The notes below the pieces were generated by a model. It searched no databases, was not told where the DNA came from, and saw nothing but the letters and a program-made list of their open reading frames with translations. The position numbers were made by a program, and so were the translations under genes. This document shows positions 1-64,000 of a stretch of DNA of 64,000 bases, piece after piece. Source of the stretch: Thermoflavifilum thermophilum (lineage in GTDB: Bacteria > Bacteroidota > Bacteroidia > Chitinophagales > Chitinophagaceae). The DNA is taken from positions 930,001 through 994,000 of the forward strand of contig NZ_FPCJ01000001.1 of NCBI RefSeq assembly GCF_900116565.1. Reading direction: 5' to 3'. Each line of letters starts with the position of its first letter. Position 1 is the stretch's first letter.

Positions 1-462
1 CACGTTAAAAGCAAAATGATTGGCTTTGTGGCAATTGTTGCAAGTAGTGGTTAAAAATGTAAATGCTTTTTTGAATCGGGCTTCGTCTTGCGCATCCACG
101 GCAGCCTGCACACTATCGAGGGCAGGATATAACATCGGAATATCTTTCACTTCCGGTCTATCCGTTTCAATTTCTTGTGCTGTGCGGGCTGTTTCGCGGA
201 TTTCTCCCACTTCAAAGGCAGCCAGCGGCCAATTGTGTTTGATACCGGCAAACCAGAGTTTGCCATGATTGTATTGAATGGTGGTCATCAGCTCCCCCAA
301 ACCGGGTTTGTAGTGTTCCCGGATAAATGCCAGCGTATCCTGCAAACGCTGTACTTGCTGCTGCAAAGCTTTAACGGTTGCCCATTCCGGGTGGGAACAA
401 CGGCTTAAGCCTATGATCAGCCCGGTCGATATGATGAAGACAAACATGGATTGGCGAGACAT
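1..462 (-). CDS. class II cytochrome c-like lipoprotein (partial, 3' end outside window)
   Basis: The minus strand is open from an ATG at 462 to the left edge of the window (154 codons seen, no stop). The N-terminus is a hydrophobic signal segment ending in a Cys at residue 22 (LSRC), an imperfect lipobox. A single haem-binding motif CNNCH lies at residues 141-145 near the visible C-terminus, preceded by an all-helical-looking stretch with IQYNHGKLWFAG at about 62-73. A C-terminal CxxCH after a helical body is the layout of class II (c'-type) cytochromes; the exact subfamily is an inference. It lies 72 bp downstream of rarA on the same strand. It may be an electron carrier related to the redox operon at 3784-7977. 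Confidence 0.7.
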   Translation of the reverse strand, partial: MSRQSMFVFIISTGLIIGLSRCSHPEWATVKALQQQVQRLQDTLAFIREHYKPGLGELMTTIQYNHGKLWFAGIKHNWPLAAFEVGEIRETARTAQEIETDRPEVKDIPMLYPALDSVQAAVDAQDEARFKKAFTFLTTTCNNCHKANHFAFNV

Positions 463-534
463 GGCAGAAAAATTTTGAAAAATAAAACTACACAATTGCC
501 CGCTTTTCTACATGCGGTCATGGATGAACGGTTT

Positions 535-1818
535 TCAGTATCCATATTTTTCTTTCCACCAGCTCTTCAATTGTTTTCGCATTTCCTGTTCGCGTGCATT
601 CTGGCCGGGTGTATAAAAACGCATGCCCTTGAGCGGGTCGGGCAGATATTCCTGTTGCACAAAATTTCCAGCGAAATCGTGGGCATATTGATAATCCTCT
701 CCGTAATGCAGGTTACGCATGAGCGAAGTAGGGGCATTGCGGAGATGCAGGGGCACGGGCAGAGAGCCATGGTCTCGCACGGCCTGCATGGCCTGCTGCA
801 AAGCTTCGTAGCAAGCATTGCTTTTAGGCGAGCAAGCCAGATAAATAGCGCATTGAGAAAGAATCAGGCTGGCCTCCGGGTATCCAATGACATTCACGGC
901 CTGGAAGGTGCTGGTAGCCAATAGCAGCGCATTGGGGTTGGCGTTGCCAATATCTTCGGATGCGAGAATCACCATACGCCGGGCGATAAACTGCACATCT
1001 TCTCCGCCTTCAATCATGCGTGCCAGCCAATATACAGCGGCATTGGGATCGCTGCCGCGGATTGACTTGATGAAGGCCGAGATGATATCGTAATGCTGTT
1101 CGCCCTGCTTATCATACAAAGCCACCCGCTGCTGGGCTACCTTCATGATCAGCTCATCGGTAATTTGCAGCGGCTGCCCGTGGGGTGTAACGGCCAGGAG
1201 GCTGTCCACAGCGAGTTCTATGAGATTCAGCAAACGCCGGGCATCCCCGCCGGAAAGCCTGATCAGGGCGGCTGTTTCGGTGAGCTCCACCGGCAACTGT
1301 CGCAACCACTCATCCTGTGAAAGGGCACGCCGGGCAATCAGCAATAGGTCTGCTTCGCTTAACGGATACAACACATACACCATGCAACGGGAAAGCAGGG
1401 CTGCATTGACTTCAAACGAAGGGTTTTCCGTGGTGGCACCTATCAGGGTAATGATGCCTTTTTCTACAGCACCCAGGAGCGCATCCTGCTGGCCTTTATT
1501 GAATCGGTGAATTTCATCAATAAAAAGCACTGCCCCATTTTGCAGCTGTGCTTTTTCCAGCACTTCGCGGATATCCTTGACACCCGAAGAAATAGCACTG
1601 AGTGCATAAAAGGGTTTACCCGATTCAGCGGCTATGATCTGGGCAATGGTGGTTTTGCCCACGCCGGGAGGGCCCCAGAGGATAAGGGATGGGGGTTTTT
1701 GCTGTTTCAAAGCTTGTCGCAACCCCGCATCAGGAGCAGTAAGGTGGGGCTGGCCCACCAATTCATCGAAACTGCGGGGGCGCATGCGTTCGGCCAGCGG
1801 TGCATGAATCGCATTCAT
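535..1818 (-). CDS. rarA: replication-associated recombination protein A (RarA/MgsA AAA ATPase)
   Basis: A 427-residue AAA+ ATPase of the RarA (E. coli MgsA, eukaryotic WRNIP1) family, which acts at stalled replication forks. Visible motifs are Walker A GPPGVGKTT (about residues 49-57), Walker B LFIDEIHRF (about 97-105), a sensor-1 segment GATTENPSF, and the family-typical C-terminal half. The ATG at 1818 (MNAIHAPLAERMRP) is preferred; an upstream TTG at 1875 would add 19 unconserved residues and overlap aspS. It sits 32 bp downstream of aspS, so the two are probably co-transcribed. Not to be confused with methylglyoxal synthase (also called mgsA) at 18787. Confidence 0.93.
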   Translation of the reverse strand: MNAIHAPLAERMRPRSFDELVGQPHLTAPDAGLRQALKQQKPPSLILWGPPGVGKTTIAQIIAAESGKPFYALSAISSGVKDIREVLEKAQLQNGAVLFIDEIHRFNKGQQDALLGAVEKGIITLIGATTENPSFEVNAALLSRCMVYVLYPLSEADLLLIARRALSQDEWLRQLPVELTETAALIRLSGGDARRLLNLIELAVDSLLAVTPHGQPLQITDELIMKVAQQRVALYDKQGEQHYDIISAFIKSIRGSDPNAAVYWLARMIEGGEDVQFIARRMVILASEDIGNANPNALLLATSTFQAVNVIGYPEASLILSQCAIYLACSPKSNACYEALQQAMQAVRDHGSLPVPLHLRNAPTSLMRNLHYGEDYQYAHDFAGNFVQQEYLPDPLKGMRFYTPGQNAREQEMRKQLKSWWKEKYGY

Positions 1819-1850
1819 CTTGTGGCTTTGCTGCAAGTTAAGACCCTTTT

Positions 1851-3683
1851 TTAGTTCTGGTCTTTGCGCAGGCAAATGTGCAATTCCCGCAATTGCGATT
1901 CTTCCAGAGGCGAAGGCGCATCGAGCATCATATCCCGTCCGGCATTGTTTTTCGGAAAGGCAATGAAATCACGGATGGTATCGCTACCACCCAAAATAGC
2001 ACAGAGCCGGTCAAAGCCAAAGGCAATGCCTCCATGCGGGGGAGCGCCATACTCAAAAGCGCCCAGCAGAAACCCAAACTTCTGGCGGGCTTCTTCAGGG
2101 CTGAGTCCAAGGGCGGCAAACATTTTTTCCTGTAAGTCGCGCCGGAAAATCCGGATAGAACCTCCACCTACTTCCTGCCCGTTGATTACCATGTCATAGG
2201 CGTTGGCCTTGATGCCTGCATAGGGATGATCCTGATAGTCGGTACCCGGTGGGATCAACGGGCTGTTTTCAATCATCACGGGAATATGTTCCGGTCGGGG
2301 AGCTGTAAAGGGGTGATGGCGCGCCACCCAGCGACCTACGCTTCCCGGCAGGCTTTCTTCTTCACTGTATTCAAACAATGGGAAATCCAATATCCACAGC
2401 GGTTTAAATACGTCTTTCTGACGCAAACCCAATCGTTCACCTAACTCCAACCTGAGCTCGGCGGCAGCCTTGCGGGTACGATCTTCCTTGCCGGCCAACA
2501 TCAGAATGAGATCGCCCGGCTGCGCATGACAGAACTGTTGGATTTGCCGCAGGATTTCTTGCGACAAATACTTATCAGCCGAGCTTTTCAGCTCACCCTC
2601 TGGCTGACAACGCACATACAGCAAACCCTGCATACCAATCTGTGGGCGCTTGACCCACTCTGTGAGTTCGTCCAGTTGTTTGCGTGTGTACGATGCCCCG
2701 TTGGGTACAACCAGTGCCAAGATGGTTTCGGCCTGATCCAGCACACCAAAGCCCGATTTATCGACAGCCGGGCAATGAATCTGGTTTCTGACCTTCAGGT
2801 TGTGCAGGCACATATCAAAACGCAGATCGGGCTTATCGTTGCCATATTTCCACATGGCTTCATCCCAGCTCATGCGGGGAAACGGATCGGGCAATTCCAC
2901 GCCTGCCACCTGTTTGAACACATACCGCATCATACCCTCAAATACCTGTAACACATCTTCCTGCTCCACAAAGCTCATCTCACAGTCAACCTGGGTAAAT
3001 TCCGGCTGCCGGTCAGCCCGCAGGTCTTCGTCCCGAAAACAACGCACAATCTGGTAATACCTGTCAAAGCCGCTCACCATCAGCAATTGCTTGAAAGTCT
3101 GCGGTGATTGAGGCAGGGCGTAAAACTGATGGGGATTCATGCGGGAAGGCACCACAAAATCGCGCGCGCCTTCGGGTGTGGATTTAATCAAAAACGGGGT
3201 TTCCACTTCCACAAATCCGTGTTGATCCAGATACTCCCTCACCGCCCGGCTGGCCCGGTAACGAAGCAGCAGGTTGCGTTGCAGCGGCGGACGGCGCAAA
3301 TCCAGATAACGATACTTCATGCGCAAATCATCCCCACCATCGGTATCTTCTTCAATGGTAAACGGAGGTGTTTTGGCTTCATTGAGGATATCAAACTGCT
3401 CTACTACCAGTTCCACGTCGCCCGTGGGCAGGTGCGGATTTTTATTACTGCGCTCCACCACCCTGCCTTCCGCCTGAATCACATATTCCCGGTTTAACGG
3501 TTGGTCTTCCAGACGCTGATTCATCGCTTCGGTAAACACCAGCTGCGTAATGCCATATCGATCACGCAGGTCCACAAAGGTCATTTTCCCGAACTTCCGG
3601 ATGCGCTGTACCCAGCCCGCCAATTTCACCTTTTTGCCTGCATCGGATAAACGCAATTCTCCACAGGTATGAGTTCGATACAT
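1851..3683 (-). CDS. aspS: aspartyl-tRNA synthetase
   Basis: A 610-residue bacterial-type class II aminoacyl-tRNA synthetase that charges tRNA-Asp. The N-terminal OB-fold anticodon-binding domain is seen at about residues 1-110 ([19 protein letters not shown]), class II motif 2 at [18 protein letters not shown], the bacterial GAD insertion domain in the middle (about 300-430), and motif 3 at [15 protein letters not shown] near the C-terminus. Length fits the bacterial family. The start is the ATG at 3683, about 33 nt downstream of a TATATTTG promoter element. It leads a likely aspS-rarA unit. Confidence 0.97.
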
Positions 3684-3716
3684 GATGAAGGAATTAATTC
3701 AGCTTTGACAAGGGCA

Positions 3717-3724
3717 CAAATATA
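3717..3724 (-). promoter_or_regulatory. -7 promoter element of aspS (TATATTTG)
   Basis: Exact match on the minus strand to the Bacteroidota -7 consensus TAnnTTTG, 33 nt before the aspS ATG. No good -33 TTG at the expected spacing was seen. Confidence 0.55.
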
Positions 3725-3783
3725 GGAAAGGGCAACGGATAGCCGGTTGATAAAATGCTGGTTGGCTATCGGCAGGGAAATGG

Positions 3784-5166
3784 CTAAAGCGATTGCAGGA
3801 AGGCAAGAACTGCCTGGCGTTGCGAAGCGGTGAGTTGCATGAAATTTTGTTTAGCCTTACTTGCTTCTCCGCCATGCCAGAGAATAGCTTCTTCGATGCT
3901 GCGGGCACGACCATCGTGCAGGTAATAGGCTGTGCCGTTGGTTTTGGGAAACAGGCCAATCCCCCAAAGTGGAGCCGTACGCCATTCGCTGCCGGAGGCC
4001 TGATAGTCGGGCCGGCCATCGGCCAGTGCGGGTCCCATATCATGCAGCAGCAGATCGGTGTACGGATGAATACGCTGATTACTCAAAGCCGGGAAATTGA
4101 CATCAACTGCTGTATGAAGGGTGGGTAGATGACAGCTGGCGCAGCCGATTTGACTAAATAACTGTTCTCCGGCTTTTACTTGAGGATCCGTTACGTTGCG
4201 CCGGGCAGGTACGGCAAGGGTTTCCACATAAAATTTTACGGCATTCAGCAAGCTGTCGGGTAATTCCGGGTCATCGTGCAACCCATCAACCTGAGGCTGC
4301 CCGGCGGCACTTTCCTGCGGAAATACCGAATTGGTGACGCCCATATCCTGCTGAAAAGCGCTGGCTACCTGTGTCAGCAAGTTGCCCACATTGGCTTTTA
4401 AGCCAAAACGCCCAATTACCTGCGCACCACTAACCGGATCATACACGTAGTTAGGATGTCCCTTAACCCCATCGTGATCGGCATCATCCGGATCGGCATG
4501 GGAAAGGATTTCCGATTCGGGTACCCGTAGCAGCAAACCCACTCCAAATACCGGTGGCGCCATACGCGGCGAAAACAGCGTGGAGGAAGGAAGAGGGATA
4601 TATGGATTACTCACCGTATAAACCGGAACCTGCAAAACGACTGTATTTCCATCCGGGTAAGATACCAGGCTATCATGATAACTGACCGAGACCCGTGCTT
4701 CCGGAACATATCCCAGCACACTGCGATCCTGAATCTGCAGTCCAAAACCAGGTACCGGCACGGGACCTCCATGTTCATCCTCGCCTGGCAGGCTTACACG
4801 CATGAGCATGGAAGAATTGACCGCACCAAAACTGGGTGTGCCTTTCCCGTCATTGTGATGACAGGAAATACAGGAAACATTGTTGAATATCGGACCCAAA
4901 CCACTGAACAGCGGGGCAGGGGCGGCCACAAAATTTTGTTCAAAAATCTGATCACCTTTTTCATGCACATGGCTGTCCCACGCGGAAAGGCCCGGAATAG
5001 GATGGCTGAATGACTGTGAGCTCAAGTCAAATACCGTAGCCATGCCACCCGACAACCGCGGATCATAGCCATCCTCAGGAAACAGGCCCGGCTTGGTACA
5101 CCAAATACCCAAGGTGGTGATTAGGCCCAACAGTCCTACAATCCATAGCTTCCTGCTCATGCTCAT
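3784..5166 (-). CDS. di-haem oxidoreductase (DHOR, DUF1111 family) lipoprotein
   Basis: A 460-residue exported protein of the putative di-haem peroxidase/thiol oxidoreductase family (PF06537). The N-terminus is hydrophobic with a Cys at residue 23 (possible lipobox). Two c-type haem motifs are visible: CISCH at residues 99-103 and CASCH at about 342-346. The family is related to bacterial cytochrome c peroxidases, but its substrate is not established. It is the last gene of a tight operon (porin, Rieske, imelysin, DHOR) and starts 13 bp after the imelysin stop. DHOR next to imelysin is a known recurring pairing in iron-associated gene clusters; a role in periplasmic iron or electron handling is an inference. 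Confidence 0.88.
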   Translation of the reverse strand: MSMSRKLWIVGLLGLITTLGIWCTKPGLFPEDGYDPRLSGGMATVFDLSSQSFSHPIPGLSAWDSHVHEKGDQIFEQNFVAAPAPLFSGLGPIFNNVSCISCHHNDGKGTPSFGAVNSSMLMRVSLPGEDEHGGPVPVPGFGLQIQDRSVLGYVPEARVSVSYHDSLVSYPDGNTVVLQVPVYTVSNPYIPLPSSTLFSPRMAPPVFGVGLLLRVPESEILSHADPDDADHDGVKGHPNYVYDPVSGAQVIGRFGLKANVGNLLTQVASAFQQDMGVTNSVFPQESAAGQPQVDGLHDDPELPDSLLNAVKFYVETLAVPARRNVTDPQVKAGEQLFSQIGCASCHLPTLHTAVDVNFPALSNQRIHPYTDLLLHDMGPALADGRPDYQASGSEWRTAPLWGIGLFPKTNGTAYYLHDGRARSIEEAILWHGGEASKAKQNFMQLTASQRQAVLAFLQSL

Positions 5167-5179
5167 TTTCCGAGATTTT

Positions 5180-6262
5180 CTAATCCTTCACGTATTGCTG
5201 CAAATAGTCCTGCAAAGGACCACTCAGAATAGCTTCCAGATTGGCCAATGCCTCCATAGCCTGAGATAACTGGGTGCGCTGCAGGTAAATGGCTTGCTCA
5301 AAGGGAAGTGTAACTTGCTGCAAGGCCTGGATGGCTGTGGCAAACTGCTGGCGAATCTGGTTGTCGAGCGCCACATTGTGAAGGGCTACCAGATCACTCA
5401 GCCCTTTGCCATCCTTAGCTCCGTAATCGCACAGATATACCTGTCGGGCGCCGATGATATTGTTCACAAAATCCTGCATGGAATTATGGGAGAAAGGCGA
5501 TTCGGTAATCAATGAATCGCGGCGCGTATAAGGCTCGGCGATTTTGCCGTTGCCCACTTCATCGCAGATGTCGGCCATAGCGCCTACGATGGCTTGCAAA
5601 GCCTCCAGGCGGCTGAGATATCGGCTGCTGCCCTTGCCTGCCAGCTGAAGGGTAGCTGCAAAATTACCTCCCTCCGGAATCCAGCTCTGGTAAAGCTGAG
5701 TAGTATTCTGCACAATATCGGCTACCAATGCCTGCAGGTATTCTTTCTCCCGATTGGTAAAATCTCCAGCAGATTTGTTGCCATCCTTCCCCCAGAGGAG
5801 GTATTCCACCGGATGAAACCCCCGCAATGAAAGGTCGAGTTGCTGAATGGTTTGAAGATTCAATGGCTGGCTGCTAGCCAGCAGGGAATCCATTTGCACA
5901 TAGTCCACCGGCCAGGTATCCATCCGCGGATCGTATTCATCGTCTTCCACCGGTCCGAGCAAAAAACCCTCACATTGTTCCCATACCTGCCTGAGCTGCC
6001 GCCATTGATTGCGGGCTTGCAAAAGAAGGGCATCAGAGGGCTGTTGCACAAAAAGCTGAATAATTTGCTGCAGGGTGTCGGCCTGAGCCTGTAAGGCCGC
6101 ATATTGCGGTATGGCTACCACCTGCACGAAATCATCCAGCGTTTGCTGTTCCATTGTTTGCTGATCTACGGGAGTGGGCTGATCAGACTTGCTACAGGAG
6201 CTGAATGCCATGCACGCTATTATGACCGGTAATAACACTGCTTGTGATATGGGTCTGTTCAT
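5180..6262 (-). CDS. imelysin family lipoprotein (peptidase M75-like)
   Basis: A 360-residue protein with a lipoprotein signal (MNRPISQAVLLPVIIACMAF, then SSC). It carries the GxHxxE signature of the imelysin family as GFHPVEYLLWG at about residues 148-158, with an upstream DPRMDTWP segment and the second conserved helical repeat in the C-terminal half. Imelysins (IrpA, ICMP, EfeO C-domain) are iron-regulated, all-helical surface or periplasmic proteins thought to bind metal; proteolytic activity is doubtful for most. It lies 29 bp downstream of the Rieske gene and 13 bp upstream of the di-haem oxidoreductase. Confidence 0.9.
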   Translation of the reverse strand: MNRPISQAVLLPVIIACMAFSSCSKSDQPTPVDQQTMEQQTLDDFVQVVAIPQYAALQAQADTLQQIIQLFVQQPSDALLLQARNQWRQLRQVWEQCEGFLLGPVEDDEYDPRMDTWPVDYVQMDSLLASSQPLNLQTIQQLDLSLRGFHPVEYLLWGKDGNKSAGDFTNREKEYLQALVADIVQNTTQLYQSWIPEGGNFAATLQLAGKGSSRYLSRLEALQAIVGAMADICDEVGNGKIAEPYTRRDSLITESPFSHNSMQDFVNNIIGARQVYLCDYGAKDGKGLSDLVALHNVALDNQIRQQFATAIQALQQVTLPFEQAIYLQRTQLSQAMEALANLEAILSGPLQDYLQQYVKD

Positions 6263-6291
6263 GGTATGCGGTATTTTAAATGATGAAAAAT

Positions 6292-6732
6292 TCAGCTTTC
6301 TTTCATCCAGGGCTGAAGATGGATATGCAACAACCCTTGTGGATCCATATTCACCGGCAGATGGACCAGCGGCTGCTGGGCTGGCCCCTGCACCACATTT
6401 CCCTGATCATCGAAGCGGCTGCCATGCAGCGGACAATAAAAGCCGTTGCCCGTGAGGGTAACCGGATTACGGGCATGGGTGCACATCAGCAACAACGCCA
6501 CATATTGCCCTTCAGCCTCCCGGCGAACAGCAATGCGATAACGCAGGCCAGCAGCATCAATCACCTGAAAGCGGTTATCTTCCAGCTCCGATGCTTTGAT
6601 TTCCACTTCCTGCCCATTTACACCTGCCTGTATCACCCGGCCCGATCCTGCACAGGATTCAGCCAGCCAACCGGCTATCATGGCTGTTACACACAGGCTG
6701 CAAGTTTCCCGGAGAAAATGACGACGATTCAT
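6292..6732 (-). CDS. exported Rieske [2Fe-2S] protein
   Basis: A 146-residue protein with a complete Rieske motif: C84-T-H86 and C100-P-L-H103, the latter followed by GSRFD. It begins MNRRHFLRE, a twin-arginine-like motif, followed by a hydrophobic segment, so export of the folded cluster protein by Tat is likely. There is no dioxygenase catalytic domain, so this is an electron-transfer Rieske protein; it resembles the small Rieske proteins of bc-type complexes but no cytochrome b gene is nearby. It is 12 bp after the porin and 29 bp before imelysin. Confidence 0.88.
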   Translation of the reverse strand: MNRRHFLRETCSLCVTAMIAGWLAESCAGSGRVIQAGVNGQEVEIKASELEDNRFQVIDAAGLRYRIAVRREAEGQYVALLLMCTHARNPVTLTGNGFYCPLHGSRFDDQGNVVQGPAQQPLVHLPVNMDPQGLLHIHLQPWMKES

Positions 6733-6744
6733 TTTCAGGATTTT

Positions 6745-7977
6745 TTAAAAAGAATATCCAATGCCCAGATTTACAAAGCTGTTGTTTGGCTGATAGGGCG
6801 GTGCAGCCGGATTGGGATTGACAATCAAAGCAGGATTTTGCGGGCCGGTATGCTGGAAACGCACATCGGCCTTGATGACCACGTTGGGAATAGGCAAATA
6901 GCCAGCTCCCACGATGAGATGCGATTGCCGCAAGGTGCCATCGTAAATGGCATTGGCTGGGATCCGGTTATTCAGGTCTATCCATTCATACCGGGCAAAC
7001 AGGTTGAGCTGTTGTTTTTCCAGCCGCTTGTTGGCATGGTGAAACAGGTTGTAAGCCACTTCAGCATAGGCGCCATACATGCCGGAAGCCACGTTATTGG
7101 CATACGCTTTATTGACATCAGCCGCATCGGGAAAGGAAATATAAGCGCCCAGCATTTTTACATGCAAGCCCCCATGCCAGTACTGCACATCGGCTTCACC
7201 CAGATAAAGCGGCAGGGCAAACAGGCCATGGGCAAGCCCCAGGCTATCAGACTCCCGTTTGTTCAATCCGTTAGCACCGCCTGCATATCCGGAAACCTGC
7301 AGCTGAAACGATCCGGGATTGACGCGCACCGAAGCCGTAATGGCCAGATTGTTGGCTGTGGCATCCCTCCCTTCAAACCGTCCCTCCCGGATACCGCTGC
7401 CATGGCTGAAATCGGCCGCATCCAGCCCATTGACCAGGGCTACCGTGTATTGCAAAGGCCATGCTGAAAGCGAACCATAATATCCTACCCCCAGCTCACG
7501 CCAGGTGGCCGGAATCACCAGTTGTTCAACCAATGGGCGTTCCACACCGTTGAAATTCACCGGTAAATGATCTTCATTCAATATCCCGATCCGGGGAATG
7601 AACAAACCGGCAACCCAATAATTTTGCGGATGTCGTTTGCTGGAAAACTTTAAATATGCCTGCTCCATGGCAATTTCTCCACCCGCATCTCCACCCTCCA
7701 CCTTGGCATCTTCCAGTTCCAGCTCTGAGAAAAAAGAAATCCGGTCGTTGAACTGATGCCCTACAAACAACACCGTACGCACCAGATCTATGTTGGATGT
7801 CCCCTGATCCATATCCCGCTGATAGGCAGCTTCACCATAGCCGCCAATGATGGTAGATGGCCCTAAACGCTGATGCAGGGAATCTTCGCCAGTGAGCAAA
7901 CCAGGTTTTTGAGCCTGTGCCTGCGAAATAATTCCGAAACAACATCCCCAAAAGAAGAGTAAAAATTTTTTGCCCAT
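6745..7977 (-). CDS. outer-membrane porin (phosphate-selective porin O/P-like)
   Basis: A 410-residue protein with a signal peptide (MGKKFLLFF..., ending near AQAQ) and alternating aromatic/polar strands up to a terminal GIGYSF, ending in Phe as outer-membrane barrels do. An early segment (ISFFSELELEDAKVEGG) and the pattern of short turns resemble the OprO/OprP-like porins of Bacteroidota. The ATG at 7977 is preferred to one at 8016 because it places the signal peptide at the very N-terminus. First gene of the porin-Rieske-imelysin-DHOR operon. The solute is unknown. Confidence 0.82.
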   Translation of the reverse strand: MGKKFLLFFWGCCFGIISQAQAQKPGLLTGEDSLHQRLGPSTIIGGYGEAAYQRDMDQGTSNIDLVRTVLFVGHQFNDRISFFSELELEDAKVEGGDAGGEIAMEQAYLKFSSKRHPQNYWVAGLFIPRIGILNEDHLPVNFNGVERPLVEQLVIPATWRELGVGYYGSLSAWPLQYTVALVNGLDAADFSHGSGIREGRFEGRDATANNLAITASVRVNPGSFQLQVSGYAGGANGLNKRESDSLGLAHGLFALPLYLGEADVQYWHGGLHVKMLGAYISFPDAADVNKAYANNVASGMYGAYAEVAYNLFHHANKRLEKQQLNLFARYEWIDLNNRIPANAIYDGTLRQSHLIVGAGYLPIPNVVIKADVRFQHTGPQNPALIVNPNPAAPPYQPNNSFVNLGIGYSF

Positions 7978-8072
7978 TTGTATGCTGGTTTTGCAATCGA
8001 GCTGCAAAGCAAGCATATTGCAAGGGAAGAGATGAGAAAAATCGGGAAAAAGATTTACGCAAAACGGAAAAA

Positions 8073-9131
8073 TTATGTGGCGACTAAGGCTTCACAAATT
8101 TCCCGGATTAGGCCGGGCCCCCGGTAAATCATACCGGTATAAAGTTGCACCAGCGAAGCACCCGCATCCATGACTTTGCGGGCATCCTCAGCAGAGAAAA
8201 TACCACCTGATGCCACTACGGGGAGGCGTGCCGATGTCTGTCGGGCAATATGGTTTACCATCTGAAGGGTGTGGGCAAATAAAGGCCTGCCGCTTAATCC
8301 GCCTGCACCTATCCGCTCAATGATTTCGGCGGGCGTACGCAGACCATCCCGCCTGATGGTGGTATTGGCTGCAATAATGCCTGAAAGATGAAATTGCAGG
8401 GCCAGGTCCAGAATCTGATCCAGCTCAGCCCAGCTCAGATCGGGCGCAATTTTCAGCAACAAAGGCCTGGGGACAGGTTTGGCTTGATTTAGTGTCTGCA
8501 AATGACTGATAATCTCCCGCAGGGCATCCCTTTGCTGTAAATCCCGCAATCCCGGGGTATTGGGTGAGCTTACATTGATCACAAAATAATCTACCGTATC
8601 GTACAACGCTTCAAAACAAATTCCGTAATCAACCAGGGCTTGCTCATTGGGTGTCTCTCTGTTTTTGCCCATATTCCCTCCGATGATTAACCGGGCGTTT
8701 CCTTGTGCTTCCCGGCTAAGCCGGGAGCGGATGTTCCGCAGGCGTGCGGCTATCGCAATCACCCCATCATTATTAAACCCCATCCGGTTAATAAGCGCTT
8801 CATCAGCCGGAAGGCGAAACAGGCGGGGACGTTGGTTGCCAGCCTGCGGCCGATGAGTGACGGTACCAATTTCAATAAACCCAAATCCAAGAGCAGCCAG
8901 CAACTCCACGTAGGTTGCATTTTTATCAAAACCGGCAGCTAAACCCACCGGATTGGGAAAAGTTAAGCCCATCACTTCCCGCTGCAGGCTGGGATGTGAA
9001 ATACAAAAACGCCTGGAAAGCCATCTTTTCCCTATTTCAAAATGATGTACCTGCCTGAGACCCTGCATGACAGCAATATGAGCCTGTTCCGGCGGAAGGA
9101 GAAAAAGTAACCTGCGCAACAGCGAATACAT
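8073..9131 (-). CDS. pyrD: dihydroorotate dehydrogenase (quinone), class 2
   Basis: A 352-residue flavoenzyme that oxidises dihydroorotate to orotate in pyrimidine synthesis and passes electrons to quinone. The N-terminal helix MYSLLRRLLFLLPPEQAH is the membrane-docking extension that defines class 2. Core motifs are GLAAGFDKN, GTVTHRPQAGNQRPRLFR, RMGFNNDG and the catalytic-Ser loop NVSSPNTPGLRDLQ. The ATG at 9131 matches the family start; a TTG five codons earlier is less likely. It precedes the porin operon by 95 bp on the same strand. Confidence 0.96.
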   Translation of the reverse strand: MYSLLRRLLFLLPPEQAHIAVMQGLRQVHHFEIGKRWLSRRFCISHPSLQREVMGLTFPNPVGLAAGFDKNATYVELLAALGFGFIEIGTVTHRPQAGNQRPRLFRLPADEALINRMGFNNDGVIAIAARLRNIRSRLSREAQGNARLIIGGNMGKNRETPNEQALVDYGICFEALYDTVDYFVINVSSPNTPGLRDLQQRDALREIISHLQTLNQAKPVPRPLLLKIAPDLSWAELDQILDLALQFHLSGIIAANTTIRRDGLRTPAEIIERIGAGGLSGRPLFAHTLQMVNHIARQTSARLPVVASGGIFSAEDARKVMDAGASLVQLYTGMIYRGPGLIREICEALVAT

Positions 9132-9233
9132 AGGGATGAATGACAAGTTCTGCTAATTGTATCTGCACCGGCCTGGCCGGGAGACGTAAAAATACAGACA
9201 TTCATGAAATAGCAGCCATTCTGATTTTTGTTG

Positions 9234-9241
9234 TAAGTTTG
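9234..9241 (+). promoter_or_regulatory. -7 promoter element of the thiolase gene (TAAGTTTG)
   Basis: Exact TAnnTTTG match ending 14 nt before the ATG at 9256, which would give a very short leader. Confidence 0.55.
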
Positions 9242-9255
9242 GATAAACTACAGCC

Positions 9256-10434
9256 ATGAGCCAGGAAGCGTATATTGTTGCCGGTTATCGAACAGCTGTA
9301 ACACGCGCCAAACGGGGCAAATTTCGTTTTGTACGTCCTGACGATCTTGCTGTTCGGCTGATTGAGGGCCTGCTGCAACACCTACCCCAGCTTGATCGTA
9401 AACTCATTGATGATGTCATTGTGGGGAATGCCGTTCCGGAAGCCGAGCAGGGCCTGCAAATCGGGCGGATGATTTCTGTCCGGGTGTTGGGTGAACAGGC
9501 TCCGGGTATGACGGTGAACCGCTACTGTGCATCCGGACTGGAAACCATTGCCATTGCCACGGCCAAAATCCGTTCGGGCATGGCCGAATGCATCATTGCC
9601 GGCGGCACGGAAAGCATGAGCTGGGTGCCCATGGGCGGATGGAAAACCGCACCGAGCTATGAAGTGGCTTCCGTGCATCCCGACTATTATCTCAGCATGG
9701 GCCTCACGGCTGAAGCCGTAGCGCGTGAATACCACATCAGCCGGGAAGACCAGGATCTGTTTGCCCTGCGCTCGCACCAGCGCGCTCTTTTTGCCCAACA
9801 ACAGGGCTATTTCCGGTCGGGTATTTATCCCATTACCATAGAACAGGTTAAAATCAATGAACAAGGCAAAAAAGAAACCGTAAGCTATGTGGTGGATCAG
9901 GATGAAGGACCCCGGTCCGATACTTCGCTGGAAGCCCTGGCCAAGCTCCCACCGGTATTTGCTGCAGGCGGTACGGTTACCGCGGGCAATTCATCTCAAA
10001 CCTCGGATGGGGCTGCTTTCGTGGTGGTCATGAGTGAAAAGCTTTGCCATCAGTTAGGCATTCAACCCATAGCCCGGTTGGTTTCCTGCGCAGTAGCCGG
10101 TGTGCCACCCCGGCTCATGGGCATAGGTCCGGTGGAAGCCGTTCCCAAAGCCTTGAAAATGGCTGGCAAGCAATTGTCCGATATCGATCTCATTGAACTG
10201 AACGAAGCCTTCGCCGCACAGTCATTAGCCGTGATCCGCCAGCTGGATATGGATCCGGAAAAAGTAAACATCAACGGAGGCGCTATTGCGCTGGGTCATC
10301 CCCTGGGATGCACCGGGTGCAAACTCACCGTCCAACTCCTGAACGACCTGCAACGTCTGAACAAAAAATACGGCATGGTTACAGCCTGCGTAGGTGGCGG
10401 GCAGGGAATAGCCGGCATATTTGAAAAATGCTAA
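9256..10434 (+). CDS. acetyl-CoA acyltransferase (thiolase, FadA-like)
   Basis: A 392-residue thiolase that cleaves 3-ketoacyl-CoA in beta-oxidation (or condenses acetyl-CoA). The nucleophilic Cys is C91 in NRYCASGLETI; the C-terminal catalytic His and Cys lie in GHPLGCTGCK and ACVGGGQGIAGIFE. Overall order and length fit the FadA/AtoB family; the N-terminal TAVTRAKRGKF pattern favours the degradative acyltransferase group. No fadB partner is adjacent, and it is a single-gene unit on plus with its own promoter element. Confidence 0.92.
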   Translation: MSQEAYIVAGYRTAVTRAKRGKFRFVRPDDLAVRLIEGLLQHLPQLDRKLIDDVIVGNAVPEAEQGLQIGRMISVRVLGEQAPGMTVNRYCASGLETIAIATAKIRSGMAECIIAGGTESMSWVPMGGWKTAPSYEVASVHPDYYLSMGLTAEAVAREYHISREDQDLFALRSHQRALFAQQQGYFRSGIYPITIEQVKINEQGKKETVSYVVDQDEGPRSDTSLEALAKLPPVFAAGGTVTAGNSSQTSDGAAFVVVMSEKLCHQLGIQPIARLVSCAVAGVPPRLMGIGPVEAVPKALKMAGKQLSDIDLIELNEAFAAQSLAVIRQLDMDPEKVNINGGAIALGHPLGCTGCKLTVQLLNDLQRLNKKYGMVTACVGGGQGIAGIFEKC

Positions 10435-10471
10435 ATATTACTGGTTGCGCGCATTATCTGAAATATAAACT

Positions 10472-10479
10472 TAGTTTTG
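10472..10479 (+). promoter_or_regulatory. -7 promoter element before the small His-rich protein (TAGTTTTG)
   Basis: TAnnTTTG match ending 16 nt before the ATG at 10496. Confidence 0.45.
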
Positions 10480-10495
10480 CCATCTATTTTTTGAT

Positions 10496-10852
10496 ATGCC
10501 AGTTTATTCGGCTCATCACACATCCCGAATCCGTCTGCTGCTTAGCACCTGGCTGTTAAGCATTTTTCTCTATAGTTCCGCTCCCCGCATTCTGCTCCAT
10601 GAAATCTTTGCCAATCACGATGATACTATTGACCTGCCCATCGGAAATCAGTATCACGTAAGCCCCCAACACATCCATTGCGCTTTCATGCATATTCATC
10701 TGGCTCCCTATATCCCCGTGAGTAGTCCTCCTTTGCCCGTGGTGAGCTGTTTTTTCAACAATGTAACAATCTTTGCCCCTTTATTCCCTATCCTTTCTCC
10801 TAACCCCCACACATTTTTGCGAGCTCCACCCGTTTGCTTCGCACTTTCCTGA
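10496..10852 (+). CDS. small exported His-rich protein, unknown function
   Basis: A 118-residue protein with an N-terminal hydrophobic segment (about residues 13-28) typical of export. It then has His-rich patches: LLHEIFANHDD (about 33-43) and SPQHIHCAFMHIHLAPY (about 56-72), and a C-terminal FLRAPP motif. This pattern recalls short Bacteroidota proteins found just upstream of TonB receptors; I recall the pattern but cannot name a family. It is 91 bp upstream of, and co-directional with, the TonB receptor, and preceded by a -7 element. The His/Cys content suggests metal binding, as an inference. Without it the 509-bp stretch 10435-10943 would be empty. Confidence 0.6.
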   Translation: MPVYSAHHTSRIRLLLSTWLLSIFLYSSAPRILLHEIFANHDDTIDLPIGNQYHVSPQHIHCAFMHIHLAPYIPVSSPPLPVVSCFFNNVTIFAPLFPILSPNPHTFLRAPPVCFALS

Positions 10853-10943
10853 TTACTCAAGTCATTCATTACTCCAGCTTTAGTTCACATCAAGATTATT
10901 GACAGTCAGAAGTTATTTTAATGCATAAAAATCATTTAATTAC

Positions 10944-13448
10944 ATGAAAATTATTTTAATATTTAAACATTTGATTACCTTCCAGGCTGTTTTGTTATGC
11001 TTATCCGCAGTGTTCATCTGCTCCGGCACTGCACGGGGCAAATCACTTCAAGAATACACCCTCACCGGAACTGTAATTGATTCATCTACCCATCAACCGC
11101 TGGCTGGAGCCACCGTTTTTATTCCTGACCTGCGCACGGGCACTATTTGCGACTCTGCAGGTCGTTATACGATTAATCACCTTCCTGCGGGTGACTATCT
11201 GGTTGAGGTACGTTTTATCGGCTACCGGACAGTTTCCCGGGAGGTACGTCTCCGCCAAAAAATCACAGTACTGAATTTTACCCTTTCACCCTCATTGATT
11301 GAGCAAAATGAGGTGGTAATCACAGGCCAGTCGCGGGCCACTTCCATCCGCAACACGCCCATTCCGGTGCTGGCTATTGGCCATCGATATCTTCAGGAAA
11401 ATCTGGGTACTAATATCATCAGCAGCCTTACGAAGATTCCTGGCATCAGCGCTGTATCAACCGGGCCGAATGTGGCCAAGCCATTTATACGCGGGCTTGG
11501 ATATAACCGCATCCTGACCCTTTATGATGGGCAAAGGCAGGAAGATCAGCAATGGGGCGATGAACATGGTATAGCGGTGGATGAATATAGCATTGACAGA
11601 GTGGAGGTCATTAAGGGGCCTGCAAGCCTTACCTATGGCTCAGACGCACTGGCCGGAGTGATTAATCTGATTCCTACACAACCTGCCCCGGAAGGCCATA
11701 CGATGGGAAGTTTTTTGAATGAATATCAGACTAACAATAACCTCATTGGCCATTCACTGATGTTTTCCGGCAATCATCACGGCCTGGGATGGGTCGCGAG
11801 GGGTTCGCATAAAATGGCTAAAGACTACCGGAATAAAGTAGATGGTCGGGTTTATGCTACCAATTTCCAGGAGACGGATTTTACTGCCTCGCTCAGCAAG
11901 ACTTTTTCCTGGGGATCTTCCCATGTGGATCTGACCTATTTTGATGATTTACAGGGCATCCCCGATGGAAGCCGGGATTCAGCTACCCGCCGGTTTACCA
12001 AGCAGATTACGGAAGCCGATACTTTCCGGCCCATTGTGCCGGCATCGGAGCTAAACAACTATCGGTTGCCCGTATTGCATCAGCACATCCAGCACAGCCG
12101 CATTTACTGGGCTAACAGCATCAATATTGGACAGTCGGAGCTTCAAGTGAATCTGGGTTTCGAACAAAATGTGCGACGGGAATACAGCCATCCGCAATAC
12201 CCTTCCATTCCGGGGCTGTATATGATCCTGAATACATTTACCTACGATTTGAAATATAACCTGCATGGGCCTGCTGGCTGGCAAACCACCTTTGGATTAA
12301 ACGGCATGTATCAGCACGACAACGTTACCAAAGGCACGGAATTCATTATTCCCAGCTACCGGGAGCTGGACGGTGGCTTGTTTGCCATGACGCAGAAAAC
12401 CTGGAACCAATGGACTGTGATGGGTGGGCTGCGCCTGGATCACCGCAATTTCCACCAGGATGCCCTTTATACGTTTCCCAATCCGGTTACCGGATTTGAC
12501 CAGGCATCCCCTCAGCCTGTCTCTCCCGGACAAATGCCAGAATTTGCAAAAGCCCACTATACATATTCTGGCCTGACCGGAAGCCTGGGTATCTCGTATC
12601 GGATTACCCCGCAATTTACTCTGAAAGCCAATCTGGCAAGAGGCTACCGGGCACCCAACATCGTTGAGCTATCTGCCAATGGGGTTCACCCTGGCACAGA
12701 TATTTACCAGATTGGCAACAACCACTTTAAGCCCGAATTCAGCCAGGAAGAAGACTTAGGGCTATCTTTTGCTTCTGAACACGTATCGGTAGATCTAAGC
12801 CTGTTCAACAACGACATTCAGCATTACATCTACAATGCCAAAGTGCTGAACAGCGAAGGGCAGGATTCTGTAATTGTACCCGGAAACCAAACCTTTATGT
12901 TTCGCCAGGGTCATGCCCGGCTTTACGGTGGTGAATTTCATATAGACATACATCCTCACCCGCTCGACTGGCTGCATGTGGAAAGCAGCCTATCCACAGT
13001 TACCGGACTTAACCTGGACGCAAGCCAGATGAAATTCGGCGGAGACAGCGCCCGATACCTGCCCTTTATCCCACCTTTGCATGGGCTCACAGAGATCCGG
13101 GCCAACATTCGCTGGAAACATTTGCCTTTGAAAAATACCTATCTGGCAGCCCAGGCCGAGTATTACGCCACCCAAAACCATGTGATGCTGGCCTACAACA
13201 CGGAAACGCCTACACCCGGATATACGTTGTTTAATGTGCTGATGGGCACCGAACTGGTGAATCATAAAGGCAAACCCTACCTGCAACTCGCCCTGTTTGC
13301 CGATAATATTTTCAATAGACTTTACCAGAATCACCTCAGCAGGCTGAAATATATGGAACCCTATCCCGATGATCCCCGGCCATATCATGGCATTTACAAC
13401 ATGGGACGAAATATTGGTATTCGCGCTACCATCCCCTTCTCGCTGTAA
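10944..13448 (+). CDS. TonB-dependent outer-membrane receptor with carboxypeptidase-like regulatory domain
   Basis: An 834-residue receptor. After a signal peptide (about 1-33) comes a CarboxypepD_reg-like domain (about 38-125, LTGTVIDSSTHQPLAGATV), then the plug (about 130-250, with RGLGYNRILTLYDGQRQEDQQWGDEHG and VEVIKGPASLTYGSDALAGVINL), then a beta-barrel ending in RATIPFSL. It is a stand-alone receptor without SusD. The DGxRQExQQWGDEHG plug motif and the His-rich small gene upstream hint at a metal or small-ligand substrate rather than glycan, but this is an inference. A strong terminator follows at 13470. Confidence 0.93.
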   Translation: MKIILIFKHLITFQAVLLCLSAVFICSGTARGKSLQEYTLTGTVIDSSTHQPLAGATVFIPDLRTGTICDSAGRYTINHLPAGDYLVEVRFIGYRTVSREVRLRQKITVLNFTLSPSLIEQNEVVITGQSRATSIRNTPIPVLAIGHRYLQENLGTNIISSLTKIPGISAVSTGPNVAKPFIRGLGYNRILTLYDGQRQEDQQWGDEHGIAVDEYSIDRVEVIKGPASLTYGSDALAGVINLIPTQPAPEGHTMGSFLNEYQTNNNLIGHSLMFSGNHHGLGWVARGSHKMAKDYRNKVDGRVYATNFQETDFTASLSKTFSWGSSHVDLTYFDDLQGIPDGSRDSATRRFTKQITEADTFRPIVPASELNNYRLPVLHQHIQHSRIYWANSINIGQSELQVNLGFEQNVRREYSHPQYPSIPGLYMILNTFTYDLKYNLHGPAGWQTTFGLNGMYQHDNVTKGTEFIIPSYRELDGGLFAMTQKTWNQWTVMGGLRLDHRNFHQDALYTFPNPVTGFDQASPQPVSPGQMPEFAKAHYTYSGLTGSLGISYRITPQFTLKANLARGYRAPNIVELSANGVHPGTDIYQIGNNHFKPEFSQEEDLGLSFASEHVSVDLSLFNNDIQHYIYNAKVLNSEGQDSVIVPGNQTFMFRQGHARLYGGEFHIDIHPHPLDWLHVESSLSTVTGLNLDASQMKFGGDSARYLPFIPPLHGLTEIRANIRWKHLPLKNTYLAAQAEYYATQNHVMLAYNTETPTPGYTLFNVLMGTELVNHKGKPYLQLALFADNIFNRLYQNHLSRLKYMEPYPDDPRPYHGIYNMGRNIGIRATIPFSL

Positions 13449-13469
13449 ATGCATATCCGATAATTTCTC

Positions 13470-13506
13470 CAGGCTGTCCCTGCTTGCAGCGGACAGCCTG
13501 ATTTTT
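13470..13506 (+). terminator. rho-independent terminator after the TonB receptor
   Basis: Perfect 10-bp stem CAGGCTGTCC / GGACAGCCTG (13470-13479 and 13491-13500) with an 11-nt loop, followed by ATTTTTC. It separates the TonB receptor from atpG. Confidence 0.85.
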
Positions 13507-13529
13507 CGGCTGACTACTCAAAAACTTCT

Positions 13530-13537
13530 TACCTTTG
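13530..13537 (+). promoter_or_regulatory. -7 promoter element of atpG (TACCTTTG)
   Basis: TAnnTTTG match 22 nt before the atpG ATG and downstream of the terminator, so atpG appears to have its own promoter. Confidence 0.55.
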
Positions 13538-13559
13538 CGGGCCAGTAAGCCAGAAAACT

Positions 13560-14441
13560 ATGCCAGGCAAACTCAAGGAAGTCCGCAATCGGATAAAATC
13601 GGTTCAATCGACCCAGCAAATCACCAAAGCCATGAAAATGGTGAGCGCCGCCAAGTTGCGCCGTGCTCAGGATGCCATTATCCAGATGCGACCTTATGCC
13701 CGCAAATTGCAGGAATTGTTGCAGCATATTGTGCAAAACTATCAGGGCGATGCGGGCAGAAAGTATATCACGAAACGGCCGGTCGAAAAAGTGCTCATCG
13801 TGGTGATTACCTCTGATAGGGGCCTGTGCGGAGCCTATAATGCCAACCTCATCCGCCTGGCAAAACAGCTGATTGCCGAAAAATATGCGGCCCAGCAGGC
13901 TCACGGGAATGTTTATGTAATGCCTATCGGAAAAAAAGGATACGATCATTTCGTAAAATACCGCTTCCAGGTTATCCCTGACCATTGGCGGTTGTTCCAT
14001 GAACTCAATTTTGAATCGGTGCGTCAGGCAGCCCAAACAGCTGTTCAGGGATTCCTGAGCCATCGTTGGGATGTGGTGGAGCTGATATACAGCGAATTCA
14101 AAAATGCTGCTTCCCAACGCTTGGTGGTGGAGCGCTTTTTGCCTGTGGAACCCGCACAGGCCCAGCAATCCCAGACTCATACCAACTTTCTGTTCGAACC
14201 CAACGAAGATCAGCTCATTGAGGAACTGATTCCGAAGATTCTGAACACTCAATTTTTCAAAGCTGTACTTGATGCACATGCATCAGAACATGGCGCGCGC
14301 ATGACTGCCATGGATAAGGCTACCGAGAATGCCACTGAAATCCTTAAAACGCTGCGCATTAGCTACAACAGGGCTCGCCAGGCAGCCATCACAACCGAAT
14401 TGACCGAAATCGTCAGCGGAGCAGCAGCTCTGAAAGGATAA
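13560..14441 (+). CDS. atpG: F-type ATP synthase gamma subunit
   Basis: A 293-residue central-stalk subunit of F1. The N-terminal coiled-coil helix (MPGKLKEVRNRIKSVQSTQQ, ITKAMKMVSAAKLRRAQ) and the C-terminal helix (ENATEILKTLRISYNRARQAAITTELTEI) are the conserved parts that form the rotor shaft. The middle Rossmann-like region (VLIVVITSDRGLCGAYN) is also typical. No other atp gene is in the window: it is flanked by a terminator upstream and scpB downstream, which is unusual because gamma is normally encoded between alpha and beta, or directly after alpha in split operons. Confidence 0.96.
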   Translation: MPGKLKEVRNRIKSVQSTQQITKAMKMVSAAKLRRAQDAIIQMRPYARKLQELLQHIVQNYQGDAGRKYITKRPVEKVLIVVITSDRGLCGAYNANLIRLAKQLIAEKYAAQQAHGNVYVMPIGKKGYDHFVKYRFQVIPDHWRLFHELNFESVRQAAQTAVQGFLSHRWDVVELIYSEFKNAASQRLVVERFLPVEPAQAQQSQTHTNFLFEPNEDQLIEELIPKILNTQFFKAVLDAHASEHGARMTAMDKATENATEILKTLRISYNRARQAAITTELTEIVSGAAALKG

Positions 14442-14492
14442 TTTGTCCACCTCAGGTGCATATCTTCTGCAGCTGATTTTGTCAAAAGCCTG

Positions 14493-14500
14493 TAGATTTG
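14493..14500 (+). promoter_or_regulatory. possible -7 promoter element of scpB (TAGATTTG)
   Basis: TAnnTTTG match about 74 nt before the scpB ATG; weaker case because of the long leader it implies. Confidence 0.35.
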
Positions 14501-14574
14501 AAAAATATTCTGTATCAGCTGGCATCAGGCATCCTGGCTGATTCACATGGTTTGAACGGAAATCCTTACTGCAG

Positions 14575-15273
14575 ATGGAATTAATGGAATTGATCCCGCA
14601 TGTGGAAGCACTGATTTTTGCAGCAGATCATCCACTGACTGTATCTGAAATCACCACTCTTGTCAATAAAGCTTTTGGCTTCCTGGATCATATGATTCCG
14701 GAAGATCAGGTGGAAGCCGCCATACAGGCTGTGGTAGAAAAATATGCCGATGAAAATTTTCCGTTTGAAGTAAAATACAGAGGAGGAGGTTATCAATTCC
14801 TCACGAAAAAAAATTATTTTAAAACGGTTGCCCAGCTGAATGGTGATAAATTCCTGAAACGACTTTCCCCGGCAGCTTTGGAGACCCTGGCTATCATTGC
14901 CTACCGGCAACCCGTATCCAAAGCCGAAATTGAATACATTCGCGGTGTGAACGCGGATTATGCCATTCAAAAATTACTGGAAAAAGAATTGATTGTGATT
15001 TCGGGGCGCAGCGAAGATCAGCCTGGCAAGCCCTTGCTGTACTCCACATCGCGGTTGTTTATGGATTATTTCGGATTAAACGGACCAGAAGATCTGCCAC
15101 CCCTGCAGGAATTCAGCGATGATACCCTGATGAAGGATTTCCGTTTGCAGGATGATACCCCTTCCCAAACACAAGATACAACTTACATCGTAAGTGAAGA
15201 TGGAACCCTGCAACCCGTTCCCCAACAAGATGATGAACAAGCGTCGGAAAATTCCGCAGCCGAAGATGTATAA
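14575..15273 (+). CDS. scpB: segregation and condensation protein B
   Basis: A 232-residue ScpB, the winged-helix kleisin partner of the SMC-ScpAB chromosome condensation complex. Conserved segments are VEALIFAADHPLTVSEI at the N-terminus and RLSPAALETLAIIAYRQPVSKAEIEYIRGVN in the second winged helix. The C-terminal 45 or so residues are acidic and low in complexity, as in other Bacteroidota members. Neither scpA nor smc is adjacent. It converges with the histidine kinase gene at 15305. Confidence 0.95.
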   Translation: MELMELIPHVEALIFAADHPLTVSEITTLVNKAFGFLDHMIPEDQVEAAIQAVVEKYADENFPFEVKYRGGGYQFLTKKNYFKTVAQLNGDKFLKRLSPAALETLAIIAYRQPVSKAEIEYIRGVNADYAIQKLLEKELIVISGRSEDQPGKPLLYSTSRLFMDYFGLNGPEDLPPLQEFSDDTLMKDFRLQDDTPSQTQDTTYIVSEDGTLQPVPQQDDEQASENSAAEDV

Positions 15274-15304
15274 ATATCTGAGCAGATTTCCTCACAACAC
15301 GCCA

Positions 15305-16621
15305 TCATTCCTGCAGCATGGGGGATGTAATCCGATCCTCGATCCGCACCGGTTGAAAATGCAGTTCAAATACATGCCAGGGAGCAGTATATTGATAATG
15401 AATCTGCATGCCTGATGTGCGACAGATTTCCCGAACAATAGACAACCCCAACCCATTGCCCTGTTCAGGATGACTTCTCGTGCGATACCGGTTGAATACA
15501 TCTTCTTCCAGTGGCTGAGCGATCCCTGTATTCCTGATGCACAATCTATCGGACATGAGCTCAATTTCAATGTCCCCATTTTCAATATTATGTCTGACAG
15601 CGTTGGATAACAGATTGCTGATCAACACATCAGCCAGGAAAGGATGCATGCGTACCACCGGACAGGCATGAACCTGATAATGCAACCGCAAACCACGCGC
15701 TTCTATCAATGGTTCAATAAGCAGCAAATTCTTTTGAATCAATTCGCTGAAATCAATATCGGCAATTTCTTCAAACTGACGATGCTCGATGCGGGTAAGC
15801 AAAAGCAGGCTTTTGCTGATACGTGATAACCTGCGAACAGCCTGATGAATATATTGCAACTGTTCTGCATGGGCAGCTTTCAGATATTTATCCTGCAGCA
15901 AGCAATCTATCTGTGATTGAATAATGGACAGAGGCGTTTGCATTTCATGAGCCATGTTTTCTGTAAACTCTTTTTCATGCTGATAGGTGGTTACAATATG
16001 TGTTGTAAGTTGATTCAGCGTTTGGTTCAATTCACGGAATTCCTGAATGGGTTCCTGTTCCGGAAGCTGAAGCGCATGTTGCTGATTCAGTTGAAACTGT
16101 TTTAATTGCTTTAGTGCAAGATAAAAAGGTTGCCAAAGCCTTCTCGACTGTATGCGACTCAACATAATCCAGCCGATAAACAGCAAAGCCCATAGCACTG
16201 CTATGGTTAGTACAAGGCTTTGAATCAAATCTTCGCTATCAATCAAAGATATGCGAATAAATACCTGATAATAATTACCGTTTGACGGAATTACAGACGA
16301 TAATACCCGATATGGAATTTGTTCATGGTTTAGTGGATTACGCACATATTCGGTATAAAACTGATCAGATCTTATTTCCTGCGGATGTTGAATGGGTTTG
16401 ATCATCACATTGGTTTGCCAGCTGGGCGCATGTGAAGCAGAAAAATCAAACTGATGTTGCTGGATTTGTTGCACTACCAGGTTCTTTTCATGCAAAAGCC
16501 ATTCATCGGCATCCTGAATAAACAGATAATGAATCAACAAGTAACACAGCGGTATGGCCACCAGCATCATGATACTGGCATAAATCACATACGTGCGTGT
16601 GGAACGGGTAAGCAGGTGCAT
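15305..16621 (-). CDS. sensor histidine kinase
   Basis: A 438-residue membrane kinase. TM1 is at about residues 11-34, a periplasmic sensor of about 100 residues follows, TM2 is at about 134-155, then a linker, the phosphoacceptor H225 in AHEMQTP, an N-box NLLSNAVRHN, and a G-box GNGLGLSIVREI. The ATG at 16621 leaves an 11-bp gap to the response regulator; an upstream TTG would overlap the regulator and add an unneeded extension. The signal is unknown; the periplasmic part has no motif I recognise. Confidence 0.93.
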   Translation of the reverse strand: MHLLTRSTRTYVIYASIMMLVAIPLCYLLIHYLFIQDADEWLLHEKNLVVQQIQQHQFDFSASHAPSWQTNVMIKPIQHPQEIRSDQFYTEYVRNPLNHEQIPYRVLSSVIPSNGNYYQVFIRISLIDSEDLIQSLVLTIAVLWALLFIGWIMLSRIQSRRLWQPFYLALKQLKQFQLNQQHALQLPEQEPIQEFRELNQTLNQLTTHIVTTYQHEKEFTENMAHEMQTPLSIIQSQIDCLLQDKYLKAAHAEQLQYIHQAVRRLSRISKSLLLLTRIEHRQFEEIADIDFSELIQKNLLLIEPLIEARGLRLHYQVHACPVVRMHPFLADVLISNLLSNAVRHNIENGDIEIELMSDRLCIRNTGIAQPLEEDVFNRYRTRSHPEQGNGLGLSIVREICRTSGMQIHYQYTAPWHVFELHFQPVRIEDRITSPMLQE

Positions 16622-16632
16622 AAAAAAGAAAA

Positions 16633-17307
16633 TCAGCAAATAAACCGATAACCAATTCCGTACACGGATTTGATGCAATCCGTACAACCTCTGTCGGCAA
16701 GTTTTTTCTTTAGATTCTTGACATGAGCATATACCAGATCAAAATCATCAAACCATTCTTGATGATCCTGGCAAAGGTGTTCGGCCAGTGCTTGCCTGGA
16801 AATAACCCGGTTTTTATTAGCCAGAAAAAACAGAAGCAGATCATATTCCTTACGGGTGAGATTGACAGGCTGGTCATTTACATATACTTCTCTACGCTCA
16901 AGATTCACACAGATTTCACCGGCTTTCAGCTCATTCATTCCCTGAAATTGTTTTCTTCGGATAATGGCATGCAGGCGCGCCGCAAGCTCGGCCATGTGAA
17001 AAGGCTTTGACAAATAATCATCTGCACCCAATTTTAAGCCCAGTATCCGATCATCCACATCACCTCTTGCTGATACCACAATCACACCTTCCTGTTTTTT
17101 ATCTTCCTTCAATATTTTCAGCAATGATAATCCGTCACCATCCGGCAGCATGATATCCAGCACAATGGCATCATAATCTGCTTCATCGAGCAAACGAAGT
17201 GCCCTTCGGAAATTGTCTGCTGATTCACACTGAAAGCCTGCAGTATTCAGATATTGCATCATGCTTTGCTGCAAGGCTTTTTCATCTTCAACGATTAGTA
17301 TTTTCAT
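16633..17307 (-). CDS. OmpR/PhoB-family response regulator
   Basis: A 224-residue two-domain regulator. The receiver has the acidic pair E7/D8, phosphoacceptor D51 (VLDIMLP) and the conserved Lys in SKPF; the C-terminal winged helix includes LTRKEYDLLLFFLANKNRVISRQ and ends KSVYGIGYRF. It is immediately upstream of its cognate kinase (11 bp) and 30 bp downstream of pnuC, so all three could share a transcript. Confidence 0.95.
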   Translation of the reverse strand: MKILIVEDEKALQQSMMQYLNTAGFQCESADNFRRALRLLDEADYDAIVLDIMLPDGDGLSLLKILKEDKKQEGVIVVSARGDVDDRILGLKLGADDYLSKPFHMAELAARLHAIIRRKQFQGMNELKAGEICVNLERREVYVNDQPVNLTRKEYDLLLFFLANKNRVISRQALAEHLCQDHQEWFDDFDLVYAHVKNLKKKLADRGCTDCIKSVYGIGYRFIC

Positions 17308-17337
17308 GGCTTTTGCAGTTAAGCCGTACTACCAAGT

Positions 17338-18003
17338 TCACTCCACATGCTGAAAACAATCTGAAACAGATACAAGCTTTTGCTGATGATATATCTTCTT
17401 CCAGGCCAAAAAACCCAACCATGCAATGATTACATAAAAAATATTCAGCCCGCAGAAAAGGTACAATTTCTTAATGTAAAACATAGGAATATCCACGGCA
17501 TCGGCTATCAGCAATGCAATCCAGTTTTCAATTTTCCTTCTGGCCAACAACCACATCCCGGTGGCCGCCATGGCCGAAGAAAACGAATCCAGCCCGGGCA
17601 CATTGTTAATGCGGTAATGTTTTAGCCAGAAATAAAGTCCTGTCCATAATGTGACAAACAACACTGCCGCAAATACATACTCCCTTCGCGATGCCCAGCT
17701 GACGGGCTCTTTGGGTTGCTGATCAACATCTTTCCGAGACCACATGTACCAGCCATATATGCTCATCACCAGGTAATACAGATTTAATGCTGCATCCGGA
17801 TAGAGCTTGTTTTGTTCTTCCACAAACAAAGAAATGCTGAATAAAATGCCTACAATACCTGTGGGATAAACCCAAATACTGTTGGCTCTTGCACACAATA
17901 CACTGATAACTGCGAAAATCACCGCCACCCACTCCTGCCAGGAAAGTTGCTGCCAGACGTGTGCAAAAAACGCTTCCACCTGTAATGCAAGTCCGTTCAT
18001 CAT
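17338..18003 (-). CDS. pnuC: PnuC-family nicotinamide riboside (or related vitamin) transporter
   Basis: A 221-residue integral membrane protein with about seven hydrophobic helices. Family marks are the segment WVYPTGIVGILFS and LYYLVMSIYGWYMW, which carries the substrate-stacking aromatic residues. PnuC moves nicotinamide riboside by facilitated diffusion; close relatives carry thiamine (PnuT) or riboflavin, and no riboswitch or biosynthetic neighbour is visible here to settle the substrate. The start can be either of two consecutive ATGs (18003 or 18000). A terminator of the upstream nifU-like gene lies just before it. Confidence 0.88.
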   Translation of the reverse strand: MMNGLALQVEAFFAHVWQQLSWQEWVAVIFAVISVLCARANSIWVYPTGIVGILFSISLFVEEQNKLYPDAALNLYYLVMSIYGWYMWSRKDVDQQPKEPVSWASRREYVFAAVLFVTLWTGLYFWLKHYRINNVPGLDSFSSAMAATGMWLLARRKIENWIALLIADAVDIPMFYIKKLYLFCGLNIFYVIIAWLGFLAWKKIYHQQKLVSVSDCFQHVE

Positions 18004-18006
18004 GCA

Positions 18007-18046
18007 AAGAATAAAAAATAGCGGATAACATGTAAGATATCCGCTA
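18007..18046 (-). terminator. rho-independent terminator of the NifU-like gene
   Basis: Minus-strand 9-bp stem (TAGCGGATA / TATCCGCTA at 18019-18027 and 18038-18046) with a 10-nt loop, followed on the minus strand by a T-rich run (ATTTTTTATTCTT less its first base). It ends only a few bases before the pnuC ATG. Confidence 0.8.
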
Positions 18047-18072
18047 CTTCATCCTGATTTAACATGTCTCTT

Positions 18073-18660
18073 TTATCGGGGTTCGGCCACTACTTCTTTT
18101 ACTTCGGGGACGAGGCGTTTCATCATCCCTTCAATACCTGCTTTGAGCGTAATCATGGAAGAGGGACAGCCCGAGCATGCTCCCTGCAAAATCAGGGTGA
18201 GCTTGCCTTTTTCATAGTGCTTGAACTGAATAGCACCTCCGTCCATTTCTACTGCAGGCTTTACATAATTTTCCAGCAGTTCCTTGATTTTTTTCACTAC
18301 TTCCGAATCATCATCGGCAATGGCTGTGTCGGCCTGTTTTTCCAATTCCTCTTCATTGATCACGGGGCGGCCTTCTTCCAGGTAAGATTTCAAAAAGGCT
18401 TTCAGGGTGGGGATTACATCTTCCCATTGCACGTCGGGCACTTTGGTAAGGGTTACAAAATTGCTCATGATAAAAACGCCCTTGATGAAAGGGAAACTGA
18501 ACAATTCGGTAGCCAGGGGCGAAGGACGCGCCGTGGCCTCGTCCGTAAATTCAATGCTTTTACCCGGATACAGCAACCGGTTTACCACAAATTTCATGGT
18601 TTCCGGATTGGGTGTCGTCTCCGTGTATATGCTGATGGTGGGATTGCCGGTTTTAATCAT
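18073..18660 (-). CDS. NifU-like Fe-S cluster scaffold/carrier (Nfu type)
   Basis: A 195-residue protein with an Nfu N-terminal domain (about 5-95, TETTPNPETMKFVVNRLL) and a C-terminal NifU domain (about 115-190) holding the cluster-binding CSGC motif (GACSGCPSSMITLK). Nfu proteins carry [4Fe-4S] clusters to target enzymes. The ATG at 18660 is chosen; an in-frame TTG at 18684 lies inside the likely -7 promoter element and so cannot be in the transcript. Single-gene unit with its own terminator. Confidence 0.93.
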   Translation of the reverse strand: MIKTGNPTISIYTETTPNPETMKFVVNRLLYPGKSIEFTDEATARPSPLATELFSFPFIKGVFIMSNFVTLTKVPDVQWEDVIPTLKAFLKSYLEEGRPVINEEELEKQADTAIADDDSEVVKKIKELLENYVKPAVEMDGGAIQFKHYEKGKLTLILQGACSGCPSSMITLKAGIEGMMKRLVPEVKEVVAEPR

Positions 18661-18681
18661 TTTCAGTTGCTTTGTTTGATA

Positions 18682-18689
18682 CAAAATTA
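18682..18689 (-). promoter_or_regulatory. -7 promoter element of the NifU-like gene (TAATTTTG)
   Basis: Minus-strand TAnnTTTG match 21 nt before the ATG at 18660. Confidence 0.55.
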
Positions 18690-18786
18690 GTTAATTTGGC
18701 CGGCTTAAGGGGAATTTACACATCCTTTTTGTGTCAGCTTTTTTATCCTCCACTACCTTAAAAATCCGGATTATCTTTAAAAAAAT

Positions 18787-19257
18787 ATGATTATGCATGC
18801 GCAACATCCTCCTCATCGGGTGCTTCAGGCACGCAAGCGAATTGCCCTGATTGCCCACGATCATAAAAAAGCCGAGCTGATTGAATGGGCGGTGTACAAC
18901 AAGACTGCTCTATCGCGTCATGAACTATTGGCCACCGGTACTACCGGCAAACTGCTGGAAGATGCGCTGGATGTACCCATCAAAAAAATGCTCAGCGGGC
19001 CACTGGGTGGGGATCAGCAAATCGGGGCTCGTATTGCCGAAGGGAAGGTGGATGTGATGATTTTTTTCTGGGATCCGATGGAAGCTCAGCCGCATGATCC
19101 GGATATCAAAGCCTTGCTCAGGCTGGCCGTGGTGTGGAATATTCCTATTGCGTGCGACAGGGCTACGGCTGATTTTCTGATGACTTCACCGCTGATGAAC
19201 CAGGAATACCGGGCGATATTGCCTGATTACAATATGTACCTGCACCGGTCAATTTAA
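18787..19257 (+). CDS. mgsA: methylglyoxal synthase
   Basis: A 156-residue enzyme converting dihydroxyacetone phosphate to methylglyoxal and phosphate, a bypass of lower glycolysis. Conserved segments are IALIAHDHKK (H24-D25-H26), ATGTTGKLLE, SGPLGGDQQIGARIAEGKVD with the catalytic Asp region, FFWDPMEAQPHDPDIKALLR and CDRATADFL. Its stop overlaps the stop of the convergent M28 peptidase gene by 4 bp. The start may be either Met1 or Met3. Confidence 0.96.
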   Translation: MIMHAQHPPHRVLQARKRIALIAHDHKKAELIEWAVYNKTALSRHELLATGTTGKLLEDALDVPIKKMLSGPLGGDQQIGARIAEGKVDVMIFFWDPMEAQPHDPDIKALLRLAVVWNIPIACDRATADFLMTSPLMNQEYRAILPDYNMYLHRSI

Positions 19258-20318
19258 TAAGCTGGATGGGTATATATCACCTGCAAGACGGTTTGTCCCA
19301 CCGCTTTCAGGGTGGCACGATCAATGTTATCCAGGTTATCCTGCAGGGTATGCCAGTAAGCTGGGAATGGATTTTTGGGGTTGTCGCGCAGGTGAATCAC
19401 GTCAAAACAGGGGATATGAGCCATCTGGCTAACATACTGATGATCATCCTCAATGGTTACGTTGATTTTATCATACCGGAAAAAATCAGAATAACCCAGG
19501 GCGTTGGCCAGATTCCAGAATAATGTTTGCTGTGGGCCGGCAAATTGCTGGGATTGTCCTTCCATGTAAAAATGGGCATTTTTCCCGCCTACCATGTCGA
19601 GCAATATGCCATAATCGGCTACATATCCTGGCACATGCGGATGCTGAGCCCAGTATTGGGTACCCAGGCAAAAGCTGTGTGCCACACTGTCGCTTCCGTA
19701 ATCTTCGCAATCGGTCAGAAACAGGTCAATCCCAATATCTGGTTTGTGGGCATGCAGTTGCCGGGCTGTTTCCAGTAGCACGGCAACTCCACTTGCACCA
19801 TCATCGGCCCCGGGGAAAGGTTTTTTTCGGTTGGCCGGATTGGGATCCTGGTCGGCCCAGGGCCGGGTATCCCAGTGAGCCAGCAACAGCAACCGCTCCT
19901 TTGCAGCCGGATTAAAGCTGGCAATGATGTTTACACAAGGCAATTTTTCATGGTTCCAGGCCGTGAGTGTAGTTTGTTGTACATATACCGTATCAGCCCA
20001 GTTTTTCATGCGCGCAATGAGCCAATCTCCACAGGCCGCATGCGCCGGGGTACCTGGAATACGAGGGCCAAACTGCACCTGCCTGGCTACATAAGCATAA
20101 GCCGAATCCGCATCAAAAGCAGGGACGGTAATGTTTGGATTGATGAATGAGCTATTAGAAGCCGATTCAGAAGTTGACTGACGGGAATGGCAGCCACTGC
20201 TCCACATCAGCGAACCGAGAGCCCAGATTCCCAGCCCAAGCAAAACCCTTCTGCCAGAAAGGCTGACGCGCGGAAATGAACGTTTGGGAAAAACAGAAAA
20301 CGATTTAAACAAGCGCAT
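19254..20318 (-). CDS. M28-family peptidase / glutaminyl cyclase-like lipoprotein
   Basis: A 354-residue zinc enzyme with a lipoprotein signal (hydrophobic segment ending SSGC at about residue 43). Metal ligands and catalytic residues of the M28/QPCT fold are visible: AHWDTRP, GADDGASG, TDCEDYG, ILLDMVGG and IPCFDVIHL. The AHWDTRP and DxCEDYG wording is closer to glutaminyl-peptide cyclotransferases than to aminopeptidases, so it may cyclise N-terminal Gln; this is an inference. It is 24 bp downstream of cysS and overlaps mgsA tail to tail. Confidence 0.88.
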   Translation of the reverse strand: MRLFKSFSVFPKRSFPRVSLSGRRVLLGLGIWALGSLMWSSGCHSRQSTSESASNSSFINPNITVPAFDADSAYAYVARQVQFGPRIPGTPAHAACGDWLIARMKNWADTVYVQQTTLTAWNHEKLPCVNIIASFNPAAKERLLLLAHWDTRPWADQDPNPANRKKPFPGADDGASGVAVLLETARQLHAHKPDIGIDLFLTDCEDYGSDSVAHSFCLGTQYWAQHPHVPGYVADYGILLDMVGGKNAHFYMEGQSQQFAGPQQTLFWNLANALGYSDFFRYDKINVTIEDDHQYVSQMAHIPCFDVIHLRDNPKNPFPAYWHTLQDNLDNIDRATLKAVGQTVLQVIYTHPAY

Positions 20319-20342
20319 AAAATCAAGCGAATAAAATGAAAA

Positions 20343-21860
20343 TCATTGAAAGGAATAAGTTACCGATCCATCTTTTTCATCTTTGAGCTGGATGCCCATA
20401 CGCTGCAGCTGCTGGCGAATCCGGTCAGAAGTCGCATAATCCTTCCGCAACCGGGCCTCCCGCCTGATATCAATCAGCAATTCCAACAATGCTTCAACCA
20501 AACGGCTATCCTGTTTTCGAATGGGCTGTAAACCCAAAATTTCACTCATGTATAAGGAAAATGTATGTTGCAGCAACTGAATGGTGGCCGGGCTCAACTG
20601 CTCGCCCAGCTGATGGTGGCCTGCCGCATTGATGATGGGCACCAGCTCAAATAAATCAGCCAGCACCCGAGCCGTATTGAAGTCATCGTCCATGGCTTCG
20701 CGACAATCCATACACAGCTTGTGTATCCTACCCTCCAGATTATCTGGAGCCAAAGTATCGGCTGCTGGTTTCTGATGCTTACCATCAGGGAAGGTGGCTG
20801 CCATCTTTTGCAGGATATCAAAGGCCTCCCATAGCCGTTGCAATCCTCTTTCAGCTGCCTGCAGGGCTTCATTGGAAAAGTCGAGTGTACTGCGGTAATG
20901 GGTTTGCAAAATGTAAAACCGAACCACCATGGGATGATAGGGTTGCTCCAGCAGGGGATGCTGCCCGCTGAACAATTCAGTAAGCTTGATAACATTGTTG
21001 TAGCTTTTGCCCATTTTCCGCCCGTTGATGGTGATCATGTTATTGTGCATCCAGTAGCGCACGGGTGGCTCGCCATAAGCAATGGTTGACTGGGCAATTT
21101 CACATTCATGATGGGGAAATAACAAATCCATACCCCCTCCATGAATATCAAACGGATGACCCAGGTACTTGGTGCTCATGGCCGAACATTCAATGTGCCA
21201 TCCAGGGAAACCCTCTCCCCATGGGCTTTTCCAGCGCATGATATGTTGCGGAGGTGCTTTTTTCCAAAGAGCAAAATCGGCTTTGTTCCGTTTTTCTTCC
21301 TGCCCCTCCAGTTCCCTCGTGGTAGCCAGCAGCTCATCCAGCACCCGGCCACTGAGCTGCCCGTAGGGATAATGCGCCGCATATTTCACCACGTCAAAAT
21401 ACACCGAGCCATTTACCACATAGGCATAACCTTTGGCCAGGATATCCTCAATCATGCTGATCTGCTCAATGATATGCCCGGTAGCGGTGGGTTCGATGTT
21501 GGGATCCAGGCAGTTGAACTGCTGCATGCCCCAGTGAAAGAGCCGGGTGTATTTCTGCACCAGCTCCATGGGCTCCAGTTTCTCCAGTGTAGCTCCCTTG
21601 GCTATCTTATCTTCAGCTTCCCGACCTTCCTCTTCAAAATGGCCGGCATCGGTGATATTGCGTACATACCTCACCTGGTAGCCAAGATGCCGCAAATAAC
21701 GATAAACCACATCGAAGGTGATGTAAGGACGGGCATGCCCCAGATGCGATTCACCCGAAACCGTCGGACCACAGACGTACAAGCCTACATAGGGCGGATG
21801 TAGAGGTCTGAATAGTTCTTTCTGGCGGGTTAAAGAATTGTAGATCAAAAGTTCTGACAT
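20343..21860 (-). CDS. cysS: cysteinyl-tRNA synthetase
   Basis: A 505-residue class I synthetase. The zinc/HIGH region reads [19 protein letters not shown], the central zinc-ligand segment is [15 protein letters not shown] and [19 protein letters not shown], and the KMSKS loop appears as [10 protein letters not shown]. The ATG at 21860 ([10 protein letters not shown]) matches the family; a TTG 21 codons upstream would run close to the EEP stop. It lies 37 bp after the EEP gene and 24 bp before the M28 gene. Confidence 0.97.
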
Positions 21861-21897
21861 AAAAACGAATCCTGTTGCCGCAAAAATCGGAATTTTC

Positions 21898-23004
21898 CTA
21901 CGATCCGCCGGATTGGTGATCAATGCTTGCCAGGATGGGATAATGATCTGATGCAGGAAGCTTGATCACCTCAAATCCTTTGACCTCCAACCGCGGATCT
22001 GCGAATATATAATCAATACGCAAAGTGGGGGCGTATCGGGAATAGGTTCGTCCCAACCCTGCACCCGTTGCCAGAAAAGCGTCCTGCAAGTGCCGGCTTA
22101 TCGTAAAATAAGCCCCTGAAACCGGTGTGGTATTGAAATCGCCACAAAGAATCACCGGATAGGGACTTTGCCGGATAACCCGCGCTATCACCAGCGCCTG
22201 ACGTTCGTGCAATTGAAATCCTTTTCTGAGTTTGCGTAGCGCCTGCCATGAGCTTTGGGGATCTGAATTTTTTATGCCCTGCATTTCTTCCTGTTCCAGG
22301 CCAAATGATTGCAAATGGGCGGTCATGACCCGAATGGTATCTGCTCCGATTACCAGGTCAGCATAGGCCAGGGTCGTATGCCGGCTGCTATCCAGGATGA
22401 TTTTACCGGTATCTGCAAAGGGGAATTTCGACAAAATCATGTTTCCAAAATACCAGGTGTATCCATAAGGCGTAGCCCATTGAAAGTCGTTGGTGAAATA
22501 GGCATAAGGTTTTTGCAGCAAGGTGGTATAATGCAGCACGTTGTTTTTCTCGTTTTGCTGGTATAAATCCACTGTGGCAAACTCCTGCAGGCAAATGATA
22601 TCCGCATTGTGAAAATACAGGATCCGGTCGAAATCTTCACGCCAATGCAGCCAGGCACTTACGGCTGACTTGAAATTGTTGACATTGTAACTCATGATTG
22701 TAAAACCATTTTCCCCGTTCACAGGCTTGTTGCGCCAGTGCCAGGCCCAGGTGTGCACCACCCCTTTCCAGCCACTGATCAGCAACACAGCACTTATCAA
22801 TGCCATCTTCCCTCGCACAGGTATCCATACCATAATCAGTACCAGCATACCAAAAAAGAGATAAGGAAATGCAAGTCCGGCCAGATTCATCCACCAGGGC
22901 ACCGGTGAAGGCAGATAGCTGGCCGCTACACCTAACAGGTACAACAACCATATCAACAGCGTGGCTATGTACAACAACAGATTCCTGAACGTGAAAGAAG
23001 ACAT
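21898..23004 (-). CDS. membrane-anchored endonuclease/exonuclease/phosphatase (EEP) domain protein, copy 1
   Basis: A 368-residue protein with three hydrophobic segments in the first 100 residues and an EEP fold (DNase I-like) after that. Catalytic-type motifs are [24 protein letters not shown] and the terminal ASDHYPILA. The same family includes nucleases, sphingomyelinases and inositol phosphatases, so the substrate is unknown; the membrane anchor puts the catalytic domain outside or at the membrane face. It follows a paralogue by 11 bp. Confidence 0.85.
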
Positions 23005-23015
23005 GATACCGGAGT

Positions 23016-24158
23016 TTAGGGATGAATGGGAGAATGAAGTTGCAATTCGGCCACAACAGGGTAATGGTCGGAAAGATGCACCGGTATTCGCCTGAAATGC
23101 AGAAACTGCCAGTTGGGATCGGCCAGGATATAGTCAATGCGCAAGGTGGGGGATATGCTGTAGTAGGTAGCTCCTAATCCCTGCCCGCATTTGACAAAGC
23201 CATCCTGCAATCCTTTTGCAATTGTGAAATAGGTGAATGATACCGGTGTATCATTAAAATCACCGCAGATCAGAAAGGGGTAAGGCGATTGTTGCAGTGC
23301 CTGTTTAACACGTTTGCTTTCTTCACTGCGCCGGATGAATGCACGTTTCAGTTTACTCCAGATAGGCCTTGATGCCCGCCACGCTGTATCATTGCCCTGT
23401 TTCATCTCTTCAATCTGCATCAAATCATTTTGATTCAAATAAATGGATTGCAGGTGTACGGTAAACACCCGCACCGTGTCCTGCTTGATAACCAGGTCGG
23501 CATAAATCAGGCTTTCCGCATGGGGATGCTGAATAATGGGAATTTTGCCTGCCCGGCAAATAGGCCATCGGGAAAAGATGATGACACCGGAATGGCTGGT
23601 GCTGCTTGCCCCATTGTAATCACTGCTGAAATAACGATACGGATAACCCAGGCTATCAGAGATATACGTTTTGTAATCTTTTTGCTTCAACCGCGGGTGG
23701 TCGCTGGTAAAAAACTCCTGCAGGCAAACTATATCCGGTTGCTGACTGGCAATCAATTGCAGCATGGCACGACCATATTTCCCCCGCGGATCAGGGCGAT
23801 TATGATAAGGAGCAAAACTATGTACATTGTAACTGATCAATTTGATGACAGGTCTGGTGGTATCTTCAGTTGCTGATGAGAGATGCGGCAATGCTACCGT
23901 TACCCGGATGGCCTTCCAGCTTCCGATCAAAGCCAGCGTGGGCAATACAATCCATTTACTCCTCAGCAGCAAAGCAAATATCCATAGAAAGATTACAATA
24001 AGCAGCCACAACGGAAAAGTCAGCCCCAGAAAAGCCAACGGCCACCACGACCGGGGATCTGCATAGGGCGACCATGCTGCTAACAACAGCACCCCACTGC
24101 AACCCATCAGCACAAGATGAAACAATAAGGGAAACAATTTGTGCAAGGCAAAACGCAT
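23016..24158 (-). CDS. membrane-anchored EEP domain protein, copy 2
   Basis: A 380-residue paralogue of the adjacent EEP gene, with the same layout: three N-terminal hydrophobic segments, then ISYNVHSFAPY, VCLQEFFTSDHP, LICGDFNDTPVSFTYFTI and LSDHYPVVAELQL. The two proteins align along their whole length by eye, so this is a tandem duplication with substantial divergence. It begins 7 bp after the rhomboid stop at 24166, so rhomboid and both EEP genes are one transcript. Function unknown. Confidence 0.85.
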   Translation of the reverse strand: MRFALHKLFPLLFHLVLMGCSGVLLLAAWSPYADPRSWWPLAFLGLTFPLWLLIVIFLWIFALLLRSKWIVLPTLALIGSWKAIRVTVALPHLSSATEDTTRPVIKLISYNVHSFAPYHNRPDPRGKYGRAMLQLIASQQPDIVCLQEFFTSDHPRLKQKDYKTYISDSLGYPYRYFSSDYNGASSTSHSGVIIFSRWPICRAGKIPIIQHPHAESLIYADLVIKQDTVRVFTVHLQSIYLNQNDLMQIEEMKQGNDTAWRASRPIWSKLKRAFIRRSEESKRVKQALQQSPYPFLICGDFNDTPVSFTYFTIAKGLQDGFVKCGQGLGATYYSISPTLRIDYILADPNWQFLHFRRIPVHLSDHYPVVAELQLHSPIHP

Positions 24159-24165
24159 GAGCAGG

Positions 24166-25116
24166 CTACTGAATATCTTCCTGACTGGCTCTCTTCAGGA
24201 TTTCCCTTTCTTCCCGGGTCAGGGAATGAAAACCCTGTTCATTGATCTTATCGAGAATCTCATCAATCTTTTTTTCACTTACCCGCGATACTTTTTTAAA
24301 AGGCGGTACATCAGAACGATAGAATTTACCCGTACGATAGGTTGTTGTCTTTTCTTCCTTGTGTGGACGATGGGACATCTGCTTGCGTTCCGGATCAAAC
24401 CAGCCATTGACCCATACAAACATCCGTTGCATGCCGGCCGACCAGTCGTGCCCCCGCTGCAGTTGCCACATAAACAATGCGCCGAATGCAGCACCTCCTA
24501 AATGCGCAATATGTCCACCTGCATTGCCATGCGGAATACTTGCCAGATCCACCAGCACAAAAATGACCGTAACCACCCACAGAGGAATGCCTCCTGCAAC
24601 CATCGGGAAAAACCGGAACCTGGGAATCAGCAAAGTAACGGCAAAGGCTATTGCCATGACGCTTGCCGAAGCTCCGAAAGCAGTGGATTGCGCAGCAATA
24701 GGCCTGAATATCGGAAAGATATGATAGCTAAGCACAAACAGGGCTCCCCCGGCCAATCCGCCATAGAGATAGATCGGAGCTACCTTCTGATAACCGGCAA
24801 AATCCTGCAACAACCGCCCAAATACCCAAAACCACAACATATTGCTGAGGATATGCCAAAAACTCAGATGCACAAACATGAAAGTGAGCAACGTCCAGGG
24901 ATGCGTAACCAATCCATGCCAGGATGAAGGAAGCACCACCCAGGGCATGATCTGATCATAAAAATCTGCATAGGAAAAACCATACAGGAAATAAATAACC
25001 CGGATGAAATTGAGCAGCAAATAGACCACCAGATTGATACATATCAATTTGAAAACGATATTGTGATCCTCGCCCAGGAAAATCGTATGGCGCTGATGCT
25101 GCATCGTCGTTTTCAT
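24166..25116 (-). CDS. rhomboid intramembrane serine protease with cytosolic tail
   Basis: A 316-residue membrane protein with the rhomboid catalytic dyad: Ser150 in GASA (FGASASVMAIA) and His205 in HIAHLGG. A conserved HxxFWHILSNM segment is at about 83-94. After the last helix (about residue 217) there is a charged tail of about 95 residues rich in Lys/Glu, which is predicted cytosolic and is absent from the neighbouring rhomboid. It heads the rhomboid-EEP-EEP-cysS-M28 run. Substrate unknown. Confidence 0.9.
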   Translation of the reverse strand: MKTTMQHQRHTIFLGEDHNIVFKLICINLVVYLLLNFIRVIYFLYGFSYADFYDQIMPWVVLPSSWHGLVTHPWTLLTFMFVHLSFWHILSNMLWFWVFGRLLQDFAGYQKVAPIYLYGGLAGGALFVLSYHIFPIFRPIAAQSTAFGASASVMAIAFAVTLLIPRFRFFPMVAGGIPLWVVTVIFVLVDLASIPHGNAGGHIAHLGGAAFGALFMWQLQRGHDWSAGMQRMFVWVNGWFDPERKQMSHRPHKEEKTTTYRTGKFYRSDVPPFKKVSRVSEKKIDEILDKINEQGFHSLTREEREILKRASQEDIQ

Positions 25117-25132
25117 CCTGCACGGTTTGTTA

Positions 25133-25140
25133 CAAATTTA
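25133..25140 (-). promoter_or_regulatory. -7 promoter element before the rhomboid-EEP run (TAAATTTG)
   Basis: Minus-strand TAnnTTTG match 16 nt before the ATG at 25116. Confidence 0.5.
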
Positions 25141-25208
25141 ATATTTCTCTGCAATTCTTTGTCGGCCCCGTTTCACTTTTCCAATCAATTTTAGCCTTTT
25201 ATATTTTC

Positions 25209-25958
25209 TCAGTAATCGTACGGCGAGTGGTGGTTCTGGTTCCAAGCTTTCATCAGTATAAAACCCACCAGTGCCCCACCGAGATGGGCAAAATGGGCTA
25301 CATTGTCGCCTGCCGAATTCTGAATACCCAAGAACAATTCGATTAAGATATAAATCGTAACAAAATATTTTGCTTTGAGCGGAAAGAAAAAGTAAATGTA
25401 AATCATGCTGTTGGGAAACATGTATCCAAAAGCCACCAGCACACCGAAAATAGCGCCTGATGCGCCTAATGTAGGTACAATCCAGATTTCCTGAATCTTA
25501 TCGGGCAACATGGCGAAGGTACCGCTGATATGATGGGTGTACAGATACCACCAATTTTGCACTTGTTCTTCCGTGATACCCGTTTGCTGTAAAATCTGAT
25601 GAAAGCGCCAGGTGAGCGTAAGCATATAAAAAAATGCAGCTCCAACGCCACAAATCAGGTAAAAACTCAGAAAGCGACGAGGACCCCAGATGTTTTCCAG
25701 TATGCTGCCAAACATCCACAAGGCAAACATGTTGAAGAAAATATGTTCAAAGCTGCCATGCATGAACATGTGGGTGATAAACTGATACCAGTGAAACAAC
25801 GGCGAGCCCCAGTAGTGCAGGGCAAACATTTCATCAATATCCACGTGTATCACACGAGGCAAGGTAAGCTGTGCAAAAAATACCAGCGCATTGATGATAA
25901 TCAGATTTTTAATAACAGGAGGTAAGATCCGAAATCCGGTTGGCCTGAATCCGTTCAT
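25209..25958 (-). CDS. rhomboid intramembrane serine protease
   Basis: A 249-residue rhomboid with Ser167 in GASGAIFGVL and His225 in HFAHLGGALVG, plus the HGSFEHIFFNMFALWMFG segment at about 67-84. It lacks the long tail of its neighbour. It starts 36 bp after the rlmD stop and is 92 bp upstream of the second rhomboid, so two rhomboid paralogues lie in tandem, with a separate promoter element in between. Confidence 0.92.
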   Translation of the reverse strand: MNGFRPTGFRILPPVIKNLIIINALVFFAQLTLPRVIHVDIDEMFALHYWGSPLFHWYQFITHMFMHGSFEHIFFNMFALWMFGSILENIWGPRRFLSFYLICGVGAAFFYMLTLTWRFHQILQQTGITEEQVQNWWYLYTHHISGTFAMLPDKIQEIWIVPTLGASGAIFGVLVAFGYMFPNSMIYIYFFFPLKAKYFVTIYILIELFLGIQNSAGDNVAHFAHLGGALVGFILMKAWNQNHHSPYDY

Positions 25959-25994
25959 ATAGTTTGTTTTTCAATATCGGGCAAATGTTTGGTT

Positions 25995-27419
25995 TTATAT
26001 ACTGCTCAGTTTGACAATGTTTTCAATGTGGTGGGTATGCGGAAACATATCTACCGGCTGCACCACGTCGATGGCATAAGCTTGCTGCAGTTGTTGAAGA
26101 TCTCTGGCCTGAGTAGCAGGATTGCAGCTCACATAAATCAGTACACGTGGTCTGATTTGCAAAAGCTTTGCAATAAGCCTGGCATGCATGCCGGCACGGG
26201 GAGGATCTGTAATCACTACATCAGGCCTGCCGTGTTGGGCAATGAATGCTTCATCCCAGACATCCACTACATCCCCTGCTTGTATATGAACGTGGGAAAC
26301 CTCATTCAGGCGCACATTTTCCCGGGCATCCTCCACAGCTTCCGGTATCTGTTCAATACCGATAACCCGGGCAGCGCCTTCAGCCACATAAATGCCGATG
26401 GAGCCAGTACCGCAGTACAAGTCATACACGGTTTCCCGGCCGGAGAGAGCTGCCAGTTGCTTCACCTGATCGTACAATCGTTCGGCCTGATAACTGTTGG
26501 TCTGAAAAAAGGATTTGGGTCCGATTTTGAACACGTAGTTGCCCAGCCGTTCCAGCAAATAGCCGGGGCCATGCACAAGTTTGGGTTGCAGGTCATGCAG
26601 GGAATCGTTTCGCTTGGCATTTAACGTAACATACAGGGAGGAGAGTTCAGGTATCTCCTTCAATAGCATCTCACATAAGGCCTCACACAACTGCTGATCT
26701 TCGTATGCGAAGATGAGATTGGCCATCACCTCCTGTTGCTTGTTGATGCGCACAGAAAGGCCCCGCAGCCATCCTGTATGATGTTTGATATGATAAAACA
26801 ATTGATATCCCAGCTTTTGCTGCTGTTGCCAGACAAATGCATGCACCCGGTTGCGAAGCCGGTTAACAGGCTCAGGCACCAGATCACAGGTTTCAATATG
26901 CAGGACCCGATCAAAACGCCGGGGCACATGGTAGCCCAGGGCTGGTGGGGGAAGTTCGCCTTTCTGAGCAGTTAGCTGCCATTCCAGCCCGGGCAGGAAG
27001 GCCCTGTCCGAAGCCGTAAATTCAGCTTTGTTGCGATACCGGATGACAGGGTTGGCAGGCAGAATAGGCCGGATAGCCGGGAATCGCAGCCGGCCGATGT
27101 GCTGAAATACCTGCTCTACCTGGCGTTGTTTGTATTGCAATTGCTGCTGATAGGGCAACATTTGCCATGTGCATCCCCCGCATACACCAAAGTGCTGGCA
27201 GAAGGGATCAACCCGATCCGGTGCATAGGTATGAAAACGAATCACCCTCGCCAGCACCCAATCTTTCCGATCCTTGACCAGCTGAACATCCACTTCATCG
27301 CCCGGCACGGCTCCGCCTTCAATGAAGATTACCTTACCGTCCAGACGAGCAAGTGCACGACCTTCTGCCGCATAATCCTGTACGGATACTCGCTCAATAA
27401 TCTGATTTCTCCGGCTCAA
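25995..27419 (-). CDS. rlmD: 23S rRNA (uracil-5-)-methyltransferase, RlmD/TrmA family
   Basis: A 474-residue SAM methyltransferase that makes 5-methyluridine. It has a TRAM domain (about 5-60), the [4Fe-4S] Cys cluster CQHFGVCGGC, the SAM motif VYDLYCGTGSIGI, the substrate loop ITDPPRAG and the catalytic Cys in YVSCNPATQARDL. No ATG is available at the N-terminus. A TTG at 27440 lies inside a perfect -7 element, so the TTG at 27419 (reading MSRRNQIIERV) is the likely start with a very short leader. The exact target uridine is not certain. rhomboid follows by 36 bp. Confidence 0.88.
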   Translation of the reverse strand: MSRRNQIIERVSVQDYAAEGRALARLDGKVIFIEGGAVPGDEVDVQLVKDRKDWVLARVIRFHTYAPDRVDPFCQHFGVCGGCTWQMLPYQQQLQYKQRQVEQVFQHIGRLRFPAIRPILPANPVIRYRNKAEFTASDRAFLPGLEWQLTAQKGELPPPALGYHVPRRFDRVLHIETCDLVPEPVNRLRNRVHAFVWQQQQKLGYQLFYHIKHHTGWLRGLSVRINKQQEVMANLIFAYEDQQLCEALCEMLLKEIPELSSLYVTLNAKRNDSLHDLQPKLVHGPGYLLERLGNYVFKIGPKSFFQTNSYQAERLYDQVKQLAALSGRETVYDLYCGTGSIGIYVAEGAARVIGIEQIPEAVEDARENVRLNEVSHVHIQAGDVVDVWDEAFIAQHGRPDVVITDPPRAGMHARLIAKLLQIRPRVLIYVSCNPATQARDLQQLQQAYAIDVVQPVDMFPHTHHIENIVKLSSI

Positions 27420-27437
27420 TACAACCTGGGTTTGCCA

Positions 27438-27445
27438 CAAAAGTA
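27438..27445 (-). promoter_or_regulatory. -7 promoter element of rlmD (TACTTTTG)
   Basis: Minus-strand TAnnTTTG match 18 nt before the TTG start at 27419. A small inverted repeat, CCAGGA/TCCTGG (27464-27480), lies just upstream near the -33 position. Confidence 0.5.
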
Positions 27446-27578
27446 AGCAAATGCCCGGCTATGCCAGGAACACCTCCTGGAGAAAATATCCGCCCGGAAC
27501 CAGCTCGTTGAATAAATCTTATCTTAGCATAGGTATTCACTCAATTCCGATATATAGCTCCTGTGAAAAACTGTATGC

Positions 27579-28991
27579 ATGAAACATTTGCTCCGCCACC
27601 TGTTGCTCTGCCTGCTTTGTACAGGATTGATTGCCGATGGGTTTGCCCAGTCACACCGCATTCGCATTCATATCCGGAACCTGAAGGATACCATTCTTTA
27701 CCTCGGAAATTATTACGGAAGCAAAACCTACATCACTGATTCCACCCGCATTGATCATCAGGGAGTGGCTGTATTTGCAGGTGCAGATCTGCTGCCTCCG
27801 GGGATTTACTTTGTTCTGATGCCCGACCGGCAACATTTTTTTGAAATGCTGATGCCACCGCACAATCAGCAATTTGAGATTACGGCCGATACCGCTTATC
27901 TGAATCAGGTCGTCTTCACCCATTCACCCGACAACGAAGCCTTTGTAGCCTACAATCAATTCCTGTCACATATCCAACAGCAACTTGAAGAAAAACGGAA
28001 AACTATACACGATAGCCTGCAGCTGCAACAGTTGCAAGAAGATGTGCTGAAAAAAATCAAAGATTATCGCTTACAATGGATACACAATCATCCCGAAAGC
28101 ATGCTGGCCACCCTGTTCAGGGGCATGATGGATCCTGAACCTTCACCGGAAGAGCAACGGCAAGGAGAAAAGATAGATTCACTCTTTGCCTATCACTATC
28201 TCAAAGCCCATTATTGGGATCAGCTGTCGCTCACCGATAGCATGTGGTTGCGTACACCCATCCTAGAAGGCCGGCTGAACCGGTATTTTTCGCAGCTTGT
28301 GCCTCCCCAGCCCGATTCCATCAATGCGGCAGCCGATGCCCTGCTGGAAAAAGCCCGCACCAATTTCCCTATGTACAAATTCATTCTGTGGTGGCTTACC
28401 TACACATTTGAGAATTCGCCCTACATGGGTATGGATGCAGTTTTTGTGCATCTGGTTGAAAAATATTTCATGCCACCTGCACGCACAGACTGGCTGAGTG
28501 AATCCATTCGTCAAAAGCTGATTCAGCGTGCTTATCAGCTTTCTCCCAACCTGATCGGCGAAACCGCTCCCAATCTGCTGCTGCGCGATACCCTGCAACA
28601 CATTTATCAACTCGATACGATTCGTGCACCTTACCTGCTGCTGGTTTTCTGGGATCCCACCTGTGGCCATTGCATCCGTCAGGTGCCGCGTTTGGACTCT
28701 GCCTGGCGAGCCGATTGGCAACAGATGGGCGTTAAAATGATCGGCATCCTTGCTGATGGCACCCCTCAGCAGTGGAAAGATTTTATGCATCAACATCATC
28801 TCACCGGCTGGCTGCATTTGTATGACCCCGACAATAGCAGTCACTTCCGTCAGCTATATGATGTATATGAAACACCTGTAACTTACCTGTTGGATGCACA
28901 AAAAAGAATCATTGCCAAAAAGCTTGACGTAGAGGGACTTTCCGCCTTTCTGCATCATCTCCGTGAAACTGCTTCTGCATCCACTCCATGA
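27579..28991 (+). CDS. exported TlpA-like thiol-disulfide oxidoreductase
   Basis: A 470-residue protein with a signal peptide (about 1-23). An N-terminal beta-rich domain like DUF4369 (about 25-110) is followed by a helical region resembling DUF5106 and a C-terminal thioredoxin fold. The redox motif is CGHC (C362-C365) in WDPTCGHCIRQ, with a cis-Pro segment ETPVTYLLD later. Such proteins are common in Bacteroidota and reduce or exchange disulfides in the periplasm; the partner is unknown. It is divergent from rlmD. Confidence 0.88.
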   Translation: MKHLLRHLLLCLLCTGLIADGFAQSHRIRIHIRNLKDTILYLGNYYGSKTYITDSTRIDHQGVAVFAGADLLPPGIYFVLMPDRQHFFEMLMPPHNQQFEITADTAYLNQVVFTHSPDNEAFVAYNQFLSHIQQQLEEKRKTIHDSLQLQQLQEDVLKKIKDYRLQWIHNHPESMLATLFRGMMDPEPSPEEQRQGEKIDSLFAYHYLKAHYWDQLSLTDSMWLRTPILEGRLNRYFSQLVPPQPDSINAAADALLEKARTNFPMYKFILWWLTYTFENSPYMGMDAVFVHLVEKYFMPPARTDWLSESIRQKLIQRAYQLSPNLIGETAPNLLLRDTLQHIYQLDTIRAPYLLLVFWDPTCGHCIRQVPRLDSAWRADWQQMGVKMIGILADGTPQQWKDFMHQHHLTGWLHLYDPDNSSHFRQLYDVYETPVTYLLDAQKRIIAKKLDVEGLSAFLHHLRETASASTP

Positions 28992-29086
28992 TTTTGGCAC
29001 ATAATTCGTTATCCAGTATTTCGATTGTTAGCTATACCCGATTGCAGGGTGATCGGAATTGATTACATCACATTAAAAACTTTTGT

Positions 29087-29788
29087 ATGAAACACGTAAA
29101 CTTGAAGCATTTCAAATTAGCAAAATCTGCTTTGCCATTGCTGATGGCATGGATGAACTTCGTTTGGTTTTCTGCTTCTGCACAACAAGCTGATCCGTTA
29201 AATACCATCAATCAACCTCCTGCAACTGCAAGCTTTGGGATTAAAGTAGGGCCTAATTTCTCAAGCGTTACCACCAAGTTGTCGGGCTCCAAAGAAACCA
29301 GCAACCTGCTTACCAGCATCAGTGGAGGTGTGTATGTAAATGTTCCATTGGCTCCAGAGTTTTATTTGCAACCTGCTTTGTTGTTTGAACAGAAAGGAGG
29401 GAAAAAAGTATATGGTAACAATTCAGATGAAATGTTTCGTTTAAATTACCTGACGCTGCCCATCAATTTTACTTTTGCACCAGCTGTGGGTACGGGCCAA
29501 TGGATGGTGGGCGTGGGCCCGTATTTCGGATATGGCTTATCGGGTACCCACTCGGGTAGTTTTGCCGATTCTCTGTTTACCTTTTCCCACGATCCATTTT
29601 CGGGAGATTATGGATTAAAACGTTTTGATGCGGGTTTGAACGTGCTGATCGGCTATCAAACGGCCAATGGTATCAACTTCGGCGTACAAAGCGAACTGGG
29701 TTTGGTGAATCTGCTGAAAAATGGAGATAGTGACAACGGCTTCCGCAATACCTCGTTCCAGGTTACAATAGGTTATACGTTTAAGTAA
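29087..29788 (+). CDS. outer-membrane beta-barrel protein (PorT/OMP_b-brl_2-like)
   Basis: A 233-residue protein with a signal peptide ending near SASAQQ (about residue 33) and a small beta-barrel: GIKVGPNFSSV, PEFYLQPALLFEQKGGKK, NYLTLPINFTF, VGVGPYFGYGLSG, FDAGLNVLIGYQ, and a final strand FQVTIGYTFK. This is the typical porin-family small barrel of Bacteroidota with no assigned substrate. It is followed by a strong terminator. Confidence 0.85.
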   Translation: MKHVNLKHFKLAKSALPLLMAWMNFVWFSASAQQADPLNTINQPPATASFGIKVGPNFSSVTTKLSGSKETSNLLTSISGGVYVNVPLAPEFYLQPALLFEQKGGKKVYGNNSDEMFRLNYLTLPINFTFAPAVGTGQWMVGVGPYFGYGLSGTHSGSFADSLFTFSHDPFSGDYGLKRFDAGLNVLIGYQTANGINFGVQSELGLVNLLKNGDSDNGFRNTSFQVTIGYTFK

Positions 29789-29816
29789 TTTTTCATTTCA
29801 CCTCTGCACCTGATCG

Positions 29817-29848
29817 GGCCGGCGCACCTTACAGCCGGCCTGTTTTTT
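29817..29848 (+). terminator. rho-independent terminator of the outer-membrane barrel gene
   Basis: Stem GGCCGGC / GCCGGCC (29817-29823 and 29834-29840), 10-nt loop, then TGTTTTTT. The T-run touches the stop codon of the convergent metF. Confidence 0.82.
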
Positions 29849-30800
29849 AAAGGATTTCTGCCAATGCTTTTTTAATGACTTCCGGTTTGCCCAGGGTGTA
29901 ATAATGCAACACAGGGACCCCAAATTTGATTAACTCACGCGATTGATACACCAGCCATTCTTTGCCCACTTCTTCCACTTCTTTGTCATTTTTACATTTC
30001 ATGATTTCTGTACACAATTCCGCAGGAATATCCACATGAAATACGCGAGGAAGCATGGATAGCTGCTTGCGTGATGTAATGGGCTTCAATCCGGGAATAA
30101 TCGGCACATCAATTCCCTTCTCCCTGCAGCGTTTTACAAAATCATAATACTTCTGGTTATCAAAAAACATTTGTGTGACCACATAATGAGCACCTTTATC
30201 AATTTTTTGCTTGAGATAATACAGATCGGTTTCCAGGTTGGGCGCTTCATAATGTTTTTCGGGGTAGCCGGCTACGCCGATGCAAAAATTGGTTTTGACA
30301 CCATCAATTAGATCTTCTTCCAGATAGATGCCGTGGTTCATATTTACCACCTGCTCGATGAGTTCTACGGCATAGCGGTGCCCGCCGGGTTCCGGTTCAA
30401 AATAAGCTTCATTTTTCGGAGGGTCGCCCCGCAGCAACAGTACATTATCAATGCCCAGAAAATTCAGGTCAATCAGTGCATTTTCTGTTTCTTCCTTCGT
30501 GAAACCGCCACAAATCAGGTGCGGTACAGCATCTACCTTGTAATGATTCATGATAGCCGCACAGATGCCTACAGTGCCGGGCCGCTTGCGAATTTCCACT
30601 TTTTCAAATGAGCCATCCGGCTTTTTTTTAAACATGAATTCGCTGCGGTGATAGGTAACATTGATATAGGCAGGGTTAAACTCCATCAGAGGGTCCAGAT
30701 GCTGATAGATAGATTCAATGCTTTTGCCTTTCAAAGGCGGCAAAATTTCGAAAGAAATCAATGTTTTTTGGGCTTTTCGAATATGTTCCGTCACGTGCAT
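29847..30800 (-). CDS. metF: methylenetetrahydrofolate reductase
   Basis: A 317-residue FAD enzyme that reduces 5,10-methylene-THF to 5-methyl-THF for methionine synthesis. Conserved parts are SFEILPPLKG at the N-terminus with the catalytic Glu, NVTYHRSEF, HLICGGFTKEE, LRGDPPKN, FCIGVAGYPEKH and VTQMFFDNQKYYDF. Length is usual for the bacterial single-domain enzyme. It is divergent from lptB, with separate -7 elements in the 68-bp space. Confidence 0.96.
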   Translation of the reverse strand: MHVTEHIRKAQKTLISFEILPPLKGKSIESIYQHLDPLMEFNPAYINVTYHRSEFMFKKKPDGSFEKVEIRKRPGTVGICAAIMNHYKVDAVPHLICGGFTKEETENALIDLNFLGIDNVLLLRGDPPKNEAYFEPEPGGHRYAVELIEQVVNMNHGIYLEEDLIDGVKTNFCIGVAGYPEKHYEAPNLETDLYYLKQKIDKGAHYVVTQMFFDNQKYYDFVKRCREKGIDVPIIPGLKPITSRKQLSMLPRVFHVDIPAELCTEIMKCKNDKEVEEVGKEWLVYQSRELIKFGVPVLHYYTLGKPEVIKKALAEIL

Positions 30801-30822
30801 GCAGGGTAATTTGAAATTTTTG

Positions 30823-30830
30823 CAAAGGTA
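30823..30830 (-). promoter_or_regulatory. -7 promoter element of metF (TACCTTTG)
   Basis: Minus-strand TAnnTTTG match 22 nt before the metF ATG. No S-adenosylmethionine riboswitch fits in the remaining leader. Confidence 0.55.
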
Positions 30831-30846
30831 GCAAGTTCGAAATTCT

Positions 30847-30854
30847 TATTTTTG
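30847..30854 (+). promoter_or_regulatory. -7 promoter element of lptB (TATTTTTG)
   Basis: TAnnTTTG match 14 nt before the lptB ATG; it lies 16 bp from the divergent metF element. Confidence 0.5.
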
Positions 30855-30868
30855 CTTGGTTTCACCGT

Positions 30869-31627
30869 ATGCTGCAGAAAATTTTCACCCGGAATCTGAT
30901 TAAGCATTATGGCAACCGGACGGTTGTCAATGCAGTTTCCATTGACGTAACCCAGGGTGAAATTGTGGGCCTGCTGGGGCCCAACGGGGCGGGTAAAACC
31001 ACCACTTTTTACATGGTTGTGGGACTGATTAAGCCCGATGAAGGCCAGGTATTTCTGAACGATCAGGATATCACCCGGCTACCGATGTACAAAAGAGCGC
31101 AAATGGGCATTGGCTACCTCCCGCAGGAAGCTTCCGTATTCCGCAATCTGAGCGTGGAAGACAATATCCTGGCTGTGCTGGAGATGAAAGGCCTGAGCAA
31201 AAAGGAACAAAGAGAAAAGCTGGAATCCCTGTTGGAAGAATTTCACCTGCAACATGTGCGCAAGAGCCACGGCAATGTGTTGAGCGGTGGCGAGCGCCGC
31301 CGTACGGAAATTGCGCGATCGCTGGCTGTCGATCCCAAGTTTATTTTGCTGGATGAACCTTTTGCAGGTATTGATCCTATTGCAGTCGAGGATATTCAAT
31401 CCATCGTAGCCAGGCTGAAATATAAAAACATCGGCATTCTGATTACCGATCACAACGTGCAGGAAACCTTGTCAATTACCGACAGGGCCTATTTATTGTT
31501 TGAGGGAAAAATTCTGAAATCGGGTACAGCTGAAGAACTGGCGGCAGATGAACAGGTGAGAAAAGTATATTTAGGACAGAATTTTGTGTTGCGCAGAAAG
31601 GACCATCTGGCTGCTGCAAGCCGGTAG
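30869..31627 (+). CDS. lptB: LPS export ABC transporter ATP-binding protein LptB
   Basis: A 252-residue ATPase of the LptBFG complex that drives lipopolysaccharide export. Walker A is GPNGAGKTT (37-45), the Q-loop/PQEASVF segment typical of LptB follows, the signature is [15 protein letters not shown], Walker B is [13 protein letters not shown], and the H-loop is ITDHN. The [11 protein letters not shown] and FAGIDPIAV wording separates LptB from branched-chain amino-acid ATPases. lptF/lptG/lptA are not in the window. Confidence 0.94.
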
Positions 31628-31672
31628 GAAGTTTCATCACATCACCCAATCATGAGCAAGTATTCTGCAATA

Positions 31673-31680
31673 TATATTTG
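31673..31680 (+). promoter_or_regulatory. -7 promoter element before the GH3 gene (TATATTTG)
   Basis: TAnnTTTG match 76 nt before the ATG at 31757; implies a leader of about 70 nt. Confidence 0.4.
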
Positions 31681-31756
31681 GCATTTGCACCATGCATCAG
31701 CTATGCACAATTTTGCTGTGCAAATGATGCAGATTGTATCCAACGCATGATGAAGT

Positions 31757-33340
31757 ATGAAAAAATTACTAAGTCCTGCCTTATCACAAATTGCACGCCT
31801 CCGTTGGGGGCGCATTGAATATTTCATCAACAACCCCTTTGAAGTGCAGCAACAATGGCTGCAGCAACTGCTTTCTGCAGCACAATACACGGTATTTGGC
31901 CGTGAATACCGTTTTTCGCAAATCCATACCCTACAAGAATACAAACAGCAAGTACCTGTTCATGATTATGAATCATTGAAGCCCTATATTTTCCGCATCA
32001 TGGAAGGCGAACAGAATGTACTGTGGAATACGCCTATCAGATGGTTTGCCAAGTCAAGCGGCACCACCAGCGATAAAAGCAAATTTATTCCCGTAAGTTC
32101 AGAAAGCCTGCAGGAATGCCATTACCGCGCAGGCAGAGACGTAATCTCCATTTACTATAAAAATTTTCCCGACTCCGATTTGCTTACCGGAAAAGGCCTG
32201 GTCATTGGCGGCAGTCATCAGGTAAACAAACTCAATGAAGCTTCCTATTACGGCGATCTCAGTGCAGTCATGCTGCAGAATATGCCGTTTTACGGTCAGC
32301 TGATTCGTACACCCGATCTTTCCATTGCTTTGATGGACGAATGGGAAGAAAAAATTAACCGGATGGCATATACCACCATTCAGGAAAATGTAACCTCCAT
32401 TGCCGGCGTGCCCACCTGGACGATGGTACTGATCAAAAAAATCTTCGAGATTACCGGTACGCAAAACCTGCTGGACGTGTGGCCCAATCTGGAATTGTAT
32501 ATGCATGGCGGCGTGAGCTTTACACCTTATCGCAGCCAGTTTCACAAGCTTATCCCTTCCCCGCATATGCATTATCTGGAAACCTACAATGCATCGGAAG
32601 GATTTTTTGCAGCACAGGATCAATTGTGTGATGCATTGTGTACTTCATCTGATGAGGTTGATCCGGCCAATGCTTCGCCTGGTATGTTATTGTTTTTAAA
32701 CCACGGCATCTATTATGAATTCATGCCTATGGAAGAACTTGGAAAAGACAATCCCCAAACCTTGAGCCTGCGCGAAGTAGAAACCGGACAATCCTATGCA
32801 CTTGTAATCAGCACCAATGGCGGATTGTGGCGCTATCTGATCGGCGATACCATCGAATTTGTATCGTTACAGCCGTTCCGCATTCGGGTTACCGGGCGAA
32901 CCAAATCATTTATCAACGCCTTTGGCGAAGAAGTAGTGGTGGAAAATGCTGATCGGGCAATAGCCGAAGCATGCAAACATACTGGCGCACAGGTAAGTGA
33001 TTACACGGCTGCTCCTTTGTTCTTTGAACAACAATCTGTTGGCGCTCATGAATGGTTGATAGAATTTGAAATTCCGCCCGATTCTTTATCCCGTTTCACA
33101 GAAATTCTCGACCGTACATTGCAATCCATCAATTCCGATTATGAGGCCAAACGATATAAAAACATAGCCCTTCATCCACCTGTAGTCATTCCCGTTCCCA
33201 GAGGCACTTTTCATCAATGGTTAAAGCTCAAACGCAAACTGGGTGGCCAACATAAGGTGCCCCGGTTGAATAATAACAGGCAAATGATTGAAGAAATCAA
33301 ATCCATTTTCCTTAAGCAAACAGATCAACACTTGTTTTAA
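31757..33340 (+). CDS. GH3 auxin-responsive promoter family protein (acyl-adenylate-forming enzyme)
   Basis: A 527-residue member of the GH3 family, named after plant enzymes that conjugate hormones to amino acids. The ATP/AMP site is AKSSGTTSDKSKFIPVS (about 96-112); YNASEGFFAAQD and the YALVISTNGGLWRYLIGDTIEF segment are also family-typical. Bacterial members are frequent in Bacteroidota and their acyl substrate is unknown to me. It is followed by fabG after 21 bp, which suggests a lipid or fatty-acid link (inference). Confidence 0.88.
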   Translation: MKKLLSPALSQIARLRWGRIEYFINNPFEVQQQWLQQLLSAAQYTVFGREYRFSQIHTLQEYKQQVPVHDYESLKPYIFRIMEGEQNVLWNTPIRWFAKSSGTTSDKSKFIPVSSESLQECHYRAGRDVISIYYKNFPDSDLLTGKGLVIGGSHQVNKLNEASYYGDLSAVMLQNMPFYGQLIRTPDLSIALMDEWEEKINRMAYTTIQENVTSIAGVPTWTMVLIKKIFEITGTQNLLDVWPNLELYMHGGVSFTPYRSQFHKLIPSPHMHYLETYNASEGFFAAQDQLCDALCTSSDEVDPANASPGMLLFLNHGIYYEFMPMEELGKDNPQTLSLREVETGQSYALVISTNGGLWRYLIGDTIEFVSLQPFRIRVTGRTKSFINAFGEEVVVENADRAIAEACKHTGAQVSDYTAAPLFFEQQSVGAHEWLIEFEIPPDSLSRFTEILDRTLQSINSDYEAKRYKNIALHPPVVIPVPRGTFHQWLKLKRKLGGQHKVPRLNNNRQMIEEIKSIFLKQTDQHLF

Positions 33341-33361
33341 TTTGCCCAAAACTCATGCATT

Positions 33362-34117
33362 ATGGCGTTGTTAACCAACCAGGTAGCTTTGATTACCGGC
33401 GCGAGCCGTGGCATTGGCGAGGCCATTGCACTGAAACTGGCTTCTGAAGGAGCTCACATTGCTTTCACCTATGTGAGTGAACGTTCAGCTGAAAAAGCTC
33501 AGCAACTGGTTCAACAAATTCAGCAAATGGGTGTACAGGCAAAAGCCTGGCAATCCAATGCAGCTGATTATACACAGGCTGAACAATTGGTAAATGAAGT
33601 GCTTCAGCATTTCGGTAGAATTGATATCTGTGTGAACAATGCAGGCATATCCAAAGATAATCTGCTGCTGCGGCTCACGCCCGAACAATGGGACGAAGTG
33701 CTGAATACCAATCTGAAAAGTGTGTACAACATTACCCGCCAGGTTATCAAACCCATGATGAAAGCCCGTTCCGGCAGCATCATCAACATGAGTTCTATTG
33801 TGGGCATAAAAGGCAATGCCGGACAAAGCAGCTATGCCGCTTCCAAGGCGGGTATCATCGGTTTTACCAAATCCATTGCACAGGAGCTGGGAAGCCGTCA
33901 GATCCGCTGCAACGCCGTAGCTCCCGGCTTTATCGAAACCGATATGACAGCCTATCTACATGAGGGCGGACAGGGTGAGAATTATCTGAAAAATATCCCC
34001 CTCGGCCGCTTCGGAAAAGCCGAAGATGTAGCTAATGTGGTATTGTTTCTCGCTTCACCGCTCAGCAGTTATGTGACCGGGCAGGTAATCAGCGTATGCG
34101 GTGGATTGCTGATGTAA
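33362..34117 (+). CDS. fabG: 3-oxoacyl-[ACP] reductase
   Basis: A 251-residue short-chain dehydrogenase. The NADPH site is TGASRGIGEAI, NNAG is at NNAGISKDNLLLRL, and the catalytic Ser-Tyr-Lys is in NMSSIVG and YAASKAG. The NNAGISKDNLLLRL and NAVAPGFIETDMT wording is that of FabG, which reduces beta-ketoacyl-ACP in fatty-acid elongation. Other SDR substrates cannot be excluded because no other fab gene is adjacent. Confidence 0.9.
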   Translation: MALLTNQVALITGASRGIGEAIALKLASEGAHIAFTYVSERSAEKAQQLVQQIQQMGVQAKAWQSNAADYTQAEQLVNEVLQHFGRIDICVNNAGISKDNLLLRLTPEQWDEVLNTNLKSVYNITRQVIKPMMKARSGSIINMSSIVGIKGNAGQSSYAASKAGIIGFTKSIAQELGSRQIRCNAVAPGFIETDMTAYLHEGGQGENYLKNIPLGRFGKAEDVANVVLFLASPLSSYVTGQVISVCGGLLM

Positions 34118-34155
34118 CATAATCCCGGGATGTAAATTTATCCGGCATTAAGCCT

Positions 34156-34163
34156 TACTTTTG
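34156..34163 (+). promoter_or_regulatory. -7 promoter element of sucD (TACTTTTG)
   Basis: TAnnTTTG match 38 nt before the sucD ATG. Confidence 0.5.
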
Positions 34164-34201
34164 CAGGTAGAATTGATCATTCCGCTGACTAAATCTTCAT
34201 C

Positions 34202-35083
34202 ATGAGCGTACTGGTTAACAAACAAAGCAGAGTTATTGTACAAGGTTTCACCGGCACAGAAGGCACTTTTCACGCCACACAAATGATTGAATACGGAACA
34301 CAGGTAGTAGGAGGTGTTACCCCCGGAAAAGGCGGTAAAATGCACCTGGATCGTCCGGTATTTAATACGGTGGAAGAAGCTGTGAAAGCCACCCAGGCAA
34401 ATGTATCTATCATCTTCGTTCCGCCTGCCTTTGCTGCAGATGCTATTCTGGAAGCCGCATTTGCGGGTATTCCGCTGGTAGTATGTATTACCGAAGGCAT
34501 TCCGGTGCAAGATATGGTGAAGGTAAAACACATGCTCAAGAGCACTTCCACCCGGCTAATCGGGCCCAATTGCCCGGGCGTGATTTCATCGGAAGAAGCC
34601 AAAGTAGGTATCATGCCAGGTTTTGTGTTCAAAAAAGGTCCTGTTGGCATTGTATCCCGTTCCGGCACATTGACCTACGAAGCTGCCGATCAGGTGGTAA
34701 AAGCCGGCCTGGGCATCAGCACAGCCATTGGCATTGGCGGCGATCCTATCATTGGCACCTCTACCCTGGAAGCCATTCAGCTGTTTATGGATGATGAAGA
34801 AACAAGGGCCATTGTGATGATTGGCGAGATCGGAGGCAGCATGGAAGCTGAAGCAGCTCGCTGGGCCAAAACATATGCTACCAAACCCATCATCGGATTC
34901 ATAGCCGGTCAAACGGCACCTCCCGGCCGCCGCATGGGCCATGCCGGCGCCATCGTGGGCGGATCAGAAGATACCGCCGCAGCCAAAATGGCTATCATGC
35001 GCGAATGTGGGATCCACGTGGTGGAAAGTCCGGCCGATATTGGCAAAACTGTGGCTCAAGTTTTGTCTGTACACGCTTCGTGA
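34202..35083 (+). CDS. sucD: succinyl-CoA synthetase alpha subunit
   Basis: A 293-residue CoA-binding subunit of the TCA-cycle enzyme that makes succinate with substrate-level phosphorylation. Conserved segments are [14 protein letters not shown] (CoA site), [29 protein letters not shown], and the phospho-His loop [13 protein letters not shown]. The sucC beta subunit is not adjacent. The CsaA-like gene follows 16 bp later. Confidence 0.96.
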
Positions 35084-35099
35084 TTAAGTTCCCTGAACA

Positions 35100-35450
35100 A
35101 TGGAAAACAACCTTTTGCCACAAGCAACGTGGGACGACTTTGCCAGGCTGGATATTCGCGTAGGCACCATCTTAAAGGTTCAGCCTTTTCCTGAAGCGCG
35201 CAAGCCAGCCTATCAGCTCTGGATTGACTTTGGTCCCATCGGCATCAAATCATCTTCTGCACAGATTACCCGCCTGTATCACCCCGAAACCCTTATCGGC
35301 AGGCAGGTAATAGCCGTGGTGAATTTCCCGCCGAAACAAATTGCTCATTTTAAAAGTGAATGCCTTGTATTGGGCGTGATGGCCGAAAATCAAGAAGTGA
35401 TTTTGCTTCAGCCCGACCGACCCGTAGCCAACGGATTGCGCATCGGATAA
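35100..35450 (+). CDS. CsaA-like tRNA-binding domain protein
   Basis: A 116-residue protein made of one EMAP/tRNA-binding OB fold. FARLDIRVGTI, FPEARKPAYQLWIDFG and KSSSAQITRLY match the CsaA/YgjH family, which binds tRNA and has been proposed to act as an export chaperone in Bacillus. It is 16 bp after sucD and ends 1 bp before the convergent lspA stop. Confidence 0.9.
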   Translation: MENNLLPQATWDDFARLDIRVGTILKVQPFPEARKPAYQLWIDFGPIGIKSSSAQITRLYHPETLIGRQVIAVVNFPPKQIAHFKSECLVLGVMAENQEVILLQPDRPVANGLRIG

Positions 35451-35451
35451 A

Positions 35452-36135
35452 TTATCCACCCACAGACTGATTTTCAGACGAAGACAAAGAATGCTGCTCA
35501 GCGGGCTCGGCATTTGCAGGTGACGAGGCAACCGGCTTATGCAGCCAACGTTTCTGGAATAACAAAATAGCGATCACACCCACGGAAATGGAGGCATCGG
35601 AAATATTGAATACCGGTTGAAAAAAAATGAAATATTCTCCTCCCTTGAAAGGAATCCATCGAGGTAAAAAACCTTCATAAATCGGGAAATAAAGCATATC
35701 CACCACCTTGCCGTGGAGAAATCCGGCATATCCTCCGCCTTTGGGAAACAAATGAGCTACCACCCCATAATCACTTTCAGAAAATATCAATCCATAAAAC
35801 ATGCTATCCAGCAGGTTGCCAATAGCTCCCGCCAGAATCAGCGCCCCGCATATCACCAGGCCCTTGGGATAACCTTCCCGGATAATGCGATGCAATACGA
35901 AAAAACCAAAAATCACCGCTGCCAGCCGAAACAGGCTCAGCATCAGCTTGCCAGAAGGGCCGCCAAACTGCAGACCATAAGCCATGCCCTCATTTTCAAT
36001 GAAATGAATCCGAAACCAATGACCAATGACGGGAAATTCATCACCCAGCGCCATGTGGGTCTTCACCCAGATTTTCAAGGTCTGATCGGCAACCAGAATC
36101 AACGCAATCAGGAGGTAGGCATATTTCTTTTTCAA
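35452..36135 (-). CDS. lspA: lipoprotein signal peptidase (signal peptidase II)
   Basis: A 227-residue membrane aspartyl protease that cleaves prolipoproteins, needed for the many lipoproteins in this genome. Motifs are ADQTLK, ENEGMAYGL, AGAIGNLLDS with the first catalytic Asp, GKVVDML, and FNISDASISVG with the second. No ATG precedes TM1. The TTG at 36135 (then KKKYAYLLI) is chosen because a -7 element lies just upstream; the longer frame to 36309 would start upstream of that promoter. The C-terminus has a polar extension of about 35 residues. Confidence 0.92.
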   Translation of the reverse strand: MKKKYAYLLIALILVADQTLKIWVKTHMALGDEFPVIGHWFRIHFIENEGMAYGLQFGGPSGKLMLSLFRLAAVIFGFFVLHRIIREGYPKGLVICGALILAGAIGNLLDSMFYGLIFSESDYGVVAHLFPKGGGYAGFLHGKVVDMLYFPIYEGFLPRWIPFKGGEYFIFFQPVFNISDASISVGVIAILLFQKRWLHKPVASSPANAEPAEQHSLSSSENQSVGG

Positions 36136-36149
36136 AGCAAACCTTTTTG

Positions 36150-36157
36150 CAAAGGTA
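36150..36157 (-). promoter_or_regulatory. -7 promoter element of lspA (TACCTTTG)
   Basis: Minus-strand TAnnTTTG match 14 nt before the TTG start at 36135. Confidence 0.5.
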
Positions 36158-36365
36158 AGATCCAGGAGCTTTCCCCATGCACCATACTTATCGTTTGCCA
36201 GAATTTCGCATCCATCCATGCTCCCATTGGGGTCGAAGATTCCATTTTTGAAAACCATTCGGACTGCATATCTTTGCACGATTTTTTGGAAAAATTGAAC
36301 AATCTCCAATTAATCTCTGGTTCTTTTTAAATATTTCCTGAATTCTTAATGCTGGTCTGAAAGCA

Positions 36366-39185
36366 ATGCCAAAAGACACTTCCATCCGTTCTGTACTGAT
36401 CATTGGTTCCGGTCCTATTATTATTGGCCAGGCTTGCGAATTTGACTACAGCGGTTCCCAGGCTGCACGGTCGCTGCGCGAAGAGGGTATCCGGGTGATT
36501 CTCATCAATTCCAATCCGGCTACCATTATGACTGACCCCATGATGGCCGATCGTGTGTACCTGTTGCCGCTTACGGTAGAAAGCCTGGAACAAATTCTTC
36601 AGGAAAATGAAATTGATGCCGTACTACCAACCATGGGTGGCCAGACGGCCCTGAACCTGGCCAAGGAGGCCGACGAGCTGGGTATATGGGAAAAATATGG
36701 TGTACGCCTGATTGGCGTGGATATCAAAGCCATCAACAAAGCCGAAGACCGGGAGGAATTTCGTCGGTTTATGACTGAAATCGGCGTCCCGGTGGCTCCT
36801 TCGCGGATAGCCAATTCGTTTCTGGAAGGAAAAGAATTTGCCCAGGAGATTGGATTTCCATTGGTGATTCGTCCTTCCTATACCCTGGGGGGCACGGGCG
36901 GCAGCTTTGTGCATAGCAAGGAGGAACTCGACGAAGCCCTGCAGCGCGGATTGGAGGCTTCTCCCATTCATGAAGTGCTGGTGGAAAAAGCCGTGCTGGG
37001 CTGGAAAGAGTTCGAGCTGGAATTGCTGCGCGATGCGGCCGATAACGTAGTAATCATCTGTACGGTGGAAAACATGGACCCCATGGGCATCCACACGGGC
37101 GATTCGATTACGGTGGCACCGGCCATGACCCTGAGCGATACGGCCTACCAGCTCATGCGCAACACGGCCATCAAAATGATGCGCAGCATGGGCAATTTTG
37201 CCGGCGGATGCAATGTGCAATTTGCCCTGAATCCCCAAACCGAAGAAATCATAGCCATCGAAATCAACCCCCGCGTGAGCCGCTCCTCGGCTCTGGCATC
37301 CAAAGCCACCGGCTATCCGATTGCCAAAATCGCCGCTAAATTGGCTATCGGTTACCGGCTCGATGAACTGAAAAACCAGATTACCGGCAACACTTCCGCC
37401 TACTTTGAACCGGCACTGGATTACGTAATCGTGAAAATGCCTCGCTGGAATTTCGACAAATTCAAAGGAGCCGATGATACGCTCGGCCTGCAGATGAAGT
37501 CCGTCGGCGAGGTGATGGCCATCGGCCGCACTTTCCCCGAAGCCCTCCAGAAAGCCTGTCAGGGCCTGGAAAACGAAGCTATTGGCCTCGGTTTTTATAG
37601 CGGAAACACCAATCTGAAGGTCGATCAACTACTGGAAAAACTCAAACGCCCTACCTGGGACCGCGTCTTCCGTATCAAAGATGCCCTCATGCTGGGGGTT
37701 TCCATCAAAACCATTCACCAGCTCACCTATATCGATCCCTGGTTCCTGCATCAAATCCAGCTTATCGTGGATATGGAAAAGAAACTTACCCATTACCATC
37801 TCCATGATATTCCGGACGAACTGTTGCGCGAAGCCAAACAGCTGGGCTTCTCCGATCGCCAACTGGCCATTTTGCTGCGCTGTGATTCGGAAGATGAGGT
37901 GTATAAAAAACGAAAAAAGCTGGGCATTACCCGAACCTATAAGATGGTCGATACCTGCTCAGCCGAATTTGAAGCCCGTACGCCTTACTATTATTCCAGT
38001 TTTGACCAGGTTAATGAAAGCATCCCATCTAAACGGAAAAAGGTACTGGTGCTGGGTTCCGGCCCCAACCGCATTGGCCAGGGCATTGAATTCGATTATT
38101 GCTGCACCCACGGGCTGCTGGCCATTCAGGAATGCGGCTACGAGGCCATTATGATCAACTGCAATCCGGAAACAGTTTCCACCGATTTCGATATGGCCGA
38201 CAAGCTTTACTTCGAACCCGTGTTCTGGGAACATTTGCGGGAAATCATCGATCTGGAACAACCCGAGGGCGTCATTGTGCAGCTTGGCGGACAAACTGCG
38301 TTGAAACTGGCCAAAAACCTGCATGAAAAAGGTATCCACATTTTCGGTACCTCGTTTAACGATATGGATATTGCCGAAGATCGCGGACGCTTCTCCGACA
38401 TGCTTAAGGAATTAGGCATCCCTTATCCAAAATACGGTACGGCCTACACAGCCGAAGAGGCTATGGCAGTAGCCAAGCAAGTAGGCTATCCCGTGCTGGT
38501 TCGCCCTTCCTATGTGCTGGGCGGGCAGCGTATGCGGATCGTAATCAATGAAGAAGAACTCGAAAAAGCCGTGGTGAGCCTGCTGAAACATTTGCCCGGC
38601 AATAAAATCCTGATTGATCATTTCCTGGATCGCTGCCAGGAGGCGGAAATCGATGCCATTTTTGACGGTGAAGAATTCCATGTCATGGGCGTCATGGAAC
38701 ATATTGAACCTGCAGGCATCCACAGCGGTGATAGCAATGCCGTGCTGCCACCCTTCAACCTTTCGCCGTTGGAAGTAACAACCATGGAATTCTACGCCGA
38801 AAAAATTGCCCGTGCCCTGCATATCCAGGGACTGATCAACGTCCAGTTTGCCATTAAAGACGGCGTGGTGTATGTGATCGAAGCCAACCCCCGCGCTTCT
38901 CGTACTACTCCCTTTATTGCAAAAGCTTACCAGGTTCCTTACTTGAATATAGCCACCAAAATCATTCTCGGCACGCACAAGCTGAAAGATTTCAAAATCG
39001 AAAAGAAGCTGAACGGCTATGCCATCAAAGAACCAGTGTTTTCATTCAACAAGTTCCCGGGAGTGAATCGTGAACTGGGTCCGGAAATGAAATCCACCGG
39101 CGAAGCCATCCGTTTCATCAAGGACCTTCGCGATCCCTACTTCCGCAAACTGTACAAAGAGAGAAGCATGCTGCTGAGTAAGTGA
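36366..39185 (+). CDS. carB: carbamoyl-phosphate synthase large chain lacking the MGS-like domain
   Basis: A 939-residue CarB with two ATP-grasp halves: N-terminal half to about residue 400 ([25 protein letters not shown]), an oligomerisation segment, and a second half from about 550 ([24 protein letters not shown]). It makes carbamoyl phosphate for pyrimidines and arginine. The protein stops soon after [14 protein letters not shown], exactly where the regulatory MGS-like domain (about 130 residues in E. coli) would begin. The stop is clean and I see no frameshift, so this looks like a genuine short form. carA is not in the window. Confidence 0.95.
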
Positions 39186-39193
39186 GATTGAAC

Positions 39194-40207
39194 TCATCGT
39201 GCATATTGCGCAGCCATTTTCTGGATTTCTTCCTGAATTTGCCTGGCCAGATGAGCCGGAGACAGCACTTTTACATGAGACCCATAGCTCAGCAGTAACA
39301 TCATCAATTCATAATTTATCACCAGCTTTAGCCGAACCCGACAACCATCTTCTGTTTGCTCAAGCAGTTGCTGCGAAGCATGAATGGGATGGTTCAACAC
39401 ATATTTGCATTGCTGCGCATCAAACCACAACTCAATATCTTCCGGATCATTTTCCGGATTGGAAATACCAATAATATTGGCAAAATACTTGTGAGGTTCA
39501 AAATTCTCCGGTACATCAAAATGATCTCTTGTGGGCCAGATATTGGTAATCCGGTCCAGGCCAAATATGCGCACCTTGTTTTCCTGCTGATCCTTGCGCT
39601 TGCTCATCCCAACTACATAGAAACGATGCTGATATTCCCGGATATGATAGGGCGCCAGCCGATATTCATGCTCTTCATTCCGCTGATAGGATTTATGTTT
39701 AATTTTTACCCAGTTTCGATTTACAATGGCTTCTGCAAGATCTTCTATCCACCTGGCTCCTGCATATTCAGCCGACAAATCTATATGCAGCATGCCTTGA
39801 GATTGGACCAGTCGCTCTTTGCTGATTTTCACTGCATCAGCAATCTGGCGAATGGCATCCTCAAATCGCCGAATGAGCGTAATATGCTTGAAATGTTCCA
39901 AAATATTAATCGCTATCTCCAATCCATTCAAATCATATTCCGTCACAGGCAGGCTGTTGATAGAATAATTCGGTTCCTTATAATAATATCCCCTTCTCTG
40001 ATAATGATAATCAATAGGTGCTTTAAAGTTTAGCTCTGCACTATACCGCATATCATACAAGTCCTTCTGGATAGTGCGTACAGAAACGCTTTTCCCCAAT
40101 TTTTGTGACACATAATTCACCAGCTTTTCTAAAGATGGATAATCTTTCCTTCTCAGCCGTTCATCAATGGCTTTGTAGCGGGCCATGGCATTTTTATTGA
40201 GAGGCAT
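39194..40207 (-). CDS. WYL-domain transcriptional regulator
   Basis: A 337-residue regulator with an N-terminal helix-turn-helix (about 1-60, SVSVRTIQKDLYDMR) and a WYL ligand-sensing domain in the middle (WVKIKHKSYQRNEEHEYRLAPY, VRIFGLDRITN) followed by the WCX C-terminal region. WYL regulators respond to nucleotides or nucleic acids and often control stress or defence genes. The ATG at 40207 is used; the frame extends upstream but without family similarity. It is divergent from a small orphan gene, with two inverted repeats in between. Confidence 0.88.
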   Translation of the reverse strand: MPLNKNAMARYKAIDERLRRKDYPSLEKLVNYVSQKLGKSVSVRTIQKDLYDMRYSAELNFKAPIDYHYQRRGYYYKEPNYSINSLPVTEYDLNGLEIAINILEHFKHITLIRRFEDAIRQIADAVKISKERLVQSQGMLHIDLSAEYAGARWIEDLAEAIVNRNWVKIKHKSYQRNEEHEYRLAPYHIREYQHRFYVVGMSKRKDQQENKVRIFGLDRITNIWPTRDHFDVPENFEPHKYFANIIGISNPENDPEDIELWFDAQQCKYVLNHPIHASQQLLEQTEDGCRVRLKLVINYELMMLLLSYGSHVKVLSPAHLARQIQEEIQKMAAQYAR

Positions 40208-40225
40208 AATAAAAGATTTTTTGAT

Positions 40226-40262
40226 TACGCAAAATGAATGCGTATATACACAAAAATTTTGT
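40226..40262. promoter_or_regulatory. two inverted repeats between the WYL regulator and the small gene
   Basis: TACGCA-N7-TGCGTA occupies 40226-40244 and ACAAAAATTTTGT occupies 40250-40262. Both are perfect dyads in a 75-bp divergent space and are candidate operators, most simply for autoregulation by the WYL protein. Confidence 0.45.
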
Positions 40263-40282
40263 ATTATCAAAAACGTAAAAAC

Positions 40283-40534
40283 ATGATTAGCAACATCAGT
40301 TCCCGGCTCATGGCCCTGCATCTTTCACCTTTTATATTGGAACCCGACCTTACCCGATGCATGGAAATGCTGGCAAAACAATATGAAGAATACCTGGGTT
40401 ATTTAGAAATTGGCTTTGATGGAGCACAGGCTCGCGAAAAGGCCGAATTGCAGGATAGCCTCAAATTTAAAACGGCCTACCACGCCTGGAAAGCTTGCCA
40501 TTCAATCAACAAAAACCTGGTTTCCCAGTTTTAA
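40283..40534 (+). CDS. small hypothetical protein
   Basis: An 83-residue protein from the ATG at 40283 (the frame is open upstream to an ATG at 40238 that would overlap the second inverted repeat). It is predicted helical and cytosolic, with no signal peptide or membrane segment; KQYEEYLGYLEIGFDGAQAREKAELQD suggests a short helical hairpin. I do not recognise a family. It is divergent from the WYL regulator and 111 bp upstream of the peroxiredoxin gene. Confidence 0.55.
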   Translation: MISNISSRLMALHLSPFILEPDLTRCMEMLAKQYEEYLGYLEIGFDGAQAREKAELQDSLKFKTAYHAWKACHSINKNLVSQF

Positions 40535-40571
40535 ATTGAATTTAACACAAGTATGACTGAATAAATTCTAC

Positions 40572-40598
40572 TATTTTTGTAGAGATTATATAGTTTTG
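40572..40598 (+). promoter_or_regulatory. promoter region of the peroxiredoxin gene (two -7 candidates)
   Basis: TATTTTTG at 40572-40579 and TAGTTTTG at 40591-40598 both fit TAnnTTTG. The first is inside a small dyad TCTAC-N7-GTAGA (40567-40583). Confidence 0.4.
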
Positions 40599-40645
40599 AG
40601 CCTATATTTTTCAAATTATTGTTCACCTTTTAAAACCTTACTATT

Positions 40646-41281
40646 ATGAGCTTACGACTTGGCGATACAGCCCCGAATTTCAAGGCCCAAACCACGCAGG
40701 GTGAAATTGATTTCTATGAATATCTTGGCAATAGCTGGGGCGTATTCTTTTCCCACCCTGCTGATTTCACACCCATCTGCACCACTGAACTGGGCCGGAC
40801 AGCGCAACTGGCCGATGAGTTTGCTAAACGCAATGCAAAAATCATTGCTATCAGTGTAGATCCGCTGGACTCACACCAAAAATGGGTACAGGATATCAAT
40901 GAAGTGGGCCAAACACAGGTAAACTATCCCATTATTGCCGATCCGGATCGAAAAATCGCCACTCTGTATGACATGATTCATCCCAATGCTTCTGAAACCC
41001 ATACGGTGCGCAATGTCTTTATCATTGATCCGGACAAAAAGATTCGGCTGATTCTGGTCTATCCACCTTCCATTGGCCGGAATTTCTATGAAATCCTGCG
41101 CGCCCTTGATGCTTTGCAATTAACCACGCAGTATCCGGTATCCACGCCGGTTGACTGGAAAGAAGGAGAAGATGTGGTAATTGCGCCCTCTCTGCCTGAT
41201 GAAGAAGCCCGTAAACGTTTCCCCAAAGGATTCCGTGTGGTAAAACCCTACCTGCGATTTACTCCGCAACCCAACAAATAA
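40646..41281 (+). CDS. 1-Cys peroxiredoxin (Prx6 type)
   Basis: A 211-residue peroxiredoxin that reduces hydrogen peroxide and organic peroxides. The peroxidatic Cys is C45 in HPADFTPICTTE; the length, the FSHPADFTPICTTELG segment and the C-terminal extension (KEGEDVVIAPSLPDEEARKRFPKG) are those of the Prx6 group. No resolving Cys is seen in the usual 2-Cys position. A strong terminator follows. Confidence 0.93.
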   Translation: MSLRLGDTAPNFKAQTTQGEIDFYEYLGNSWGVFFSHPADFTPICTTELGRTAQLADEFAKRNAKIIAISVDPLDSHQKWVQDINEVGQTQVNYPIIADPDRKIATLYDMIHPNASETHTVRNVFIIDPDKKIRLILVYPPSIGRNFYEILRALDALQLTTQYPVSTPVDWKEGEDVVIAPSLPDEEARKRFPKGFRVVKPYLRFTPQPNK

Positions 41282-41302
41282 AACCAATTGGGCTCCGCAT
41301 AC

Positions 41303-41329
41303 AGCCGTCCTGATTCGGACGGCTTTTTT
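41303..41329 (+). terminator. rho-independent terminator of the peroxiredoxin gene
   Basis: Stem AGCCGTCC / GGACGGCT (41303-41310 and 41317-41324), 6-nt loop, then a run of T ending at 41329. It reaches the stop of the convergent RluA-family gene. Confidence 0.85.
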
Positions 41330-42077
41330 ATTGGCTGCCATTCCGGATATGTTGCACAATGGTTGCAGACGTTTTGCGGAGCTGATAGAGGGCTGCTTTT
41401 ATGTCTTTGGGAAGTGGTGCCTCGATGCGATGATGCTGGTTATTTGGCAGCTGCAGCTCAATGACGGCAGCATGCAGTGCCGTACGGGCTATCAGCGGAC
41501 GTTCCTGACCATTTGGATGAAATGACCGATAGAGCGAGGCAGCCATGATGGGTTTACCGCTGCCATACAGGGGATCAGCAACCAGTGGATAACCCAGATG
41601 CTGCAGGTGAAGCCGGATCTGATGCGTACGGCCGGTGGTAGGAATCATCTGCAGCAGGCTGTGGCGGCTATAGGATTCCAAAAGCTTCAGATGGGTAATA
41701 GCTTCCCTACCCGCAGCATGAATCCGCATTTTGCCGGGAGCCTTTGGATCAGGTGCTATCGGCAAAACCACAGTTTTTTCCTCGAAATCTACCCGTCCCT
41801 CCACAATCCCGAGATAGGTTTTGCCAATGCTATGGGCTGCAAATTGCTGACATAGCCAGCGATGGGCATCCGCATGCCGGGCAAATATGATCACGCCACT
41901 GGTATCTTTATCCAGCCGGTGAACAATTAAAATCTCTCCGTACTGTTCTTTGAGCCAGACATAAAGATTAGGCAGGTCGCTATCAAATCGGTCCGGCACG
42001 CTTAACCAACCTGCTGGCTTATTGACAGCAACAAAATCGGCATGCTCAATCAATATTTCCGGACGATTTTTTTTCAT
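41328..42077 (-). CDS. RluA-family pseudouridine synthase
   Basis: A 249-residue enzyme isomerising uridine in rRNA or tRNA. The catalytic Asp is in HRLDKDTSGVIIFA; other family segments are NKPAGWLSVP, TGRTHQIRLHLQHLGYPLVADPLYG. There is no S4 domain, so it belongs to the short RluA group and its target base is unclear. The ATG at 42077 is preferred to a TTG six codons before it. It lies 39 bp after the RsuA/RluB-type gene. Confidence 0.9.
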   Translation of the reverse strand: MKKNRPEILIEHADFVAVNKPAGWLSVPDRFDSDLPNLYVWLKEQYGEILIVHRLDKDTSGVIIFARHADAHRWLCQQFAAHSIGKTYLGIVEGRVDFEEKTVVLPIAPDPKAPGKMRIHAAGREAITHLKLLESYSRHSLLQMIPTTGRTHQIRLHLQHLGYPLVADPLYGSGKPIMAASLYRSFHPNGQERPLIARTALHAAVIELQLPNNQHHRIEAPLPKDIKAALYQLRKTSATIVQHIRNGSQ

Positions 42078-42116
42078 TTTACACCACTTGTGCAAGGGAT
42101 CTGAAAAGGGGTATAG

Positions 42117-42914
42117 CTATGCTCCCCGAAAATGTTTCAGCCAGATAACTTCTTTCTCGCTCAAGTACCGCCATTTGCCCCGTGGCAAATTTTTTTTCGT
42201 AAGTCCGGCATACATGACCCGATCGAGTTTTTCCACTTCATAACCCAAAGCCGCAAACAAACGACGAACAATGCGGTTTTTCCCGCTATGGATTTCCAGC
42301 CCCAGCACTTTCCTTGTACCATCCAGATAAGCCAGGGCATCCACTTTTGCCGGCCCATCCTCCAACATCACTCCTTCCAGCATCTGCTGAAAATGGGCTT
42401 CGGTAAGCGGTTTATTGATGTGCACCTCATATACTTTTTTCACTTCGAAGGAAGGATGCGAAAGCTTCTGGGCAAGCTCCCCGTCATTGGTTAAGAGCAA
42501 CAATCCGGACGTATTGCGATCCAGACGTCCTACCGGAAATAAACGGCCGTTGAATGCCGACTTTACAAGCTCCATTACAGTTTTCCGGTTTTTGGGGTCA
42601 TGCGTAGTGGTAAGATACCCTTTGGGTTTGTTCAACAGCACGTAAACCTTTTGCCTGACTGGCCTGATGGGTTTCTTGTTGTAGGTAATATGTTCGTTGC
42701 CGGTTACCTGAAAGCCGGGTTCCAGGATGGTCTTGCCATTGACCTGCACCAGTCCTTGTTTGATAAGTTCTGCGGCTTTGCGTCGGGAACAAATCCCACA
42801 ATGTGCCACGTATTTGTTTAGTGGCATGGTATCTGGTTGTTCGGCCGCTTTGGGTTGCTGGCTATGGCCGGTGGAACGATTTGTTTCAGAGGTATGTGAA
42901 TGCTTGCGGGCCAT
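42117..42914 (-). CDS. RsuA/RluB-family pseudouridine synthase
   Basis: A 265-residue enzyme with a polar N-terminal extension (about 1-28), an S4 RNA-binding domain (about 30-80, MPLNKYVAHCGICSRRKAAELI) and a catalytic domain with GRLDRNTSGLLLLTNDG and the later GKNRIVRRLFAALGYEVEKLDR. This is closest to RluB/RluE/RluF, which modify 23S rRNA. It starts 11 bp after rlmN and is followed by a second pseudouridine synthase. Confidence 0.92.
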   Translation of the reverse strand: MARKHSHTSETNRSTGHSQQPKAAEQPDTMPLNKYVAHCGICSRRKAAELIKQGLVQVNGKTILEPGFQVTGNEHITYNKKPIRPVRQKVYVLLNKPKGYLTTTHDPKNRKTVMELVKSAFNGRLFPVGRLDRNTSGLLLLTNDGELAQKLSHPSFEVKKVYEVHINKPLTEAHFQQMLEGVMLEDGPAKVDALAYLDGTRKVLGLEIHSGKNRIVRRLFAALGYEVEKLDRVMYAGLTKKNLPRGKWRYLSEKEVIWLKHFRGA

Positions 42915-42925
42915 AGTGAAAAAGT

Positions 42926-44017
42926 TTAACGGGCATTGACATGAGGCAAACGCTGGGCAGCCTCTGTATGCACCACATTGGCCAGCTGTCCGCAGGCTGC
43001 ATCAATATCGGCTCCCCGGCTCCTTCTGAGACGTACATTCACATGCTGCCTCTGTAGATAGGCAATAAACTGATCGGCAACATGGGATTCGGTTCGTGAA
43101 AAGGGAGAAAGAGAAACAGGATTGTATTCAATCAGATTCACGACTTTAAAAGGCAGTTTGCGATAGAGTTTTACCAGCGCTTTTGCATCATCCAGGCTAT
43201 CATTAAAATCCTTTAACAGGATGTATTCAATGCTGATTTCATTTCGGGTTAACTTGTAAAAATATTCCAATGCTTCCAGCAGATCAGGGATGCGGTTACT
43301 CTGGTTGATAGGCATGATCTGGCTTCGCTTTTCATCGGTGGCTGCATGCAGCGAAAGAGCCAGGTTAAATTTCACCTGATCATCGGCCAGGCGATAAATC
43401 ATTTTGCTGATGCCTGCTGTAGAAAGGGTAATGCGGCGGGGTGAAAAAGCCAGCCCATCCGGACTGGTTATCTTGTCAATGGCCAATAGCACCTGTTTGT
43501 AATTCAACAGCGGCTCGCCCATGCCCATAAATACGATGTTGGTGAGCCTGCGTCCGGCCTGTTGCATCGCAATTTCATTGAGAAAAGCTACCTGGTCAAA
43601 GATTTCTTCAAACATCAGATTCCGTTGCAAGCCCAGATAGCCCGTGGCACAGAACTTACAACCCAGGCTGCAGCCCGCCTGCGATGAAACACAAGCTGTA
43701 AGCCGATCTCCGGAGGGAATCAAAACGCCTTCCACAGCCTTGCCATCGCTCAAGCGGAATAAGCATTTCACCGTACCATCCCTGCTCTGTTGCAAAAGCT
43801 CTACGTTCAACACCGGAAAACTGAAATCATTTGCCAGCTTTTCACGGAAAGTTTTCGGCAAATCGCTCATTTGCTCGAAGCTACGCGCATGCTTCTGCCA
43901 AAGCCAGCCATACAGCTGCCTGGCCCGATAAGCGGGCTGCGCGGCTCCAGCAACGTACTCCTGCAAATCAGAAAGGGAAAGATGGCGAATATTGGGCCTT
44001 ACGGAAGTTTGTTTCAC
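42926..44017 (-). CDS. rlmN: dual-specificity 23S rRNA/tRNA adenine-C2 methyltransferase RlmN
   Basis: A 363-residue radical-SAM enzyme methylating A2503 of 23S rRNA and A37 of some tRNAs. The [4Fe-4S] ligands are C116, C120 and C123 in CSLGCKFCATGYLG; GMGEPLLNY and the C-terminal Cys in DIDAACGQLA complete the active site. There is no N-terminal ATG: the GTG at 44017 sits 4 nt after a -7 element, so the mRNA may be leaderless. It heads an RNA-modification operon with two pseudouridine synthases. Confidence 0.94.
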   Translation of the reverse strand: MKQTSVRPNIRHLSLSDLQEYVAGAAQPAYRARQLYGWLWQKHARSFEQMSDLPKTFREKLANDFSFPVLNVELLQQSRDGTVKCLFRLSDGKAVEGVLIPSGDRLTACVSSQAGCSLGCKFCATGYLGLQRNLMFEEIFDQVAFLNEIAMQQAGRRLTNIVFMGMGEPLLNYKQVLLAIDKITSPDGLAFSPRRITLSTAGISKMIYRLADDQVKFNLALSLHAATDEKRSQIMPINQSNRIPDLLEALEYFYKLTRNEISIEYILLKDFNDSLDDAKALVKLYRKLPFKVVNLIEYNPVSLSPFSRTESHVADQFIAYLQRQHVNVRLRRSRGADIDAACGQLANVVHTEAAQRLPHVNAR

Positions 44018-44021
44018 AGCC

Positions 44022-44029
44022 CAAATTTA
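44022..44029 (-). promoter_or_regulatory. -7 promoter element of rlmN (TAAATTTG)
   Basis: Minus-strand TAnnTTTG match ending 4 nt before the GTG start, so the transcription start would fall at or next to the start codon. Confidence 0.5.
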
Positions 44030-44127
44030 CGCATTTCCGACCGGCTGTATGACATAACCCCTAATCTGGAAAAAGGACTTGCCTGATAATGGAAAGTTTG
44101 CCCGCTATGGATGGAACATACAAGGCG

Positions 44128-44712
44128 TTACAGACATATTTGTTTTTCCAGCATCATCTTACGCAGATTAATAAGCCCGTAACGCATGCGACCCAGGGCA
44201 GTATTGATACTTACGTTTGTCAATGCGGCTATTTCCTTGAAACTAAGATCTGCATAATGCCGGAGAATAATGACTTCCCGCTGTTCGGGCGGCAACTGGT
44301 CGAGCATTTCCCTGACATAATGATGGCTTTGCCGCGTCATCATTTCTTCTTCGGCATTGCCATCCGGGAATTTGATGAAATTAAACACATCGTGCTCTTC
44401 GGTACTGTGCATCGTAGGGTTTCGCCTAGCCCGCCGGAAATGATCCACACAAAGATTGTGGGCTATGCGCATTGCCCAGGGCAAAAACTTACCCTTTTCC
44501 ATGTACCTATCAGCACGAAGCGTATCGATAATCCTGATGAAGGTGTCCTGAAAAATGTCTTCGGCCAGATGAGCATCTCTTACCAGCAGGTAAATAGCTG
44601 TGTATAACCGATCTTTGTGCCGCTGGATGAGTTCATTCAGGGCTTCATCTTCTCCCCTCTGATAGGCAGCGATCAACGCCTGGTCTGACAAATTCCGATA
44701 CGAATGAGTCAT
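44128..44712 (-). CDS. ECF-type RNA polymerase sigma factor
   Basis: A 194-residue sigma factor with region 2 (about 25-95, AEDIFQDTFIRIIDTL) and region 4 (about 130-185, LPPEQREVIILRHYADLSFKEIA, NVSINTALGRM). The ATG at 44712 (MTHSYRNLSDQ) is preferred to 44757. No anti-sigma gene is adjacent. It stands alone between rlmN and uvrA. Confidence 0.93.
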   Translation of the reverse strand: MTHSYRNLSDQALIAAYQRGEDEALNELIQRHKDRLYTAIYLLVRDAHLAEDIFQDTFIRIIDTLRADRYMEKGKFLPWAMRIAHNLCVDHFRRARRNPTMHSTEEHDVFNFIKFPDGNAEEEMMTRQSHHYVREMLDQLPPEQREVIILRHYADLSFKEIAALTNVSINTALGRMRYGLINLRKMMLEKQICL

Positions 44713-45055
44713 ATGAGATATGGTTTTTAGGTTATCCCCTACAACAGGCATACACATGCAACTGCTGTAGGAGGGGTTAAAGCGTATGCATTTTGCGTAT
44801 TTTGATACACCATCTCAAAAACACCACGTAGAACTCACTGCTGATAGAGGGGAATTTTAGAGGTTTTAAAACTGGTTTGATAGCAAAAATAAAAGAATTG
44901 TTAAAAACAATACCAAATTTATTCAAAAAAATTTTTTTTCCAAATCTATTTGTTGAAAACAATTTTTTCCTGCATGTGTTACCCAATTAGGGGCGTGAGA
45001 AGTCAAAGTTTTGTCAATCTGCGCCCACTTGCCAGATGATCTGTAGTTTTACGCG
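44713..45055. other. AT-rich intergenic region between the sigma factor and uvrA
   Basis: 343 bp with no convincing gene. It holds a minus-strand TAAATTTG at 44914-44921 that could serve the sigma gene with a leader of about 200 nt, and a near-consensus TAGTTTTA at 45044-45051 just before uvrA. A/T runs are dense at 44880-44960. No RNA family was recognised. Confidence 0.5.
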
Positions 45056-47896
45056 ATGGCTCAAAAACAAGCACAACACTCAGCAACCCTCGTTCATCAG
45101 CCGGCTTTGGCTGACGGCCAGTGGGATATCCGGCATGTGATACTGGTGAAAGGCGCGCGGGTGCATAACTTAAAAAACATTACCGTAGCCTTTCCCAGAA
45201 ACCGTTTTATTGTGGTAACCGGCGTATCCGGATCGGGCAAATCATCCTTAACCATCGATACCCTGTATGCCGAGGGGCAGCGTCGCTATGCCGAAAGCCT
45301 AAGTGCTTACGCCCGACAGTTTCTGATGCGCATGGATAAACCGGATGTAGACATGATTAAGGGCATTTGCCCGGCTATTGCCATTGAACAAAAAGTCATG
45401 GCCCGTACGCCCCGTTCCACTGTTGGCTCGCTTACTGAGTTGTATGATTATCTGCGGATGCTGTTTGCCAGAATTGGGAAAACCTATTCGCCGGTTTCGG
45501 GCAAAGAAGTGAAGCGCTATCAGGTAAGTGATGTGGTGGATTTTGTCTTGCAGCTTCCGGCTCAAACCCGGATAGTCATTGCCGTTCCGCTCCGTATCCG
45601 CAAGGGTTATACCCAATCACAGGAACTGCATATTCTGCTGCAAAAAGGGTTTTCCCGCCTGTATGTGGTTGATGGCAATCATCGGGAAATTTTACGCATT
45701 GAAGATCTCTTGGATCAGAAATGGCCTAAAGGGAATGTGTTCGTATTAATAGATCGGCTGGTGGTAGATGCATCCTTGCAGGAAGAAGATGCTCGTCACC
45801 GGTTGGCAGATAGCATTCAAACTGCCTTTTATGAAGCTGAGGGTGAGTGCTGGATTGAGGTAAATCAGCAGCAGTGGCATTCTTTTTCCAATCGGTTTGA
45901 AATGGATGGGATCCGATTTGAGGAACCCGTACCCCAGCTGTTTTCCTACAACAGTCCCTACGGAGCCTGCCCGGTGTGTGAAGGATTCGGACAGGTTCTG
46001 GGCATTGATCCCGATTTAGTGATTCCTGACAAACAGCTGAGCGTATATGAGGGGGCTATAGCCTGCTGGCGCGGGGAAAAGATGAAAGAATGGAATGAAG
46101 CGCTGATCCGTAACGCGCACAAGTTCAATTTCCCCATTCACAAACCCATTGCTGAGCTTACTCCTGAACAATACGAACTGCTCTGGAAAGGGAACAAATA
46201 TTTTGCTGGGATTGAGGATTTCTTCAAAATGGTAGAAGAAAACCTCTACAAAATCCAATACCGGGTATTGCTATCCCGTTATCGGGGTCTCACCACCTGT
46301 CCGGCCTGCCACGGAACGCGCCTGCGCAAAGAAGCATTGTATGTAAAAATCCAGGGGCGCCATATTGCTGAGTTGATGGCGATGCCGGTAGAAGAGCTGG
46401 CTGTTTGGTTTGACGAGCTCACCCTTGCACCTGCCGAACAGCAGATTGCCGCACGTCTGCTGCACGAAATCCGTTACCGGCTGAGCACCCTGCTCAAAGT
46501 AGGACTGGGTTATCTCACCCTCGATCGTCCGGCCAACACCCTCAGCGGCGGCGAAAGCCAGCGTATTCAGCTCACCCGATCGCTGGGCAGCAATCTCACC
46601 GACTCGCTTTATATCCTCGACGAGCCCAGCATTGGGTTACATCCCCGCGATACCCACCAGCTGATTGAAGTGCTGAAGGAACTGCGCGATCTGCACAATA
46701 CCGTAATAGTGGTGGAGCACGACGAGCAGATGATGCGCGAGGCCGATTACATCATCGATATGGGACCCCTAGCCAGCCATCAGGGTGGTGAGGTAGTGTT
46801 TGCCGGAACGTACGATGAAATCCTCAATGATTCCAAAAGCCTGACCGGCGCCTACCTGAGCGGCCGGATGCGTATTCCCGGAGGTGGGCCAGGCCGGCCA
46901 CGCAAGTGGACCCAATCGATCAGGCTCGAAGGATGCCGGGAACATAACCTGAAACAAATAGATGTAGAGTTTCCCCTGAATGTCCTGTGTGTGGTGAGTG
47001 GCGTGAGTGGCAGCGGGAAAAGTACCCTTGTCACCCAGATCCTATATCCGGCCTTGAAAAAGCTGAAAGGAGATCCTGTAGGCAAACCTGGCTGGCATAA
47101 AGCGCTGAAAGGCGATCTGCAGGCTGTCACACAAATAGAACTGGTGGATCAGCAACCCATCGGCAAATCTTCCCGCTCCAACCCCATTACCTATATCAAG
47201 GCATACGACAGCATCCGTTCGTTGTTTGCTTCCCAGCCACTCAGTAAAATCAGGGGATATCAACCCCGCCATTTCTCTTTTAATGTGGATGGCGGAAGAT
47301 GTGATCGATGCAAGGGCGAGGGTGAAATTACCATCGAAATGCAGTTCCTGGCCGATGTGCACCTGACCTGTGAAGTTTGCCACGGCAGGCGCTTCAAGGA
47401 AGAAATCCTGGAAGTGCATTATCGGGGAAAAAACATCCACGATGTCCTGAATATGAGTGTGGACGAAGCACTGGAATTTTTTGCCGATGAACCGGATATC
47501 GTCCGTCAGTTGAAACCTTTGCAGCAGGTGGGTCTGGGATATATCAAATTAGGCCAGCCGGCCAGCACACTGAGTGGTGGTGAAGCCCAGCGTGTGAAAC
47601 TGGCTTCTTTTCTGGGGCACAGCCATGCGCAGGAGCACATCCTGTTTATTTTCGACGAGCCCACAACCGGCCTGCATTTTCACGATATTGCCTTTCTCCT
47701 GCAATCCTTTGATGCTTTGATTGAACAAGGTCATTCCATCATTGTCATTGAACATAACCTGGATGTGATTCGCCGGGCCGATTGGGTCATTGAGCTGGGG
47801 CCCGAAGGTGGGGAGCGTGGCGGAGAGCTGATTTTTGCCGGTACACCCGAAGCTTTGAAGCAGGTAGAAGGAAGCTATACGGCGCGGTTCCTGTGA
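45056..47896 (+). CDS. uvrA: excinuclease ABC subunit A
   Basis: A 946-residue nucleotide-excision-repair ATPase that finds DNA damage with UvrB. Two ABC modules are seen: Walker [10 protein letters not shown] at 56-64 and GVSGSGKST in the second half; signatures [15 protein letters not shown] and [15 protein letters not shown]; Walker [13 protein letters not shown] and [11 protein letters not shown]. Zinc-binding Cys pairs are in [25 protein letters not shown] and CEVCHGRRF. Full length. The 3' end overlaps the convergent fcl by 22 bp. Confidence 0.97.
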
Positions 47897-48834
47897 GTAT
47901 AATCACTGGTTTGCTGCAGAAAGACGGCTTCATATACCCTGCGGATGCCCTCTTCCAGCGAGGTCTGATGATGCCATCCCATGGCATGCAGGCGGCTTAC
48001 ATCCAGCAATTTGCGCGGGGTGCCATCGGGCTTGCTGGTATCGTACACAATCCGACCCTTGTAACCGACAATCGTCCGGATCAGCTCAGCCAGTTCCGCA
48101 ATGCTGATATCCTCGCCCGTGCCAATGTTAATCAGATCAGGCTCTTCCGGATGATTCATCAGAAACACACAAGCATCGGCCAGATCGTCCACATACAAAA
48201 ATTCCCTCCTGGGTTTTCCTGTGCCCCATACCACCACTTCCGGCATACCTTTGATTTTGGCTTCATGAAATTTACGCAGGAGAGCAGGCAGCACGTGGGA
48301 AGTTTCCAGATCAAAATTATCGTGGATCCCATACAGGTTGGTAGGCATCACAGAAATAAAATGGCAACCGTACTGGGCGCGATAGGCTTCACAAAGCTTG
48401 ATACCCGCAATTTTGGCGATAGCATACGGTTCGTTGGTGGGTTCCAGCGGGCCTGTGAGCAGATATTCTTCTTTGATGGGTTGCGGCGCCAGTCGGGGAT
48501 AAATGCAGGACGAGCCTAAAAACATCAGCTTTTTCACCCCACTCAGATAAGCTGCATGGATGACATTGGCCTCGATCTGCAGGTTATCGTAAATAAATTC
48601 GGCCCGATAGGTGTTGTTAGCCAGAATACCTCCCACACGAGCAGCAGCCAGAAACACATAATCGGGTTTTTCTTTTTCAAAAAATGCAAATACCTCTGCC
48701 TGATTGCGCAAATCAAGTTCCTGTGAAGTACGTAACACAAAATGTGTATATCCTGATTCCCGCAATCGTTGCAAAATGGCACTTCCCACCATTCCCCGAT
48801 GGCCAGCTACATAAATTTTATCCGTAGGACGCAT
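47875..48834 (-). CDS. fcl: GDP-L-fucose synthase
   Basis: A 319-residue epimerase/reductase that converts GDP-4-keto-6-deoxymannose to GDP-L-fucose. NADP site [14 protein letters not shown], catalytic Tyr-Lys in [16 protein letters not shown], and [12 protein letters not shown]. It overlaps the end of gmd by 17 bp and is thus translated in series with it. No capsule or glycosyltransferase cluster surrounds the pair. Confidence 0.95.
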
Positions 48835-49927
48835 GGGATTTTTGTTGAATCAATGAAGGATGTAAGGTCGAAAAATATCGAATATCGCTTTCAACCATTT
48901 CGCGAATCATTTCTTCGAGGGTATGACGGGGCTGCCAGCCCAGTTGCTTCCGGGCTTTGGAAGCATCCCCGATGAGCAAGTCAACTTCAGTGGGGCGGAA
49001 ATAATTGGGATCCACACTCACCACCACCTTGCCTGCAGGAAGCTGATAACGGGGATCGTGACAGGCCACAACCACACCTTTTTCCTCAAGACCGGTTCCC
49101 TCAAACTGAATCTCCACACCTGCCTGTGCAAAAGCCATCCGCGTAAACTCTCTGACTGAGGTGGTCTTGCCGGTAGCGATGACATAATCTTCCGGTTTAT
49201 CCTGTTGCAACATCAGCCACATGGCTTCCACATAATCCCGGGCATGGCCCCAGTCGCGCTGAGCATCTAAATTGCCCAAATAAATCCGATCGGCCTGCCC
49301 CAGCACAATTTGGGCTACCCCACGGGTAATCTTGCGGGTTACAAAGGTTTCACCACGGATGGGACTTTCGTGGTTGAATAAAATGCCATTCACCGCAAAC
49401 ATACCATAAGCCTCCCGATAATTGACGGTAATCCAGTAGGCATACAACTTGGCCACGGCATAGGGTGAACGCGGGTAAAAAGGAGTAGTTTCCTTCTGCG
49501 GTACTTCCTGCACCAATCCATACAATTCGGAAGTGGATGCCTGATAAAAACGGGTTTTATGCGTTAACCCTAACAGCCGGATGGCTTCCAGCAAACGCAG
49601 GGTACCCAGCCCGTCGGCATTGGCTGTGTATTCGGGCGTTTCAAAGCTTACTTTCACATGGCTCTGGGCAGCCAGGTTGTATATTTCATCGGGCTGGGTT
49701 TCTTGAATAATGCGAATCAGGTTGGTGGCATCGGTCATGTCGCCATAGTGCAAAATAAACCGCGGATCCGGCTCGTGGGGATCCTGGTATAAATGATCAA
49801 TGCGTTCGGTATTGATCAGCGAACTGCGCCGCTTGATACCGTGCACCAGGTATCCCTTACCCAACAGAAATTCCGCCAGATACGCGCCATCCTGACCGGT
49901 AATGCCTGTAATCAAAGCTGTTTTCAT
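48818..49927 (-). CDS. gmd: GDP-mannose 4,6-dehydratase
   Basis: A 369-residue short-chain dehydratase, first step from GDP-mannose to GDP-L-fucose. NADP site [30 protein letters not shown], catalytic [10 protein letters not shown] and the [16 protein letters not shown] loop are all typical. It is the upstream gene of the gmd-fcl pair and is divergent from the B12-binding MerR regulator. Confidence 0.96.
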
Positions 49928-49976
49928 GGTGAAAATATTAAATGATCAGCCACACATTGGCTGCATTTTATGCAAA

Positions 49977-49984
49977 CAAAGCTA
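49977..49984 (-). promoter_or_regulatory. -7 promoter element of gmd (TAGCTTTG)
   Basis: Minus-strand TAnnTTTG match 49 nt before the gmd ATG. Confidence 0.45.
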
Positions 49985-50055
49985 ACTTAATTCATTCTTC
50001 TGTAAACAAATCCACCAAGCAACTGTTATCCTTGAAATCAATGTAAATTTCGCCC

Positions 50056-50982
50056 ATGGAAATTGAGGAACAACGATTTTCTATTCGGGATCTGGAAAAT
50101 CTTTCCGGCGTTAAAGCCCATACCATCCGCATTTGGGAACAACGCTATGGTTTTCTGAAACCCCGGCGATCTGATACCAATATCCGCTATTATACCAACG
50201 AGGAGCTGAAAAAAATCCTCAATGCCGCCCTGCTCACGCGCTATGGATTCAAGATTTCACAAATCAGCAAAATGAATGACGAGCAGCTTCAGGAAAAAGT
50301 ACTGGAGCTACATCACCATGAAGCTCTGCAAGATCGGCTGGTAAACGAACTCATCACCCGCATGATTGACATGGATATAAGCGGCATGGAGGAAATCCTC
50401 GACCACTTTATCCTGACCAAAGGCATTCAGAAAGCCGTAAATACCCTTATTTTCCCTTTTCTGGAACGCATTGGTATTCTGTGGAGCACCGATCGCATCC
50501 ACCCGGTGCACGAACACCTGGTCAGTTGCCTGATTCGCCAGAAAATCATTGCGGGTATCGAAGGCCTGGTGAACCGACCTATCACACAGCAAACAGCTCT
50601 CCTGTTTTTACCCGAAGACGAATACCACGAGCTGGGATTGCTTTACCTGTATTATCTGCTCAAACAGCGCGGCATACAGGTGTACTACCTGGGAGGCAGC
50701 GTTCCGTTGAACAATATTGAGTTTGTTGTTAAACAAAAAAACATCTCGATTCTGTTTACCCATCTCACTTCCCTGCCACCTGGTTTTAACCTGCCCTTTT
50801 ACGTTCATCAGTTGAGCCTTCATCTGAAAAAATCCAGCATATACATTTCCGGCCCGGTAATAGAGCAGCTTTCCGGCAAAAAATACCCCAACATCCACCT
50901 GATTCATTCCCAGGAAGAACTACAGGCCGAGATTGAAAAAATTTTTCTCCGGGAAAGTAGTTTTTCTCAGAAAATTGTTTAA
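50056..50982 (+). CDS. B12-binding MerR-family photoreceptor regulator (CarH/LitR type)
   Basis: A 308-residue regulator in three parts: MerR DNA-binding domain (about 6-75, TIRIWEQRYGFLKPRRSDTNIRYY), a four-helix B12 cap domain (about 85-170) with W143-x9-E153-H154, and a cobalamin-binding Rossmann domain (about 178-300) with E189-x-H191-x-x-G194. W-x9-EH and ExHxxG are the marks of CarH, where adenosylcobalamin binding makes a dark repressor that light destroys; H191 would be the cobalt ligand. It lies just upstream of a sigma factor and the carotenoid genes, whose control is its likely task. Light response has not been shown and rests on the conserved residues. Confidence 0.9.
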   Translation: MEIEEQRFSIRDLENLSGVKAHTIRIWEQRYGFLKPRRSDTNIRYYTNEELKKILNAALLTRYGFKISQISKMNDEQLQEKVLELHHHEALQDRLVNELITRMIDMDISGMEEILDHFILTKGIQKAVNTLIFPFLERIGILWSTDRIHPVHEHLVSCLIRQKIIAGIEGLVNRPITQQTALLFLPEDEYHELGLLYLYYLLKQRGIQVYYLGGSVPLNNIEFVVKQKNISILFTHLTSLPPGFNLPFYVHQLSLHLKKSSIYISGPVIEQLSGKKYPNIHLIHSQEELQAEIEKIFLRESSFSQKIV

Positions 50983-51007
50983 CTTTGAAATAGAAAAAGT
51001 TAAACAA
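50975..51007. promoter_or_regulatory. 12-bp perfect inverted repeat, candidate operator for the sigma-crt operon
   Basis: TTGTTTAACTTT at 50975-50986 and AAAGTTAAACAA at 50996-51007, spacer 9 nt, ending 1 nt before the sigma ATG at 51009. The left arm includes the regulator stop codon and most of the -7 element TAACTTTG (50980-50987). A terminator is unlikely because no T-run follows. Binding here would block the promoter. Confidence 0.65.
50980..50987 (+). promoter_or_regulatory. -7 promoter element of the sigma-crt operon (TAACTTTG)
   Basis: TAnnTTTG match inside the left arm of the 12-bp dyad, 21 nt before the ATG at 51009. Confidence 0.55.
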
Positions 51008-51008
51008 G

Positions 51009-51539
51009 ATGTCTGCTTCAGAATTTCAGGAAATCCTGACTGCCGAGTCAGATTTCCTTAAGCCACTGGCCATTCACCTGACACACGATACCTCGATGGC
51101 CGAAGACCTTTACCAGGAAACGCTTTACCGGGCACTGGCCAACCAGGAGAAATACCAGGCCGGCAGCAACCTGAAAGCCTGGTTGTACACCATCATGAAA
51201 AATATTTTCATCAACGACTATCGCCGAAAACGTAAACACTGGACAATATTCGATTCCACCACTGCAACCCTTGCCGCCGATCATCCATCACGCTCCGGAC
51301 GAAATGCCGGCGAATCCAATCTGCGCTATGCCGAAATCCGCAAACAGGTGGATACATTGCCGGAAATATTCCGTAAACCATTTTTGCTATACTTCCAGGG
51401 TTTTAAATATGAAGAAATAGCCCGGATGCTGCGGGAGCCGCTGGGTACCATCAAAAGCCGGATTCATTTTGCCCGGAAAATGCTCAAAGCAAGGATTTCG
51501 CAATCGGAACAAATATGGCTAAGCGCATCAGCATCATAG
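51009..51539 (+). CDS. ECF-type sigma factor of the carotenoid operon
   Basis: A 176-residue sigma factor with region 2 (about 14-80, SMAEDLYQETLYRALANQ, NLKAWLYTIMKNIFINDYRR) and region 4 (about 112-165, LPEIFRKPFLLYFQGFKYEEIA, GTIKSRIHFARK). It sits between the CarH-like regulator and crtI and overlaps crtI by 25 bp. In Streptomyces an ECF factor (LitS) next to a B12 MerR protein (LitR) carries the light signal to crt genes; a similar role here is an inference. No anti-sigma gene is seen. Confidence 0.92.
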   Translation: MSASEFQEILTAESDFLKPLAIHLTHDTSMAEDLYQETLYRALANQEKYQAGSNLKAWLYTIMKNIFINDYRRKRKHWTIFDSTTATLAADHPSRSGRNAGESNLRYAEIRKQVDTLPEIFRKPFLLYFQGFKYEEIARMLREPLGTIKSRIHFARKMLKARISQSEQIWLSASAS

Positions 51540-52996
51540 GAAGCGGTTTTGCCGGCCTTGCTGCTTCATGCTTTCTGGCGCGTGAAGGATTTGAAGTGGA
51601 GGTTTTTGAAGCACTCGACGGACCCGGCGGCCGGGCGGGTCTCTGGGAGGCTGAGGATTTCCGTTTCGACATGGGCCCCAGCTGGTACTGGATGCCCGAT
51701 ATTTTTGAACGTTTTTTCCAACGGTTTCAGCATCAGCCATCGGATTTCTATGAGTTGATTCGTTTGAATCCCTCCTATCGGATTTTCTGGGAAGATGGCT
51801 TTACCGATATTCCGGCCGATAATAAAGCGCTTGCCGCCCTATTTGAAAGCTGGGAACCCGGCAGCAGCAAGGCTTTGCAGCAATATTTGAAAGAGGCGGC
51901 CTGGAAGTATGAAGTGGGCATGAAAAAGTTTGCCTACAAGCCTGGACTCTCCTGGATGGAATTCATGGACCGGGATGTATGGCAGGCACTGGGCAAATTG
52001 GATTTGTTGCATTCCATCCATCATCACGTTGCCCGCCATTTCAACCATCCGCGCATCCGGCAAATCATGGAATTTCCTGTGCAGTTTCTCGGTGCTTTGC
52101 CACAGGAAACGCCTGCATTGTACAGCCTGATGAATTATGCAGACATCGTGCTGGGCACCTGGTATCCCATGGGTGGCATCTATCGTGTGGTAGAGGCTTT
52201 GTATGCACTGGCCCAAGCTGCGGGAGTAAAGTTTCATTTCGGCACACCCGTACAACAAATTCGCATCGAAGGGAAAAAAGCTGTAGGCCTGGTTACGAGC
52301 AAGGGTGAAACCAATGCCGATGCCGTGCTTGCTACGGCCGATTACCATCATGTGGAGCAGCAATTATTGCCCGCTGAGGTCCGCCAGTATCGGGAAACCT
52401 ATTGGCAAACCCGACAGCTTTCTCCCTCTTGTTTGCTGTATTATCTGGGCATCAACCGAAGGGTGAGTGGTTTGCTGCATCACAATCTTTTCTTTGATGC
52501 TGATTTTGACCGGCATGCGGCCGAGATTTATAAAAATCCAGCGTGGCCATCCCGTCCGTTGTTTTACGTGTGTGCACCTTCCATCACAGATCCCAATGTG
52601 GCTCCGCCGGGAAATGAAAACCTGTTTGTCTTGATTCCCATTGCTGTCGAATTGGAAGGTGATGACGAGCCTCGCAGGGAAGCCTATTTGCAACAGGTAC
52701 TCAACAGGCTACAACGGGTTACAGGCATAGATTTATCAGGCCATATCCGTTATTGTAAAACTTTGGGTCCTCGTGACTTCGTAAATAGATATCATGCCTA
52801 CAAAGGCAATGCCTACGGATTGGCCAATACGCTCCGGCAAACGGCCGTCCTGAAACCGCGCATGCGCAGCAAGCGAGTTGAAAATCTGTTTTTTGCCGGA
52901 CAACTTACGGCTCCCGGACCCGGCATGCCTGCGGCTTTGATTTCAGGCGAGCTTGCAGCTACACTGGCAACAAACTACCTGCATAAATTGTTATGA
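51515..52996 (+). CDS. crtI: phytoene desaturase (CrtI)
   Basis: A 493-residue FAD enzyme taking phytoene through successive desaturations to lycopene. The dinucleotide site is GSGFAGLAASCFLAREGFEV (about 9-28), followed by GGRAG and DMGPSWYWMPDI; the C-terminal FAD motif is NLFFAGQLTAPGPGMPAALISGELAA. The start lies inside the sigma gene, and the stop overlaps crtB by 4 bp (ATGA), so translation is coupled along the operon. Confidence 0.94.
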   Translation: MAKRISIIGSGFAGLAASCFLAREGFEVEVFEALDGPGGRAGLWEAEDFRFDMGPSWYWMPDIFERFFQRFQHQPSDFYELIRLNPSYRIFWEDGFTDIPADNKALAALFESWEPGSSKALQQYLKEAAWKYEVGMKKFAYKPGLSWMEFMDRDVWQALGKLDLLHSIHHHVARHFNHPRIRQIMEFPVQFLGALPQETPALYSLMNYADIVLGTWYPMGGIYRVVEALYALAQAAGVKFHFGTPVQQIRIEGKKAVGLVTSKGETNADAVLATADYHHVEQQLLPAEVRQYRETYWQTRQLSPSCLLYYLGINRRVSGLLHHNLFFDADFDRHAAEIYKNPAWPSRPLFYVCAPSITDPNVAPPGNENLFVLIPIAVELEGDDEPRREAYLQQVLNRLQRVTGIDLSGHIRYCKTLGPRDFVNRYHAYKGNAYGLANTLRQTAVLKPRMRSKRVENLFFAGQLTAPGPGMPAALISGELAATLATNYLHKLL

Positions 52997-53853
52997 ACAA
53001 TATGAAAGACCGATTGGCACTCTATCTGTCCGTAAGCCAGGTATGTAGCCGGGAAATTACCCAGCATTACAGCACTTCCTTTTCAAAAGCTATTCGTTTG
53101 CTTCATCCGGATCTTCGGAATGCCATTTGTGCGATTTATGGTTTTGTACGCATTGCCGATGAAATTGTAGATAGTTTTCATGCCTATAACAAATACCAGC
53201 TGCTGAAAGAATTTGAACAAGCCACTTATGAAGCCATTTCACAAGGCATCAGCACCAACCCCGTCCTGCAGGCTTTTCAGCAAACCGTTCGTCGTTACCA
53301 GATTCCCCATCATCTGATTGACGCATTTTTTAAAAGCATGTATCTCGACCTGGAAAAAAATATTTATCAACATCCCGAAGAATTAAACACCTATGTGTAT
53401 GGATCAGCAGAAGTGGTGGGACTCATGTGCCTGTGTATTTTCTGTGAAGGTGATCAAGCAAAATATCATCAATTACAAGATGCAGCCCGTGCCCTTGGAT
53501 CCGCTTTTCAGAAAGTAAATTTTCTGAGGGATATCCAGGCTGATTCTCAAGATCTGAAACGATGCTATTTTCCTGCATTCACAGCCAAAGGTTTTCTTGA
53601 CAAGCAGGCCAAATGCGAAATTGAGAAGGATATTGAGGAAGAGTTTGCACTTGGATTGCAAGGCATCCGCTTCCTGCCTTCCAAAGCCAGATTTGGTGTG
53701 TATGTTGCCTATCGGTATTTTTATGCATTATTTAAAAAAATCAAACGTACAAATCCGGAAAAAATCATGCAACAACGCATTCGAATACCCAATCATCAGA
53801 AACTTATCATCATGCTCCGTGCCAGCATTCGTCATCAAATCAATGGAATATGA
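52993..53853 (+). CDS. crtB: phytoene synthase
   Basis: A 286-residue trans-prenyl condensing enzyme joining two GGPP to phytoene. First Asp-rich motif D56-E-I-V-D60 in YGFVRIADEIVD, second NFLRDIQADSQDLKRCYFP, plus the early YSTSFSKAIRLL segment. It overlaps crtI upstream and idi downstream by 4 bp each. No GGPP synthase gene (crtE) is in the operon. Confidence 0.95.
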   Translation: MNNMKDRLALYLSVSQVCSREITQHYSTSFSKAIRLLHPDLRNAICAIYGFVRIADEIVDSFHAYNKYQLLKEFEQATYEAISQGISTNPVLQAFQQTVRRYQIPHHLIDAFFKSMYLDLEKNIYQHPEELNTYVYGSAEVVGLMCLCIFCEGDQAKYHQLQDAARALGSAFQKVNFLRDIQADSQDLKRCYFPAFTAKGFLDKQAKCEIEKDIEEEFALGLQGIRFLPSKARFGVYVAYRYFYALFKKIKRTNPEKIMQQRIRIPNHQKLIIMLRASIRHQINGI

Positions 53854-54392
53854 AACAAGAAGAAACACTAATACTGGTTGATGAATACGATGAAATGGTG
53901 GGCACAATGGAAAAAATGAGAGTGCACCAGTTAGGGTTGCTGCATCGGGCTTTTTCCGTGTTCCTGTTTAATCATAAATACGATATGTTGCTACAACTGA
54001 GAGCACAGGATAAATATCATTCCGGAGGATTGTGGACCAATGCCTGCTGCAGCCATCCGCGTCCCGGGGAATCGACCATAGATGCAGCACATCGTCGCCT
54101 GCAGGAAGAGCTGGGAACAGATTGCCCTTTGCAAGAGTTGTTTACTTTTACCTATCGTGTGAAACTGCCAAACGGATTGATAGAATATGAACTGGACCAC
54201 GTGTTTATCGGATTTCATGAAGGACCTTTTACGCCCGACCAAAACGAAATTGATGAAATCAAATTTTTCTCACTGGATGATATTCAACAACAAATAAATA
54301 TCCACCCGCATCAGTTTACATACTGGTTTCAGCTGGCGTTCCCGAAAATAAAAAACAATATGAATGAAATTCAACTCATGGTTTCATCATAA
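53850..54392 (+). CDS. idi: isopentenyl-diphosphate isomerase, type I
   Basis: A 180-residue Nudix-fold enzyme that balances IPP and DMAPP. The catalytic Cys is in TNACCSHPRPGES (C67 expected), with the Glu in IEYELDHVFIG and the Nudix helix AAHRRLQEELGTDC. Length fits the type I enzyme. It overlaps crtB by 4 bp and is 12 bp before crtZ; being in the operon would raise precursor supply when carotenoids are made. Confidence 0.95.
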   Translation: MKQEETLILVDEYDEMVGTMEKMRVHQLGLLHRAFSVFLFNHKYDMLLQLRAQDKYHSGGLWTNACCSHPRPGESTIDAAHRRLQEELGTDCPLQELFTFTYRVKLPNGLIEYELDHVFIGFHEGPFTPDQNEIDEIKFFSLDDIQQQINIHPHQFTYWFQLAFPKIKNNMNEIQLMVSS

Positions 54393-54404
54393 ATCATAAA
54401 GCAT

Positions 54405-54905
54405 ATGGTATCCGTTTTATTCAACCTGTTGATTGTGATTGCCACCTTCTTCTTTATGGAGGGGGTAGCCTGGTTTACACACAAATATGTAATGCATGGA
54501 TTTTTATGGGTACTGCACAAAGATCATCATCAGAAAGAGCCTGGCTTTTTTGAGAAGAATGATGCATTTTTTCTCATATTCGCGATTCCCAGTTTTTTGT
54601 GCCTGTATTTTGGAGCTACCCGTAATATTGGATGGCTGGCTTCCATAGGTACAGGCATTCTGATTTATGGCATTGCTTATTTTCTGGTACATGATGTGAT
54701 TATTCACCAACGTTTTAAATGGTTTACCCGCTCGCAAAACAGGTATATCAAAGTACTGCGCTGGGCACACAAAATGCATCACAAGCACCTGGGAAAAGAA
54801 GATGGAGAATCATTTGGCATGTTGATCGTAGCCAAAAAATATTGGGATAAAGTAAAACGCGATGAGCAAATAGCAACTTCTCATGCATCCTCAAGTCATC
54901 ATTAA
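54405..54905 (+). CDS. crtZ: beta-carotene hydroxylase
   Basis: A 166-residue membrane di-iron hydroxylase that makes zeaxanthin from beta-carotene through cryptoxanthin. His boxes: H26-x4-H31 (HKYVMH), H38-x2-H41-H42 (HKDHH), HDVIIH near residue 100, and HKMHHKH at about 125. Four hydrophobic stretches fit the CrtZ topology. It sits 8 bp before the crtY start used here. Confidence 0.93.
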   Translation: MVSVLFNLLIVIATFFFMEGVAWFTHKYVMHGFLWVLHKDHHQKEPGFFEKNDAFFLIFAIPSFLCLYFGATRNIGWLASIGTGILIYGIAYFLVHDVIIHQRFKWFTRSQNRYIKVLRWAHKMHHKHLGKEDGESFGMLIVAKKYWDKVKRDEQIATSHASSSHH

Positions 54906-54913
54906 AATTGCAT

Positions 54914-56098
54914 GTGTCAGATAAGATTTGTTATTACGATGTGGTGATTGCAGGAGCCGGTTGTGCGGGTTTAAGTCTGGCCGTCAGGATGGCCCGATCA
55001 CCGGCTTTATCATCATGGAATATTTTATTGCTTGAACAACAGGAAAAAAATCAAAACGACCGCACCTGGTGTTTCTGGGAATCGGGAAAGGGTTATTTTG
55101 AATCCATCGTGCAACATCGCTGGTCTGCAGGTGATGTAATAACAGATGAAAAATGCATTTGCCTGGACTTCGAACCGTTTGAATACAAAATGATACGAAG
55201 CAAACATTTTTATGCGTATTGCAAGGAGATATTACAACAAGTTAACGAACAAAACCAAGCACGAAGAATAGACATTTGGTATGAACCTGTCACACAGATA
55301 CTTGACAAGGAAACCTATGCTGAGGTACACACCTCATATCATACCATCCGGTGCAGATTTGCATTCAGCAGTTTGCCAAGAGATATTCCACAGGATAAAT
55401 CTATTCATTTTCTCTGGCAGCATTTTCAGGGATGGCTGATTCGAAGTGCGACACCGGTATTTGATGCATCGCGCATGGTGTTGATGGATTTCCGTGTGCC
55501 CCAACAACAGGCTACAGCATTCATGTATGTATTGCCATTCAGCGCTCAAGAAGCATTAATTGAATACACCGTATTTTCAAAACAATTGTTGTTGCCTGAA
55601 GTATATGATGCATGTATTGAACAGTATATGCAAATGCATTATCCTGATTTATCTTTTGAAATCCTCGAAAAAGAACAGGGAAAAATTCCCATGACGGATT
55701 ATACCTTCCCCCAAACGGATAAACATGTAATCTATATCGGCACATCTGGTGGACAAACAAAGGGCTCCACCGGATATACTTTTCCATTCATTCAGCAGCA
55801 TTCCGATGCAATCTTGCAGGCACTCGAAAATGGAAATTCGCCGCATATCTATCATCAGCCAAGAAAAAAATTTTATCGTTATTATGATCGCTTGCTTTTG
55901 GATGTATTGAGCAAATCGCTGTATCCGGGAGATAAACTATTTGCAGATTTGTTTGATAAGAATCAAACAGACAAAGTAATTCGTTTTTTAAATGAACAAT
56001 CCACTTTCTGGGAAGACATCTCCATTATTCTTTCATTGCCCAAAAAACCTTTTCTCGAAGCTGCTCTGGATACATGGAAACAAAATTTAAACAGATAA
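54914..56098 (+). CDS. crtY: lycopene beta-cyclase (CrtY/CrtL type)
   Basis: A flavoprotein of about 394 residues closing both ends of lycopene to beta-carotene. FAD site AGAGCAGLSLAVRMA at about 12-26, NDRTWCFW at about 50, LIEYTVFS and the GGQTKGSTGYTFPF segment in the second half match the CrtY family. There is no ATG: GTG at 54914 is used, with a TTG two codons earlier as the alternative. It ends 2 bp before the convergent GH43 stop, leaving no room for a separate terminator. Confidence 0.92.
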   Translation: MSDKICYYDVVIAGAGCAGLSLAVRMARSPALSSWNILLLEQQEKNQNDRTWCFWESGKGYFESIVQHRWSAGDVITDEKCICLDFEPFEYKMIRSKHFYAYCKEILQQVNEQNQARRIDIWYEPVTQILDKETYAEVHTSYHTIRCRFAFSSLPRDIPQDKSIHFLWQHFQGWLIRSATPVFDASRMVLMDFRVPQQQATAFMYVLPFSAQEALIEYTVFSKQLLLPEVYDACIEQYMQMHYPDLSFEILEKEQGKIPMTDYTFPQTDKHVIYIGTSGGQTKGSTGYTFPFIQQHSDAILQALENGNSPHIYHQPRKKFYRYYDRLLLDVLSKSLYPGDKLFADLFDKNQTDKVIRFLNEQSTFWEDISIILSLPKKPFLEAALDTWKQNLNR

Positions 56099-56100
56099 TC

Positions 56101-57768
56101 CTATTTATCTTTCGAGGGTAATACGCGAAACCAATCCACATCTACGTAGCCAGCATCATTGGTTTGCATGTTGCTGGTGCAGAATAATCCGATTTTGGCT
56201 CCAATCCATTTTCCTTGCACAGCTGTGAATACACTATCCACATCCACAAAATCTTTTCCATTCAAACTATAAGCAAAACGACATTGTGCATGTTCATTCA
56301 CCGATACACGAAAATAAAACGTGCTGTCGGCCGAGGTAATCAGATGGCTGATTTGTTCTTTCTGTCCTTCATCGGCATGCATGCATGTGATATAATCCAG
56401 CTGAATTCCCTGATCCGTAGCGGTAGGAGCCAAACAGGCATAATTCATACCCATGATAATAAGTCCCGCCCGATCGCCTTTTTGCAAAGGATGAAATTGC
56501 AGTTTGGTTACCACCTCAAATTGGGGTGCAGGAAATTTTTGCATTAAGATATTGGGTACATCCCAATAATTTCTGTAATGCGGCTGCATGGGTTGTGCGT
56601 ACAAACGCAAATAACCCGAAGCTGTCAGATAATACCATGTGGCTTGTGGATTGGCTTGCCATTGCCATTGCAAGCCTAATTGCCGAGAGTTGAATTCATC
56701 AGATGTTTGCGGTACTTCTACGGGATAGGTTTTTCCCACATCGGGCTTTGGGTAGGTTTCCACGGGTTCACCGATGCCATCCTTATCTGCATCTATACCA
56801 ATCAAAGGCCAGTCATTGATCCATTTCATTGGTTCCAGATAAGTAACTCTTCCATACGCACCCATGTCTCTGAAATGAATAAACCAATCTTGCTTGCCAT
56901 CGGGTGTAGTGATCCATGCACCTTGATGAGGTCCGTTAATGGATGTATTGCCTTGATGCATGACTACTTTTCTTTCATACGGACCGTAAATATGTTTTGA
57001 ACGCAATACCAGCTGATAGCCCTGTGGTACACCGCCAGCCGGAGCAAAGATGTAATAATAGCCGTTGCGTTTATACAATTTAGGTCCTTCGATAGTGGGG
57101 TCTATGCCATGTCCATCATACACAATCACACCCTTATCGATTACCTGTGTGCCTGCTCGATTCATTTTGTGAATCACCAATATGCTTTTGATACCGGCCC
57201 GGCTACCGGCAAAAGCATGTATCAGATAAGCTTGTCCATCATCATCCCAGAAAGGACAGGGATCAATCAATCCTTTCCCTTTCAACACCCACAAAGGTTT
57301 TGTCCATGGGCCTTCTGGCCGTTTTGCTTTCACCAGATAAATACCGAAATCGGGATCGGGATAATAAATATAAAATGAGTCGTTATGATAGCGAATAGCA
57401 GGCGCCCACACACCATTGCCGTGTTGGGTTTTTGCAAAATGATGAACGGGAATCAGCTGAGGCAATGCATGTCCGATAATTTTCCAATTGACCAGATCTT
57501 TAGAATGCAGGATGGGCAGCCCTGGTACCGCATCAAAACTGGATGCCACCAGGTAATAATCATTTCCCACGCGACATAGATCCGGATCAGAATAATCAGC
57601 AAAAATCACAGGGTTGCGGTATTTACCGTTTCCCAGATCTGAGATCCAGGCAGGCCTATTATTTTCTGTTTGCTTTTGCTGCGCAAAAGAAGACAAATAA
57701 AACATACACACCAAGCAACACACAATAAAAGATATTGCTGCGTGCCAAGAGATGCGTTTATGCTTCAT
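56101..57768 (-). CDS. glycoside hydrolase family 43 protein
   Basis: A 555-residue exported enzyme with a signal peptide (about 1-30). The five-bladed propeller of GH43 covers about 45-330: NPVIFADYSDPDLCRVG (base Asp), GLIDPCPFWDDDG (Asp) and TIEGPKLYKR (acid Glu). A C-terminal concanavalin-like domain follows (about 360-550), as in beta-xylosidase/arabinofuranosidase subfamilies (possibly GH43_12). In a pectin locus, removal of arabinose or xylose side chains is likely; the exact activity is uncertain. Last gene of the locus, 14 bp after a pectinesterase. Confidence 0.9.
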   Translation of the reverse strand: MKHKRISWHAAISFIVCCLVCMFYLSSFAQQKQTENNRPAWISDLGNGKYRNPVIFADYSDPDLCRVGNDYYLVASSFDAVPGLPILHSKDLVNWKIIGHALPQLIPVHHFAKTQHGNGVWAPAIRYHNDSFYIYYPDPDFGIYLVKAKRPEGPWTKPLWVLKGKGLIDPCPFWDDDGQAYLIHAFAGSRAGIKSILVIHKMNRAGTQVIDKGVIVYDGHGIDPTIEGPKLYKRNGYYYIFAPAGGVPQGYQLVLRSKHIYGPYERKVVMHQGNTSINGPHQGAWITTPDGKQDWFIHFRDMGAYGRVTYLEPMKWINDWPLIGIDADKDGIGEPVETYPKPDVGKTYPVEVPQTSDEFNSRQLGLQWQWQANPQATWYYLTASGYLRLYAQPMQPHYRNYWDVPNILMQKFPAPQFEVVTKLQFHPLQKGDRAGLIIMGMNYACLAPTATDQGIQLDYITCMHADEGQKEQISHLITSADSTFYFRVSVNEHAQCRFAYSLNGKDFVDVDSVFTAVQGKWIGAKIGLFCTSNMQTNDAGYVDVDWFRVLPSKDK

Positions 57769-57782
57769 GCTGATTGGATTGT

Positions 57783-58832
57783 TTATAGTTGAGAAAATGG
57801 ATTCCAACTACTGGCAGGGTTTGTAAAAATTTGTTTTATCGTGTAGATTGATGCCTGCTTTGCATTCAGCTGATGCGACCATTTCACGCGATCAGCGGGT
57901 TTTGCACCGTGACCGGTAGAATGATATTCTGCATAAAACACCGTTTTTTCATTATCCGGATTGCGCCAGTTATCCCATCCTTCCGGACGAATAAAGCCTC
58001 CCATTTCGCAACGGATAAATACTGTTTTGGCATACTTTCGCCAGGGACGACCTAAGTAAACTTTATCCACACCCGCCGTGGCCTGAATTTGACAATCACG
58101 AAAAACCAATCCATATTTTGCATCAGCCGGAGTGGATGCGGCAGTAATGAAAGAGTTGGCTTTGCAAACAATCGTGCAACTATCAAACAATGCGGTAGCT
58201 TCACCAAAGATAAAATCAGTTGTACCTTCAATGGTGCAATCACGAAAATATTGCCTGTTGTGCTCGCCGGTTACATATAATGCATCTTGATTGCCGATGA
58301 TCCGGCAATGCACAAACATACAACGATCGGCATCCACGGCCAGTGCAATGGCTTGCCCTACGGGGCCTGCATCATTTTGAAAAGTAATGTTTTCAGCATA
58401 AAAATCACTGCCCTGTACCAGCACAGTGGGGGTGTAGAACGTACTATTGGGACCCTTGTTTATTTTTTTGAAATAATCATCATAGACAATGATGGTACTG
58501 TCTGCATCTTCACCCACAAGAGCAATCTTGGGATTCCATTCAGGAATGAAGACCTTTTCATGATAGATGCCTTTTTTGATAAAGATGCGAATTGGCTCAT
58601 AGGGAAATGATTTGCAGGCTTCAATAGCAGCCTGAATAGAGGTGAAATCACCTTTGCCATCCTGAGCAACTACATAATCATATTTTTTTTGATTTGCCGT
58701 TAAAGCTTGCTGCGCATTTGCAGGATTCAGGACACAGCAACAACTAATCAAACATAAAACCGTAAAAAATGAACTAATAAGGTTTCCAATCCTGCAGGAT
58801 ATTTGCCAATGTATAGGCTTTGGCTTCATCAT
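57783..58832 (-). CDS. pectin methylesterase (CE8), copy 1
   Basis: About 349 residues with a signal peptide (hydrophobic part about 17-35). The right-handed beta-helix of CE8 has the active-site blocks NQDALYV, GTTDFIFGEA with the nucleophilic Asp, and LGRPWRKYAKTVF with the catalytic Arg. It removes methyl groups from homogalacturonan. The chosen ATG at 58832 is inside the end of the preceding pectinesterase gene (59-bp overlap); no start after the upstream stop keeps the signal peptide. Confidence 0.9.
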   Translation of the reverse strand: MMKPKPIHWQISCRIGNLISSFFTVLCLISCCCVLNPANAQQALTANQKKYDYVVAQDGKGDFTSIQAAIEACKSFPYEPIRIFIKKGIYHEKVFIPEWNPKIALVGEDADSTIIVYDDYFKKINKGPNSTFYTPTVLVQGSDFYAENITFQNDAGPVGQAIALAVDADRCMFVHCRIIGNQDALYVTGEHNRQYFRDCTIEGTTDFIFGEATALFDSCTIVCKANSFITAASTPADAKYGLVFRDCQIQATAGVDKVYLGRPWRKYAKTVFIRCEMGGFIRPEGWDNWRNPDNEKTVFYAEYHSTGHGAKPADRVKWSHQLNAKQASIYTIKQIFTNPASSWNPFSQL

Positions 58833-59772
58833 CTGTAAGTTGATGCGACCATGCAACCCGCTGCTGGGGCTGATATCCGGGACCTGTGTTTTGATATTCT
58901 GCATAGTAAGCTGTTAAATCATTCTGTGTATCGTGCCAATTGCTCCATCCTTCCGGTGCAATCATATTGTCCAAGTAGCAATACAGATATACCACACGCG
59001 CATAAGGCCGCCAGGGCCGACCCAGATAAAACGAGTGGGGTGGTGCATTGCCTGTAATTTCGCAATGAAGAAATACATAGCCAAATCGATTTCCCTGTGG
59101 TGTGGATGCCGCTGTGATATAATGCCCGCCGCTTTTGCAGTAAATCAGACAACTGTCAAACACAGCCGTGGCTGATCCAAAAATAAAATCAGTTGTACCT
59201 TCCACATAACAATCCCGATAATATTGGCGGCTATTGCTTGATCCAGGATTTCCGGTGTACAAAGTATCCTGAAAACCAAGAAAGCGACAATGATGAAAAT
59301 AAACCCGATCACCTGATACATAAGCTGCCACAGCCTGACCTACCGGCCCGGCATCGTTTTGAAACGTAATGTTTTCGGCTACCACATCATTGGCATAAAT
59401 ATACACACTCGCCGAACCTGAAGTCCCCAGCGGATTTCCGGCACTATCCAGTTTACTGGCATAATCGCCATACACCAGAATTACACTGTCCACATTTTCT
59501 CCCATCAGTTTGATAAAACGCTTGCTGGCCGGTATCACGATTTTTTCACGGTAGATGCCGTTTTTTATGTAAATGTAGGTGGTATCGGTTGCGGAATCGG
59601 GTACGGCCGAGATGGCCGACTGCACCGTGGTAAAATCACCACTGCCATCTTGGGCCACAACAATTTCACGGCGCTGATTGGTTTGCCCGTCTTGTGATGA
59701 TGCCTGATTTGTTTTCAGACATCCCAGATGGAAACCCGAAATCATGCATAAAAACAACAAACAGGTTTTCAT
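58774..59772 (-). CDS. pectin methylesterase (CE8), copy 2
   Basis: A 332-residue lipoprotein (signal ending GFHLGC) with CE8 blocks FQDTLYT, GTTDFIFGSA and LGRPWRPYARVVY. It is a clear paralogue of the neighbouring gene, but lipid-anchored. The ATG at 59772 overlaps the stop of the GDSL gene by 4 bp; an open frame upstream of this ATG is antisense-like and has no family similarity. Confidence 0.92.
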   Translation of the reverse strand: MKTCLLFLCMISGFHLGCLKTNQASSQDGQTNQRREIVVAQDGSGDFTTVQSAISAVPDSATDTTYIYIKNGIYREKIVIPASKRFIKLMGENVDSVILVYGDYASKLDSAGNPLGTSGSASVYIYANDVVAENITFQNDAGPVGQAVAAYVSGDRVYFHHCRFLGFQDTLYTGNPGSSNSRQYYRDCYVEGTTDFIFGSATAVFDSCLIYCKSGGHYITAASTPQGNRFGYVFLHCEITGNAPPHSFYLGRPWRPYARVVYLYCYLDNMIAPEGWSNWHDTQNDLTAYYAEYQNTGPGYQPQQRVAWSHQLTDDEAKAYTLANILQDWKPY

Positions 59773-60431
59773 GTATGAAAGATTTGGGGAAAATGTTTGG
59801 TTAAATATTTCCACACAGCATCTGCAATTTGTTGTTGGCCGGCCAGATTGGGATGCAGGCCATCTGCATAATTTTCCGGAGAAACCACATGCAACAGTGA
59901 AACAAAGCCCGTACGCATGCTTTTGGCAAGCTGACGGTACCGTTTTTCGAGTTGAAACAATGCCTCTTGTGTGCGAGCATTGTATTGTTTTTGCCGATTC
60001 AAGGCCGACATGCTTTGCAGATTGATATTGCAAGGCGATAAAATAATCACCTTTGCTTGCGGATTAACCTGGCGAATTTGTTCAATCATCCACCGCATGT
60101 TTTGTACACAGCTGTCAACCTGTGCAGATGAAGCATTTTTCAAATCATTTACTCCCAAAAAAATCAAATAAAATGCAGCTTGCGGGTATTGTTGCAATAC
60201 AGGCAATAGCTCCTGCTTATCGGCTGTTCTTCTCCCGTTTCGACCTGCATTGATGAATTGCCATTGATCATGACCATGTTGTTGCTGCAGCATCCATACC
60301 CAGCTATGGCCATCTACTTCAGCTCCATGCGTGATGGAGTCACCAAAGCAAACCACCTGAACGGGAGCTGGCTGTAGCATGAAGGCCCACAAACTCATCC
60401 ATCCCAGCATCCAGCAAGATTTTAAAAGCAT
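59769..60431 (-). CDS. GDSL/SGNH esterase, rhamnogalacturonan acetylesterase-like
   Basis: A 220-residue exported SGNH hydrolase. Block I is FGDSITHG (Ser), block II region GRNGRRT, block III GVNDL (Asn), block V DGLHPN (Asp, His). In a pectin locus this best fits deacetylation of rhamnogalacturonan or galacturonan; the acyl group cannot be told from sequence. It lies 12 bp after the pectate lyase and overlaps the next gene by 4 bp. Confidence 0.86.
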   Translation of the reverse strand: MLLKSCWMLGWMSLWAFMLQPAPVQVVCFGDSITHGAEVDGHSWVWMLQQQHGHDQWQFINAGRNGRRTADKQELLPVLQQYPQAAFYLIFLGVNDLKNASSAQVDSCVQNMRWMIEQIRQVNPQAKVIILSPCNINLQSMSALNRQKQYNARTQEALFQLEKRYRQLAKSMRTGFVSLLHVVSPENYADGLHPNLAGQQQIADAVWKYLTKHFPQIFHT

Positions 60432-60443
60432 GATATATTGGAT

Positions 60444-62000
60444 TTATTGCATGCCGGTTAAACTATTCAGATACACTTCCAGATTGGTATAATGTTTATC
60501 CAGTGTATAAAGATTCCGGTCCGAAGGATCGTGTGGATTTAATCCATGCTGGATTTCCCAGTCATCGGGCATGCCATCGTGATCGCTATCCACCGGTGGT
60601 GTGGCCGACGGATAATTGGGATAGCCCCCCACATCGTTTTGTGAATCAATGATGCCTGAAGGATGCGTAATACCTGTAGCATTGATTTGCGCATAAGCTG
60701 CCCCTTCATAATGAGCGGTGCCGGTGCGTACTTCTTCCACAATGCGCTGATCAATGGGATCACGCTGCGGCAGAATCGCTCCCGCACTGTCGAGTACCGA
60801 CTGATATGCATCCTGTGCCGTTTGCGTGCGCACGGGAGCATAGGGAAAAGGTGCATCCACGCGCGCTTGTTGCATGAGTTGAGTTGCCCGGTAATAACCA
60901 TCGGGTTGCACGCCCTTGCTCCAATTATCAGCACTCACATCCGGATAACCTTCTACCACATTGCCGTTGATATAAAACTGTCCGCCCCACAATGTATCCG
61001 GATACACGGCAGCATCTGAAGCATAATAGTAGCTGGTGTATTGCAAAATGCGATTGCGTAAGTTTTTATTGCTGCTCACGGTAAGATCACCGGGCGTGGC
61101 GGGGCCGGGTTTGTAATAGTTGTTCACCATGTTGTAATGCCCGCCTTCACCACCATAAGCGGAATTGATATTGCCCCAGTTGTAAATCACATTGTTGCGG
61201 AAATCCACTATCTCTGAATCAGGCTTTCCCGTATAGCGGCTACCACAGAAACGCGGATTGCGGCTGGTATGATCGGCCAGCAGATTGTGGTGAAACGATG
61301 CCATGTATCCACCCCAGATGCCGCCATAGCCGTGATCGCCTTTGGGATGATAAGAATGATAGAGACTTTCACTCAAAATACACCATTGCAACGTAAAGTT
61401 TTTGATATCATAAAAACTCCCGGCTTCATCGATTGACCAGCTTAAGGAACAATGATCGATGATGATGTCGTGATAGCCGCCGCCATTGGCATGCATGGCA
61501 TCGTCAGGATATTTATCGATATCGCCCATCCGGCAGCGCAAATAACGGATGATGAGGTGATTGGCCTGAATGGATACGGTATATCCAGCAATGCAGATGC
61601 CGGCTCCGGGTGCAGTTTGTCCCGCAATGGTGATGCTGTCGTGTGTGATTTTCAAGGGACTTTTCAAATAAATAATTCCCGACACACGAAACACGATGGT
61701 ACGATGCCCGGCATTCAATGCATCGCGCAAGCTACCGGGCCCGCTATCATTCAAGTTGGTTACTTCATACACATCGCCGCCCCGGCCGCCCCAGGCCAAT
61801 CGCCCGCCCCCTTCGGCTCCCGGGAAAGCCAGATAAGGCTCACCCACCTGTGCAGTATCGCCGGATCCCGGACCGGAAGGAGATGTGGGCTGGCCTGCCT
61901 TCTTGCAGCCCGAAGCCTGCCAGATGATCAAACAGCCAAAAACAGCACCAGCCAAGGTTTTCCAATACATCATAACCTGGAGCTTTCTTACCAATCGCAT
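60444..62000 (-). CDS. pectate lyase lipoprotein (PL1 family)
   Basis: A 518-residue lipoprotein (signal ending QASGCKK). It opens with FPGAEGGGRLAWGGRGGDVYEVTNLNDSGPGSLRDAL, the usual start of Bacteroidota PL1 enzymes, quoted here only in part as motif; the beta-helix follows (IIIDHCSLSWSIDEAGSFYD). The C-terminus has a calcium-binding type DSDHDGMPDDWE and ends near LNSLTGMQ. It cuts polygalacturonate by beta-elimination. Met1 or Met10 may be the start. It lies 9 bp after the beta-helix lipoprotein gene. Confidence 0.88.
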   Translation of the reverse strand: MRLVRKLQVMMYWKTLAGAVFGCLIIWQASGCKKAGQPTSPSGPGSGDTAQVGEPYLAFPGAEGGGRLAWGGRGGDVYEVTNLNDSGPGSLRDALNAGHRTIVFRVSGIIYLKSPLKITHDSITIAGQTAPGAGICIAGYTVSIQANHLIIRYLRCRMGDIDKYPDDAMHANGGGYHDIIIDHCSLSWSIDEAGSFYDIKNFTLQWCILSESLYHSYHPKGDHGYGGIWGGYMASFHHNLLADHTSRNPRFCGSRYTGKPDSEIVDFRNNVIYNWGNINSAYGGEGGHYNMVNNYYKPGPATPGDLTVSSNKNLRNRILQYTSYYYASDAAVYPDTLWGGQFYINGNVVEGYPDVSADNWSKGVQPDGYYRATQLMQQARVDAPFPYAPVRTQTAQDAYQSVLDSAGAILPQRDPIDQRIVEEVRTGTAHYEGAAYAQINATGITHPSGIIDSQNDVGGYPNYPSATPPVDSDHDGMPDDWEIQHGLNPHDPSDRNLYTLDKHYTNLEVYLNSLTGMQ

Positions 62001-62009
62001 AACTTCCCT

Positions 62010-63581
62010 TTACGGCAACCAGCGCGGATCCCCGGCTTTGTAACTGGCTGCAAAGTTGGCATCCATGAGCGTGAAATCGCCTGTAGATGGCGAACGGAAC
62101 AACGCTGTGGATGAGCCATTGTAGGCCGTAGCACCATAAATATTGTTGGCACTAAACACACAATCGGTGGTATAAAAACAGTTGGTTACCGTCAGGTTGG
62201 GCGTGGATTTAATCCAGTTGGCATTCGTGGGATCCAGTGTGCTGCCAAAGATGTTGTTTGAAAGAACAAAGTTTGAGGGGAAATAGGTATAGTTTATGAA
62301 ATACCCACCCTGATTGATAAAGGCATTAAATGTACAATGATCAACCACACAGGAAGTGGGATGCACATTGTCTTCTCTGATGAAATAATAAATGTTGTAG
62401 AAGGTACTGTTGTGAATTTCAATATTGTCAATCATGGCGCTGGAGCTGGCATTGGCATAGAATACGGCGTATTTATTTTGGACACCAATGCTATCGAAAA
62501 TGCAGTTGTTCACATACAGTTTTCGAATTGTATCATTGGCTGTTTTCAAACGAATCAACGAATTGGTAAATACACCCTGAGTCGTACAATTCACCAGGCT
62601 TACAGTACCTATTGTGGCCGTATTTCCCACATTCATCAGATATTGTGCACCATTAGTTGCAATTACTAAATCAGAAAAACGGATAGAATCAATCTTTCCG
62701 GTTGCATCAAAATTGCTGCTGAGCAACAACACAGCCGGCGTACTGAAACCCATGCCACTCATGATGGTAACAGCACGATCAAAAGTATAAGTGGAAGGAA
62801 TGGTATAGGTTTGCCCACGCGCCAGCAATACAATGCTGCCCGATGGAATCTGCGGCAGGGTGTCGTACAATACCGTAGGCCTGCCCGTAATGCCGCGAAG
62901 GTCAATGATATTTCCGGTCAGTGCAGGCTTGGTAGTAAAGGTGATTAGTCCTTTGCTTTTGGTCCCGGCAAAAATCTGAGCTGTGTAAGTTGTACCGGGT
63001 TGCAATCCATTCACGATAATCATGCCATTGGCATTATCTGTACTGCTCACCTGCACATGCATAGTATCTCCGTTGGCGGCCGTCAGCACAATCAGATTCA
63101 CACCGGCCGTAGGTGTCCAGTTTAGTCGAACAGCATCATCTAAAATATCGGAGTTCAGCAGCGTTCCGAATATTTGCACACCGGTTAAGGTAAATGAACT
63201 GGTGCTATATACCCAATTGGATGAATCAGCGCCATCAGCAGCATTGGCACGTACCCGTACGAAATATTTCACCCGATCGGCAAGCGTATCATCCGTTACC
63301 ACCAGATAATTGGTATCGGCAACCAACGTAAAATCGGCACCCGACTGGAAAGTGGAATCCCGGCCGATTTGCACCGTATAGCTCACATGCATGGTACTGG
63401 TATAAAGCGATGCTGGCCAGGAGATATTCACCAATGTATCGTAGGCAATGATGCTAATAGAAGTTGGTGTGAAAATGCGGCTGGGATAGAACTGATTGAC
63501 CGGTTTTTTTTCACAAGCATTCACCAATCCGATCAACAGCATGCCGATTGCGAGCCAGTATATTGAAAAATATTTTTTCAT
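62010..63581 (-). CDS. surface lipoprotein with fibronectin-like domains and DUF4957/DUF5123-type beta-helix
   Basis: A 523-residue lipoprotein (signal ending LVNACEKKP). Two fibronectin type III-like domains cover about 35-130 and 130-215 (ISWPASLYTS, LQPGTTYTAQI), then a right-handed beta-helix of about 300 residues with many Asn/Ser/Thr turns. The layout matches DUF4957/DUF5123 proteins of Bacteroidota pectin loci. No catalytic residues are evident, so it may bind pectin at the cell surface. It lies between susD and the pectate lyase. Confidence 0.82.
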   Translation of the reverse strand: MKKYFSIYWLAIGMLLIGLVNACEKKPVNQFYPSRIFTPTSISIIAYDTLVNISWPASLYTSTMHVSYTVQIGRDSTFQSGADFTLVADTNYLVVTDDTLADRVKYFVRVRANAADGADSSNWVYSTSSFTLTGVQIFGTLLNSDILDDAVRLNWTPTAGVNLIVLTAANGDTMHVQVSSTDNANGMIIVNGLQPGTTYTAQIFAGTKSKGLITFTTKPALTGNIIDLRGITGRPTVLYDTLPQIPSGSIVLLARGQTYTIPSTYTFDRAVTIMSGMGFSTPAVLLLSSNFDATGKIDSIRFSDLVIATNGAQYLMNVGNTATIGTVSLVNCTTQGVFTNSLIRLKTANDTIRKLYVNNCIFDSIGVQNKYAVFYANASSSAMIDNIEIHNSTFYNIYYFIREDNVHPTSCVVDHCTFNAFINQGGYFINYTYFPSNFVLSNNIFGSTLDPTNANWIKSTPNLTVTNCFYTTDCVFSANNIYGATAYNGSSTALFRSPSTGDFTLMDANFAASYKAGDPRWLP

Positions 63582-63617
63582 AGTCTATCTTGTTTTATCA
63601 TTCATGATAATAATCAT

Positions 63618-64000
63618 TCAATATCCGGGATTTTGCACCAGATTGGGATTAGCGCTGATGATAGCCTGCGGGAAGGGGAATAGTTCTGTTTTACCAGGTG
63701 TGAATCCTTCCGCATATTTATTCAAACTGTTGGAAGTAAGCATACTTGAGCTCACCCAGTTTACGCTTCCATATCCGGATGGAGTGGTGCTGGGCGCGGG
63801 CTGATAGAAAGAATTACCCCAGATCAGCGTAGTGGAATTCAGCTTGTAATACATTTTATTAGGCAAATTGTTGTAAGGGGGCTGACCGTTGGCCATAGCC
63901 TGCAAAGCCGCTTTGGTGTTGTTTAACATTGTGCCCAGCAGATTCCAGCGGATCAGGTCATACTTGCGAATGCCTTCGCCGCCAAATTCCCATGCCCGTT
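63618..64000 (-). CDS. SusD/RagB-family outer-membrane lipoprotein (partial, 5' end outside window)
   Basis: The C-terminal 127 residues of a SusD-like glycan-binding lipoprotein. The frame is open to the right edge and reads RAWEFGGEGIRKYDLIRWNLLGTML, a form of the SusD signature (E-RAWE-x-GE-x-R-x-DLIRW) and ends near FPFPQAIISANPNLVQNPGY. SusD proteins sit on a SusC transporter; susC should be just upstream (to the right). It opens the pectin locus as seen here, 36 bp before the beta-helix lipoprotein. Confidence 0.93.
   Translation of the reverse strand, partial: RAWEFGGEGIRKYDLIRWNLLGTMLNNTKAALQAMANGQPPYNNLPNKMYYKLNSTTLIWGNSFYQPAPSTTPSGYGSVNWVSSSMLTSNSLNKYAEGFTPGKTELFPFPQAIISANPNLVQNPGY

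Follow-up and report, generated by a model that had tools for sequence, protein, structure and literature searches.

A predicted CarH-type B12 regulator, an ECF sigma factor and a carotenoid operon in Thermoflavifilum thermophilum, with an inverted-repeat operator and an ECF-type promoter recurring before dxs

The window, the whole 64,000-nucleotide stretch of Thermoflavifilum thermophilum contig NZ_FPCJ01000001.1 that was analysed, carries on its + strand the gene order CarH/LitR-like merR, ecf, crtI, crtB, idi, crtZ and crtY. The genes and their predicted control elements lie at the following positions:

50005..50029, + strand: ECF-type promoter of merR (-35 AAC, 16 bp, -10 TGTTAT; matrix score 17.4)
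50056..50982, + strand: merR, gene of a putative carH-like B12-binding repressor (308 aa; Pfam, fold, ligand residues)
50976..51006, no strand assigned: predicted operator, inverted repeat TGTTTAA-N17-TTAAACA (31 bp; 33 bp including the T and A on either side, 50975-51007)
50980..50987, + strand: -7 box TAACTTTG, main-sigma type of Bacteroidota, within the operator
51009..51539, + strand: ecf, ECF sigma factor gene (176 aa; Sigma70_r2 and r4_2)
51515..52996, + strand: crtI, phytoene desaturase (Amino_oxidase/crtI_fam; NCBIfam CrtID above cutoff)
52993..53853, + strand: crtB, phytoene synthase family (Pfam SQS_PSY; NCBIfam CrtB models below cutoffs)
53850..54392, + strand: idi, isopentenyl-diphosphate isomerase (NUDIX/IPP isomerase, NCBIfam above cutoff)
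54405..54905, + strand: crtZ-like hydroxylase gene (166 aa; histidine motifs by eye)
54908..56098, + strand: crtY, lycopene cyclase family (Pfam Lycopene_cycl; NCBIfam CrtY models below cutoffs; TTG start)

The gene layout of the initial annotation, a MerR-B12 protein gene followed by an ecf overlapping crtI by 25 bp and by crtB-idi-crtZ-crtY, is exact in ORF coordinates. The spacing between merR and ecf is 26 bp, crtI/crtB and crtB/idi overlap by 4 bp each, and gaps of 12 and 2 bp separate idi from crtZ and crtZ from crtY. No anti-sigma gene adjoins ecf, its flanking genes being merR and crtI. The name CrtZ is used because of the histidine motifs; Pfam and NCBIfam searches at 1e-3 matched nothing for this protein, and tblastn homologues lie at the same place in many relatives. 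Zeaxanthin, the product originally named for the operon, is plausible but not certain, the CrtI protein scoring above the cutoff of the NCBIfam bifunctional phytoene/3,4-desaturase model.

Comparative counts refer to 108 loci (the window, 100 fetched regions and 7 named loci, with 108 distinct merR proteins), picked as the nearest matches to the window merR, closest first, and thus describing its relatives. These loci are related by descent. In 74 of the 108 the region contains an ecf homologue, accompanied in 56 of those 74 by crtI or crtB at >40% identity; the merR-ecf-crt neighbourhood is therefore not due to chance. A homologue of the regulator occurs in 232 of 298 sampled genomes of one Bacteroidota order.

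In the regulator, a MerR DNA-binding domain is fused to a four-helix and Rossmann B12-binding domain (Pfam MerR_1 9.5e-14, B12-binding_2 5.5e-06), which is the CarH/LitR architecture, and the closest PDB match both by sequence and by fold is TtCarH/LitR. The fold aligns with 5c8e over 270 residues (Z 17.9; the rmsd of 12.6 is between two-domain arrangements) and the B12 domain alone at about 2.5 A over about 190 residues, with about 20% identity to TtCarH in the structural alignment. The motifs W143-x9-E153-H154 and E189-x-H191-x-x-G194 noted earlier are present, and W143, E153, H154 and H191 are the equivalents of the TtCarH AdoCbl ligand residues W131, E141, H142 and H177, kept in 107, 107, 98 and 102 of the 108 proteins, respectively. 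These residues and the TtCarH fold bear out the assignment as a CarH-type regulator. The position equivalent to TtCarH His132 is S144 in the window protein and His in none of the 108 proteins, and the score for the NCBIfam CarH equivalog NF052513 is 88.8 bits against a cutoff of 400. The light signature of B12 photoreceptors is described as GxxW, EH, GxxH and GxxxP (PMC11796333). The window protein has G140xxW, EH and GxxxP, while Asp188 replaces the G of GxxH, a position that is Gly in 68 of the 108 proteins. The regulator is predicted to bind AdoCbl and to respond to light.

The predicted operator before ecf contains the merR stop codon within its left arm and overlies the -7 box, which we take to be that of the ecf promoter from the Bacteroidota main-sigma consensus TAnnTTTG; no -33 box was found for this promoter in the window. 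TAnnTT[TC] stands at the -7 place inside the repeat in 56 of 60 proximal sites. With a 16- or 17-bp spacer and at most two mismatches, the repeat is found in 68 of 69 merR-ecf intergenic regions, delimited by script-set merR and ecf starts, the sole miss being a locus (L137) whose start was mis-set and whose repeat is present in the region-wide count. The 17-bp-spacer form occurs in 44 of the 69 loci versus 8 of 1380 shuffles that preserve single-base composition only. The repeat tracks merR and not ecf, since it is absent (at most one mismatch) from all six ecf loci without merR, and some loci that have no ecf carry it before merR or crtI. Among homologues with a changed ligand, 9 of 11 are without the operator; fourteen homologues with intact ligands also have none found in their region. 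Comparison across loci thus establishes the predicted operator and its tie to merR, and control of ecf by the B12 regulator is predicted from the repeat in 68 of 69 loci and its absence from the six loci without merR; the repressor-type control of the ecf-crt operon proposed at the outset agrees with a predicted operator that overlies the promoter. The 2.86-Mb genome holds one exact copy of the repeat. Further operators were sought with at most two mismatches, and none are claimed because 25 sites compare with 33 in the control.

The repeat arms match the CarH half-site. In the consensus, read by eye, TnnACA stands inverted at both ends of a degenerate middle 11 bp, giving three 11-bp units of which the first is inverted, 33 bp in all and two-fold symmetric; the described CarH arrangement of at least two tandem nnnnTnnACAn units on one strand was not found. 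Two such operators about 55 bp apart often surround the promoter elsewhere, and the window has one.

The ECF-type promoter before merR ends 26 bp from the merR start and was also recovered in a scan of the window's own genome. AAC-N15-TTGT precedes merR in 34 and AAC-N16-TTGT in 8 of the 69 merR-ecf loci (42 in total; about 0.7 each in shuffles). A matrix (AAC, 16 bp, TGTwA) trained on 49 merR promoter sites exceeds its threshold before merR in 62 of the 69 loci with linked ecf, which contain the training sites, versus 21 of the 39 without ecf within 700 bp, some of which have an ecf further off; at score 12 the counts are 54 of 69 and 12 of 39. The 70 matrix matches before merR likewise contain training sites, and one locus may count twice. 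Score-12 matches precede ecf in only 4 of the 108 loci, 3 such matches stand before crtB, 3 before crtZ and 1 before idi, and a split-off crtZ or idi is preceded by the ECF-type promoter in few loci. A conserved sigma promoter in the ecf-crtI interval or within the crt operon was also considered and rejected, the gaps being mostly short and without a common motif by eye. The same holds for crtI split from merR-ecf, where a crtI locus was recovered from 10 of 16 genomes and six of those ten upstream stretches, read by eye, yielded no clear common motif. The initial annotation had the sigma factor, encoded by the first cistron of the operon, amplify crt expression in a positive feedback loop. 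The sequences do not bear out such amplification through a sigma-read promoter at ecf: the ECF-type promoter lies instead before merR and dxs and rarely before ecf; the likely loop therefore leads from the sigma factor to the repressor gene and is mainly negative. Readthrough from the merR promoter into ecf-crt is possible at the 26-bp gap.

In the window's genome, dxs (NCBIfam TIGR00204, above cutoff), the gene for the initial enzyme of the pathway that supplies the pigment precursors, is preceded by an ECF-type promoter as well. Of the family genomes with merR-ecf, 25 of 31 have a matrix match before dxs, versus 2 of 20 without merR (Fisher 6e-7), the training sites coming largely from the same genomes but from a different promoter; the count becomes 24 of 30 when the genome of the window, in which the site first came to notice, is left out. 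At score 12 the counts are 18 of 31 and 0 of 20 (background: 24 unassigned matches in 834 kb of loci), and the simple pattern gives a weaker contrast of 14 of 31 versus 2 of 20. Outside the family, where dxs was matched at the set E-value in 8 of 30 genomes, the site precedes dxs in 3 of 8, and in 2 of the 7 that have a linked ecf. Genome-wide, the simple motif has 15 matches versus 12 in the reversed control and on its own therefore calls no regulon; 6 of the 15, including the merR and dxs sites, lie outside ORFs of at least 100 aa. Two other matches outside ORFs closely precede ORFs (L165, L170). The promoter shared by merR and dxs is established by comparison among genomes, and the predicted sigma targets are therefore the repressor gene and precursor supply; the weakest step is that the locus ECF factor would be the one reading AAC-16-TGTwA promoters.

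Taken together, we consider a CarH-type photoreceptor circuit of Chitinophagaceae, with a repressed ecf-crt operon and a sigma factor acting on merR and dxs, the preferred reading at a probability of roughly 0.68. In darkness, the MerR protein carrying AdoCbl would sit on the inverted repeat and cover the main-sigma promoter's -7 box, keeping ecf-crtI-crtB-idi-crtZ-crtY off. Light would cleave the Co-C bond, the repressor would leave and the operon would be transcribed. This transcript would also yield the ECF factor, which would then direct polymerase to the AAC-16-TGTwA promoters of merR and dxs, raising isoprenoid precursor supply through dxs and restocking the repressor after light has spent the cofactor, which would make the switch resettable in the dark. 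We infer this direction of regulation. A bolder and rather doubtful extension is a self-restocking switch on a symmetric operator, in which the light-freed sigma factor would transcribe the repressor gene, because light destroys the repressor's cofactor irreversibly, along with dxs, exposure itself preparing the return to darkness; the two-fold symmetric, often doubled operator would imply a CarH assembly on DNA unlike the solved one.

Due to the missing His132-type latch, the regulator could be an AdoCbl sensor rather than a photoreceptor, repressing when coenzyme B12 is plentiful and showing a small light effect, which we regard as improbable. Besides the lack of that His in all 108 proteins, the genome encodes a PduO-type adenosyltransferase and two cobalamin riboswitches, which equally fit the preferred reading, and TtCarH H132A is reported to stay mostly tetrameric after light, the same paper adding that an earlier study saw disassembly (PMC10442372). 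However, CtMerR, with Arg at the His132 place, is described as still monomerising in light (PMC11796333). Counterparts of H177 and of the two residues that hold the Ado group, W131 and E141, are moreover retained, and the target is a pigment operon, all of which argue for a photoreceptor. MerR proteins are often activators, which favours a further reading, very improbable here, that the regulator switches the sigma gene on in light instead of keeping it off in the dark. In Streptomyces, light-dependent litS transcription is reportedly promoted by LitR, for which an activating as well as a repressing role has been suggested (PMC12705666), but the repeat in the window covers the -7 box itself, the place of a repressor.

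Somewhat short of even odds, yet a serious competitor, is the reading that a different sigma factor or regulator acts at the AAC-16-TGTwA promoter and that the locus ECF has other targets. It draws on the 21 of 39 loci that have the site before merR without an ecf within 700 bp, on the 6 of 31 merR-ecf genomes without a matrix match before dxs, and on the five merR-less genomes with an ECF 54-61% identical, four of which are without the dxs motif while one (L208) is just over threshold. Against it, merR has the site in front of it more often when an ecf is linked (62 of 69, a count that contains the training sites), and a few loci carry it before a split-off crtZ or idi. By the matrix, members of genera g4, g5 and g34 with neither merR nor this ECF miss the dxs site, whereas the remaining members have it (5 of 6, 1 of 1 and 1 of 1); this contrast is weakened by one g5 member without merR and ECF (L213) that fits the simple pattern before dxs.

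To our knowledge, work on B12 photoreceptors covers few phyla, with direct-repeat operators. One Bacteroidota order would here offer a second operator design and natural proteins without His132, and the sigma layer may connect pigment, precursor supply and repressor renewal. Exact sites are given for experimental work, as is a single-target operator for optogenetics. The circuit could also bear on the light-induced carotenoids of Bacteroidota such as Chryseobacterium lacus, where the regulator is described as not known (PMC7064467).

TtCarH, the Thermus thermophilus LitR (PDB 5c8d, 5c8e, 3whp), shares with the window regulator the MerR domain, four-helix bundle and Rossmann B12 domain, the equivalents of W131, E141, H142 and H177, the half-site nAnnTnnACAn and carotenoid gene targets. 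It differs in having His132, its light-state ligand, and an operator of tandem 11-bp direct repeats, whereas here the arms are inverted, 22 bp centre to centre, and a sigma gene sits between repressor and crt genes. The Myxococcus/Cystobacter CarH-CarA system likewise has an operator overlapping the crt promoter, and there CarH represses AdoCbl-dependently. The Myxococcus ECF gene carQ lies in another operon. CarH operators in the literature are built of direct repeats, which the protein recognises even at sites formerly proposed to be palindromic (PMC9304148). Similar neighbourhoods, merR-rpoE-crt in Echinicola marina (PMC8683446) and merR-crt in Nonlabens spongiae (PMC11855829), appear in the accessible text as gene names, with no B12, operator or regulon given, and the literature matches listed, as far as their text extends, include no Bacteroidota CarH/LitR operator and no sigma control of dxs in such a setting. 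The Streptomyces LitR-LitS carotenoid system also pairs a B12-type MerR regulator with an adjoining ECF sigma gene. Its LitS drives the crtE promoter, and its LitR is said to promote litS (PMC12705666), whereas here the crt genes share an operon with ecf, and sigma promoters are predicted before merR and dxs.

The gene order and overlaps that the initial annotation gave for the merR-ecf-crt cluster proved exact when the coordinates were checked. Two short elements lie at the ends of merR, the gene of the CarH/LitR-like MerR-B12 regulator:

50005-50029, ECF-type promoter of merR, AACAAA...TGTTAT
50976-51006, putative operator TGTTTAA-N17-TTAAACA between merR and the ECF sigma gene ecf; a 33-bp inverted repeat with the flanking T and A included

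The merR stop codon falls inside the left arm of the repeat. Allowing a spacer of 16 or 17 bp and at most two mismatches, the repeat is present in 68 of the 69 loci where ecf lies within 700 bp of merR, and the form with the 17-bp spacer is found in 44 of these 69 as opposed to 8 of 1380 shuffles. Sixty sites are placed 28-48 bp upstream of the ecf start, and 56 of them carry TAnnTT[TC] at one constant position within the left arm; Bacteroidota main-sigma promoters have TAnnTTTG as their -7 box. TTTG or TTG occurs 17-22 bp from the -7 box at 29 of the 56 sites and was not found at this distance in the window. A second upstream repeat exists in 42 loci (centre-to-centre distance 55-57 bp in 34 of those), whereas the window locus has a single one. 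The window's genome contains exactly one perfect copy, and near copies are not enriched genome-wide (25 with at most two mismatches, the exact one included, vs. 33 for the reversed pattern).

Six merR-less genomes of the Chitinophagaceae which carry ecf (identity 54-61% in five, 43% in one) served as a comparison set. With at most one mismatch allowed, the repeat is absent upstream of ecf in all six, and at two mismatches it is present in one; ecf-crtI-crtB-idi-crtZ is still intact in one of the six. Conversely, where ecf does not follow merR within 700 bp (39 loci), the region contains the repeat in 16 cases; ten shuffles gave 0 to 3. In L077 it separates merR from a divergent ecf; elsewhere it sits upstream of a more distant ecf (L101, L103, and L104), upstream of merR (e.g., L035, L038, L091, L095, and L111) or 4 bp upstream of crtI (L135). 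Because its occurrence follows merR, we take the inverted repeat as the putative binding site of the regulator.

The regulator itself matches the Pfam domains MerR_1 and B12-binding_2, and its nearest relatives of known structure are the Thermus thermophilus CarH/LitR proteins (TtCarH). A structure model built from nine aligned sequences (mean pLDDT 85.7) has TtCarH and CtMerR among its top predicted fold matches. In the alignment, the residues holding AdoCbl in TtCarH correspond to W143, E153, H154, and H191, whose equivalents are kept in 107, 107, 98, and 102 of 108 homologues, respectively. The set of 108 combines the window with 100 fetched regions and seven named loci. The equivalent of TtCarH His132 is Ser144, and no homologue of the 108 has His there. 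This absence is already known from CtMerR, which lacks His132 too, yet monomerises under light (PMC11796333). Another study describes TtCarH H132A as mostly not monomerising in light and mentions an earlier report of H132A disassembly (PMC10442372). AdoCbl may well be available in the host cell, since its genome encodes a PduO-type cobalamin adenosyltransferase and two cobalamin riboswitches. Nine of 11 homologues with changed ligands have no repeat, ecf or crt gene in their region, while L085 and L035 retain the repeat; 14 homologues with intact ligands likewise lack it. Six homologues of one family of the order, f18 (L129, L130, L131, L133, L134, and L138), have Gln at the cobalt-binding His and an altered EH motif. 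A search of their regions revealed neither operator nor crt genes, and they are likely B12-free paralogues or relics.

The window belongs to a Thermoflavifilum-like bacterium of the Chitinophagaceae (Chitinophagales, Bacteroidota), with a regulator 81% identical to the one in a Thermoflavifilum MAG. Homologues of the regulator occur in two same-genus genomes (94 and 81% identity) and, at 1e-10 or better, in 232 of 298 genomes sampled across the Chitinophagales. An ecf homologue is present in the region of 74 of 108 loci, 56 of which also have crtI or crtB above 40% identity; crtI above 40% lies on the same strand in 51 of the 69 merR-ecf loci. Three genomes in which no crtI was found at 1e-80 (G189, G239, and G148) nevertheless keep merR-ecf with the operator (L042, L086, and L093, respectively), and idi comes after ecf in L042 and L086. 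Carotenoid synthesis may not be all that the switch controls. In the window, CrtI (51515-52996) scores above the cutoff for NCBIfam CrtID, a bifunctional phytoene desaturase/3,4-desaturase, and the end product may therefore differ from plain zeaxanthin. By eye, two adjoining pectinesterase-like ORFs lie beyond the crt operon (57783-60033, minus strand), and a UvrA-like 946-aa ORF close to the pigment cluster (45056-47896) is possibly relevant to light damage.

Upstream of merR, AAC and TTGT are separated by 15 or 16 bp in 34 and 8 of the 69 loci, respectively (about 0.7 expected for each), a pattern which we take to have the shape of an ECF promoter. A stricter form occurs 21 times within 100 bp upstream of merR vs. 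16 times elsewhere in the 834 kb of the 108 loci. A scoring matrix trained solely on 49 merR promoter sites finds above-threshold matches upstream of merR in 62 of the 69 loci (54 at score 12), training sites included, and in 21 of the 39 without ecf within 700 bp (12 at score 12). The matches in these 39 loci, some of which have ecf further off, count against a pairing of the promoter with this sigma factor. Across the 834 kb, score-12 matches lie upstream of merR (70, training sites included), ecf (4), crtB (3), crtZ (3), and idi (1), with 24 unassigned. The few matches at ecf and crt genes give little sign of ecf autoregulation or direct crtI control, and thus of the amplification of crt expression and of its own gene initially attributed to the sigma factor. 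Two of the six merR-less ecf loci, L236 and L235, have a sigma-type site before ecf (scores 11.6 and 8.8), as if ecf turned self-controlled once merR was lost.

The product of dxs catalyses the entry step of the MEP pathway. In the window's genome, AACWWW-N13-TGTWAT has 15 matches vs. 12 for the control; six lie outside ORFs of at least 100 aa, one of these upstream of dxs. The simple pattern precedes dxs in 14 of 31 merR-ecf genomes (0.5 expected) and in 2 of the 20 merR-less genomes of the Chitinophagaceae (0.3 expected). Scanning 120 bp upstream of dxs with the matrix (5% shuffle threshold) yielded 25/31 vs. 2/20 (Fisher 6e-7), 24/30 with the window's own genome excluded, and 18/31 vs. 0/20 at score 12. 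By matrix, the site is absent from members of genera g4, g5, and g34 that have neither merR nor this ECF and present in 5/6, 1/1, and 1/1 of the other members; L213, the g5 member with neither, fits the simple pattern though not the matrix. Other dxs results speak against the sigma reading. Five merR-less genomes retain the ECF gene, with the dxs site missing in four and marginal in one. The site is also missing in 6 of the 31 merR-ecf genomes. Outside the family, three of eight dxs genes are preceded by it, and two of the seven from genomes with a linked ecf.

We infer each of the light step, the AdoCbl step, the direction of control and the sigma-promoter pairing in the following scheme. In the dark, the AdoCbl-bound repressor on the repeat would block the -7 box and keep ecf and crt off; in light, AdoCbl would be cleaved and the repressor released, so that ecf and crt would be expressed from a single transcript, and the ECF factor would then switch on merR and dxs. 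As AdoCbl photolysis in CarH is irreversible according to PMC8156234, light-driven new repressor would let the cell regain the dark state. With a merR-ecf gap of 26 bp in the window, transcription started at the merR promoter could run on into ecf-crt as well. By eye, the longer gap of some relatives (e.g., L045, L059, and L063) contains a G+C-rich hairpin and a T run, with which the loop would stay negative.

Among the papers listed by the literature searches, none was found to describe the inverted operator, its link with merR or the promoter shared by merR and dxs. Already known are the CarH/LitR family and the LitR-LitS pair, as well as merR-rpoE-crt clusters of Bacteroidetes (PMC12705666, PMC8683446, and PMC11855829). 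CarA binding did not need the palindromes once proposed for it (PMC9304148). The CarH operators described in PMC8156234 and PMC9304148 are tandem direct repeats, whereas the window arms, both of which match the CarH half-site nAnnTnnACAn, are inverted and spaced 22 bp, corresponding to two 11-bp units.
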